Source: a virus
DNA length: 34,799 nt
IMG/VR virus record: IMGVR_UViG_3300023248_000001
Coordinates: 1 to 34,799 of that record
Reading direction: 5' to 3' (one strand)
Below the pieces are notes generated by a model. The model saw nothing but the letters and a program-made list of their open reading frames with translations. It made no database searches and was not told the DNA's origin. The position numbers were made by a program, and so were the translations under genes. Below are positions 1 to 34,799 of this stretch, one piece after another. Each line of letters begins with the position of its first letter. Positions within the stretch are counted from its first letter, which is position 1.

Positions 1-117
1 TAACACCTGGAAGGAAGTTTCCTTCGCTATCTCTGACGGAGAAGCTGCTGTATTCTTACGTTCTCGCTACACACAGGAGAAGTATGCTAAGAATGCTGCT
101 TACACCGCTGCTATGAC
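1..117. repeat. 117-bp terminal direct repeat (left copy)
   Basis: Bases 1-117 are identical to 34683-34799. The repeat lies inside the major capsid reading frame and joins it seamlessly when the ends are overlapped. This is what an assembler leaves when it closes a circle or a circularly permuted genome. A true short terminal repeat inside an essential gene would be unusual. The unit genome is therefore about 34,682 bp. Confidence 0.97.
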
Positions 118-634
118 TTTGGAAGATGCTATCTTCGCTTTATTTGGAACATTTACCGATTCTGTCGGTTCTTCCACAACTGCGATTGTAGATTCTACAA
201 TTCGTGCTGCTATCGGTGTAATTGAAGCTAACACAAAGGAAGAAGTAAACGACGGTAATATGCGTTTCTTCTTTGACACTAAAGTTTGGTGGAATCAGAT
301 TGCTGGTATCACCACTTTCCAACTTCACATCAATACTTTAGGAAATGACCCTGTATTAAACAGACCAGCTACTTTACTGTATGGTGTTATGGTTTCTTTA
401 TCTAACCGTATCCCTTACGTTTCTGGCTCAACTGGCAGATATAATGCTTTAGCTCATAGTGATGCTATCCATTATGCTTGTGCCAAACTTCCTATGCAGG
501 CTGGTGACTTAGTAAGAAGCCAATCTAACTATATTCCTGAATACTTAGCGACCGTAACAACTTCCGATATCAAATTCGGTGTTGCTATGAATCGTGTAAC
601 TTTCGGTGTTAATATCCTTTCCCTTGCTTCTTAA
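2..634 (+). CDS. Major capsid protein, C-terminal part (split by contig ends)
   Basis: The open frame enters at base 2 and ends with TAA at 632-634. Joined to 34411-34799 it gives one protein of about 301 residues. The role is inferred from position (terminase, portal, scaffold-like gene, then this gene), from length typical of HK97-fold coat proteins, and from strong codon regularity rich in Ala/Thr/Ser as in abundant virion proteins. An internal ATG at 113 gives a shorter frame but is not the true start. The gene ends before a strong alternative hairpin at 661-709. Assignment to a specific coat family cannot be made by eye. Confidence 0.85.
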   Translation, partial: NTWKEVSFAISDGEAAVFLRSRYTQEKYAKNAAYTAAMTLEDAIFALFGTFTDSVGSSTTAIVDSTIRAAIGVIEANTKEEVNDGNMRFFFDTKVWWNQIAGITTFQLHINTLGNDPVLNRPATLLYGVMVSLSNRIPYVSGSTGRYNALAHSDAIHYACAKLPMQAGDLVRSQSNYIPEYLATVTTSDIKFGVAMNRVTFGVNILSLAS

Positions 635-660
635 TCGAAAACACAATTTATTAATTTAAT

Positions 661-709
661 TTGCTTGGGCTATCGGTGTAATTCCCTGGTAGCCCAGGAA
701 TGAAAGCAA
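661..709 (+). promoter_or_regulatory. Mutually exclusive hairpins between capsid gene and next gene
   Basis: Fold 1: TGGGCTA (666-672) pairs with TAGCCCA (690-696), and TTGCTT (661-666) can pair with AAGCAA (704-709), just before the ATG at 710. Fold 2: ATTCC-TGG (681-689, bulged C686) pairs with CCAGGAAT (694-701). The two folds share bases and cannot coexist. No U-tract follows, so this is not a simple intrinsic terminator. It could set mRNA decay or translation downstream of the highly expressed capsid gene. Confidence 0.55.
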
Positions 710-949
710 ATGATAAACGAAGAAATAACAAATAAAAGTAGAACTTGGATTGATGCTAATGGTAATGAGGTATTTCCCCCTTCAATGGGTTCAACTAATG
801 TGATTAAAACACGTCAAGAAGATTTATCTAATCACCCGCCAATGAGTTTGGCTGAAAAAAGATCTATTGAAAGCAATAAACTTAATGAAGTTATGGATGA
901 CGAAGATAGGGCAGCATACGAACGTTTAAAATCTAAAGGATTACTATAA
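710..949 (+). CDS. Small acidic hypothetical protein (79 aa)
   Basis: Not recognised. The start at 710 abuts the hairpin ending at 709, so translation may depend on that fold. The protein is hydrophilic, without membrane segments; its C-terminal half (residues 45-79) is charged and probably helical. Its stop overlaps the next start (TAATG at 947-951), so the two are translationally coupled. Position just after the capsid suggests a head-completion or decoration role, but that is inference only. Confidence 0.7.
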   Translation: MINEEITNKSRTWIDANGNEVFPPSMGSTNVIKTRQEDLSNHPPMSLAEKRSIESNKLNEVMDDEDRAAYERLKSKGLL

Positions 950-1116
950 TGGTTTATAAAAGAAATCCTAATCAGACAGTATTAACCACCGAAGAAATAC
1001 AAGATAGAATGAACAATGGATTTGAAATAACAGAGGATTGGTTAAATAACCGTGCTGAAAGGAAACAACAAGAAGAAGATGAAAAGAAAAGCTTAAAAGG
1101 TAATAGATACATTTAA
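949..1116 (+). CDS. Small charged hypothetical protein (55 aa)
   Basis: ATG at 949 shares bases with the preceding stop (TAATG) and the frame ends with TAA at 1114-1116. The first 35 residues contain EEIQDRMNNGFEITEDWL, and the rest is a Lys/Glu-rich tail, probably a short helix. No family is recognised. The stop-start overlap and tight spacing to the glycosyltransferase gene support a real gene. Confidence 0.6.
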   Translation: MVYKRNPNQTVLTTEEIQDRMNNGFEITEDWLNNRAERKQQEEDEKKSLKGNRYI

Positions 1117-1120
1117 TCCT

Positions 1121-2164
1121 ATGAAATACTTTATTTCTCCAATATATGACGGGTGTTTTTATGTCAGATGTTATCTCCCAATGCTATACAATGGATTTAG
1201 TGGTGATAGAGAAACATTAAATGATATAAAAGATAGAAGTAAGGATGCTGAAATGTGTCTTAAAGCTGATACGATAATATTCCAAAGACCAGACGAACAA
1301 GCCAGACTAGAATCAGCGATACTTCTTAAAAAGGCTGGTAAAAAGATAGTCTTTGACAACGATGATACTTATAAGGAACAACCAAAAAACAAACTCCGTA
1401 CTTTAGGAAAGAAAAACGAAATACTTGATACCTTTGTCCATATGGCTGACCTAGTAACTACTACAACCGAGTTCTTGGCTGATGAATACCGAAAGTTAAA
1501 TAAAAATGTAGTAGTTCTTCCTAATTACATAGACCCTACTGACTGGCAGACACCGAAAAGAAACGAAAGTGATATTGTCCGTATTGGTATAATTGGTTCG
1601 GTTACTTTAAACAGCGACTTTGAGATTATCCAAGAATACATAAGGGAATTAAGTAAAAGAAAAGATGTTCGATTAGTAATGTTCGGACTTCCTTATACCA
1701 ATCACGCTGATAAGAAAATAAGAAATGTAATGCGAGAGGAATTTAGTGAAGAAATTAAGTTTTGGAAGAGCATTGACTTAGAATGGGTTGATTATGTCAG
1801 TATAAAGGATTACCCAAAGAAGTTAAACGATTTAAAACTTGACTTAATGATAATCCCCCGTAAAGATAATTACTTTAATCGTTGTAAATCAAATATAAAG
1901 TTCTTGGAAGCGTCAATGTGTGGTGTTCCCTGCGTAGCTCAAGGATTTGGAGATGGATTAAGCCCATATCAAGGCAAAGAAGACCAAAAGTATATGCTTA
2001 TAGCCCATAATGAGAAAGATTTTAGAGAAATGACCGAGAAATTAATAGATAACAAAGAATTAAGACGGTCTATGGGAGAGAAAGCAAGGAAATATGTGAT
2101 TAATAGTTACGATATTAGAAAACATTATAAAGAATGGGCTGATGCCTATTCATCAATTAAATAA
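1121..2164 (+). CDS. GT4-like glycosyltransferase
   Basis: 347 aa, with the two-domain layout of GT-B glycosyltransferases. The N-terminal half holds a Rossmann-like core (KKIVFDNDDTY near residue 75, then LVTTTTEFLADEY). The C-terminal half holds the sugar-nucleotide-binding domain: RIGIIGSV near 155, then SNIKFLEASMCGVPCVAQ near 258-275, which corresponds to the E-x7-E type motif region of GT4 enzymes, and a final helix with MGEKARKYV. Probably transfers a sugar from a nucleotide donor. It sits inside the head-tail gene block, so a virion protein is a plausible acceptor; the host envelope is an alternative. The acceptor cannot be read from sequence. Confidence 0.8.
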   Translation: MKYFISPIYDGCFYVRCYLPMLYNGFSGDRETLNDIKDRSKDAEMCLKADTIIFQRPDEQARLESAILLKKAGKKIVFDNDDTYKEQPKNKLRTLGKKNEILDTFVHMADLVTTTTEFLADEYRKLNKNVVVLPNYIDPTDWQTPKRNESDIVRIGIIGSVTLNSDFEIIQEYIRELSKRKDVRLVMFGLPYTNHADKKIRNVMREEFSEEIKFWKSIDLEWVDYVSIKDYPKKLNDLKLDLMIIPRKDNYFNRCKSNIKFLEASMCGVPCVAQGFGDGLSPYQGKEDQKYMLIAHNEKDFREMTEKLIDNKELRRSMGEKARKYVINSYDIRKHYKEWADAYSSIK

Positions 2165-2168
2165 AATT

Positions 2169-2741
2169 ATGTTAAAAACAATACAAGATAACATTTTAAA
2201 AGATTTATTAGAACAAAAATCAGGATTAGTCACTAAAGGTAGAGATAAATCAATTGAGATTGAAGAAAAATGCGAACCAATACTTGTTAGATGGTTTTCT
2301 GAATACAAAATAGTCCCAGACGGTGTTAGTGATGAAACTTATGGCGACGGAACTAAGTTCTATGCCAATTTTAAGGGGAGTTTTCTTAATTTAAGAACTG
2401 CTTTTTCTAAATACTCCTTATTTGAAGAACTTATATCTAAAGAATTAGAAGATGACCTAAACGAAAACAAAGCAAATGAATTACAACTTGCTAAACTTAA
2501 TGAAAAAATTAATGATAGATTAACTGAATTACTACCTACTTTAGAATTGGGAGAATTTGAACAAGTAAATACCATTACCCTAAGAGGAATTGATATTGAT
2601 ATTGATATTCTTGATATGGTTGAAAACTATAAGTTAGTTTATAGAACACAGAAGGCAGAAGCTATGGCGAAGTTAACTCCTATCGTTCAACAAGAAGCCA
2701 CACAAGACTCACCAGCGAACGATAGTCCTAAAGTTGAATAA
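2169..2741 (+). CDS. Hypothetical protein in head-tail block (190 aa)
   Basis: A longer frame opens at 2142, but the ATG at 2169 follows the usual AT-rich leader (TTAAATAAAATT) and lies just after the previous stop, so 2169 is preferred. The protein is acidic and mostly helical, with a hydrophilic central helix rich in Glu/Asn/Leu (about residues 75-115), a RGIDIDIDILD segment and a Ser/Pro/Asp-rich disordered tail. Not recognised. Between glycosyltransferase and methyltransferase genes it might be a virion component that is modified, but this is speculation. Confidence 0.7.
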   Translation: MLKTIQDNILKDLLEQKSGLVTKGRDKSIEIEEKCEPILVRWFSEYKIVPDGVSDETYGDGTKFYANFKGSFLNLRTAFSKYSLFEELISKELEDDLNENKANELQLAKLNEKINDRLTELLPTLELGEFEQVNTITLRGIDIDIDILDMVENYKLVYRTQKAEAMAKLTPIVQQEATQDSPANDSPKVE

Positions 2742-2749
2742 ATACACAG

Positions 2750-3385
2750 ATGATGTTTCAAGACAGTAATTTATCCCATAAATACTTAGACGGACTTAAG
2801 GGTGTAGAAATTGGTGGGAGTGCTCACAATCCATTTCACTTAAACACTCTTAATGTTGATTACACCGATGATATGGACACTGTCTTTAAACAAGCAGAAG
2901 AAAAACTATGTGGTGAAAAAATGCCCGTTGATGTAGTAGCTAATGGCGATAATTTACCATTTAAAGACGGAGAATACGACTTTGTCATTAGCTCCCACGT
3001 GATTGAACATTTCTTTGACCCAATTAAGGCATTAAAAGAATGGTATCGGGTAATTAAGAAAGGTGGTTATATATTTATAATAGCTCCTATTACTGCTTAC
3101 GTTCCGAATGAAACCAGACCAACTACTACTTTAGACGAATTAATTAAAAGGAATACAGGAGAGATTAAAGAAGAAGCTATTTTAAAGAAAGTAGTAACTG
3201 AAAATAATCAATTAGGCTCGGCGATAGTAGAAGGTATTTTATACGACTCACAGCACGGACACTGGACAGTATTTGATACAAATCTATTCAAAGAAATTTG
3301 TGATTATCTAAAATTTAATATCATAGAAATACAAGAGGTCGATGATAAGGTCGGTAATGGGCTTACAACTCTTATACAAAAATAA
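2750..3385 (+). CDS. SAM-dependent methyltransferase (type 11-like)
   Basis: 211 aa, class I methyltransferase. Residues 17-24 (KGVEIGGS) are the glycine-rich SAM loop, FKDGEYDFVISSHVIEHF (71-88) is the acidic/post-loop region typical of Methyltransf_11, and KEWYRVIKKGGYIFIIAP (96-113) is the conserved strand after motif III. Two adjacent ATGs (2750, 2753) could start it. The substrate is unknown. Its neighbour glycosyltransferase two genes upstream suggests a shared modification, for example methylation of a glycan, but that is inference. No DNA-methylase catalytic motif is visible. Confidence 0.82.
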   Translation: MMFQDSNLSHKYLDGLKGVEIGGSAHNPFHLNTLNVDYTDDMDTVFKQAEEKLCGEKMPVDVVANGDNLPFKDGEYDFVISSHVIEHFFDPIKALKEWYRVIKKGGYIFIIAPITAYVPNETRPTTTLDELIKRNTGEIKEEAILKKVVTENNQLGSAIVEGILYDSQHGHWTVFDTNLFKEICDYLKFNIIEIQEVDDKVGNGLTTLIQK

Positions 3386-3395
3386 TTAAACAAAT

Positions 3396-4112
3396 ATGAT
3401 TTATTCAGGTAGTTCTGGTGATTCCTTAATTGAGGACATTACCTTTAGAACAAACGCAGACTTAACAGAATTTACACTCGCCGATAGAACTCGTTATATT
3501 AACGAGGCGTATTCTATTGTGGCTTTTACTATAATGAAAGCTGACGGGCGTATGACTTGGGATGACCCTAATCACCCAGACCAACCTATTTCAACTTTTG
3601 ATTTAGTTGCTAATCAAACTGATTACAATATCTTCTCATCTACTCCAACTGCTATACAAGACTGGTTAGCTATTCAAAGAGTTGATATTATGAACGCTGG
3701 CGGAGTTGGGACACAACTTATTCCTTTAGACCAAAACGACTATAAAGGAACTGCCCAAAGTGAAATGAATAAAGCGGCGGGAATACCGTATGCGTTTGAT
3801 ATGGTCGGTTCAGTAATGCGTTTATATCCTGCTTCTAATTATAATTACTCTGGAGGAGTTACGATTTGGTTTGATAGAGCACCTTCTTATTTTACTGTAT
3901 CAGATACGACTAAACGACCAGGTTTTGATACTCGTTTTCATCAATATCTTTCTATTTATGCCGCTAATCAATGGAATGGGACTAAAAAACGTGATTGGTC
4001 TTTAGAGGGAAAACTTAAAGAGTTAGAACAACAGATAGGAATTACTTATGCGGTAGAAAGAGATAAAGCAGAACAACCAATTATAAAAAGAGAATATAAA
4101 AAGTTTAAATAA
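3396..4112 (+). CDS. Head-tail adaptor-like protein
   Basis: 238 aa. The N-terminal ITFRTNADLTEFTLADRTRY and the following helix-plus-IMKADGRMTWDD pattern resemble the phage adaptor family of podovirus neck proteins. The central part (residues about 75-165) is beta-rich, and the C-terminus is a basic helical tail (KGKLKELEQQIG to KREYKKFK), as in gp4/gp11-type adaptors that dock under the portal. Order after capsid and before tail fibres agrees. Family assignment is from pattern recognition only. Confidence 0.62.
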   Translation: MIYSGSSGDSLIEDITFRTNADLTEFTLADRTRYINEAYSIVAFTIMKADGRMTWDDPNHPDQPISTFDLVANQTDYNIFSSTPTAIQDWLAIQRVDIMNAGGVGTQLIPLDQNDYKGTAQSEMNKAAGIPYAFDMVGSVMRLYPASNYNYSGGVTIWFDRAPSYFTVSDTTKRPGFDTRFHQYLSIYAANQWNGTKKRDWSLEGKLKELEQQIGITYAVERDKAEQPIIKREYKKFK

Positions 4113-4114
4113 AT

Positions 4115-4288
4115 ATGGTAACCTTTACTAACAGAACAAAACCAGCATTATCTGCTATGAATAACGGAGTTGCCTACTTGTTAAAGGAAGATACTTTTTA
4201 TTTGCTTTTAGAAAATGGTGGAAAGATTATATTAGATCAAAGCCCAAGAGCAAAGAATTTAACAACTTTAGTAAATAGAACAAAATAA
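4115..4288 (+). CDS. Small hypothetical protein (57 aa)
   Basis: ATG at 4115 is 2 nt after the preceding stop, and TAA at 4286-4288 is 1 nt before the next ATG. The sequence begins MVTFTNRTKPALSAMNNGVA and has an alternating beta pattern (YLLKEDTFYLLLENGGKIIL). It resembles short virion or fibre-associated beta proteins, but no family is named. The tight packing between two clear genes supports translation. Confidence 0.62.
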   Translation: MVTFTNRTKPALSAMNNGVAYLLKEDTFYLLLENGGKIILDQSPRAKNLTTLVNRTK

Positions 4289-4289
4289 T

Positions 4290-6830
4290 ATGGCACTTTT
4301 AGATGAAAAAATTTCACAATTAGAAACCCTTGCTTCTCCAGAAGATACCGACCTTGTAGTTGTAGTAGATGTTAGTGATACTTCAATGTCAGCATCTGGC
4401 ACAACCAAGAAGTCTTTTAAATCAGCATTAAAAGGTGATAAAGGAAACGACGCTACTGTTAATGCTGGAACAACTACAACTGGACTTCCTGGAACAAATG
4501 CTAGTGTTGTTAATTCAGGCTCTACAAGTGCTGCTGTCTTTGATTTTACTATTCCTCGTGGAGATAATGGTTATGTATATGTCGCTTACGCTTCTGATTC
4601 TTCAGGAACTGGATTTACTTTAACCTTTAACTCTGCTTTAGATTACATAGCAATTAAAAATACAACTACTGCTATCGCTAGTCCTGCCGCTTCTGACTTT
4701 ACTGGATTATGGAAGAACTATAAAGGAGCAACGGGTACTACTGGAGCTACTGGGTCAACAGGTGCTACTGGAAGTGCTGGAACTAACGGAACTAACGGTA
4801 CCAATGGTAGAGGAATTACAAGTATAACCTTATTTTCAACAGTTGGAAAAGTTAAAACTTATAGAATATTATTTACAGATGCTACTACTTTCGATTATGT
4901 TGTAACTGACGGTGCTGACGGAACAGGTAGTGGTGATGTAGCAGGTCCAGCCTCTTCCACAGACCTCGGTGTAGCTCTCTTTGACGGTATAACAGGTAAA
5001 CTAATCAAGAACTCAAGTAGCTTTGTGCAGTTAGCTAATGGCAGCGTCGGTATTAGAACGACTAATCCGAATGAAGCTTTAGAAGTAGTAGGTAATATCC
5101 GTAACTCCGCATTAACTGCTTCCAAAGTAGTATTCTCTAATGCTTCTAAAAATCTAACCTCAACAGGAATAGGCACATCATCACAATTTATAAAAGGTGA
5201 TGGTACTTTGGATAGTACTTCTTATGAAAATAAAATTATTACTTCTACTACTATCTATATTGACGGAAATCGTGTTGATTCTTACACCGCAGACGGAACA
5301 ATAAACAGACCATACAAAACTATAAGTGCGGCGGTGACTGCCCTATCTGCGGTTACAACCGCAACTGCTATTCATATCGCACCAGCAACTTATACAGAAA
5401 CTGCTGATGTTACTTTGCCAAATGCTCCATTAGTTATTTACGGTAATGGTTCAACAATTAATAACTCTGGCCATACAATTACTTTCCCTAATCCAAACTC
5501 TGCTCGTTATAATCTGTTTACTAATGCCAACGTTGTTTATAATAACTTCTCGGCAGGAGCAAGAAATATGGTATATGGTGGCAGTATTACAGGAAATATT
5601 ACAGCTAACGCTTATGTTGAAGTTATCCAATGCCAATTAAATGGCGGATTAGTTACTGTTGGAGCGACTGGTCAATTAGTATTATCAATTTGTTCCCCGA
5701 CTTCTCGTTTTACTTCCGCGGGCGTCCTAATGTTTAATGGAGTAAATATGAATACTGGATATGCCGGTTATCTCGTTACTTCGACCGCTGGTATATTTAC
5801 TTCCACAACCTCAATAGTTGTTAATACAAACACAGGAACATCGGCTGGTGCCGTATCTTGCGATAATGGCGCCCCTATTACGGCCCCGAATATGGTTGTT
5901 AATTCCTCTTTTGTAACATCTGGAGGAAGTGCCACTGCTTGGGGATTATATGCTGGTTCGGCTTATACGATGTATGGCAAGAACAATGTCCTTGCTAATC
6001 CGTCTATCTATTCTCTTTATGGCACTCATTTAATTCCTGTTAGTTCTGATATTATTGGAGGGGCTACGGTTATGGGTCTTGGTTCTGACGCTACTGGTGA
6101 TATATATTACAGAGCAGCTACTACTGGAATTTTAACAAGACTTGGTATTGGAAGTGCTGGACAAGTTCTTTCTGTTTTTAGTGGTTTACCCAGTTGGCAA
6201 ACACCAAGTGCCGGTGGTGCTTCATTATGGACTGCTGTTACTGGAACAAGAGCTTCTAATACAACAATCACAGTTGCCACAGATAAAACAGCAATCTTTA
6301 AGAAAGGAATGATTGTTTGTTGGCAAGAAAGTGGCGTTGATAAAGTTGGTATGGTTTCAATTCCGTCAACTTATTCTTCACCAAATACTACAATTACAAT
6401 AATCGGAGATGTTTGTGCTTCTATCGATACTGGAACATTTAAATATTCTTCTCTTATTGGAGCAGAACAATTTATAACCAAGTTTGCTTATGCTGGGAAT
6501 GTCGGAGCTACCGCAACGGATGTAATGAATGCTTACTATGCTACCGAGCCAATGAAAGTAATCGGTGTTGATTTACAAGCTGGCACAGCGGGAACTACTA
6601 ACAATACTACTGTTGATTTAAACAAGAACGGGACAACAATGTTCACAACTAAACCGACACTAGCAACTACGGTAGCTAGTTCACCAACACCTTTCACAGC
6701 AGATACAACTTCTTCCTTAGCGTTGGGAGATAAAGTAACGATTGATATTGACGCTATTCAAACAACTGCGGCGGTTGATTTATATGTTCAACTTTATTTA
6801 TTCCCTACTAGATTTTTAACCTTAAGTTAG
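4290..6830 (+). CDS. Tail fibre with collagen-like and beta-helix regions
   Basis: 846 aa. The N-terminus (LLDEKISQLETLASPEDTDL) is the common opening of fibre proteins. Gly-X-Y triplets occur near residues 145-172 (GATGTTGATGSTGATG, then GTNGTNGTNG), which form a collagen-like trimer. A long repeat-rich Thr/Asn/Ile region (about 330-600) contains PLVIYGNGSTINNSG and similar strands expected of a right-handed beta-helix, and the C-terminal about 120 residues form a globular beta domain. It probably binds a cell-surface receptor. It ends with TAG 1 nt before the next ATG. Confidence 0.82.
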   Translation: MALLDEKISQLETLASPEDTDLVVVVDVSDTSMSASGTTKKSFKSALKGDKGNDATVNAGTTTTGLPGTNASVVNSGSTSAAVFDFTIPRGDNGYVYVAYASDSSGTGFTLTFNSALDYIAIKNTTTAIASPAASDFTGLWKNYKGATGTTGATGSTGATGSAGTNGTNGTNGRGITSITLFSTVGKVKTYRILFTDATTFDYVVTDGADGTGSGDVAGPASSTDLGVALFDGITGKLIKNSSSFVQLANGSVGIRTTNPNEALEVVGNIRNSALTASKVVFSNASKNLTSTGIGTSSQFIKGDGTLDSTSYENKIITSTTIYIDGNRVDSYTADGTINRPYKTISAAVTALSAVTTATAIHIAPATYTETADVTLPNAPLVIYGNGSTINNSGHTITFPNPNSARYNLFTNANVVYNNFSAGARNMVYGGSITGNITANAYVEVIQCQLNGGLVTVGATGQLVLSICSPTSRFTSAGVLMFNGVNMNTGYAGYLVTSTAGIFTSTTSIVVNTNTGTSAGAVSCDNGAPITAPNMVVNSSFVTSGGSATAWGLYAGSAYTMYGKNNVLANPSIYSLYGTHLIPVSSDIIGGATVMGLGSDATGDIYYRAATTGILTRLGIGSAGQVLSVFSGLPSWQTPSAGGASLWTAVTGTRASNTTITVATDKTAIFKKGMIVCWQESGVDKVGMVSIPSTYSSPNTTITIIGDVCASIDTGTFKYSSLIGAEQFITKFAYAGNVGATATDVMNAYYATEPMKVIGVDLQAGTAGTTNNTTVDLNKNGTTMFTTKPTLATTVASSPTPFTADTTSSLALGDKVTIDIDAIQTTAAVDLYVQLYLFPTRFLTLS

Positions 6831-6831
6831 T

Positions 6832-7482
6832 ATGTTAGGACAATATCTCGGAGCAGGCTCCGCAACAACTAAATTGCTTTTACATTTAAACGGAAACTCC
6901 ACTGATAGTTCTGGTAATGGAAACAACGGAACAGATACAAATATCACTTACTCTCAAGCTAATGGAAGATTTGGAATGGGGGCAGGGTTTAATGGAAGTA
7001 GTAGTTATATAAATGTTTCTACAAATCTTTATGCTTTAACTGACTTTACTATTTCTGCTTGGATAAAAACAACGGATACTGGAAATAAAGAGATTTATGA
7101 ACAAAAAAATACTGCCGACAATGCTGATTTAGATTTTTCTATAAATTTAGGAAAATTAAATTTATCTAATTATAATGGTTCTACCTCACCAACAGTTACG
7201 TCTAATGCTTCTATAAATGATGGAAATTGGCATCACGTTGTTGGGACAAGGTCTGGTTCAACTATTAAAGTTTATATAGACGGTCGTTATGATAATCAAA
7301 ATACTTCTGGAAATACCGTTACAGTGGGAATAAATACTGGACAGGTTGGCAGGCATCCATCTGGAGGAACAACTTATTTAAATGGCTCAATAGACGAAGT
7401 TATCGTAGAAAACATCGCCTGGACTCCTCAACAAGTAGCTAAGTATTATTCATACGCAAAAGGTAGGTTTGGAATAATTTAA
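6832..7482 (+). CDS. LamG/concanavalin A-like virion protein
   Basis: 216 aa, matching the LamG_3 jelly-roll pattern: LLLHLNGNSTDSSGNGNNGT near the start, GMGAGFNGSSSYINV, LTDFTISAWIKT (near 76), DGNWHHVVGTRSGSTIKVYI (near 126) and a final GSIDEVIVENIAWTPQQVAK. Such domains bind carbohydrates and are frequent in phage fibres. It follows the collagen-like fibre gene, so it is probably a receptor-binding or decoration protein. Confidence 0.82.
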   Translation: MLGQYLGAGSATTKLLLHLNGNSTDSSGNGNNGTDTNITYSQANGRFGMGAGFNGSSSYINVSTNLYALTDFTISAWIKTTDTGNKEIYEQKNTADNADLDFSINLGKLNLSNYNGSTSPTVTSNASINDGNWHHVVGTRSGSTIKVYIDGRYDNQNTSGNTVTVGINTGQVGRHPSGGTTYLNGSIDEVIVENIAWTPQQVAKYYSYAKGRFGII

Positions 7483-7497
7483 TTAATAATAAAATAT

Positions 7498-7743
7498 ATG
7501 AACAAACTAAAAACAATCTTAAAATCAAGAACATTTTGGACATTAGTCGCAATTGTTCTTTTAAACACAACTCAATATTACTTTAATTATCTTCCAAGTG
7601 GTGCTACGGATTTAATTAATACTGTTTTATCATCTATTGCTGTTTATTTTCACATTAACCCAAAACAAAATTTTATTACTCAAGTTGAAACAGTTATTAA
7701 TGATTTAACCACAACCGATACTGATACAAATAAAGTAGAATAA
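7498..7743 (+). CDS. Small membrane protein, holin-like
   Basis: 81 aa with a positive N-terminus (MNKLKTILKSR), a hydrophobic helix FWTLVAIVLLNTTQYYFNYL (13-32), a second weak hydrophobic stretch (ATDLINTVLSSIAVYF) and a polar Thr/Asp tail. This resembles the small holin-like proteins next to endolysins. The gene opens a cluster of membrane proteins ending with the C39-like lysin. It could form the membrane lesion, but the function is inferred from shape and place only. Confidence 0.65.
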   Translation: MNKLKTILKSRTFWTLVAIVLLNTTQYYFNYLPSGATDLINTVLSSIAVYFHINPKQNFITQVETVINDLTTTDTDTNKVE

Positions 7744-7744
7744 T

Positions 7745-7990
7745 ATGCCGAGCGACCAAGAAAGAATAGCCACTTTAGAAGCTAACAATAAATCAATGAG
7801 TGATAAAATTGACGACATTAAAAAAGCAGTTGATGAGGGTTTTAAGGACATAAAAGAAGAATTTAAATGTTTCAGAGAAGAAGCCGATAAAAAATATGCC
7901 TCAAAACTAACAGAAACAATTGTCTATGCCCTTGTTGGTATTATCTTAGTCGCTGTTATTGGAGAGGTTATTACTTTAGTTTTAAAATAA
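7745..7990 (+). CDS. XhlA-like coiled-coil plus membrane-anchor protein
   Basis: 81 aa. Residues 5-50 form a charged amphipathic coiled coil (RIATLEANNKSMSDKIDDIK), followed by a single C-terminal hydrophobic helix (ETIVYALVGIILVAVIGEVI, about 57-76). This is the architecture of the haemolysin XhlA family, which works with a holin in host lysis. It is packed 1 nt after the preceding gene. Confidence 0.72.
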   Translation: MPSDQERIATLEANNKSMSDKIDDIKKAVDEGFKDIKEEFKCFREEADKKYASKLTETIVYALVGIILVAVIGEVITLVLK

Positions 7991-7991
7991 T

Positions 7992-8144
7992 ATGGAGATA
8001 AAAAATAGAAGGGCAGTCATCATACTTTTAATGGTCATATTATCTATCCTTATTATGAATATATTTATGCTATTTGAAATAAGGTCAAGACAAATAAAGA
8101 CAACAGCTAAAATAGATTTTATTAATAATTATTGTTTAGAATAA
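7992..8144 (+). CDS. Small single-pass membrane protein (50 aa)
   Basis: MEIKNRRAVI then a hydrophobic helix (about residues 8-28, ILLMVILSILIMNIFMLF) and a basic polar tail. ATG 1 nt after the previous stop, and TAA at 8142-8144. The N-in signal-anchor shape is like a spanin subunit or lysis regulator. No family recognised. Its place in the lysis cluster is the main functional hint. Confidence 0.6.
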   Translation: MEIKNRRAVIILLMVILSILIMNIFMLFEIRSRQIKTTAKIDFINNYCLE

Positions 8145-8145
8145 T

Positions 8146-8250
8146 ATGGGAAAAATAAAGAAAGGAATTTACGTCATTAATAAAGCAAACAACGAAAAAA
8201 GACGAATAGAAATAAAAATAGGTAAACCAAATAGAAATAAAAATACATAG
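8146..8250 (+). CDS. Basic microprotein (34 aa), tentative
   Basis: ATG at 8146 lies 1 nt after the previous stop, with the standard TAATATG spacing, and the frame ends with TAG at 8248-8250. The product is Lys/Arg/Asn-rich (MGKIKKGIYVINKANNEKRR). No family. Evidence is limited to spacing and codon context. Confidence 0.4.
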   Translation: MGKIKKGIYVINKANNEKRRIEIKIGKPNRNKNT

Positions 8251-8260
8251 TTCTTTTAGA

Positions 8261-8327
8261 TAGTAAGGGGGTAGCTCGATTAAAAAAGCAATAGGCATTG
8301 TGCCTGAGTCGTAGCCTACCCCCACTA
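8261..8327 (+). ncRNA. Long imperfect hairpin, putative structured RNA
   Basis: TAGT/ACTA (8261-8264/8324-8327), GGGGGTA/TACCCCC (8267-8273/8317-8323), GCT/AGC (8274-8276/8313-8315) and CGA/TCG (8277-8279/8309-8311) stack with small bulges. An inner hairpin AGGCA-TTG-TGCCT occupies 8293-8305. The GC-rich stem stands out in AT-rich DNA. No U-tract follows, so it is not a plain terminator. It occupies most of the gene-free 8251-8353 interval between lysis genes. The outer stem is 7 bp as in a tRNA acceptor, but no cloverleaf forms. Confidence 0.6.
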
Positions 8328-8353
8328 TTACTTATTAATTAGCTATTTAATAT

Positions 8354-8524
8354 ATGGAAAAATTATCTCACGAAGAATTAGCTAAACTTAGGCAAGAAAC
8401 ACAAATATTTAGTAGGGTTTGTGGGTGGCTAGTTCCCCGTCATTGTATGAATAAAGGGAAACAGGCAGAGAGAAAAGATTTAAAGCCATATAAAATAAAG
8501 TTAAAAGATATATGCGAAGAATAA
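8354..8524 (+). CDS. Small protein resembling NrdD C-terminal tail
   Basis: 56 aa. Residues 20-48 (SRVCGWLVPRHCMNKGKQAE, then RKDLKPY) match the pattern R-V-x-G-Y-L-x-P-x3-N-x-GK-x2-E-x2-DR-x-Y seen at the C-terminal end of anaerobic ribonucleotide reductase large subunit (NrdD). The Tyr of the pattern is Trp here, and there are two Cys. The catalytic body is absent, so this is a stand-alone tail-like peptide, not an enzyme on its own. It overlaps the next gene by 13 nt. Its role in a lysis cluster is unclear. Confidence 0.55.
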   Translation: MEKLSHEELAKLRQETQIFSRVCGWLVPRHCMNKGKQAERKDLKPYKIKLKDICEE

Positions 8525-8646
8525 CTAAAGCGTATTGGGTAGCAAGAGATATATTTTGGATTATATGGAATGCCCTTGCTTTACTAGGTTTAACCACATT
8601 AGGGTTTATTGTTTGGGCATTAATTAATTATCAATTTATATTCTAA
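8512..8646 (+). CDS. Single-pass membrane microprotein (44 aa)
   Basis: ATG at 8512 overlaps the end of the preceding gene by 13 nt, and TAA at 8644-8646 sits 4 nt before the lysin start. A short basic N-terminus (MRRITK) precedes a long aromatic-rich hydrophobic region (about residues 14-40, with IFWIIWNALALLGLTTLGFI). It is the fifth small gene between the LamG and lysin genes. Probably a holin or holin modulator; unproven. Confidence 0.58.
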   Translation: MRRITKAYWVARDIFWIIWNALALLGLTTLGFIVWALINYQFIF

Positions 8647-8650
8647 AAAA

Positions 8651-9241
8651 ATGAACGGTATAAATAAAATTCAATACATAAGTCAGCAAGACCCTAAATG
8701 GAGAGATATAAAAATGTCTGGTAGCCAATTAACTATTGGTGATTATGGTTGTGCTATAACTTGTGTATCAATGCTTACAGATTATTATGGTTGTAAGCAA
8801 ACACCTGACCAAATAGGAACTAATCCTAAATTTGTTGTTAATGGAAATATGAACTGGATTGGTTTAGACTTTCCAACTTTTTCTTTCCGATATGCTGACG
8901 GTAATCAATTTAATACTAATAAGTCTGTTATTGATAACGCTTTACTTAAATCTTACTTATCAGATATTTATAATGGCGACCGTTCGGCGATTATTCAAAT
9001 AACAGTAACTCCTCCTAAAGGTGGTAAGAGTTATACTCATTTCTTAGTCGGTCTTTGGACACTTCCTGATGATATTATGGTAATTGACCCCTGGGACGGA
9101 AAATCAAAACCACTTTTCGCTTCATATCCTTATTCCAAAATAACAGAAGTATGTTATTTTACTCGTTGGGATAAAAGTAAAAAAGGTGGTAAACAAGCTT
9201 GGCAGGGACAATTAAAGCCAGAAGCACCATTTTATAGATAG
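8651..9241 (+). CDS. Peptidase C39-like endolysin
   Basis: 196 aa. The papain-fold motifs of Peptidase_C39_2 are visible: GDYGCAITCVSML with the likely nucleophile C34, SYTHFLVG with H130, and VIDPWDG with D146. The N-terminal segment SQQDPKWRDIKMSGSQLTIG is the usual opening of phage C39-like lysins. It would cut peptide bonds in peptidoglycan. No signal peptide, so release depends on the small membrane proteins upstream. The start at 8651 follows TTCTAAAAAA with no Shine-Dalgarno. Confidence 0.82.
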   Translation: MNGINKIQYISQQDPKWRDIKMSGSQLTIGDYGCAITCVSMLTDYYGCKQTPDQIGTNPKFVVNGNMNWIGLDFPTFSFRYADGNQFNTNKSVIDNALLKSYLSDIYNGDRSAIIQITVTPPKGGKSYTHFLVGLWTLPDDIMVIDPWDGKSKPLFASYPYSKITEVCYFTRWDKSKKGGKQAWQGQLKPEAPFYR

Positions 9242-9365
9242 AGTCGTGCTATAACGCTTAACCACAAGCCACACAATGACGATAGAAGAACTATAATGTT
9301 GAAAAGGTATAAATAGTCAAATCAATAAATAATTTTAACACAGGGCGTTGTATGCCCTTAAAAAT
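9242..9365 (+). promoter_or_regulatory. Intergenic leader with hairpin before tail gene
   Basis: 124 nt without a gene. A perfect 5-bp stem with 7-nt loop, AGGGC (9342-9346) and GCCCT (9354-9358), ends 7 nt before the ATG at 9366. A TATAAT box is at 9292-9297, but no convincing -35 box precedes it, so a promoter is only possible. A TTG at 9348 would extend the downstream frame by six codons and lies in the hairpin loop. Confidence 0.4.
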
Positions 9366-11153
9366 ATGGCAACATCTAAGCCAAAACCACTCTCAATAGC
9401 AAACTTCCAAACAGGTATTTCAGACAACGCCTTGACTGATTTTTATGATATGAGAGGAATTAATAATTTCTCATCTCCTGGTGTTGCTGGTTTGAACTGG
9501 AAACTTAATAGAAGTTCTAAAATGTCTTTGACTTTTTCGGCTCACGGTGGGATAGGAAATTCTTATTTTGATATTGTAAGCGGAGTTGGAGAAACAGACG
9601 GTTTGACAATAGATGGTTGTGCTTGTATGATAGATACACAAGTTCCAGCAGGAAGCGGAACATTTAATACTGGGACTATTTATTACATTAAAAAGGTAAA
9701 CGCTACAACCATAAGACTTTATCCTACTTTAGTTGCTTGGTTAGCTGATACAGGACAAGCAACAATCACCACCACAACGACAACAAATATAACCATAATC
9801 AGACCGACAACTATTAGTCAATTTGCTACAGACGGAACAAATACTCTTGGTTTAGATGTCAATGGTAGAGTTTGGGCAAATATTGGTTCTGCTACTAATC
9901 CTTGGTATTTAATAGACGGAAATACAAGCGGTTCTTCTGCGGCAAACGGGGTTGCTTATTGGAATGGTTATTGGTTCATATTAAAGGGAACTAATTTAGA
10001 TTTATTAAAAATAACTAATTTTTCAGCTTTTACTTGGACTTGGTATCTTAATTGGACACCAACAAACTGGATTGCTTTAAAAAATTACACTCATAAAACA
10101 TTGGTCGGACAAGACGGAGTTCTTTATTTCTGTAATGGACAATATGTTGGTGCTTTAAGACAAAAAGTTGGACAAGTTTTTAATCATACATCTGATTCTA
10201 CTTACACAATAGATACTCAAGCACTTTTTATCACCCCACTAACTACTTGTTTAGAAGAAATAGGAACGTATCTTTTAGTTGGAACTGATAGTGATAGAAT
10301 TTATAATTGGGATAGAATAGAACTTTACGCTGATTCTTCTGTTAAATGCGATGAAAAATATACAACCGCAATGGTTAATATGGGTTCTTATGTCTATTGC
10401 TTTTCCGGCTTTACTGGGAACATCTACAAAACAGACGGAACTTCTATTGTTTTAGAAAAGCATATACCAGAACATCTTACGAATGCCTATTATGACTATG
10501 CTACTTTATCGGTAATTTATTCTTCTGCTAAAAAATTAAATAATCGTATCTTATTCACTGTTTCTTACTCTGACGGAAGTAATGAAGATGGTGGAGTTTT
10601 TTCCTATAAACCATCTACTGGTAGTTTGATAGTGGAAAATATTATCGCAAATATCAAAAAGAATCCTGGGAGCATATTTACTTTCGGAGATATCCAAGTA
10701 GTTGATAATAAACAATATTGTGTTAGTTATCGCTACTCTCTACCAACAACTGGCTCTGATTATTCAATAGATACAAATTTCTTTAATAATGTTTGGCAGG
10801 TATTAAATGCTACCGATTATTTAGGCGGTTCTATCGCTTCCTTAACGACTGCTTTTTATAAACTAGGAACAAAATATAATTTAAGAACTTTAGATGATTT
10901 TGACATAGAACTTTTAGAAAAATTACCAGATAGTTGTGGTCTTAAACTTTACTATCGTTTAAATGATAATGATCCATTTACTTTAATAGGAGATTTTAGC
11001 TCTACTAATTCAACGGGGACTTTGGTTGGACAGAAATCATATTGTTTTACTAAAAGTTTACAAGTTGAAAGTATCCAATTTAAAGTAGAAATGTGGGGAT
11101 ATTTGAATACTTATCCTAAATTAAAAAACATAACAGCTTATTATATAGAATAA
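9366..11153 (+). CDS. Tail/neck structural protein, nozzle-like
   Basis: 595 aa from ATG 9366, preferred over TTG 9348 because of the AT-rich leader TTAAAAAT. It opens with SIANFQTGISDNALTDFYDM and GINNFSSPGVAGLNWKLNR, an N-terminal pattern seen in long beta-rich tail proteins of podovirus-like phages. The rest is a series of beta strands with repeated Asp-Gly and Trp motifs, possibly a propeller or barrel, with no membrane segment. Length and position fit a tail nozzle or hub, as the window has no tape-measure or tail-tube gene. Function is inferred from pattern. Confidence 0.58.
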   Translation: MATSKPKPLSIANFQTGISDNALTDFYDMRGINNFSSPGVAGLNWKLNRSSKMSLTFSAHGGIGNSYFDIVSGVGETDGLTIDGCACMIDTQVPAGSGTFNTGTIYYIKKVNATTIRLYPTLVAWLADTGQATITTTTTTNITIIRPTTISQFATDGTNTLGLDVNGRVWANIGSATNPWYLIDGNTSGSSAANGVAYWNGYWFILKGTNLDLLKITNFSAFTWTWYLNWTPTNWIALKNYTHKTLVGQDGVLYFCNGQYVGALRQKVGQVFNHTSDSTYTIDTQALFITPLTTCLEEIGTYLLVGTDSDRIYNWDRIELYADSSVKCDEKYTTAMVNMGSYVYCFSGFTGNIYKTDGTSIVLEKHIPEHLTNAYYDYATLSVIYSSAKKLNNRILFTVSYSDGSNEDGGVFSYKPSTGSLIVENIIANIKKNPGSIFTFGDIQVVDNKQYCVSYRYSLPTTGSDYSIDTNFFNNVWQVLNATDYLGGSIASLTTAFYKLGTKYNLRTLDDFDIELLEKLPDSCGLKLYYRLNDNDPFTLIGDFSSTNSTGTLVGQKSYCFTKSLQVESIQFKVEMWGYLNTYPKLKNITAYYIE

Positions 11154-11154
11154 A

Positions 11155-11889
11155 ATGAACGATTTACAAGAACAAGTCAATGGATTATCTGAAAAGATTG
11201 GAACATTACCTGATAATTTCCATACTCATAATGGTATAAACTCCAAAAAGGTAGCAGTTAAAGATGTTATTAAGTCTTTTATTTTCACAACCACACAACT
11301 TAATAACTATTTAGCAAGCAACACTACTAATGGAGATGAGTTTAATTATTACAATTCTGATATTTCTGAATATGGAAAGTATTTCAGATTAAATAAGATA
11401 TGGACTAAAGTTGGTGTTCCTGATTTAAGCGGATATGTTCCAACCTCGAGAACAGTTAATGGACACGCTTTATCTTCTAACATATCTCTAACAACGGATG
11501 ATATTTCTGGCCTCGGTTCTGTTGCTTCTGATAATTTAAAAGATGACCTTTCAACAGAACGCAGTAATACATTGTATTATTCTTATACATCTAAACAAGT
11601 AAGAATAAATAGAGCAGGAACTGTTAGGGTATCATTCGCAATCCATTCTAATACTAATTATTCAGCTTGGTCTTGCCACTTAAGATTAAATGGTAATACT
11701 ATTCAGACGATACAAAATACCGCTACGCCTTATGTTTATACGACTTATACTTATGATGTTTCAGTTGGAATTAGCGACACAATAGATGTTACTACTGATG
11801 CTTATACTGGTAATTGCACCTTTTACATAAAGGACTTTAAAGTATTTTATGATTATACTACTTTAACTGATAACATTTTAATAAACTAA
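11155..11889 (+). CDS. Tail fibre/tip protein
   Basis: 244 aa. A short N-terminal coiled coil (LQEQVNGLSEKIGTLPDNF) is followed by HTHNGINSKKV and by SGYVPTSRTVNGHALSSNIS near residues 95-114, a peptide repeatedly found in phage tail fibres. The C-terminal 120 residues are a beta sandwich (TLYYSYTSKQVRINRAGTVR onward), probably a trimeric tip. It starts 1 nt after the preceding stop. Confidence 0.75.
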   Translation: MNDLQEQVNGLSEKIGTLPDNFHTHNGINSKKVAVKDVIKSFIFTTTQLNNYLASNTTNGDEFNYYNSDISEYGKYFRLNKIWTKVGVPDLSGYVPTSRTVNGHALSSNISLTTDDISGLGSVASDNLKDDLSTERSNTLYYSYTSKQVRINRAGTVRVSFAIHSNTNYSAWSCHLRLNGNTIQTIQNTATPYVYTTYTYDVSVGISDTIDVTTDAYTGNCTFYIKDFKVFYDYTTLTDNILIN

Positions 11890-11896
11890 TAAAAAT

Positions 11897-14131
11897 ATGG
11901 CGAACGCAACTCTAATAAATAAACAAGGTAATAAGCAAGCACCAACTTCTAATGTTCCAGTTACTTCAAATAATCCAGATGCTCCTAAAATGGTTACTGG
12001 TTATGATGCTAGCGGAAAAGCAGTTCAAGTTCCTAAGGGTGCTTATGTCCCTGGCGTTTCCTTGACTCCCAAGAAATTAACTCCTGATAGTTTTGATGTG
12101 ACTAAAGATGTTAAGTATCAAGAACTTCTAAAAAAGAATGAGGAATTATTAAAATCACAGCAACCGTCAGAACAAGTTACTGCCGCCGAAACAGCCGCAA
12201 CTAATGACGCTTATTCTAAATCTCTTAATGACCTTAAAACACAAATACAGGGAACTTTAACTGAAACATTTACTCCAGAACAACAAAGACAAAATCAATC
12301 AGACCTGTTAAATACTCAAGAAACTGCTGCTAAGTTGAAAGCCAATACCCAGGAACAAGTTGACTTATTAGGAACTCAACCGATTGAAGGTGGTTTTATT
12401 ACTCGCCAACAAGCAAAAGTCCAATCTCAATACGAAAAACAAGCAGGTCTTTTAAGTGCTGAAGAAACTAAACTTGTAAATGAAGTTAATCTTTCTAATA
12501 CAGAAAAACAGAACCTAATTAATGGTTCAACTACTATTGCTAATTTACAAGACAAGATACAGACTCATATTGATTCAGCTAAGGCTGATATATTAGCTCA
12601 AGCTAAACAACTTACTGCCGACCAACAAGCTAAACTCGCTACTGCCCTAGATGCTTATAAAGGAATTGATGTTGATAAATTAACCGCCGAACAAACCGCT
12701 ACTTTCTCAAAGATTATTACAGACGCTGGTCTTGACCCCCAGTTAGTATTCCAAGGTATTAAAGCTGTTAACCAACAACAGGCCTTGGATAATAGTATTA
12801 AGCAAGCTGGAGTAGATACTGGGAATTGGGCTGTAGATGCTACAACTGGAAAACTTTATAATAAAAAAACGGGAGAATTTAAAGATGGGACAACTGTTTC
12901 TGATGTTAATATTGGAACAGTCACAATACCAACAACATCAAGAATAGCATCTACTAATAATAATCCTGGTAATCTTATTTATGTTGGACAAGACGGAGCG
13001 GAGCAAGGAGAAGCTAAACTAGATACTAACGGTAATCCAACGGGTGCTTATTGGGCTAAATTCTCAACCCCAGAAGCTGGCTTCCAAGCACTTGTCAACG
13101 ATATAACCGGTAAAATGACAGGAAATACCACTACGGGTTTAACTGGCGATAGTTCACTCCAGGACTTAGTTAGTATTTATGCTCCAGCTGGAGATAATAA
13201 CAACCCAGTTGGTTATGCCGCTACACTCGCTAAAAATTTAGGAGTATCTACTGATACAAAGTTAAATGATTTATTACCAAGAGTTAATGATGTTTCTAAA
13301 TTTATCGCCAATATAGAAAGTGGTGCTAAAATAGCAGACCAAAGTCCTAAACAATTACAAGATTCAGAAACATTAAATAATTTAGATGTTTCTGATAAAG
13401 CTACTTGGTTGAATGCTTCGTCTGACGACAAAAATATAGCGAGAGGATTGGCTAATTACACACTTGATATAACAAAAGTATCTTCTTTGAGAGGTAATAA
13501 AAGAACACAATTAGCTAATTTAGCTATGCTTATTAATCCATCATTTGATATTAATAAATATGCTCAAATAGCGAAAACAAAAGCTTCTTTTGCTGGTGGT
13601 GGTGTTGAGTATAAAAATATGAAATCTCTTAATACAGCAGTTAACCATTTACAGGAATTAAGCAAAGCATCAGAGGCACTTAATAATAAAAGTAATACTT
13701 GGTGGAATTCTTTTGCTAATAAAGCTGCTTCTGTAACTGGAAGCCCAATCGTTACTAATTTTAACACTGCAGCTAATGCTGTAGCTGGAGAAATGGCAAC
13801 TATCTTTAAGAATACATCAGGAACTGATCAAGAAATAAAAGCTTGGAAAGACCAAATATCATCTTCATCTTCACCTGAACAATTAAAAGGTTCTATTAAC
13901 ACTATGTTGGAATTAATGGCTGGTCGTCTTAAGGCGTCCAGAGATACTTATACATCTGTTACTGGTATTGAACCAGACTTCAATATTATTACTGGTTCTG
14001 CCCGTGATATTCTTAAAAATTTAGGAATGGATATTGATAGTATCGACCCATTAGTAGATGTTTCAAATATTACTGAGGCACAACCATCTTCTGCTGATGA
14101 TGCCTATGTTAAATCATTAAACTTAAAATAA
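11897..14131 (+). CDS. Ejection/internal protein with lysozyme-like domain
   Basis: 744 aa. The N-terminal about 340 residues are Gln/Thr/Ala-rich and helical (coiled-coil-like, for example EQQRQNQSDLLNTQETAAKL). Residues about 350-460 hold a lysozyme-like module, with STNNNPGNLIYVGQ, AYWAKFSTPEAGFQALVND and LVSIYAPAGDNNNPVGYAAT, a pattern of phage peptidoglycan hydrolases. The C-terminal third is helical again. It probably enters the cell wall with the DNA and opens a local hole, like internal virion proteins of podoviruses. The catalytic Glu cannot be fixed with certainty. Confidence 0.68.
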   Translation: MANATLINKQGNKQAPTSNVPVTSNNPDAPKMVTGYDASGKAVQVPKGAYVPGVSLTPKKLTPDSFDVTKDVKYQELLKKNEELLKSQQPSEQVTAAETAATNDAYSKSLNDLKTQIQGTLTETFTPEQQRQNQSDLLNTQETAAKLKANTQEQVDLLGTQPIEGGFITRQQAKVQSQYEKQAGLLSAEETKLVNEVNLSNTEKQNLINGSTTIANLQDKIQTHIDSAKADILAQAKQLTADQQAKLATALDAYKGIDVDKLTAEQTATFSKIITDAGLDPQLVFQGIKAVNQQQALDNSIKQAGVDTGNWAVDATTGKLYNKKTGEFKDGTTVSDVNIGTVTIPTTSRIASTNNNPGNLIYVGQDGAEQGEAKLDTNGNPTGAYWAKFSTPEAGFQALVNDITGKMTGNTTTGLTGDSSLQDLVSIYAPAGDNNNPVGYAATLAKNLGVSTDTKLNDLLPRVNDVSKFIANIESGAKIADQSPKQLQDSETLNNLDVSDKATWLNASSDDKNIARGLANYTLDITKVSSLRGNKRTQLANLAMLINPSFDINKYAQIAKTKASFAGGGVEYKNMKSLNTAVNHLQELSKASEALNNKSNTWWNSFANKAASVTGSPIVTNFNTAANAVAGEMATIFKNTSGTDQEIKAWKDQISSSSSPEQLKGSINTMLELMAGRLKASRDTYTSVTGIEPDFNIITGSARDILKNLGMDIDSIDPLVDVSNITEAQPSSADDAYVKSLNLK

Positions 14132-14132
14132 T

Positions 14133-15461
14133 ATGACACTTACACATCAACAAGTAGCTGATATAATACAAAGAGCACCAGCGGGAACAACTGCTAGCGG
14201 TATAGTTTCTAGTTTAAGAAAAAATGGTTATGATTTAGAAGGATATGATGAAGCAACAAAAACAATCCCAGTTATACAAAAACCAAAAGAACTTAACCCA
14301 CTTGGTAATTCTGCTCTTGGCCAAATTGTTTCAGGAATTGCTAAGGGTGGGTTTGATGTTTTAAAGGGAGGTATGGACACTGCCCAAACACTTTTAACTC
14401 AAGGTGCTAAACAAAAATTAGGTCAGATGATTCCTGGAGGACAAAATTTATTCGATATTGCCTCTAAAAAAATAGATCAAGGATTACAACAAGTAGGATA
14501 TAACCCACAACAATCAGTCGCTAGTAATATCCAGTCATCTGCTGAAAAAGCAAAAAATATTACTCAAGGAAGTTTGCTTAAAGCCAATACACCACTTGAA
14601 CAAACAGCTAAAGTCGGGACAGAAATTGCTTCTGCCTTTGCTCCATTAGGTGAATCTAGTATTGCTAGTAAAGGAAAGCAATTAGTAAAACCATTAGTTA
14701 ATAAATTAACAGAATCTAATCCAGGAAAGTTATTGCAATTAACTAGCGAAGAATTAGCAAAAGTTAATGGTAAAAAATTAGATTGGTTATCTAAAGATGC
14801 TTTAAGTGCAGGAAAAACAACTGGTGGTCTTTTAAAGTCTAAGTCTTATGAAATGCCACAAAAGATTAAAGATTTAGCAGTTGAATTTAAAGATATCTTA
14901 AAAGGAAAACCAGAAGAAATTAGAGCTAACGCCGAAACAACTGGAAAGAATTTAAGACAAAATGTTTTAGATTTATTTAAGGGAAACGAAAAAGCGATTA
15001 ACCAAAAAACTTTTATTAGTAAATTACAAAAAGCAGTAGCAGATGACACAAGTATAGTTTATGACACAGCGAAACAGCAAAAAGAAACAGTTATTAAAGC
15101 TGTTAAATCTTTTTCCAAATATATAACCAGGGGGACTAACAAAGGGTTGGAAGAGGCTAATACTAAATGGTATGCTGAATCAAAAAATGCTTCTGGTAAG
15201 CTTTCTGATGCTAATAAAGTAATCCAGAAAGTTATTAAAAATGTTATTAAAGATACTCTTCCTGACGCACAAAAAACAGCTTATGATGAATTAAAAACAA
15301 AGATGGCTAAATTATATGATATCCAAGAAATAATGAAAGCTAAGGTTAAGGCGAGTGTTGGAAGTTCTGCTCTTAAAAATGTTGTTAATAAATTAAAAGT
15401 TCCTGCTGGCACTATCGCCACTTTTGAAGGAGCTAAAAGATTATTAACTGGTAAATGGTAA
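14133..15461 (+). CDS. Putative ejection protein (442 aa)
   Basis: Starts 1 nt after the preceding gene. The N-terminus has a small helical domain (THQQVADIIQRAPAGTTASG); residues 45-190 hold Gly/Ala-rich helices (LGQIVSGIAKGGFDVLKGGM) of the weakly hydrophobic kind seen in pore-forming ejection proteins; the C-terminal half is Lys-rich helical. No enzyme motif. Its pairing with the lysozyme-domain protein and the lack of a tape measure support a DNA-ejection role, by inference. Confidence 0.58.
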   Translation: MTLTHQQVADIIQRAPAGTTASGIVSSLRKNGYDLEGYDEATKTIPVIQKPKELNPLGNSALGQIVSGIAKGGFDVLKGGMDTAQTLLTQGAKQKLGQMIPGGQNLFDIASKKIDQGLQQVGYNPQQSVASNIQSSAEKAKNITQGSLLKANTPLEQTAKVGTEIASAFAPLGESSIASKGKQLVKPLVNKLTESNPGKLLQLTSEELAKVNGKKLDWLSKDALSAGKTTGGLLKSKSYEMPQKIKDLAVEFKDILKGKPEEIRANAETTGKNLRQNVLDLFKGNEKAINQKTFISKLQKAVADDTSIVYDTAKQQKETVIKAVKSFSKYITRGTNKGLEEANTKWYAESKNASGKLSDANKVIQKVIKNVIKDTLPDAQKTAYDELKTKMAKLYDIQEIMKAKVKASVGSSALKNVVNKLKVPAGTIATFEGAKRLLTGKW

Positions 15462-15465
15462 TTAT

Positions 15466-15516
15466 ATGGATGGATTAATTGTTCTATTTATTGGACTTTA
15501 TTTAATATTTTCTTAA
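15466..15516 (+). CDS. Hydrophobic microprotein (16 aa), tentative
   Basis: ATG 4 nt after the preceding stop, TAA 1 nt before the next ATG. It encodes MDGLIVLFIGLYLIFS, almost entirely one membrane segment. The spacing equals that of accepted genes here, which is the only argument for translation. Confidence 0.4.
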   Translation: MDGLIVLFIGLYLIFS

Positions 15517-15517
15517 T

Positions 15518-16825
15518 ATGCGTAAATACATTTTAGTAACCGAAACATTTGATGGCCTTGGATTTTGTTTTGATAAACGTCTAGAAGATAGTGAGGTTGT
15601 TATTGCTTATCAATACTTACCCAAAGATAATAAAGACCTCGGAGAAGAGGAAGAGGGATACTTAAACAACGGTGGAGGTATGGTTAAAAAATACCCTCTC
15701 GCTAAATTAATGGCTAAACGTGAAAAACTTAAAGACTGGTATTGGATTTGGGATTTGAATTGTAATTGTGAAGAATCAGAAATTTTAAGAGAAGAAGGAT
15801 TTAAAGTATTCGGTGGTTCTCAATTTACATATGACCTAGAAAACGATAGAGGGTTTGGTATAAAATTTGCTGAATCTTGTGGTTTAAAATCTCCTGAATA
15901 TAAAGAATTTTCAAGTATTGAAGAGGGTATATCTTTCTTAGAACAAAACGAAGATAATGCTTATGTTTATAAACCTAATCACGAAGATAATGCCTACACA
16001 ACCGTTCCGATATCAGAAGAACCAGATAAAGCTAATATTGAAATAAGAAGATTGATAAAGTCTTTAGGATTTACTGATTATATATTACAAGAAAGAGTTA
16101 ATGGTGTTGAGGTTAATGTTGAATCATTTTATGTTAAAGGTAAATGTGTTTTTACTTGGGCTAATCTTGAGAATAAGAAAGTCGCTAATGGAGAAATGGG
16201 AGTTGCTTCTGGTTGTTCCTTCGATTTAGGTTGGCAAATAGATGATAATTGCGAACTAGCAGAAATGACGGTTAGAAAATTTGACGATAAGTTGGCAGAA
16301 ATGGAATATACAGGCTTTGGAGATGCTAATGTTATTATTTCTGATTACAACGAAGTAAACTTTTTAGAATTTTGTTTCCGTAGTGGCTATAATTCTCATC
16401 CAAACTTATTTATAAATCTTGCGTCTAAATCTTTCCTAGAAACTTGTGCTGATATGATAGACGGAAAGTTTGAAACTGAATTTAAAAAGGGTTTCGGTGC
16501 TTCACTCACCATCTTTACCGACAAACACAAAGAAGGATTACCTGTTTATATTCCTGAATCATTAAGAGATAAAACATATCTTTTCTTTGTTATGAAAGAT
16601 GAAGAAGGAGATGAAGATGATATTTGTATCTCGGGATATTCTAAGGAGATTTGTATATCAACGGCTCACAATTATGATATAAAAAGTTCCTTAGAATCAG
16701 TTATTTGTAATGCTGAAAAGATTAAATTTTCTAATCGATATTTTAGAACTGATTTAGCAGACGATAAAGTTACCAATAGCCCTATATCTAGATATGCTGG
16801 ATTAGTTAGTATGGGTCTTCTATGA
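15518..16825 (+). CDS. ATP-grasp enzyme, PurD-like fold
   Basis: 435 aa. An N-terminal Rossmann-like domain (KYILVTETFDGLGFCF) is followed by VFGGSQFTYDLENDRGFG (97-114), then the ATP-grasp core: YVYKPNHEDNAY with K152, YILQERVNGVEVNVESFYV with E192 and E198, and the metal-ligand segment VNFLEFCFRSGYN with E284 (compare the E-x-N/N-x-R stretch of PurD). These enzymes join a carboxylate to an amine using ATP. The residues around the PurD substrate site differ, so phosphoribosylamine-glycine ligation should not be assumed. Ends with TGA overlapping the next start (ATGA). Confidence 0.72.
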   Translation: MRKYILVTETFDGLGFCFDKRLEDSEVVIAYQYLPKDNKDLGEEEEGYLNNGGGMVKKYPLAKLMAKREKLKDWYWIWDLNCNCEESEILREEGFKVFGGSQFTYDLENDRGFGIKFAESCGLKSPEYKEFSSIEEGISFLEQNEDNAYVYKPNHEDNAYTTVPISEEPDKANIEIRRLIKSLGFTDYILQERVNGVEVNVESFYVKGKCVFTWANLENKKVANGEMGVASGCSFDLGWQIDDNCELAEMTVRKFDDKLAEMEYTGFGDANVIISDYNEVNFLEFCFRSGYNSHPNLFINLASKSFLETCADMIDGKFETEFKKGFGASLTIFTDKHKEGLPVYIPESLRDKTYLFFVMKDEEGDEDDICISGYSKEICISTAHNYDIKSSLESVICNAEKIKFSNRYFRTDLADDKVTNSPISRYAGLVSMGLL

Positions 16826-17220
16826 AGATAATATACATAGACCATAAAAGTCAAAGATACGACACAGCAGGTGATTATTTAAAAATAAATAATGAGTGGG
16901 TGTTTCATATCTCTAAACTATCAAAACATCGCTACAATCTTTGTGTGACTCTACACGAGATTATAGAATGTTATCTCTGCTACTGGTTTGATATTAAAGA
17001 ACCAGATATTATGTCCTTTGATTTAGATTACGAATATAGAAGAAAAAAGGGACTTAATTGTAAATATGGTTGTAAAATAACAGAGTTATCAGAACCAGGA
17101 TTTGATAAACACGCTCCTTATTACTTTTTTCACTTAATAGCTACTGTTTTTGAGTGGTTATTCTCTAAATTACTATTTGTCAGTTGGAAGAAATATAGTG
17201 ATGATGTAAATAATTTATAA
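16822..17220 (+). CDS. Phage protein with HEIIE motif, zincin-like
   Basis: 132 aa, start codon overlapping the ATP-grasp stop (ATGA), so translation is coupled. TLHEIIECYLCYW (43-55) carries H45-E46-x2-E49, a variant of the zincin HExxH helix. Further conserved-looking residues are FDLDYEY and EPGFDKHAPYYFFHLIATVF (about 92-112), with His and Asp that could complete a metal site. I recall similar phage proteins with HEIIE and APYH-x2-H but cannot name a family. Protease activity is not shown. Confidence 0.6.
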   Translation: MKIIYIDHKSQRYDTAGDYLKINNEWVFHISKLSKHRYNLCVTLHEIIECYLCYWFDIKEPDIMSFDLDYEYRRKKGLNCKYGCKITELSEPGFDKHAPYYFFHLIATVFEWLFSKLLFVSWKKYSDDVNNL

Positions 17221-17223
17221 TAT

Positions 17224-17373
17224 ATGGAAAATATAGACCAAAAACTTCAAGAATTACTAGGTAAGCCACAAAAAGACATTTATCAGGTTTTGGGACAAGA
17301 GAAACCAACACTAGAATCAATCCTAAGACCAAAAACACCGTCAAATTCGTCTTTAAATTCCAAAAAGGTATAA
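17224..17373 (+). CDS. Small hypothetical protein (49 aa)
   Basis: ATG 3 nt after the preceding stop, with leader TAATAT and TAA at 17371-17373. MENIDQKLQELLGKPQKDIY is a short amphipathic helix, followed by a Pro/Ser/Asn-rich tail. It is the last gene of the plus-strand operon before the terminator. No family is recognised. Confidence 0.58.
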   Translation: MENIDQKLQELLGKPQKDIYQVLGQEKPTLESILRPKTPSNSSLNSKKV

Positions 17374-17395
17374 ACTACCACTTAGACATTTTTAT

Positions 17396-17450
17396 AACAT
17401 AAAAGAGGCATTTTAATCCTCCTTTTTGTTTACTTTAATCCCCTCTTTTT
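17396..17450. terminator. Bidirectional terminator between convergent operons
   Basis: AAAAGAGG (17401-17408) can pair with CCTCC-TTTT (17418-17427, bulged C), and with the more distal CCTCTTTT (17442-17449) over 8 bp without mismatch. Runs of A and T flank each stem, so a transcript from either strand would end in U after the hairpin. It lies exactly where the plus and minus gene blocks converge. Confidence 0.68.
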
Positions 17451-17528
17451 AATTATCTTCCCAATCTTTCTTAACACTTTATTCCTTTCTTTATCTGGTA
17501 GATCCATTATAAATCTTGGTATAATCAT
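17430..17528 (-). CDS. Basic microprotein (32 aa), tentative
   Basis: Minus-strand ATG at 17528 follows the stop of the phosphoesterase gene (at 17533) with the same TAATATG spacing used elsewhere. The product (MIIPRFIMDLPDKERNKVLR...) ends in a Lys/Arg-rich tail, and the stop is at 17430-17432, inside the terminator region. It is the last minus-strand frame. Weak evidence. Confidence 0.42.
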   Translation of the reverse strand: MIIPRFIMDLPDKERNKVLRKIGKIIKKRGLK

Positions 17529-17532
17529 ATTA

Positions 17533-18264
17533 TTAAAATTGTTTTCCTTCAAATAATACTTTGTTATTTATAATTGGGACTGGGATAAGTGTAAATAAGC
17601 CATCTCTATAAAAATATCCTACGCAAAACCCGTGATGCCAGTCAGCTGGCTCTCCTTCCATATATTCCATATCCTTTTTACACATACACCCACACTCTAT
17701 CCAGACGTGTGGTTTATTAACATTATCTTTACGATACATTCCTAGTCTGTGAGTATGTCCTGATACTCCGCTTTGCCCTTCTTTCTCGTACTCAGCCTTA
17801 GCAGTATAGGCGGAATGCTTACGGACAACAGAACCGTGTTTAATAATAATTCCTCTATGTTCTAATCTTCCCTGGCTAGCGTAGCTAATTCCTAAATGTT
17901 TTAGTTGTAAAAGACTTTCTACTGTCAAATCTCTTAGACCTGAAAGTTCAGGTGCTCTAGTCCATAGATATTTTTGTAATCTATAGCAATGGTTTCCACG
18001 GACGAGGCATATCTTCGCTTGAGGATTAACGTTTTTAATTTGTTTTAAAATGTTGATTGCCTCATCAATCTCATCTTGAGCTTTTAATGCTGTTTCTGGA
18101 TTCTTAACAAATCTAGCGAAAGCATAAGCATCAAGTAAATCTCCGTTTATAAATATCTCATTTGGTTTCCACCACTTACAGAAAGAAAGCATAGCCGACA
18201 AACAATTTTCATCTTGAAACGGTGCGTGAAAATCGCTCGCAATCAAAACTTTCGTTGTTTTCAT
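17533..18264 (-). CDS. Calcineurin-like metallophosphoesterase
   Basis: 243 aa with all signature blocks of the family: D11-x-H13 (SDFHAPF), G41-D42 (INGDLLD), G90-N91-H92 (VRGNHCYR), H143-G144 (IKHGS) and G169-H170-T171-H172 (SGHTHR). These bind two metal ions. Members hydrolyse phosphomono- or diesters; the substrate here is unknown. Downstream of a MazG-like gene it may help in nucleotide or nucleic-acid turnover. Length fits stand-alone phage members. Confidence 0.85.
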   Translation of the reverse strand: MKTTKVLIASDFHAPFQDENCLSAMLSFCKWWKPNEIFINGDLLDAYAFARFVKNPETALKAQDEIDEAINILKQIKNVNPQAKICLVRGNHCYRLQKYLWTRAPELSGLRDLTVESLLQLKHLGISYASQGRLEHRGIIIKHGSVVRKHSAYTAKAEYEKEGQSGVSGHTHRLGMYRKDNVNKPHVWIECGCMCKKDMEYMEGEPADWHHGFCVGYFYRDGLFTLIPVPIINNKVLFEGKQF

Positions 18265-18267
18265 ATA

Positions 18268-18564
18268 TTATTTTTTAATAAATGCTTTTAATATAGCTAA
18301 ATAATTTATCATATCACATATAGTGTCTTCCAATCTCTCGTCTTCTACCTTAGCTTCTCTATCTAATAGATTAGAGATACGACTTAACTTATCACTGATA
18401 CGCACTAGAATGGCTCGTGCTGGGTCTACACCAACTTGTTCTGACATACGGAAGTTCTTAAAAGGATCCGCATCTCCCGCATAATCAGCGTTCTTTTTCT
18501 CGCTAATTCTAATACATACACCAAACGTGTTTTCTAAGTCTTTAAAAAATTCTTCTTTGTTCAT
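18268..18564 (-). CDS. MazG-like / DUF1599-type nucleotide pyrophosphohydrolase
   Basis: 98 aa. KKNADYAGDADPFKNFRM (23-40) and the helical RISDKLSRISNLLDREAKVE...EDTICDMINYLAILKAFI fit the all-alpha MazG-like fold, with acidic residues on helices (E84/D85/D88 area) that could bind Mg2+. Such enzymes hydrolyse nucleoside triphosphates to monophosphates, adjusting nucleotide pools. It lies 3 nt upstream of the phosphoesterase. Confidence 0.72.
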   Translation of the reverse strand: MNKEEFFKDLENTFGVCIRISEKKNADYAGDADPFKNFRMSEQVGVDPARAILVRISDKLSRISNLLDREAKVEDERLEDTICDMINYLAILKAFIKK

Positions 18565-18565
18565 A

Positions 18566-18709
18566 CTATTTAATTAAATGTTTATTAGATTCTAATAATG
18601 TTTTTAAATCGTATAATCTACCGTCTTGGAAGGTAATAACTTCGTGTCCTTCCAACTCTTTTACTTCCACCTCCTCCTCTTTAAATGTTAATGGGTTTAA
18701 TATAAGCAT
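18566..18709 (-). CDS. Small hypothetical protein (47 aa)
   Basis: ATG at 18709 overlaps nearly the end of the upstream gene (stop 18712), and TAG at 18566-18568 is next to the following start. Contains FKEEEVEVKELEGHEVITFQ, a beta-rich pattern with an acidic stretch. No family. Tight packing supports it. Confidence 0.58.
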   Translation of the reverse strand: MLILNPLTFKEEEVEVKELEGHEVITFQDGRLYDLKTLLESNKHLIK

Positions 18710-18711
18710 AG

Positions 18712-18936
18712 TTATTTTATTTGTATTGTAATAGTTTTATTATTCTCTCCATCGTCAATCCATTTAAAACTACCACTTATCTCAATAAAGAATTCTTCTG
18801 ATGTTTTATTAATTTCTTTCATCTTAATTAAAATATCAAGCCAAGAACAAAAATCGGTTTTGAAACATTCAATATTTTCTTCAGTAATAATATCTTCTAT
18901 TTCTTTTATGGTTTTTAGATTATAAGTTTTTGACAT
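18712..18936 (-). CDS. Hypothetical protein (74 aa)
   Basis: Starts MSKTYNLKTIKEIEDIITEE; an N-terminal helical pattern is followed by a C-terminal beta pattern (EEFFIEISGSFKWIDDGENN). No motif is recognised. In the early minus-strand operon, with AT-rich leader and no Shine-Dalgarno. Confidence 0.6.
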   Translation of the reverse strand: MSKTYNLKTIKEIEDIITEENIECFKTDFCSWLDILIKMKEINKTSEEFFIEISGSFKWIDDGENNKTITIQIK

Positions 18937-18938
18937 AT

Positions 18939-19052
18939 TTATTTTATTTTATCTAACTTTTTAAGAAGAAAATCGATATAAAGGTCGCATTCTAAAAGTG
19001 TTTGATAAGCCTTATCTCGTTTCTTATAAATCTTAAGTATTTTTTTGTTCAT
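18939..19052 (-). CDS. Lys-rich microprotein (37 aa)
   Basis: ATG at 19052 lies inside the end of the preceding gene (20-nt overlap), and TAA at 18939-18941 is just before the next ATG. MNKKILKIYKKRDKAYQTLL forms a probable single helix. No family; the fit between neighbours is the main support. Confidence 0.5.
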   Translation of the reverse strand: MNKKILKIYKKRDKAYQTLLECDLYIDFLLKKLDKIK

Positions 19053-19359
19053 AGGTAATCATTAGTAAATTATATATGTCTTTGACTGTTTCTGTTTTTA
19101 CCTTCTTACCTTTAATCGTGTATTTAATTTTTTTATCAGTTCCCCAGTTCTTATCATAAATCCACCAGGAAATAAGGTTAAATTTATCTCCCATTAATTT
19201 TTCCAATAACTCAACCATTAATCCTTCTTCACGACCGTTGATACAAGGTGTGCGTTCATCTGTAAATACATCTAGAGCATCGCTAAACTTATCGGCGTTC
19301 TCTCTAAATTGTTTTATTTTTTTGATGTAATTCTCAAACTCTCTTAATGTTGTTTCCAT
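19033..19359 (-). CDS. Hypothetical early protein (108 aa)
   Basis: Helical N-terminus (METTLREFENYIKKIKQFRE), then ALDVFTDERTPCINGREEGL and a C-terminal segment with WWIYDKNWGTDKKIKYTIKG. Small early phage proteins with such a Trp/Tyr-rich centre are common, but I cannot name a family. Two near-identical 22-nt repeats lie just upstream (19367-19421). Confidence 0.62.
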   Translation of the reverse strand: METTLREFENYIKKIKQFRENADKFSDALDVFTDERTPCINGREEGLMVELLEKLMGDKFNLISWWIYDKNWGTDKKIKYTIKGKKVKTETVKDIYNLLMITYEQKNT

Positions 19360-19366
19360 ATTTTTA

Positions 19367-19421
19367 TAAGGTTATATCCTTAAATTTTACTTAGTTTTTT
19401 AAGGTTATATGTTTAAATTTT
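19367..19421 (-). repeat. Pair of 22-nt imperfect direct repeats
   Basis: 19367-19388 and 19400-19421 match at 20 of 22 positions. The core of the first copy, TAAGG-TTATAT-CCTTA, is an inverted repeat, while the second copy has lost one arm. The pair lies between the Zn-ribbon gene (whose stop is inside the second copy) and the start at 19359. It could be an operator for a dimeric regulator or a remnant of duplication. Confidence 0.6.
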
Positions 19422-19589
19422 CCAGTTAGCAACTTCGCCTTCTTTCAACTCTTTCCCAGTAAATCTATTCTCCCGGTAACCACAATCTTGGCAGTCCCAC
19501 TCTGACACGCCGTCAAAATAATACGGGCTATCCCAAGAATACTCAATTCCTACTATGTTTTTTGAACCACAATTTTTACATTTATCCAT
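19413..19589 (-). CDS. Zinc-ribbon protein (58 aa)
   Basis: Two Cys pairs, C4-x2-C7 (MDKCKNCGSK) and C33-x2-C36 (WDCQDCGYR), spaced as in a rubredoxin-type zinc ribbon. The rest is short and polar. Probably binds nucleic acid or a protein partner such as RNA polymerase, by analogy. ATG at 19589, TAA at 19413-19415. A GGTATAATTAG element lies upstream at 19638-19648. Confidence 0.68.
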   Translation of the reverse strand: MDKCKNCGSKNIVGIEYSWDSPYYFDGVSEWDCQDCGYRENRFTGKELKEGEVANWKI

Positions 19590-19637
19590 ATATTTGCTTT
19601 ACAATAATAAGTATTTACTTGACAATCAACTATTAGT

Positions 19638-19648
19638 CTAATTATACC
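19638..19648 (-). promoter_or_regulatory. GGTATAATTAG element, candidate -10 region
   Basis: On the minus strand GGTATAATTAG contains a perfect TATAAT and lies about 50 nt upstream of the Zn-ribbon start. The same 11-mer occurs at 28566-28576, before the first early gene. No clear -35 box sits at the right distance. On the opposite strand TTGACA (19619-19624) has TATACC 18 nt further on, which would read antisense. Confidence 0.42.
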
Positions 19649-19803
19649 TATTTAATAAAACCAAATATAGCTCCAATAATAATCCAATCAAGATATAAAG
19701 TAATAAAAGTAAGCATTAAAGATGGAAACCAACATAACCTCCAAAAATTATAAGGGGAATGTATGTCTTGTAAACTTCTTATTAACCAAAGTATTGTGAA
19801 CAT
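19648..19803 (-). CDS. Small membrane protein (51 aa)
   Basis: ATG at 19803, TAG at 19648-19650. The C-terminal half is a long hydrophobic region (about residues 26-50, FPSLMLTFITLYLDWIIIGA) after an aromatic N-terminal stretch. Probably one or two membrane passes. No family is recognised; in the early operon it may act on the host envelope. Confidence 0.55.
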   Translation of the reverse strand: MFTILWLIRSLQDIHSPYNFWRLCWFPSLMLTFITLYLDWIIIGAIFGFIK

Positions 19804-19807
19804 ATTA

Positions 19808-19999
19808 TTAATTTTTACAAATTATTCTATAAGGATATATTTTACCCATCCTTTCGTGGCTATCACCACCATCAACACTTTCCATATATGTTGCTAAATA
19901 ATAAGTTCCAAAAATACCCCTACAAATAATTTTTATATGTGCGTGATAATAACCCCAAAAACCTTTTACTAACACTCTATCTCCTACTTCGTATTTCAT
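19808..19999 (-). CDS. Hypothetical protein with SH3-like pattern (63 aa)
   Basis: KYEVGDRVLVKGFWGYYHAH and later beta strands (FGTYYLATYMESVDG) suggest a small beta-barrel of the kind that begins with a G-D-x-V-x-V strand. Not assigned to a family. It starts at 19999 behind an AT-rich leader. Confidence 0.6.
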   Translation of the reverse strand: MKYEVGDRVLVKGFWGYYHAHIKIICRGIFGTYYLATYMESVDGGDSHERMGKIYPYRIICKN

Positions 20000-20001
20000 A
20001 T

Positions 20002-20103
20002 TTATTTAAATAATTTATAGAATAAATATTGTATCTTCATTTTTAATATCTCTATTTTAACAGCAGGTTTAAACCACCAATATGCCATTACTTTTCTTTT
20101 CAT
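20002..20103 (-). CDS. Basic aromatic microprotein (33 aa)
   Basis: ATG at 20103 and TAA at 20002-20004 fill the space between two genes. MKRKVMAYWWFKPAVKIEIL is basic with two adjacent Trp, probably an amphipathic helix. No family. Support is spacing only. Confidence 0.45.
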   Translation of the reverse strand: MKRKVMAYWWFKPAVKIEILKMKIQYLFYKLFK

Positions 20104-20104
20104 A

Positions 20105-20383
20105 TTATCGATGTGAGTTAATTATATTTATAACTTCTTGGCGGTAATAATTAAATGCTTTTATTGAACTACTATTATAATTTTCATCTTGTTGTAATCC
20201 ATATTCATCTCTTTTTGGCAACTCCTTCTTAATCTCATCTAACATTGATGTAAGAGAGTCTTTTAGGAATTGTTTTGCTGTTTCACTATCAATATATGAA
20301 TTCTCTTCATCCACGAACGACATATGTTCGTTTTCGACTAATTTATCAAATTTATCAATTATTGTTTGTATGTTATTTGGCAT
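20105..20383 (-). CDS. Hypothetical early protein (92 aa)
   Basis: Mostly helical and acidic (IQTIIDKFDKLVENEHMSF; LKDSLTSMLDEIKKELPKRD). The C-terminal SSSIKAFNYYRQEVINIINS is a common ending in small phage proteins, without known function. The start overlaps the upstream gene by 11 nt. Confidence 0.62.
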   Translation of the reverse strand: MPNNIQTIIDKFDKLVENEHMSFVDEENSYIDSETAKQFLKDSLTSMLDEIKKELPKRDEYGLQQDENYNSSSIKAFNYYRQEVINIINSHR

Positions 20384-20588
20384 AGTAGTCTTTAATTAGT
20401 TTATGAATATTTTTATAACCTCCATCTACTGGATTATAATCAGTAAGCTCTGGCAGAATCTTAATCAACTCCGCTTCATCTTGTTTGCGAAGGTCGGTTA
20501 TGAATTGTTCAATTTTAATAGTGTCTAACTCTGTTAATGGTAATCTATTAGATATTGTTTCATAAAATTCTTCTTTCCAATTAGACAT
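20373..20588 (-). CDS. Hypothetical early protein (71 aa)
   Basis: SNWKEEFYETISNRLPLTEL, then an acidic helix and YNPVDGGYKNIHKLIKDYYA. No motif recognised. It overlaps the next gene by 11 nt, a sign of coupled translation. Confidence 0.6.
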   Translation of the reverse strand: MSNWKEEFYETISNRLPLTELDTIKIEQFITDLRKQDEAELIKILPELTDYNPVDGGYKNIHKLIKDYYAK

Positions 20589-20638
20589 ATCTCTTTACCT
20601 TAATTAGTTAGATTTAGACAAAATATTAAATATTCTTG

Positions 20639-20692
20639 TTAGTGATTAATGAATTTGCTCATAAACTCTTCTTCGTTAAAATAATATCCCAT
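20639..20692 (-). CDS. Acidic microprotein (17 aa), very tentative
   Basis: MGYYFNEEEFMSKFINH, ATG at 20692 with an AT-rich leader, TAA at 20639-20641. It is the only frame in the otherwise empty 20589-20724 interval. It may simply be leader sequence. Confidence 0.28.
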   Translation of the reverse strand: MGYYFNEEEFMSKFINH

Positions 20693-20724
20693 ATTTATTT
20701 TCTTAAATTTATTAGTGATTGTTT

Positions 20725-20994
20725 CTAAAATGGTATTTGCTCAACCATCGGTTTTACTTCTTCTTTAGGAAAAACTTGTTTTAATAAATAATCTATTACG
20801 CCATATTCCGGAGCAAGCTCTTCACCATATTCACCCATCCTAAACCCGTTTTGATAACGAATAATTTTTTCCTCCACCTCCCTAATCGTTTCTTCTCTAA
20901 CTTTTTTATTATAAGCGATTATTAATTCCTTAGTCTTTGATTTAGTTCTAAACTCTACTGAGCATAAATCTCTTATTAGTTCGTCTTTGGTCAT
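20725..20994 (-). CDS. Hypothetical helical protein (89 aa)
   Basis: A longer frame begins at 21030, but ATG 20994 (MTKDELIRDLCSVEFRTKSK) follows AATAATAAA and gives a natural N-terminus. The centre, NKKVREETIREVEEKIIRYQ, is a charged helix; the C-terminus has EYGVIDYLLKQVFPKEE. No family is recognised. Confidence 0.58.
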   Translation of the reverse strand: MTKDELIRDLCSVEFRTKSKTKELIIAYNKKVREETIREVEEKIIRYQNGFRMGEYGEELAPEYGVIDYLLKQVFPKEEVKPMVEQIPF

Positions 20995-21048
20995 ACATTT
21001 TATTATTTTAATAGTTAAAGTGAACAGCATTCTTTTTGTAGGGTCATA

Positions 21049-21381
21049 TTATTTATTACAAAGTTTTTTAACTTCATCGTTTATTTCTCTGTTTGTTTTT
21101 CTTCCGATATGTATTCTTTCAAAAATATCATTAAACGACATTAAGTTCTCTTCTTTATTTCCTAAATTAGTTCTTAAATCTCCAATCTTTTGGATAGCAA
21201 AACCATTTTGAGTTCCTTGTATCATCGGAAAATGTAACCACATATCATATTTATCGCTATTTTGTTTTTCTATTGTTTCTCTACAAGTAGTCAAACTTTC
21301 TTTAGCTGAATTATAAACATCACACATAAATATTAAAGATAGTTCAAGTTCTCTAATATATTGTTTGTCTGTTAGTTTCAT
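21049..21381 (-). CDS. Hypothetical early protein (110 aa)
   Basis: Helical N-terminus (DKQYIRELELSLIFMCDVYN) followed by a charged, mostly helical protein ending in EVKKLCNK. No recognised motif. The 62-nt leader before it contains an unusual run of nine C on the coding strand (21433-21441). Confidence 0.6.
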   Translation of the reverse strand: MKLTDKQYIRELELSLIFMCDVYNSAKESLTTCRETIEKQNSDKYDMWLHFPMIQGTQNGFAIQKIGDLRTNLGNKEENLMSFNDIFERIHIGRKTNREINDEVKKLCNK

Positions 21382-21432
21382 ATATCATTTAATTAGTTTA
21401 TAGATTAACTTGCCGACTGGTTATGGTTGGGA

Positions 21433-21441
21433 GGGGGGGGG
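21433..21441 (-). repeat. Nine-base G/C homopolymer tract
   Basis: Nine G on the plus strand (nine C in the minus-strand transcript) directly after the stop at 21444 and before the gene starting at 21381. The nearby GGTTGGG adds to a G-rich plus strand that could form a quadruplex. Long G/C runs are rare in this AT-rich genome. It may be slippage-prone or an assembly artefact. Confidence 0.7.
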
Positions 21442-21443
21442 CG

Positions 21444-21767
21444 TTAGTCTTTATATATTTTATTTAACCATTCTTCAACTTTTTCTTTATCTATTTGGGA
21501 CCAATAAGGAGAACACTCAGTAGAACCACTGTGCCATACAAAAACCTTTAGTTTATCTTTACAATATTTTCCAAAATAACCAAAAGCTATATCGTGACCA
21601 AAAGTTGGTTTGTGTTGATTACAAAAATAATGTATTTCATCTCCAATTTTACCTTCTTTATAAGGACCATCAATTATTCTTAATTCTTCGCCATCAGTAA
21701 AAACATTATTACAAATACAACAAGATTTAAATCCTAATATTTTTAACAATTCATTTTTATTCTTCAT
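21444..21767 (-). CDS. Cys-rich hypothetical protein, zinc-finger-like N-terminus
   Basis: 107 aa. FKSCCICNNVFTDGEEL with C16-C17-x-C19 and later YFCNQHKP (near 48-54) could form a treble-clef-like Cys/His zinc site. The C-terminus is aromatic (FGYFGKYCKDKLKVFVWHSG). No family is recognised. Downstream lie the poly-C tract and then the next early gene. Confidence 0.6.
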   Translation of the reverse strand: MKNKNELLKILGFKSCCICNNVFTDGEELRIIDGPYKEGKIGDEIHYFCNQHKPTFGHDIAFGYFGKYCKDKLKVFVWHSGSTECSPYWSQIDKEKVEEWLNKIYKD

Positions 21768-21820
21768 ATAAATATTATTAATTATTAAATCTCTTATAAC
21801 ACTTTAATTATTTGCTTTCG

Positions 21821-21962
21821 GTGGCACCCTGACATTAAGCTTCATCTATTAAGCCCTCCTACACTTGTTGCCTATTCGTATTTAATCTTGCCAGATTTAT
21901 TACGACTTTGTTGCTTTTAAGCTTTACCAAGTAGTAGATAACTGTCAGGGATAGATGCCCCA
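21821..21962 (-). ncRNA. Rod-shaped structured RNA (about 140 nt)
   Basis: Nested helices: GGCA/TGCC (21823-21826/21956-21959), CCCTGACA/TGTCAGGG (21827-21834/21943-21950, 8 bp perfect), CTACACTTG/CAAGTAGTAG (21859-21867/21928-21937, 9 pairs and one bulge), TCGTA/TACGA (21876-21880/21901-21905) and AATCT/AGATT (21884-21888/21893-21897) closing a 4-nt loop. Two AAGCTT palindromes may add a contact. No open frame fills the 221-nt gap 21768-21988. The strand is assigned from neighbours and could be either. It resembles no RNA I can name. Confidence 0.65.
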
Positions 21963-21988
21963 GAAAACAAACAATTTACCAATAGTGA

Positions 21989-22147
21989 TTATTTGCTAGC
22001 GACATTTTTGACCCATCTCATAAAGTTATCAAATGTAAAGTCATAGTCATCATAATTAGGTTTATTTTTTACCACATAAAAGGTGTAGTCGTGATAAAGT
22101 TCTTCTAATCCTTCAGCTAATAATTTATAGTTAATATGTGATTTCAT
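21989..22147 (-). CDS. Small hypothetical protein (52 aa)
   Basis: ATG at 22147 behind AT-rich leader, TAA at 21989-21991. MKSHINYKLLAEGLEELYHD begins a helical protein, with a Tyr/Asp-rich middle (KPNYDDYDFTFDNFMRWVKN). No family. It lies between two structured RNA elements. Confidence 0.55.
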   Translation of the reverse strand: MKSHINYKLLAEGLEELYHDYTFYVVKNKPNYDDYDFTFDNFMRWVKNVASK

Positions 22148-22182
22148 ATATATTTCTTACTTAATAAACAAAACTAGAGATA

Positions 22183-22323
22183 GGTGAGAGCTGGGATTTG
22201 CACCCAACAGTAACCAGGTGTCTTCCTTCCATTGACCGTAAATACTTTTGTAGAATTGCACTACTTTCCCTAGTTATGGAAGTTGCTGTCGGCTTCGCGT
22301 CTACCTATTCCGCCACCTCATCT
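22183..22323 (-). tRNA. tRNA-Leu-like gene with about 55-nt insertion (possibly defective)
   Basis: Read on the minus strand, the 5' part GATGAGG-TG-GCGGAATAGGTAGACGCG is nearly identical to the acceptor and D-arm of bacterial tRNA-Leu. The 3' part TTGGG-TGCAAAT-CCCAG is a T-arm, followed by TCTCACC, which pairs 6 of 7 with the 5' end (one A-C mismatch). Between them lie about 90 nt, where a normal tRNA-Leu has about 40. The insert has its own helix CTTCCAT/ATGGAAG and hairpin GTAG-TGCAATT-CTAC. No standard anticodon loop with U33 is visible, so it is an unusual split or intron-bearing form, or a decayed tRNA used for another purpose. No CCA is encoded. Confidence 0.6.
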
Positions 22324-22354
22324 ACCCCTAATACTGTTTATTAAGATTGTTAAG

Positions 22355-22534
22355 TTAATTTATATGTCTTACTGCTATACATTCTTCTCCATCTTCTGAA
22401 TAATCAAAGTCATCTCCGTTATTATAAACCCCATTAATAGTTCCGTCTTTTCTATCAACTATTAACCACATAATATCAGCACTAGCGTATGATGTAGGAG
22501 TAAATTCTTCTAATTTCCATATTCTTTTTGCCAT
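22355..22534 (-). CDS. Small hypothetical protein (59 aa)
   Basis: ATG at 22534, TAA at 22355-22357. MAKRIWKLEEFTPTSYASAD, then DIMWLIVDRKDGTINGVYNN and an acidic stretch (DDFDYSEDGEECIAV), suggests a small beta protein. First gene after the promoter candidate at 22621-22648. No family recognised. Confidence 0.58.
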   Translation of the reverse strand: MAKRIWKLEEFTPTSYASADIMWLIVDRKDGTINGVYNNGDDFDYSEDGEECIAVRHIN

Positions 22535-22591
22535 ATATTTATAATTACATATCTAACCACCACCTTATTAAAATTATTAATTATTTATTCT

Positions 22592-22612
22592 CCCCAATAT
22601 TAGATGATGGGG
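22592..22612 (-). promoter_or_regulatory. Leader hairpin CCCCA/TGGGG
   Basis: CCCCA (22592-22596) pairs with TGGGG (22608-22612) around an 11-nt loop. It lies between the promoter candidate and the start at 22534. No U-run follows on the minus strand, so mRNA stability or translation control is more likely than termination. Confidence 0.45.
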
Positions 22613-22620
22613 TTAATTAC

Positions 22621-22662
22621 ACATTACCATAACTGTATAATTTGTCAATATGTTTATACACA
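22621..22662 (-). promoter_or_regulatory. Early promoter candidate with operator-like TGTTTATACACA
   Basis: Minus strand: TTGACA (22643-22648), 16-nt spacer, TAATGT (22621-22626) preceded by TATGG. Immediately upstream is TGTTTATACACA on the plus strand (22651-22662), repeated exactly at 27171-27182 beside another promoter. TGTATAA (22634-22640) and TTATACA (22654-22660) form a dyad around the -35 box. This fits a regulated early promoter. Confidence 0.5.
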
Positions 22663-22664
22663 AC

Positions 22665-23021
22665 CTAATATTCCGTAATAATTCTACTCATCTCCTTTAT
22701 GTAAAAGTCTTCCTTATCTAAATCACTACCTGTATCTTGCCATTTCTGTTCTATCTTCCAACGGAGTGCTTGGGATTGAGTTTTAATTTTTGGTTTACTT
22801 TTAATGATTTCTTTTTCTGAGATGATGTTTACTTCACTTAATTCACTAATCTTTAATTTAGCAACACGATTATAAGTTCCATTTCCTAAAGGGTCTTCTT
22901 CTATTTTAACTACTTGGGCATTGGATATTGTCAAATCGTATTCCTTATCATTTTTCAAACCTGATAGGACATTACATTTTCCTGACAATTTTATTTGGTT
23001 TTCATTAATAGTTAATTCCAT
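22665..23021 (-). CDS. Hypothetical protein next to NinG (118 aa)
   Basis: The N-terminal half is beta-rich (ELTINENQIKLSGKCNVLSG, then DLTISNAQVVKIEEDPLGNG), and the C-terminal half is basic and helical (KSKPKIKTQSQALRWKIEQK). It starts 2 nt after the NinG stop. The basic helix may bind nucleic acid; no family is recognised. Confidence 0.62.
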   Translation of the reverse strand: MELTINENQIKLSGKCNVLSGLKNDKEYDLTISNAQVVKIEEDPLGNGTYNRVAKLKISELSEVNIISEKEIIKSKPKIKTQSQALRWKIEQKWQDTGSDLDKEDFYIKEMSRIITEY

Positions 23022-23022
23022 A

Positions 23023-23511
23023 TTATTGTCTAACCCAAGATTTAACTTTCTTGAGTTCGCTTACTTTGTCTTTATAAACTCTTATTAAATTAATATAATC
23101 TTCATCTGAGTATTTACAGGAATCGTTTAATTTATCTCTAATTTCTCCTATAGCTCCTTGATATTCTAGTTTATCAGCGATGTCTTGTAAGCCTCTATTA
23201 ATAAGACCTCTTCTGTATCCTAATAAATTACCGTGTAAATATCTATTATCATAGGGAGATTGAGCATAAACATTTTCTTCATTAAAGTAAAAGAATAATC
23301 CTGCGTTCTTAGCTATATAATGCCCCGCATCACAATCAGCCCAGAACATTACTTTCCCGCTTGAAATACATCTTACATACCCTCTGTCATCGGCATCTCT
23401 TAAACGTATATACTGGGAAAATATTTTCCATAATTTCTCCTTGTAATTTACTTTCTTTTTCTTTTTTCCTTTAGGTATTCTTCCTGCTGATTTTAAGTAT
23501 GGGGTTATCAT
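23023..23511 (-). CDS. ninG: NinG-like recombination protein
   Basis: 162 aa. A basic N-terminus (RIPKGKKKKKVNYKEKLWKI) is followed by FSQYIRLRDADDRGYVRCIS, then C43, C55 and H59 in SGKVMFWADCDAGHYIAKN and YAQSPYDNRYLHGN, the order seen in the lambda NinG (Rap) family, an HNH-like endonuclease that acts on recombination branch points. Length is somewhat below lambda NinG (about 200). It is the clearest recombination gene of the window, near the SSB-like gene. Confidence 0.82.
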   Translation of the reverse strand: MITPYLKSAGRIPKGKKKKKVNYKEKLWKIFSQYIRLRDADDRGYVRCISSGKVMFWADCDAGHYIAKNAGLFFYFNEENVYAQSPYDNRYLHGNLLGYRRGLINRGLQDIADKLEYQGAIGEIRDKLNDSCKYSDEDYINLIRVYKDKVSELKKVKSWVRQ

Positions 23512-23515
23512 ATTA

Positions 23516-23686
23516 TTATTTTAATTGTCTTTCTTCTAAATAAGCTAACACAGTTTGTGGTTCTTCGCTCCACCAATCACTATCTAAATAACCCATTTTT
23601 TCTAACCATTGACTATAATTATTTAATAATTGTTCTACTTCAACGCCATTTTTTTTTATAAATTCTTTTAGAAATACATCTACCAT
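23516..23686 (-). CDS. Small acidic hypothetical protein (56 aa)
   Basis: ATG at 23686, TAA at 23516-23518. MVDVFLKEFIKKNGVEVEQL, then NYSQWLEKMGYLDSDWWSEE, a helical acidic protein with paired Trp. The pattern recalls small phage proteins of unknown role. It fills the gap between the lysozyme-like gene and NinG. Confidence 0.6.
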   Translation of the reverse strand: MVDVFLKEFIKKNGVEVEQLLNNYSQWLEKMGYLDSDWWSEEPQTVLAYLEERQLK

Positions 23687-23687
23687 A

Positions 23688-24305
23688 TTACATTGATATA
23701 TATTTATTAACGCTTGCTATATAGGGAAGTGTTTGTGGTTGTGTTGGATTTCCGTTATGCGAACGGATAGCATATTCTGGGTTAGTTTTATATCCTAATT
23801 TAATCATTCTTCCTAAAGTCCACTTAGCGGCGAAGTAGGTATCATTAGCTTGGTCATCAGTAATTTCGGGATGATACTTTTGATTTATTTGAAACACCCC
23901 TTTTGACTTACAGGAATCACCACAAGTCTTACTAAAATCTCTATGCTCGGCATATGCCATTCCCATCAGCGAATTTCGGCAGGAGTCATTGTCTAGCCCG
24001 TGATACTTACAGGCTTCATCACTTGCTAGCCAGACCTGGACTTCATTCTCAAAGTAAGCTGTCTTAGTCTTTATTACTCTATCTCCGTTGCTTAGATACC
24101 CTTCAGGATAGCTATCATGAGCTACTACAAGGCTCGTGGTGGCGTTTGTTTGTGTAAGTTGACTACTTATACCTTGTTCTCCAATTAAGGCAGTTTTAAG
24201 GCTCGTTTGAGATGTGATTATTGCCTGGGAAATGCCACAGATTATTACTAATCCGAAAACTCCCAGTAATGCGTTTTTATTCGATTGTCTTTTTGACTTT
24301 CTCAT
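23688..24305 (-). CDS. Secreted lysozyme/transglycosylase-like protein
   Basis: 205 aa. A basic N-terminus then a hydrophobic segment (ALLGVFGLVIICGISQAII, 12-30) acts as signal peptide or anchor. The C-terminal domain has MAYAEHRDFS with likely catalytic E120, GVFQINQKYHPEI (136-148) and AIRSHNGNP...YIASVNKYI, the layout of soluble lytic transglycosylase-type enzymes. Four or more Cys (EACKYHGLDNDSC and KTCGDSC) could form disulfides outside the membrane. It lies in the early operon, away from the late C39 lysin, so an early envelope role is possible. Confidence 0.72.
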   Translation of the reverse strand: MRKSKRQSNKNALLGVFGLVIICGISQAIITSQTSLKTALIGEQGISSQLTQTNATTSLVVAHDSYPEGYLSNGDRVIKTKTAYFENEVQVWLASDEACKYHGLDNDSCRNSLMGMAYAEHRDFSKTCGDSCKSKGVFQINQKYHPEITDDQANDTYFAAKWTLGRMIKLGYKTNPEYAIRSHNGNPTQPQTLPYIASVNKYISM

Positions 24306-24326
24306 AAATTTATAATTATCTAATTC

Positions 24327-24420
24327 CTGCCAACAATTTCATCTCTAGCGGTTATTGTTAGCAGTCTATCAGGTAATTAGCCAAATAGTTATTTAATGCC
24401 TATAGGATTCCAAGATAGGC
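24327..24420 (-). ncRNA. Two strong hairpins between SSB-like and lysozyme-like genes
   Basis: CTGCCAACAAT (24327-24337) pairs with ATTGTTAGCAG (24354-24364) over 11 positions including one wobble. GCCTAT (24398-24403) pairs with ATAGGC (24415-24420). They fill the 122-nt gap 24306-24427. Neither has a U-tract in the minus direction. They may insulate the two messages, protect the upstream mRNA end, or control translation of the lysozyme-like gene. Confidence 0.55.
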
Positions 24421-24427
24421 GTTAAGG

Positions 24428-24859
24428 TTAGAAGGGTATGTTTTTAATTTTCAAGTCTTCATCTTCCGCACCGAAATCGTCAATAGTCTTTTCTTGTTCT
24501 AGGCTCAATGCTTTCTGCTCGGCAAACTGTTCGATTGTGTCTGGTTCACTAAAGAAAACAATATTACGGTTTACTCCATTAAATGTTTTTGTTTCTCCGT
24601 CTTTAGTTTTGAAGTCGTAGGTATTAGGAGTTTCTTTATAAGCTATCCCAACTTCGCTCCCAATTGAAATGTGTTGAGCGTGAAATTGTTGGCTCGCTTT
24701 ACTTTCTGTTTTGTCTGACTTTGTAAATAATACTCCATACTTAATTTCTTTGTCGCCGACTTTCTCAAAGATATTAACTCCGATTAATTCTCCGTCTGCT
24801 TTTCTGTTGATAGCAGATGTTCCGCTAACGCTTATTACTTTTTTAATTAGATTGTCCAT
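24428..24859 (-). CDS. Single-stranded DNA-binding protein-like
   Basis: 143 aa from ATG 24859 (a longer frame from 24880 overlaps the upstream gene; the shorter start follows TAATATAAAATTT). An OB-type beta-rich body (LIKKVISVSGTSAINRKADG, KEIKYGVLFTKSD, FHAQHISIGSEVGIAYKE) ends in an acidic tail DDFGAEDEDLKIKNIPF, with the terminal I-P-F of bacterial SSB tails that recruit partner proteins. Distant from canonical SSB; the tail is the best evidence. Its neighbour NinG agrees with a recombination or replication role. Confidence 0.6.
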   Translation of the reverse strand: MDNLIKKVISVSGTSAINRKADGELIGVNIFEKVGDKEIKYGVLFTKSDKTESKASQQFHAQHISIGSEVGIAYKETPNTYDFKTKDGETKTFNGVNRNIVFFSEPDTIEQFAEQKALSLEQEKTIDDFGAEDEDLKIKNIPF

Positions 24860-24869
24860 AAATTTTATA

Positions 24870-26000
24870 TTACCACTCATTAATAAATTTTAATTCATCA
24901 CTATTGAAACTAAAGCTTTTTGCTTTTGCCTGCCAGCAAGTAACTTCATCTGTCCCCAGAAAATATTCACGACCTGTTGTCGGGCAAAAACAATTTAAGT
25001 ATTTAATCGTTCCAATTTCAGGAAGTTTAAAGGAAATTATTTTCATCCCATATCCATAACCGTCGTCTTTAACTTCGTCTAAAACTTTATAACCTTTTAA
25101 TTTCTTCATCTTAGTTTTGTCCATCATCTCATAAGCAATACGGCGATGTTCGGTGTTATCTATGGCTAAGACTTCTTTGGCTGACATTTTATCATTTACA
25201 ATTTTATCCCACCATTTCTTTTCAAATTTAATCCCTTGTAAATAATATTCTTCTGTTCCATCTTTCCACGCTAATGCTGGGCTATCAGTAGAATGTAATT
25301 GTTTACGTTCGTTTTGCTTTACAAGTGTTGGTCTAATCATTACAAATGCTACTTTTTCAAAGAATAAAACATAGTAAGCACCAGAACGAAGATAACCTAA
25401 ATAGTTTTTTAATTTACTATCTTTATCTTTATAAATTCCAATTCTTTGCCAGTAGTTCATCCAAGAAGCATCATCAGCGTCACCAGATAAACAAGCGTAA
25501 GATACAGAATCCCAGACAGAAGCCCTGACAGAATCCCCGACAGAATCCCCGACAGAATCCCTGACAGAATCCCTGACAGAATCCCCGACAGAAGCCCTGA
25601 CAGAATCCCTGACAGAAGCCCAGACAGAAGCCCTGACAGAATCCCCGACAGAAGCCCTGACAGAATCCCCGACAGAAGCCCTGACGGAATCCCTGACAGA
25701 AGCCCAGACAGAAGCCCTGACAGAATCCCCGACAGAAGCCCTGACAGAATCCCCGACAGAATCCCCGACAGAATCCCTGACAGAAGCCCAGACAGAAGCC
25801 GAAAACTTTTTAGCTAAATCTTTTGGGCTTTCCACAATAACTACTTTTGGTTCTTCAAAATTAGAAGCATAATACAACCACTTAACACCAGCTTCTATTT
25901 CTTCTTTATCAAATTTCTGTTCGTGAAGTGCCAAATTAATCCATTCATCACGCACAACCGATTGTAGTTCTATTTGTTTTTTTGTTAATTTATTTAGCAT
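24870..26000 (-). CDS. Tetrapeptide-repeat protein with DUF6745-like C-terminus
   Basis: 376 aa. Residues about 1-67 are helical. Then come 25 tandem tetrads of the form (A/D)-S-V-(R/G/W), 300 nt long. The C-terminal about 150 residues (LHSTDSPALAWKDGTEEYYL, then KKWWDKIVNDKMSAKEVLAI, and CPTTGREYFLGTDEVTCWQA) match my recollection of DUF6745-type domains, which often follow repeats. The tetrads would give a regular solenoid or fibre with Ser and Val on fixed faces. Function unknown. The next upstream gene (RHGE-type) seems to travel with it. Confidence 0.7.
   Translation of the reverse strand: MLNKLTKKQIELQSVVRDEWINLALHEQKFDKEEIEAGVKWLYYASNFEEPKVVIVESPKDLAKKFSASVWASVRDSVGDSVGDSVRASVGDSVRASVWASVRDSVRASVGDSVRASVGDSVRASVWASVRDSVRASVGDSVRDSVRDSVGDSVGDSVRASVWDSVSYACLSGDADDASWMNYWQRIGIYKDKDSKLKNYLGYLRSGAYYVLFFEKVAFVMIRPTLVKQNERKQLHSTDSPALAWKDGTEEYYLQGIKFEKKWWDKIVNDKMSAKEVLAIDNTEHRRIAYEMMDKTKMKKLKGYKVLDEVKDDGYGYGMKIISFKLPEIGTIKYLNCFCPTTGREYFLGTDEVTCWQAKAKSFSFNSDELKFINEW
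25500..25799 (-). repeat. 25 x 12-nt tandem repeat
   Basis: 25 units of 12 nt encode (A/D)SV(R/G/W). Almost all variation falls on two bases per unit: GAT or GCT in codon 1, and AGG, GGG or TGG in codon 4. Ser is TCT and Val GTC nearly throughout; one unit has TCC, and the terminal unit reads DSVS with GTA. Such uniform synonymous sites point to recent expansion or continuing homogenisation. Confidence 0.95.
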
Positions 26001-26010
26001 ATATTTAAAA

Positions 26011-26313
26011 TTAATCTACGACTGGTTTAAATCCGTCTGGTGTGAATTCAACCTGCTTAATTAATTGATAAACACCATCTTTTATTTTAGCTCCTTTTGG
26101 ACTGTGTTCTGGGTGAAAAAGTTTAGTATCTTTAGCTACTAAATAACCAAATGTTTGTCCGTCTGTTTTAAGATAAATTTTACCTTTATCAAACGTATGT
26201 GAATTAGCGTGAGAGCCTGCCATTAAGACGTTTGATTTTTCTTCCTTTAATCCTTTAGGAAGTTTATCTATTTTTACTAGCAGGATTTCTCCGTGCCTAT
26301 ATGCTTGTTTCAT
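26011..26313 (-). CDS. Small conserved-type phage protein (RHGE motif)
   Basis: 100 aa. MKQAYRHGEILLVKIDKLPK, then NVLMAGSHANSHTFDKGKIY and FHPEHSPKGAKIKDGVYQLI; several His/Glu/Asp suggest a metal site or a small beta barrel. I recall similar proteins next to DUF6745-type genes, but cannot name a function. It begins at 26313 with an AT-rich leader and ends just before the repeat protein. Confidence 0.65.
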   Translation of the reverse strand: MKQAYRHGEILLVKIDKLPKGLKEEKSNVLMAGSHANSHTFDKGKIYLKTDGQTFGYLVAKDTKLFHPEHSPKGAKIKDGVYQLIKQVEFTPDGFKPVVD

Positions 26314-26318
26314 ATTAT

Positions 26319-26486
26319 TTATTTTAATTTATTAATAACATTTTGAGCCGCTAACCCTGCTTTATAAGTTTTTATAATAGCAGTAGCGATATATTCTACA
26401 TCTTTTTCTTCTGGTAATCTATGTTCATTATCAGAGAAAAGTTTAACGATTACTTCTGCTAAGATTAAAAGTTGTTGGTCTAACAT
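26319..26486 (-). CDS. Small helical hypothetical protein (55 aa)
   Basis: ATG at 26486, TAA at 26319-26321. MLDQQLLILAEVIVKLFSDN, then YIATAIIKTYKAGLAAQNVI, is an amphipathic helical protein. No family. It fills the interval between two genes with normal spacing. Confidence 0.58.
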   Translation of the reverse strand: MLDQQLLILAEVIVKLFSDNEHRLPEEKDVEYIATAIIKTYKAGLAAQNVINKLK

Positions 26487-26487
26487 A

Positions 26488-26733
26488 TTAATTAAATTTA
26501 GTTTTTATAAATGCTTGTTTTTTATCTAAGTATTCTCTGATACCTAATATATCTTTTATTATCTTTAGACTCTCGTTCTTTGGCTTATAGTAGAAAGCGC
26601 CCTTATTTGGATTAATTATATTTTCAACTAAAGCTTTAAGATACCATAGTTGTTTATCGGTTTTACCCTCTAAGTCTTTGTCGGTAATAAATCTTTGTAA
26701 TATTTCGGTGAGTTTTTTTTGTAATGATTCCAT
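26488..26733 (-). CDS. Hypothetical early protein (81 aa)
   Basis: SLQKKLTEILQRFITDKDLE and TDKQLWYLKALVENIINPNK form helices; the C-terminal part is basic. No motif is recognised. Its start follows the preceding stop by 1 nt (TAATATG). Confidence 0.6.
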   Translation of the reverse strand: MESLQKKLTEILQRFITDKDLEGKTDKQLWYLKALVENIINPNKGAFYYKPKNESLKIIKDILGIREYLDKKQAFIKTKFN

Positions 26734-26734
26734 A

Positions 26735-26899
26735 TTAGAAAGTTCTTAAATCTTCTATTTTAGTAGTGGCTCTTAATACATTAGCTACTTCACTACATTG
26801 ACATAAATCTGCGTCAAATATAGTTGTGCTTAAAAGTTCTGTTTTGATACTTTTTTCTAATTCTTCTTTGTTTAGTTGAGCTATTTGTAATTCTCCCAT
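26735..26899 (-). CDS. Small hypothetical protein (54 aa)
   Basis: ATG at 26899, TAA at 26735-26737. Acidic helix MGELQIAQLNKEELEKSIKT followed by FDADLCQCSEVANVLRAT, with C33 and C35. No family. Tight packing with both neighbours. Confidence 0.58.
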   Translation of the reverse strand: MGELQIAQLNKEELEKSIKTELLSTTIFDADLCQCSEVANVLRATTKIEDLRTF

Positions 26900-26903
26900 A
26901 TAT

Positions 26904-27002
26904 TTAGATATTTAAGTATTGTGAATAAAACGCATAAATAATTGGTGACATAAGAACTGCTACGATTACACACTCTTTTAGAAACTTGATTACTTTTTTC
27001 AT
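26904..27002 (-). CDS. Membrane microprotein (32 aa)
   Basis: ATG at 27002, TAA at 26904-26906. MKKVIKFLKE followed by a hydrophobic segment CVIVAVLMSPIIYAFYSQYL. It is the first frame after the structured leader at 27039-27104 and so would be the first translated from the promoter at 27120-27146. No family. Confidence 0.5.
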   Translation of the reverse strand: MKKVIKFLKECVIVAVLMSPIIYAFYSQYLNI

Positions 27003-27038
27003 ATTGGATTTATAAGTTTTATATCTTATTAATTGAGG

Positions 27039-27104
27039 CGAGGGAGGAGAAATAATTGTCTTATCTTAGTTTCCTTTGATGTAGATTACTTCTACCTCCT
27101 CTCG
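27039..27104 (-). promoter_or_regulatory. Structured 5' leader sequestering GGAGG
   Basis: CGAGGGAGG (27039-27047) and CCTCCTCTCG (27095-27104) pair over 9 bp with one bulged base, closing a loop with an inner hairpin (GTAGA/TCTAC). On the minus-strand transcript the 5' arm contains GAGAGGAGG. This is the only strong Shine-Dalgarno-like GGAGG seen in a leader here, and it lies in a helix about 90 nt before the first start codon. Confidence 0.5.
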
Positions 27105-27119
27105 GTTTCTTAATAACAT

Positions 27120-27182
27120 ATTATACCCAGCAGTCAATTCTGTCAAGACCTTATAAACATTGGTCTATATTGTTTATACACA
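27120..27182 (-). promoter_or_regulatory. Strong early promoter with flanking operator dyad
   Basis: Minus strand TTGACA (27141-27146) and TATAAT (27120-27125) with a 15-nt spacer; a second TTGACT overlaps the spacer. Upstream TATAAACA (27152-27159) and TGTTTATA (27171-27178) form an 8-bp inverted repeat with 11-nt spacing, and TGTTTATACACA (27171-27182) is identical to 22651-22662. The best promoter match in the window. Confidence 0.65.
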
Positions 27183-27202
27183 GGGCAAATATTATAAAAG
27201 TT

Positions 27203-27385
27203 TTAATTTTTATAATTTCTTTCAATAAACCATTGTATAAAATCTGAGATATACACAATACCTTTACTGGTTTTTTCTAAATAATCAGAAAAAGAACCAT
27301 CATAAATACTATTATATTTATTATTAAGATATTCTCTATGCTCTGCTACCTCATCTCTTAATAATAGTTTAGTTATATTTGGCAT
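27203..27385 (-). CDS. Small hypothetical protein (60 aa)
   Basis: NITKLLLRDEVAEHREYLNN, then a short linker and TSKGIVYISDFIQWFIERNY, an all-helical pattern. No family is recognised. It starts just after the stop of the winged-helix-like gene, on the early transcript from 28.55 kb. Confidence 0.58.
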   Translation of the reverse strand: MPNITKLLLRDEVAEHREYLNNKYNSIYDGSFSDYLEKTSKGIVYISDFIQWFIERNYKN

Positions 27386-27386
27386 A

Positions 27387-27671
27387 TTAAAATAATTTAG
27401 CTGTATAATTAATTTCTCTTTCCGCCATTGCCCTTTCCCTTATTTCTCTCATCTCCTTAACAAACTTACTTTCTTCTCCTTTATAACGATACCAAACAGA
27501 GTCGTTTCTTATTTCTCTTTCTATTAAACCGGAGTTAAATAATTCTCTACATCTTCTCCCACCATTGGCAGCCTTGTATCCTAAACTGAAAGACAGTTGT
27601 TCTATATCTCCACTGTGTGTCCACTCTTGGCTGTTTTTAAGTTCCTTTAAGATTTCTTCTTTTAATGACAT
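27387..27671 (-). CDS. Winged-helix-like protein (94 aa)
   Basis: The helical LKEEILKELKNSQEWTHSGD and SFSLGYKAANGGRRCRELFN, then GLIEREIRNDSVWYRYKGEE, follow the helix-helix-recognition-wing pattern of a winged helix. It may act as a DNA-binding regulator or take part in replication initiation. The evidence is pattern only; the C-terminal tail is charged and helical. Confidence 0.55.
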   Translation of the reverse strand: MSLKEEILKELKNSQEWTHSGDIEQLSFSLGYKAANGGRRCRELFNSGLIEREIRNDSVWYRYKGEESKFVKEMREIRERAMAEREINYTAKLF

Positions 27672-27672
27672 A

Positions 27673-27828
27673 TTATTTAGTCTTATAGTTTTTAATTATA
27701 AATGATAAGATACCAGCCAATGATTTTTTCCCAAAATTATTTTTCTTTAAGCTTCTAATATATAACAGGTCGTCTTCACAAATTGCTATCGTCTTGTTAT
27801 AAAAATATCTCTTCTCTTCGTCTAGCAT
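27673..27828 (-). CDS. Small RHH-like protein (51 aa), tentative
   Basis: ATG at 27828, TAA at 27673-27675. The strand-like KTIAICEDDLLYIRSL is followed by two helices (GKKSLAGILSFIIKNYK), like the ribbon-helix-helix DNA-binding fold. It could be a repressor for the TGTTTATA-type operators, but no direct link can be shown. Confidence 0.5.
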   Translation of the reverse strand: MLDEEKRYFYNKTIAICEDDLLYIRSLKKNNFGKKSLAGILSFIIKNYKTK

Positions 27829-27857
27829 AGTATCTTAATTAACTTAATAAGTATGTT

Positions 27858-27967
27858 CCCTTTTCACTATGGCTCTCCAGTCCCAAATTATCTTGTCGTT
27901 AAACTGTGTTTGTCCTAGTGACTTGTGTAAGATTAATTACTTGGAGCTGGTGGAGTTAGCAAAAGGG
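27858..27967 (-). ncRNA. Second rod-shaped structured RNA (about 110 nt)
   Basis: Three coaxial helices: CCCTTTT/AAAAGGG (27858-27864/27961-27967), CTCCA/TGGAG (27875-27879/27951-27955), and CCAAATTATCTT (27883-27894) with AAGA-TAAT-TTGG (27929-27944, bulges of 1 and 3 nt; 12 pairs). The terminal loop (27895-27928) is unresolved. No open frame of note. The strand is unknown; the early operon suggests minus. It shares the rod design with the RNA at 21821-21962, but no sequence. Confidence 0.6.
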
Positions 27968-27981
27968 TAAAAGCATTTGTT

Positions 27982-28041
27982 CCTAATAGGGAGTTGAACC
28001 CTTAATAAAAATTGGAATTTTTTATCGTTACCGAAATTAGG
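27982..28041 (-). tRNA. Degenerate tRNA-like element
   Basis: Minus strand: CCTAAT (28036-28041) pairs with ATTAGG (27982-27987); a mini D-arm TCG-GTAA-CGA; an anticodon-like hairpin of A and T with loop A-TTCCAA; a 4-nt variable region; and T-arm AGGG-TTCAACT-CCCT with a canonical T-loop. About 60 nt, so shorter than a normal tRNA; acceptor 6 bp, ending AACA rather than CCA. The T-loop and cloverleaf order argue for tRNA origin, possibly Trp-like (CCA) as in the element at 33660. Not a clear functional tRNA. Confidence 0.4.
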
Positions 28042-28117
28042 TTTTGTTAGAAATAAAACTTATCTAACTATACTATAAATGATAGCACGGGACTATCTAT
28101 TTTTCAAGGGTAAATTA

Positions 28118-28546
28118 TTAACTTTTAATTAACAGGTTATTAACCCTGTTAAGTAGCCTATCATTAGCTCTTTTATTACTAGCTATAACTTTACAAGCGG
28201 GGCATCTCTTAAAATTACGAGATTTAGTTTCTACTTCTTTACCACAGTCACAACAAATAACCTTCCTGTAAAAATTATCTCTTGATTTAGTTCCAAGATA
28301 CCAGCCTAATTCCCAACCAGTCTTTGAACAAGTAACATTATGGGTATGGCAAATCATATTAACAGACAGATTACCGTCTTTACATTTTTTAATAATCATT
28401 TCTGTGTTACAACCTTTATGTGAGTTATGAAAATGTTTATTTTTTAAATAATCTAAATAATCCGGTGAAGAATAATAATATTCTTCTAATGGTGTAGAGA
28501 AAACAGTCGCTTCGTCTAGTTGTTTAATTGCTGTATCGCTTTTCAT
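28118..28546 (-). CDS. Zinc-binding early protein (142 aa)
   Basis: The C-terminal KVICCDCGKEVETKSRNFKR followed by CPACK is a zinc ribbon with CxxC pairs (near residues 98-120). Upstream are further Cys/His pairs (NTEMIIKKCKDG; MICHTHNVTCSK). It is the first gene of the early operon, behind a GGTATAATTAG-containing region, so it is likely expressed first and may redirect host transcription or bind DNA. No family name is claimed. Confidence 0.68.
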   Translation of the reverse strand: MKSDTAIKQLDEATVFSTPLEEYYYSSPDYLDYLKNKHFHNSHKGCNTEMIIKKCKDGNLSVNMICHTHNVTCSKTGWELGWYLGTKSRDNFYRKVICCDCGKEVETKSRNFKRCPACKVIASNKRANDRLLNRVNNLLIKS

Positions 28547-28565
28547 ATATTAATATTTAATTAAC

Positions 28566-28602
28566 CTAATTATACCTTACTCCTTATTTTAATAGATGTC
28601 AA
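28566..28602 (-). promoter_or_regulatory. Candidate promoter of the early operon
   Basis: Minus strand contains TATAAT (28569-28574) within GGTATAATTAG and TTGACA (28597-28602), but 22 nt apart, more than the usual 16-18, so one element may be unrelated. It lies about 20-55 nt upstream of the first early gene (start 28546), in the divergent region between the two modules. Confidence 0.42.
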
Positions 28603-28633
28603 TACTATTTATATTTTGTTAATTTTAGCACAT

Positions 28634-28661
28634 TTGCTGTGTGGCTATTGTTGTGTAATAA
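28634..28661 (+). promoter_or_regulatory. Weak late promoter candidate
   Basis: TTGCTG (28634-28639), 16-nt spacer, TAATAA (28656-28661), 33 nt upstream of the ATG at 28694. It would start the plus-strand block that runs through terminase and capsid. The match to consensus is moderate. Confidence 0.35.
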
Positions 28662-28693
28662 TTAAGATAGGATTAGTAATAACTTTTTACTTA

Positions 28694-28840
28694 ATGCCTA
28701 CAAAAGAAAAACAAATAAAACCTTTTTCATCCCGCAAGAGAAATCACGTCAAAAATCCTACGGGCTTTTTGGTTGATAATACAGATGAAATTTTTAGCGG
28801 CGGAATAATTATAGATTTTGTTAATAAACAAATTAGATAA
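28694..28840 (+). CDS. Small hypothetical protein (48 aa)
   Basis: The frame is open from 28616, but that part is unlike coding sequence and the ATG at 28694 gives MPTKEKQIKPFSSRKRNHVK, then DNTDEIFSGGIIIDFVNKQI. Basic N-terminus, otherwise no motif. First gene of the plus-strand block. Confidence 0.55.
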   Translation: MPTKEKQIKPFSSRKRNHVKNPTGFLVDNTDEIFSGGIIIDFVNKQIR

Positions 28841-28847
28841 TTTTTAA

Positions 28848-29291
28848 ATGAAGAAAAATATATCAATTAAATATCAATGCGATATATTAAATGACAAATA
28901 TTTTGTTGAAGTATTTATTGGTAGTGAAGAAGGTATTAAAAAAGAATTAAAGATATACTTTGAGGGTAATGATTTTCAAGAAGAAAACTTTGACAGAATG
29001 GGACTAACTTTCAGTAAGGAAAGATATAATCCTCTTATATGGATTAATACTAAGTATGTATCTGGTAAAATTATTTATGAAGTTCTAGCTCACGAAGCAT
29101 ACCACGCAGTTGATTATATACTTGAAGATATTTGTTCTAATCATAAAGATGATGAAGTAATAGCCCATAGTATAGGGGCAATTATTACAAAGTATAATGA
29201 AACTATTAAAAAGATGACTAATAAACAGAAAGAGAAGATGATAAAAATGGCAGAGCGTAATCATAAATCTAAAATAAGAATTAAAAAGTAA
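28848..29291 (+). CDS. Small zincin-like protein with HEAYH
   Basis: 147 aa. LAHEAYHAVDYILEDI contains H82-E83-x2-H86, and E103 in HKDDEVIAHSIGAIITKY about 17 residues later could be the third zinc ligand, as in gluzincin-like peptidases. The C-terminus is Lys-rich. No pro-region or signal peptide. Its place before terminase could suggest a head-maturation peptidase, but the fold and ligands are not proven. Followed 2 nt later by a second HExxH gene. Confidence 0.68.
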   Translation: MKKNISIKYQCDILNDKYFVEVFIGSEEGIKKELKIYFEGNDFQEENFDRMGLTFSKERYNPLIWINTKYVSGKIIYEVLAHEAYHAVDYILEDICSNHKDDEVIAHSIGAIITKYNETIKKMTNKQKEKMIKMAERNHKSKIRIKK

Positions 29292-29293
29292 AT

Positions 29294-29578
29294 ATGAAAG
29301 ATGGTTATAAAAGGATAGTAGATAACAAGATACGTGGTGCTTATGGATATATTGATGAAAAGAATAAAGTTATTGCTATTAACAAAGAGAGGCATTATAA
29401 GAATGTTAAAACACCTACCCCAATAAAAGATAGAACTATTATTAATACTATTGTTCACGAAGAAAACCACGCTTCTCACCCAAAGATGAATGAAAAAGAT
29501 TTAAGAGAAAAGACAAGAAGAGATGTAGAAAGAATGTCTAGTGGAGAAAAAAATAAACTTTATAAAAGATATAAATAA
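29294..29578 (+). CDS. Second small protein with HEENH motif
   Basis: 94 aa. IVHEENHASHPKMNEKDLRE contains H55-E56-x2-H59 and then H62, which could be a further ligand. Basic overall. Its tandem position next to the 147-aa HEAYH protein suggests duplication or a two-subunit metal enzyme. No known family is claimed. Confidence 0.6.
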   Translation: MKDGYKRIVDNKIRGAYGYIDEKNKVIAINKERHYKNVKTPTPIKDRTIINTIVHEENHASHPKMNEKDLREKTRRDVERMSSGEKNKLYKRYK

Positions 29579-29579
29579 A

Positions 29580-29609
29580 ATGGGTTGTAAAATTAAAAAG
29601 AAAAAATAA
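29580..29609 (+). CDS. Lys-rich micro-ORF (9 aa), tentative
   Basis: ATG directly after the preceding stop (TAAAATG), TAA 1 nt before the next ATG. Encodes MGCKIKKKK. It shares the Lys tract plus single Cys with the 12-aa frame at 30080. Possibly translated through reinitiation; no protein evidence. Confidence 0.3.
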   Translation: MGCKIKKKK

Positions 29610-29610
29610 T

Positions 29611-29766
29611 ATGTTAAGTAAAAACGTAGGTAAAAATATTAAAGAATTAATCGCTGATAATAAAAAGAAAGGTAAATCTAAGGGTGCTAATGGTAAAGCA
29701 AAACAAATGAAGCAAATTATTGCTATCAGTCTTAATGCCGCTGGTAAGAGTAAAAAAAGCAAATAA
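29611..29766 (+). CDS. Small basic protein, DUF6496-like (51 aa)
   Basis: Lys-rich N-terminus (MLSKNVGKNIKELIADNKKK) and C-terminal GKAKQMKQIIAISLNAAGKS, which resembles the KQAIAIALSEAGKSKK core that I associate with DUF6496 proteins of phages. These are small, basic and of unknown role, often near terminase genes. It ends just before the 313-nt structured block. Confidence 0.62.
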   Translation: MLSKNVGKNIKELIADNKKKGKSKGANGKAKQMKQIIAISLNAAGKSKKSK

Positions 29767-30079
29767 TAACTTTGGTATAGAAAAATCAAACAGCATCGTG
29801 GTAAGAAGCTTCCGATGTAAAATAGAAGTGTCTTGAGCTGAATAGTCAATGTTCGCTTCCCTCTGAGTGCCAATTATAATTAGTTGGTAGCCAGAAGCGA
29901 AATGAACGGGACTGCTATGTAAGGCTCGCCCGAAAGGGTCAACTCATTTAGGCATATTGGCTGAGGTAGACCGGTATGTGAAAGTGACTTCTGTTTGTGT
30001 CATAATCATATATCCGTCTTCCTAAGCTAATAACAGAGGTAGATAGTCCCGTTGTGTCTAATAGTTAATTTAAATAAAT
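29767..30079 (+). ncRNA. Multi-helix non-coding block upstream of terminase
   Basis: 313 nt without a plausible gene. Helices: CATCG/CGATG (29794-29798/29813-29817); TTCGCTTC/GAAGCGAA (29852-29859/29894-29901, 8 bp); inside it TGCCAA/TTGGTA (29868-29873/29884-29889); CCC-GAAA-GGG (29929-29938), a stable tetraloop; and long-range AACGGGACT/AGTCCCGTT (29905-29913/30045-30053, 9 bp). This fits a large phage RNA. The place just before the small terminase is also where pac or cos sites occur, so it may be a packaging site, or both. No match to a named RNA is claimed. Confidence 0.62.
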
Positions 30080-30118
30080 ATGGCTAAGATGAAAAAAAAG
30101 AAAAGTAGTTGTAAATAA
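30080..30118 (+). CDS. Lys-rich micro-ORF (12 aa), tentative
   Basis: MAKMKKKKSSCK, ATG after an AT-rich leader, TAA 1 nt before the terminase small subunit start. Like the 9-aa frame at 29580 it has a Lys tract and one Cys. The two flank the structured block. Unknown. Confidence 0.33.
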   Translation: MAKMKKKKSSCK

Positions 30119-30119
30119 T

Positions 30120-30494
30120 ATGGCAGAAAACTGGATTGAAGCTATGATAGAAAGAGAAGCATTACCTAAATCCGCTAGACAGGAAACAGTAGCGGAATTT
30201 TGTAGTAAATGGAGTATAACTGAAAGCACTTATTATTATCAAAGCTCAAAGCCAGATAATTGGAAAAAGACATTAGAAATTAGTTTAATGTCTGCTAAAA
30301 AAGAATGTCCAGAAATACTAAAGGTATTAGGAGAAAAAGCTAAAGCAGGAGATACAAAAGCTATTGATATGTATTTGAATTATATTGTTCAATTAGCTAA
30401 GAATTTAGATATTAAATCTGACGGTAAAGAATTACAACCAGTTCTAGTTAAATTTATTAATGATGAAACAGACAGAAATACAAATACCGATTGA
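30120..30494 (+). CDS. Terminase small subunit-like protein
   Basis: 124 aa. The N-terminal helical part carries an HTH-like segment (TVAEFCSKWSITESTYYYQS, about 23-42), as in small terminases that recognise pac/cos DNA; the C-terminal helices (LKVLGEKAKAGDTKAIDMYL) provide oligomerisation. It ends with TGA and overlaps the large subunit by 35 nt, the normal small-large order. Confidence 0.75.
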   Translation: MAENWIEAMIEREALPKSARQETVAEFCSKWSITESTYYYQSSKPDNWKKTLEISLMSAKKECPEILKVLGEKAKAGDTKAIDMYLNYIVQLAKNLDIKSDGKELQPVLVKFINDETDRNTNTD

Positions 30495-31668
30495 ATTTAA
30501 AAGACTTTTTGATTCTGATTGGAGAGAGGCTGCAGTTTATGGTGGTCGTTATTCCTTAAAATCTCATACCGTTGCCAGAATACTTTTGATAAGAGCTAGA
30601 CAGAGTAAAATAAGAGTAGCTTGCTTCCGAGAATTTCAAAACTCTATTGTCGATTCTTCATATCAATTATTAAAAAATTTAATCGATCAATACGGACTAA
30701 CAGATTTTAGGATTACTAATACATCAATTATAAATACAGTTAATGGTTCTGACTTTATCTTTAATGGATTACACAATAACGAGCAGAGCATTAAGTCCAC
30801 AGAGGGTATAGATATAGCGTGGGTAGAAGAAGCACAAACAGTTTCTAACACCTCTTTAGAAGTTTTAACACCGACAGTTCGTAAACCAGGTTCACAGTTA
30901 ATTTACACATATAATAGATTACTAGAAGATGACCCAGTTCATCATAGATTAGTTTTAGAAGGTCGCCCCAACACACTTATAATCAATGTCAATTATGATA
31001 TTGCTTTAAAGTATGGAATGATGCCAGAAGTTATTAGGTTAGAAATGGAAGATGACAAAGAGAAAAGACCCTCTTTGTATAAACACAAATGGTTAGGAGA
31101 ACCGAGCAGTTCAGAACGAAAGATTTATAAAGACTGGGCTATATTAGAAGAACTACCACACGAAGCAAGACTTGAAAGATATGGATTAGACTTTGGTTAT
31201 ACTAATGACCCAACTGCTATTGTCGGAATATACAGATATAATGGAGGCTTTATTTTAGATGAAGTTACTTATCAAAAAGGATTAAGTAATAAACAGATAT
31301 CAGACATTTTAAATAACATAGATAAGGCCTTAGTAATAGCTGATTCGGCAGAGCCTAAAAGCATAGATGAAATTAAAGGATATGGAATAAATATATTACC
31401 TTGTGTTAAAGGGAAAGATAGCATTAATCAAGGTATTCAATATGTTCAAGACCAAAAGATTAGTATAACAAAACGAAGTTCTAATCTAATACAAGAATAT
31501 AATCGTTATTTGTGGCAGGTTGATAAACTAGATAAAATTATAAATGTTCCAGAAGGTGGATTTGACCATTGTATGGATGCCATAAGATACGGATTCTCTT
31601 CATATAGACCGCAAGTAATAAATAACTTTACAGGAAGTCTTGGACAAGCAAGACAAATTATAAGATAA
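30460..31668 (+). CDS. Terminase large subunit
   Basis: 402 aa. The ATPase: Walker A-like VYGGRYSLKSHTVA (about 27-39), Walker B IDIAWVEEAQ (117-126). The RNase H-like nuclease: GLDFGYTNDPTA with D244, IADSAEPKS with D295, and FDHCMDAIRYG with D373. This is the Terminase_3/PBSX-type enzyme that packages DNA into the prohead and cuts it. The start is the ATG at 30460 (or 30463), inside the small-subunit gene. Confidence 0.93.
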   Translation: MMKQTEIQIPIEFKRLFDSDWREAAVYGGRYSLKSHTVARILLIRARQSKIRVACFREFQNSIVDSSYQLLKNLIDQYGLTDFRITNTSIINTVNGSDFIFNGLHNNEQSIKSTEGIDIAWVEEAQTVSNTSLEVLTPTVRKPGSQLIYTYNRLLEDDPVHHRLVLEGRPNTLIINVNYDIALKYGMMPEVIRLEMEDDKEKRPSLYKHKWLGEPSSSERKIYKDWAILEELPHEARLERYGLDFGYTNDPTAIVGIYRYNGGFILDEVTYQKGLSNKQISDILNNIDKALVIADSAEPKSIDEIKGYGINILPCVKGKDSINQGIQYVQDQKISITKRSSNLIQEYNRYLWQVDKLDKIINVPEGGFDHCMDAIRYGFSSYRPQVINNFTGSLGQARQIIR

Positions 31669-31669
31669 T

Positions 31670-33400
31670 ATGGAACTTAAGAAAAAAATTAGCACAATTG
31701 TTCAAGAAGAAGTAAAAGATTATAAAGAAAAGTCTTTTCCTATTGATGGCGGTTATTTCTCCCAATTTAACACAATTAGACGTATTAATCTTTACATTAA
31801 TAATCAATACTTAGAACGTGATGCTGAACGTGAGGGATTAATCTTCTGGAATATATCAAATAGTCGTGTTATTCACTTCGCTAAGAATATTGACCTTGAT
31901 ACTAAGGACTTAATGCCATACGGAAAAGGAGAAACTAATTATTGGCAGTCCTGGATACTTAAGTTAAAGTTTAAGAAATGGTTAAAAGATAATCATTTCT
32001 CTCTTTTGCTTAATGACTTAAGCGAAGGTGTATCTACTTATGGTTCTATTGTTTGGAAGAAATATACCGACCCTAAAACAAAAGAAGTTAAGTTAATTGA
32101 ATCTGATTTACGTCGTCTTGCTTTTAAGCAAACATTAAGAACAGTTAGGGACGGGAATATTGTTGAGATGCACTATCTAACTGAAACAGAGATACGAGAA
32201 AAGGAAGGGGCTTGGGATAATATTGATTTAATCCTTAAGAATGCTAAACGTGGAGAAGGTAAAGACCAAGATACCAATGAAAATGCTTTGTATGAAGTTT
32301 GGGAGCGTGTTGGAGAAGTAATGGATACAAATAATAAAATCCATTTTACACACTATATCGGTGCTGGATATGGAGATAAAGAAGTTATTGCTTTTGAAGA
32401 TGAAATTAAAAGAGAACAGAATCCTTATTATGATTTTCATATTGGGAGATATCGTGGTCGTTGGTTGAGAGTTGGTAATGTTGAACGTTTATTCTCATTA
32501 CAGGAACGAGCCAACACAGTAGTTAATCAGAACGCTGAATCTACTGCTATCGCTTCATTACTTTTAATGCGTAGTGCTGACCCAAATACTTATGGAAACA
32601 TTCTACAAGGTGCTATAAGCGGTCAGATAATCAATTCTACTGACTTACAACAGATAGGAATAGATAACAGAGCATTTAATGTTCTTTTAACAGAACTCGA
32701 GAAGATAGAACAGCAAGCAGATACTCTTTGCTTTACTCCCGCTATCGTAACCGGAGAGAAACTCCCTTCCTCAACTCCTTTTAGGGGTATGACTGTAATG
32801 AGTAATGCCGCTAAGTCTGTTTTTGATTACATTAAACAGAGCATAGGAGAAACAGTATCAAATCTTTTAACAGAAGAAATACTCCCAAGCGTTGTTAAGA
32901 AATGGAATCGTGGAGATATGATTGATATGATTGATGATATAAAGGATATCAAGTTGTTTGATGAAACTGTCGTCAAAGCAAAACAAATGGAAGTTCTTAA
33001 ACATAACCTTGATTTAGGAATTGTAACTAGCCAAGAAGAACTAGACAATATCTCTCAAGAAGTTAAATCAATTATTGAAAAGAATGGGAGAAAAATAGAA
33101 ATACCAAAAGGATTCTTTAACTTTGATTATGGTATTTCCTTAAATGTAGTTGGAGAAGCAGTTGATAAAGCTCAACAGAATGATGTTTACTCCCAGATTA
33201 TCCCAATGATAGCCGCTAATCCAGCAATTAAGAACGACCCTTACTTTAGACAATGGGTAGAGAACAACGGTATCACTCCAACAACAATGACAGTTGAAGA
33301 ACTTAACAAACAGGTTGAACAGTTAAAAGGAAGTGCTACTGGTATGACACCACCAACTCCAGCTCCTCAAGATAAATTAATGGCACAAGTTAATCAATAA
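31670..33400 (+). CDS. Portal protein
   Basis: 576 aa, 1 nt after terminase. Portal-like features: a helical N-terminal region, a central DRDGNIVEMHYL-type stem segment (VRDGNIVEMHYLTETEIREK), GRYRGRWLRVGNVERLFSLQ, and a long C-terminal helix region with ASLLLMRSADPNT and a Gln/Pro-rich tail. Size and order (terminase, portal, scaffold, capsid) support it. It forms the dodecameric ring through which DNA passes. Family is not fixed. Confidence 0.85.
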   Translation: MELKKKISTIVQEEVKDYKEKSFPIDGGYFSQFNTIRRINLYINNQYLERDAEREGLIFWNISNSRVIHFAKNIDLDTKDLMPYGKGETNYWQSWILKLKFKKWLKDNHFSLLLNDLSEGVSTYGSIVWKKYTDPKTKEVKLIESDLRRLAFKQTLRTVRDGNIVEMHYLTETEIREKEGAWDNIDLILKNAKRGEGKDQDTNENALYEVWERVGEVMDTNNKIHFTHYIGAGYGDKEVIAFEDEIKREQNPYYDFHIGRYRGRWLRVGNVERLFSLQERANTVVNQNAESTAIASLLLMRSADPNTYGNILQGAISGQIINSTDLQQIGIDNRAFNVLLTELEKIEQQADTLCFTPAIVTGEKLPSSTPFRGMTVMSNAAKSVFDYIKQSIGETVSNLLTEEILPSVVKKWNRGDMIDMIDDIKDIKLFDETVVKAKQMEVLKHNLDLGIVTSQEELDNISQEVKSIIEKNGRKIEIPKGFFNFDYGISLNVVGEAVDKAQQNDVYSQIIPMIAANPAIKNDPYFRQWVENNGITPTTMTVEELNKQVEQLKGSATGMTPPTPAPQDKLMAQVNQ

Positions 33401-33402
33401 AT

Positions 33403-33645
33403 ATGAATCTAAACATTAAGGCAACAATGGCGACTGGTGGTTGGCAGGAAATACGCCAGATGTTAGAAAATAAAAAGAACGGATTAAGACTTCCTAAGAA
33501 TGTAAACAAGAACAAGGATTATAAGAATATAGCGATAGAAACTTTAGGGAAGGCTTATGCGGTTAGGATAATTGATAGATGGTTAAAAGAACTTGATGGA
33601 ATAAATAATGTTAAACAAGGAGAAGTAAAGAAAAGGCTCATTTAA
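33403..33645 (+). CDS. Small basic protein after portal (80 aa)
   Basis: MNLNIKATMATGGWQEIRQM, then IAIETLGKAYAVRIIDRWLK, a helical basic protein. No family is recognised. Directly precedes the tRNA-Trp-like element. Confidence 0.6.
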   Translation: MNLNIKATMATGGWQEIRQMLENKKNGLRLPKNVNKNKDYKNIAIETLGKAYAVRIIDRWLKELDGINNVKQGEVKKRLI

Positions 33646-33659
33646 AATCTGCGTAGATA

Positions 33660-33729
33660 ACGATAGACTTCGGAAGTAATGAGGTTTCCAAAACCTTATA
33701 AGGGTGTCCGGCACACTCCTATCGTGCCA
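33660..33729 (+). tRNA. tRNA-Trp-like (anticodon CCA) with encoded CCA and minimal D-arm
   Basis: Acceptor ACGATAG/CTATCGT (33660-33666/33719-33725, 7 bp perfect), G73 at 33726, and CCA at 33727-33729. Anticodon arm GAGGT-TTCCAAA-ACCTT (33681-33697) has a 5-bp stem (one G-T), U33 and anticodon CCA (33688-33690). Variable loop ATAA, then T-arm GGGTG-TCCGGCA-CACTC (33702-33718). The D region is only 14 nt (33667-33680), folding as ACTT-CGG-AAGT. G73 is the usual tRNA-Trp discriminator. The T-loop lacks the usual TTCRA, so charging and decoding are uncertain. Confidence 0.6.
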
Positions 33730-33760
33730 ATCTCACTAAAGAGAATAAAAAGTTTAAATT

Positions 33761-33776
33761 ACAGGACTAAACCTGT
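33761..33776 (+). terminator. Hairpin after tRNA-like element, before scaffold gene
   Basis: ACAGG (33761-33765) and CCTGT (33772-33776) pair around ACTAAA, flanked by TTTAAA on both sides, which could extend the stem. A weak terminator or a processing signal; it lies 32 nt upstream of the scaffold-like gene, and reading on into the capsid gene must remain possible. Confidence 0.4.
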
Positions 33777-33807
33777 TTAAAAAATGTTTTAAAATAGACA
33801 AAACTAT

Positions 33808-34374
33808 ATGTCAAATGAAATCGAAGACATCTTAGAAGATGAAGAGGAAACAATAGAGGAAACTCCGATTGTTGAAACTAAATCTGAAAAGAAAAAACTT
33901 GACCTGTCATTTATGGATAAGCCAGCAGACGAATGGACAACTGATGACGCAGACGCTGCGAAAAAGTATGCCCTAACTCTAAAGGCCCAAAAAGAACACT
34001 TCAAGGCAAAAGCTACCGCTAAGGTAGAAGAACCTAATAAACTAAAACAAGAAACACCTAACCTTACAAATGTTTCCGAAGAGATTGACATTCGGTTTAT
34101 GAAGAGAGATGGAATATCTGATGAAGATATTGAACAACTTAAATTCATTCAAGCTGGAATTAAAGCTCAAGGAAAAGATGTGTCTTTAATGGAAGCACAA
34201 ACTAACCCATTATATCAGGCATATCAAGAGAACAAAAAACTACAAGCAAGGAGAGAGAGCGCACAGATTATTTCAAGTGGACAACCTTTAAATAGCGAAG
34301 GGAAACCTTTAACAGATGAAGAGTTTGAAGCTGTTAGAAAGGCTGACGCTGATGCTGTCCTTGCTAAGATGTAA
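33808..34374 (+). CDS. Scaffold-like protein (188 aa)
   Basis: Strongly acidic N-terminus (EDILEDEEETIEETPIVETK), Lys-rich middle and helical C-terminal half (DGISDEDIEQLKFIQAGIKA; EENKKLQARRESAQIISSG). No enzyme motif. The acidic and helical make-up, the length, and position between portal and capsid are typical of scaffolding proteins, which guide coat assembly and then leave the head. Confidence 0.72.
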   Translation: MSNEIEDILEDEEETIEETPIVETKSEKKKLDLSFMDKPADEWTTDDADAAKKYALTLKAQKEHFKAKATAKVEEPNKLKQETPNLTNVSEEIDIRFMKRDGISDEDIEQLKFIQAGIKAQGKDVSLMEAQTNPLYQAYQENKKLQARRESAQIISSGQPLNSEGKPLTDEEFEAVRKADADAVLAKM

Positions 34375-34410
34375 AAAAAATGTAAACGCTAGGTGCTCTT
34401 TTAAAACATT

Positions 34411-34799
34411 ATGGGAGCTTTCCCAGCCGATGTAATGACCCCAACCAATCTTGCGGCATTCATCAACAAAATTTGGTCACCAAGAATTAACAACTTTGCT
34501 AAAGAAAAACAACACGCAGCTCGTTTCTTCACTAATCGTTCTGATGAATTAGCAGCTGGTGGCGACACTCTATATACTGGCACAATGGCAGAAATGAGTG
34601 CTAACACTCGTGCTTATACAAGTTCTCCTTTAACAACTGTTGTATTAAACGCACAAACAGACGCTAATGTCACTTTGACAATTAACACCTGGAAGGAAGT
34701 TTCCTTCGCTATCTCTGACGGAGAAGCTGCTGTATTCTTACGTTCTCGCTACACACAGGAGAAGTATGCTAAGAATGCTGCTTACACCGCTGCTATGAC
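34411..34799 (+). CDS. Major capsid protein, N-terminal part (split by contig ends)
   Basis: The start ATG at 34411 follows the leader CTTTTAAAACATT, AT-rich and without Shine-Dalgarno, as for most genes here. The N-terminus reads MGAFPADVMTPTNLAAFINK. The frame runs off the window and continues in frame at base 118 to the stop at 634. It lies 36 nt after the scaffold-like gene, the usual scaffold-coat order. The protein would form the procapsid shell on the scaffold encoded upstream. Confidence 0.86.
   Translation, partial: MGAFPADVMTPTNLAAFINKIWSPRINNFAKEKQHAARFFTNRSDELAAGGDTLYTGTMAEMSANTRAYTSSPLTTVVLNAQTDANVTLTINTWKEVSFAISDGEAAVFLRSRYTQEKYAKNAAYTAAM
34683..34799. repeat. 117-bp terminal direct repeat (right copy)
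   Basis: Identical to bases 1-117. It carries codons of the major capsid gene that starts at 34411 and continues at base 118 of the window. It indicates circular topology of the contig. Confidence 0.97.

Follow-up and report, generated by a model that had tools for sequence, protein, structure and literature searches.

A tRNA-like fold in a phage head-gene operon and a family of anticodon-less minihelices that probably act as intercistronic punctuation

What is a tRNA-like cloverleaf doing between the head genes of a phage? The window analyzed here (the whole 34,799-nucleotide stretch of IMG/VR virus record IMGVR_UViG_3300023248_000001) carries such a fold at positions 33660 to 33729. A sequence-only reading had described it as tRNA-Trp-like with a minimal D-arm, either a miniature phage tRNA or a tRNA mimic for packaging, RNA processing, or decoying host enzymes, and had called its place between portal and scaffold genes unusual. 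The gene order in the window is terminase large subunit, portal-like protein, an 80-amino-acid (aa) open reading frame (ORF), the element, scaffold-like protein, and capsid-like protein. As PHROGs and Pfam gave no match for any of the four proteins after the terminase, the labels portal, scaffold, and capsid derive from gene order and conservation. The features of this region are given below, with the evidence in parentheses; L002 is the locus of the nearest relative.

30460 to 31668, + strand: terminase large subunit, where the head-gene run begins (PHROG 3717, E = 1e-53)
31670 to 33400, + strand: portal-like protein, so named in the sequence-only reading (query for finding relatives)
33403 to 33645, + strand: 80-aa ORF after the portal (a small ORF of similar size is kept in relatives)
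33660 to 33729, + strand: tRNA-Trp-like mini cloverleaf, whole element (sequence, folding, shuffle scan, and compensatory changes relative to L002)
33660 to 33666, + strand: acceptor stem 5′ strand ACGATAG, with its partner at 33719 to 33725 (sequence; three double changes relative to L002)
33667 to 33680, + strand: mini D region, hairpin ACTT-CGG-AAGT followed by AAT (sequence and folding; one double change relative to L002)
33681 to 33697, + strand: anticodon arm GAGGT-TTCCAAA-ACCTT, with the anticodon CCA at 33688 to 33690 (identical in L002 and in the mini tRNA-Trp of L009, L017, and L019)
33702 to 33718, + strand: T-arm GGGTG-TCCGGCA-CACTC with a noncanonical loop (sequence; three double changes relative to L002)
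33719 to 33729, + strand: acceptor 3′ strand CTATCGT, discriminator G73, and encoded CCA (sequence; GCTA here in L002)
33731 to 33807, + strand: leader from the element to the scaffold start, with small hairpins CTC-ACTAAA-GAG, CAGG-ACTAAA-CCTG, and ATAG-ACAAAA-CTAT (by eye, without statistics)
33808 to 34374, + strand: scaffold-like ORF, the first gene past the element (position only)
34411 to 34797, + strand: 5′ part of the major-capsid-like ORF, the rest lying at 2 to 634 across the circular junction (gene order; no database family)

The 80-aa ORF stop (33645) and the scaffold-like start (33808) enclose a 162-nt gap that holds the element on the coding strand, codirectional with its neighbors and beginning 14 nt past the stop codon. 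Runs of hairpins with ACTAAA or ACAAAA loops occur 5′ of the scaffold start in the window (33731 to 33807) and in L002, L023, L025, L040, L051, L055, and L061, sometimes immediately before the scaffold ATG. The ends of the window (about 1 to 138 and about 34660 to 34799) repeat each other, so the record looks circular or complete; the junction interrupts the capsid ORF, whose remainder lies at the start. A 376-aa ORF with a repeated DSVxxSVRASVWASV-type motif lies on the − strand at 24870 to 26000. A search for the host found no portal relative in genome contigs and no DNA match among named phages.

The element (70 nt) reads ACGATAG/ACTT-CGG-AAGT-AAT/GAGGT-TTCCAAA-ACCTT/ATAA/GGGTG-TCCGGCA-CACTC/CTATCGT/G/CCA. 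Its tRNA-Trp features are as they had been described: a perfect 7-bp acceptor, a 5-bp/7-nt anticodon arm with U33 and anticodon CCA, G73, and an encoded CCA end. The cloverleaf is both the minimum free energy and the centroid structure (−20.3 kcal/mol; z = −1.93 against dinucleotide shuffles), and when the whole window was shuffled 60 times with an order-1 Markov model and both strands were scanned for relaxed-D cloverleaves, no structure equal to it came up. The "minimal D-arm" can be refined: the D region does measure 14 nt, and it contains a genuine 4-bp hairpin, the CGG loop of which could pair with CCG in the T-loop. The fold departs from a standard tRNA in two respects. The T-loop, TCCGGCA here and CTCGACA in L002, does not follow TTCRANY (U54, U55, and A58), and the short D region lacks positions 8 and 9 and hence a normal D-arm with U8 and A14. 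ARAGORN predicted no tRNA gene in the window, leaving the element uncalled, Rfam gave no match to it at an E value of ≤1, and both left the counterpart elements of the relatives uncalled. Read directly, the sequence after 33729 has no U run, so the signature of an intrinsic terminator (a GC hairpin and then a U run) is absent. A second possible tRNA-Trp-like cloverleaf with anticodon CCA lies in an intergenic gap on the − strand (27979 to 28053; TTTCTAA..AAAAA-TTCCAAT-TTTTT..AGGG-TTCAACT-CCCT..TTAGGAA); it has a canonical T-loop and no CCA end, and its folding is weak (z = −0.83).

Compensatory stem changes in a related phage had been named beforehand as the test of the cloverleaf, and the comparison with L002 bore it out. 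The L002 portal is 79% identical to that of the window, and a cloverleaf occupies the same place (ACGGTTT/GCTT-CGGC-AAGC-GTC/GAGGT-TTCCAAA-ACCTT/GATTA/GTAGG-CTCGACA-CCTAC/AAACCGT/GCTA). Seven pairs are doubly changed (three in the acceptor, one in the D stem, and three in the T stem), with no single-sided change and no broken pair. The anticodon arm is identical at 17/17 positions, against about 72% identity in the flanking DNA, a hint that the arm with its CCA anticodon is under selection. Common to both elements are the CCA anticodon, G73, A1-U72, and U33, and a sequence reading indicates that in both the D-loop GG could pair with T-loop positions 55 and 56. Since L002 ends in GCTA, an encoded CCA is not essential. 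The window element is a genuine, evolutionarily conserved tRNA-like RNA fold.

Profile searches with the portal and capsid yielded about 60 further loci, mostly with the same gene order. In ten more-distant relatives (L006, L021/22, L023/24, L025, L028, L031, L038, L040/42, L051, and L079), the gap after the small ORF holds a minihelix, consisting of an acceptor stem, a GG-bearing linker, a canonical TTCRANY T-arm, and the acceptor 3′ strand, without an anticodon arm (in L040, GGTAG-AAAGGCATACA-GGTTAG-TTCAAGT-CTAACC-CTACC). The window element does lie between portal and scaffold, after the 80-aa ORF, but with the relatives' minihelix in the same place, the location is not an oddity. In the portal tree, the window and L002 form a clade (100) nested among genomes of the minihelix type and of other types; at this gap, several relatives show different hairpins, a pseudoknot, or nothing obvious. 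The apparent H-type pseudoknot (CGAGG-CAGT-CCTCG..ACTG) occupies the position of the window element in L055 (5383 to 5458) and L056 (3073 to 3118) and is preQ1-I-like in outline only. The L006 element was considered as a T-armless tRNA-Lys and is better read as a minihelix (GGATAG..GCCG-TTCAACT-CGGC..CTATCC) with a hairpin of its own directly after it (3949 to 3990; GCCAGACTCTTAATCTGGT); this hairpin resembles a typical bacterial tRNA-Lys(CUU) anticodon arm. Minihelix model R1 matched the positional counterparts in L021, L023, L028, L031, L038, L040, L051, and L079 and, with filters off, gave no match at 33660 to 33729, where there is an anticodon arm and a noncanonical T-loop. The link of the window element to the minihelix family is therefore conserved position and a shared upper half, not sequence.

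The canonical minihelix is about 40 nt long and comprises 5 bp, an 11-nt linker (AnnGGCAnRCA), 6 bp, a 7-nt loop (TTCRAGY), and an R-C tail, in which R73-C74 is conserved and C75 is avoided; the acceptor helix ends sharply. That N-1 never pairs with N73 was built into the finder and is not evidence, so we used the fixed 5-bp acceptor length instead. In an alignment of 28 nonredundant minihelices, nearly all of them <80% identical to one another, 99.2% of cells are paired and 12 of 13 pairs show double changes, the 13th being an invariant G-C. The covariation score for these sequences is 1.02, against 0.22 when shuffled and at most 0.18 when slid. Two contacts outside the helices covary strongly over 164 sequences, namely, linker positions 7 and 13 (C-G, 109; G-C, 30; A-T, 20) and linker position 14 with the last T-loop base, 29 (A-T, 112; G-C, 46). 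This second contact appears to stand in for the Levitt pair of tRNA. Acceptor, T-arm, and GG elbow are thus kept via compensatory change both between the window and L002 and across the minihelix family.

Rfam holds no family corresponding to the minihelix, and we found no description of it in the open-licence literature. Among the matches listed for a second pattern in IMG/VR, 125/137 complete a whole minihelix. A stricter pattern gave 3 matches across bacterial and archaeal genomes totaling 257 Gb, compared with at least 41 viral loci; the minihelix is rare in bacterial genomes. One cellular match, in a Bacteroidetes metagenome-assembled genome, lies beside Mu-like transposition genes, and another, in Amycolatopsis, beside WhiB and replication-initiation genes; the third, a Kribbella locus, has no clear phage gene nearby. 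The Kribbella family has a match in 2 of 38 genomes (a first look, scoring 150 candidates per genome). Because the minihelix finder was tuned with members in view, its control on shuffled sequence (0.67, versus roughly 27 distinct real matches) is descriptive. Streptococcus phages IPP16 and V22, weak BLAST matches, have no element.

When distances are measured to the ends of same-strand ORFs of at least 60 codons, 172 of 242 elements start between −5 and +20 nt, with a peak at 6 to 8 nt; the corresponding counts are 26.5 for random positions and 36 for the opposite strand. Naive ORF calls on GC-rich contigs had placed many elements "inside" ORFs, and these calls were dropped in favor of annotated genomes and stop-codon distances. 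Multiple copies occur in phages of Streptomyces, Mycobacterium, and Gordonia; the count reaches 15 in one IMG/VR genome. The elements of Endor1 and Izzy (Streptomyces), Papyrus (Mycobacterium), and Aleemily (Gordonia) are codirectional with their flanking genes, the exception being the outermost copy in Endor1, whose preceding gene is divergent. Codirectional gaps of ≥75 nt in these four annotated actinophages contain an element in 36 of 44 cases inside the element-bearing span and in 0 of 22 outside it. Not all Streptomyces phages carry the minihelix, as phiC31 has no elements.

In T7-like cyanopodoviruses, the minihelix lies just upstream of the capsid gene, with a variant in P-SSP7, and NATL1A-7 has an annotated full tRNA-Gly in the minihelix's place. 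Another minihelix match lies near the left genome end of P-SSP7 (AY939843, 603 to 647). Other structures accompany these genes: a conserved ~60-nt element (GGCTTCTGGCCCCTACGGGGATACCCATAAGCCGTCTAGACGGTGGGATAGACCACAA) without an Rfam match, which separates the tRNA-like unit from the capsid gene in cyanopodoviruses L089 to L100 and in L087 (462 to 528); a covarying hairpin with conserved loop CACCTCAGAGTCGGA that replaces the minihelix upstream of the capsid gene in L091, L093, L094, L098, and L100; and, farther upstream of capsid genes, Glutamine-II riboswitch aptamers identified with Rfam (L087, 260 to 314; L095, 280 to 333; L097, 309 to 363; L100, 39 to 91).

Multiple copies, codirectionality, and stop-adjacent placement suggest action in cis on the transcript, and we propose that the minihelix is probably an intercistronic tRNA-like punctuation signal and a putative RNase P substrate. 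The acceptor stem stacked on the T-arm, together with the D/T elbow, is the part of a tRNA recognized by RNase P, RNase Z, the CCA-adding enzyme, and EF-Tu. Within the polycistronic head-gene transcript, the window element would divide the terminase-portal part from the scaffold-capsid part. Host tRNA-maturation machinery would recognize its upper half, with the elbow closed by the D-loop GG, and RNase P would most likely cleave at the 5′ end of the acceptor, some 14 nt beyond the stop codon of the preceding ORF. The upstream message would then keep its stop codon, and the scaffold-capsid message would gain its own 5′ end capped by a stable fold. Most relatives would do the same job with the 40-nt minihelix, which many actinophages repeat in successive gaps of one operon, while in the window lineage the site would be held by a mini tRNA-Trp that probably also keeps a tRNA role and may be chargeable. 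We infer this common job despite the noncanonical T-loop of the window element, the lack of an R1 match, and the other structures, or none, of several relatives, and we see about an even chance that the window element is such a cis mark, a probable RNase P substrate equivalent to the relatives' minihelix. The wider proposal, that many unrelated phages punctuate operons with a minimal minihelix that hands mRNA cutting to host RNase P and that the window form doubles as a chargeable tRNA-Trp, falls somewhat short of even and is offered tentatively.

Three features favor RNase P: the unvarying end of the helix, the conserved R73-C74, and the ability of a full tRNA to stand in for the element. Known substrates of this enzyme include pre-tmRNA, the phage M3 and C4 RNAs, T4 gene 32 mRNA, and some mRNAs (PMC11143913). 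Against this enzyme, however, the minihelix has an acceptor/T stack of 11 bp, where tRNA has one more, and its tail reads R-C-not C in place of the 3′ RCCA used by bacterial RNase P RNA (for example, PMC12710915).

The window element might instead be simply a working miniature tRNA-Trp that is matured, charged by host TrpRS, and reads UGG, its operon location serving only to secure transcription. The invariant CCA, G73, A1-U72, and U33 fit this reading, as does an anticodon arm left intact while the other arms turned over. A search of IMG/VR with the 17-nt anticodon arm also found, in unrelated phages, the mini tRNA-Trp of L009, L019, and L017, with D regions of 14 to 15 nt, canonical T-loops, and GCCA ends. 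L009 and L019 are T7-like genomes, judging by the polymerase and other genes among their ORFs; the L017 copy sits in a ten-tRNA array and is called by ARAGORN. A short-D tRNA-Trp can therefore be a real tRNA. Relative L040 also has, farther on, a separate and fuller tRNA-Trp besides its minihelix. On the other hand, the element that relatives maintain at this site has no anticodon, which excludes decoding as the function common to all of them. The T-loop lacks U55 and A58, tRNA finders reject the element, L002 does without an encoded CCA, and the downstream genes show no notable enrichment of UGG. We regard tRNA function as the sole explanation as unlikely. That the cloverleaf is a chance fold in an AT-rich gap has negligible probability: its z-score is modest, but no shuffled window produced its equal, and the double changes relative to L002 already refute the idea.

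The main rival to RNase P cutting is a barrier rather than a cut site, in which the fold would stop 3′-to-5′ or 5′-to-3′ exonucleases, like the exonuclease-resistant RNAs of viruses, and thereby give neighboring genes different half-lives. A start 6 to 8 nt past the stop codon is close to the footprint of a terminating ribosome, and the covarying tertiary contacts would suit such a barrier. A barrier would have no need, however, for a fixed 5-bp acceptor, a conserved R-C, or close mimicry of the tRNA elbow, and the full tRNA-Gly of NATL1A-7 suggests tRNA processing, making a barrier distinctly unlikely in our judgment. A trans-acting mimic, whether a packaging signal or a decoy for tRNA-cutting host defenses or for SmpB/EF-Tu, has in its favor a general resemblance, apparent on direct reading, to tRNA and the tRNA-like domain of tmRNA. 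Strictly intercistronic, codirectional, stop-adjacent placement in up to 15 copies per genome fits a cis role instead, most members lack an anticodon arm, and there is no consistent G3-U70 for AlaRS; we consider such a mimic very improbable. Of the functions first suggested for the element, RNA processing by a genuine tRNA-like RNA is best supported, and nothing points to packaging or decoying.

Probable RNase P punctuation has its closest analogue in mitochondrial tRNA punctuation, where tRNA-shaped units likewise lie between genes on the coding strand and tRNA-processing enzymes release the mRNAs. Most of the phage units, by contrast, have no anticodon arm and cannot decode, and their cleavage is putative; our search of the open-licence literature found no phage case of tRNA punctuation. 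mascRNA and MEN-beta tRNA-like RNAs are also anticodon-poor and cut from a longer transcript by RNase P, but they belong to eukaryotic nuclear long noncoding RNAs and differ in sequence and setting. The tRNA-like domain of tmRNA, an RNase P substrate (PMC11143913), resembles the minihelix in having an acceptor, a T-arm, and a GG-bearing D-loop-like strand without an anticodon arm. The minihelix, at about 40 nt and in many copies in cis, lacks the alanine G3-U70, CCA, and tag ORF of tmRNA: the third pair is G-C in the window, the minihelix alignment has no consistent G-U, and Rfam tmRNA models gave no match at a meaningful score. The non-tRNA phage RNAs cut by host RNase P, namely, phi80 M3 RNA, P1/P7 C4 RNA, and T4 gene 32 mRNA (PMC11143913), are compared with the minihelix for their cleavage and are single cases rather than a repeated intergenic family. 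Among phage tRNA genes, the tRNA-Trp of L009, L017, L019, and L040 share the anticodon arm of the window element, and the first three also its short D region, yet these phage tRNA genes have canonical T-loops and, except for the NATL1A-7 tRNA-Gly upstream of the capsid gene, other locations. tRNA-like structures and tRNA punctuation are already known; an anticodon-less, multicopy tRNA-like element of phages is apparently undescribed in the open-licence literature.

The punctuation idea is directly testable in laboratory phages, such as the Streptomyces phages Endor1 and Izzy. If it is true, phages of marine, soil, and other settings would share a host-encoded way to cut or stabilize polycistronic mRNA: they would mimic that half of tRNA whose recognition is indispensable to the processing enzymes of every bacterium. 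This would explain how adjacent genes reach different levels without promoters or terminators, would add a natural class of minimal RNase P substrates, and would supply an annotation feature for phage-genome gaps that are now blank.
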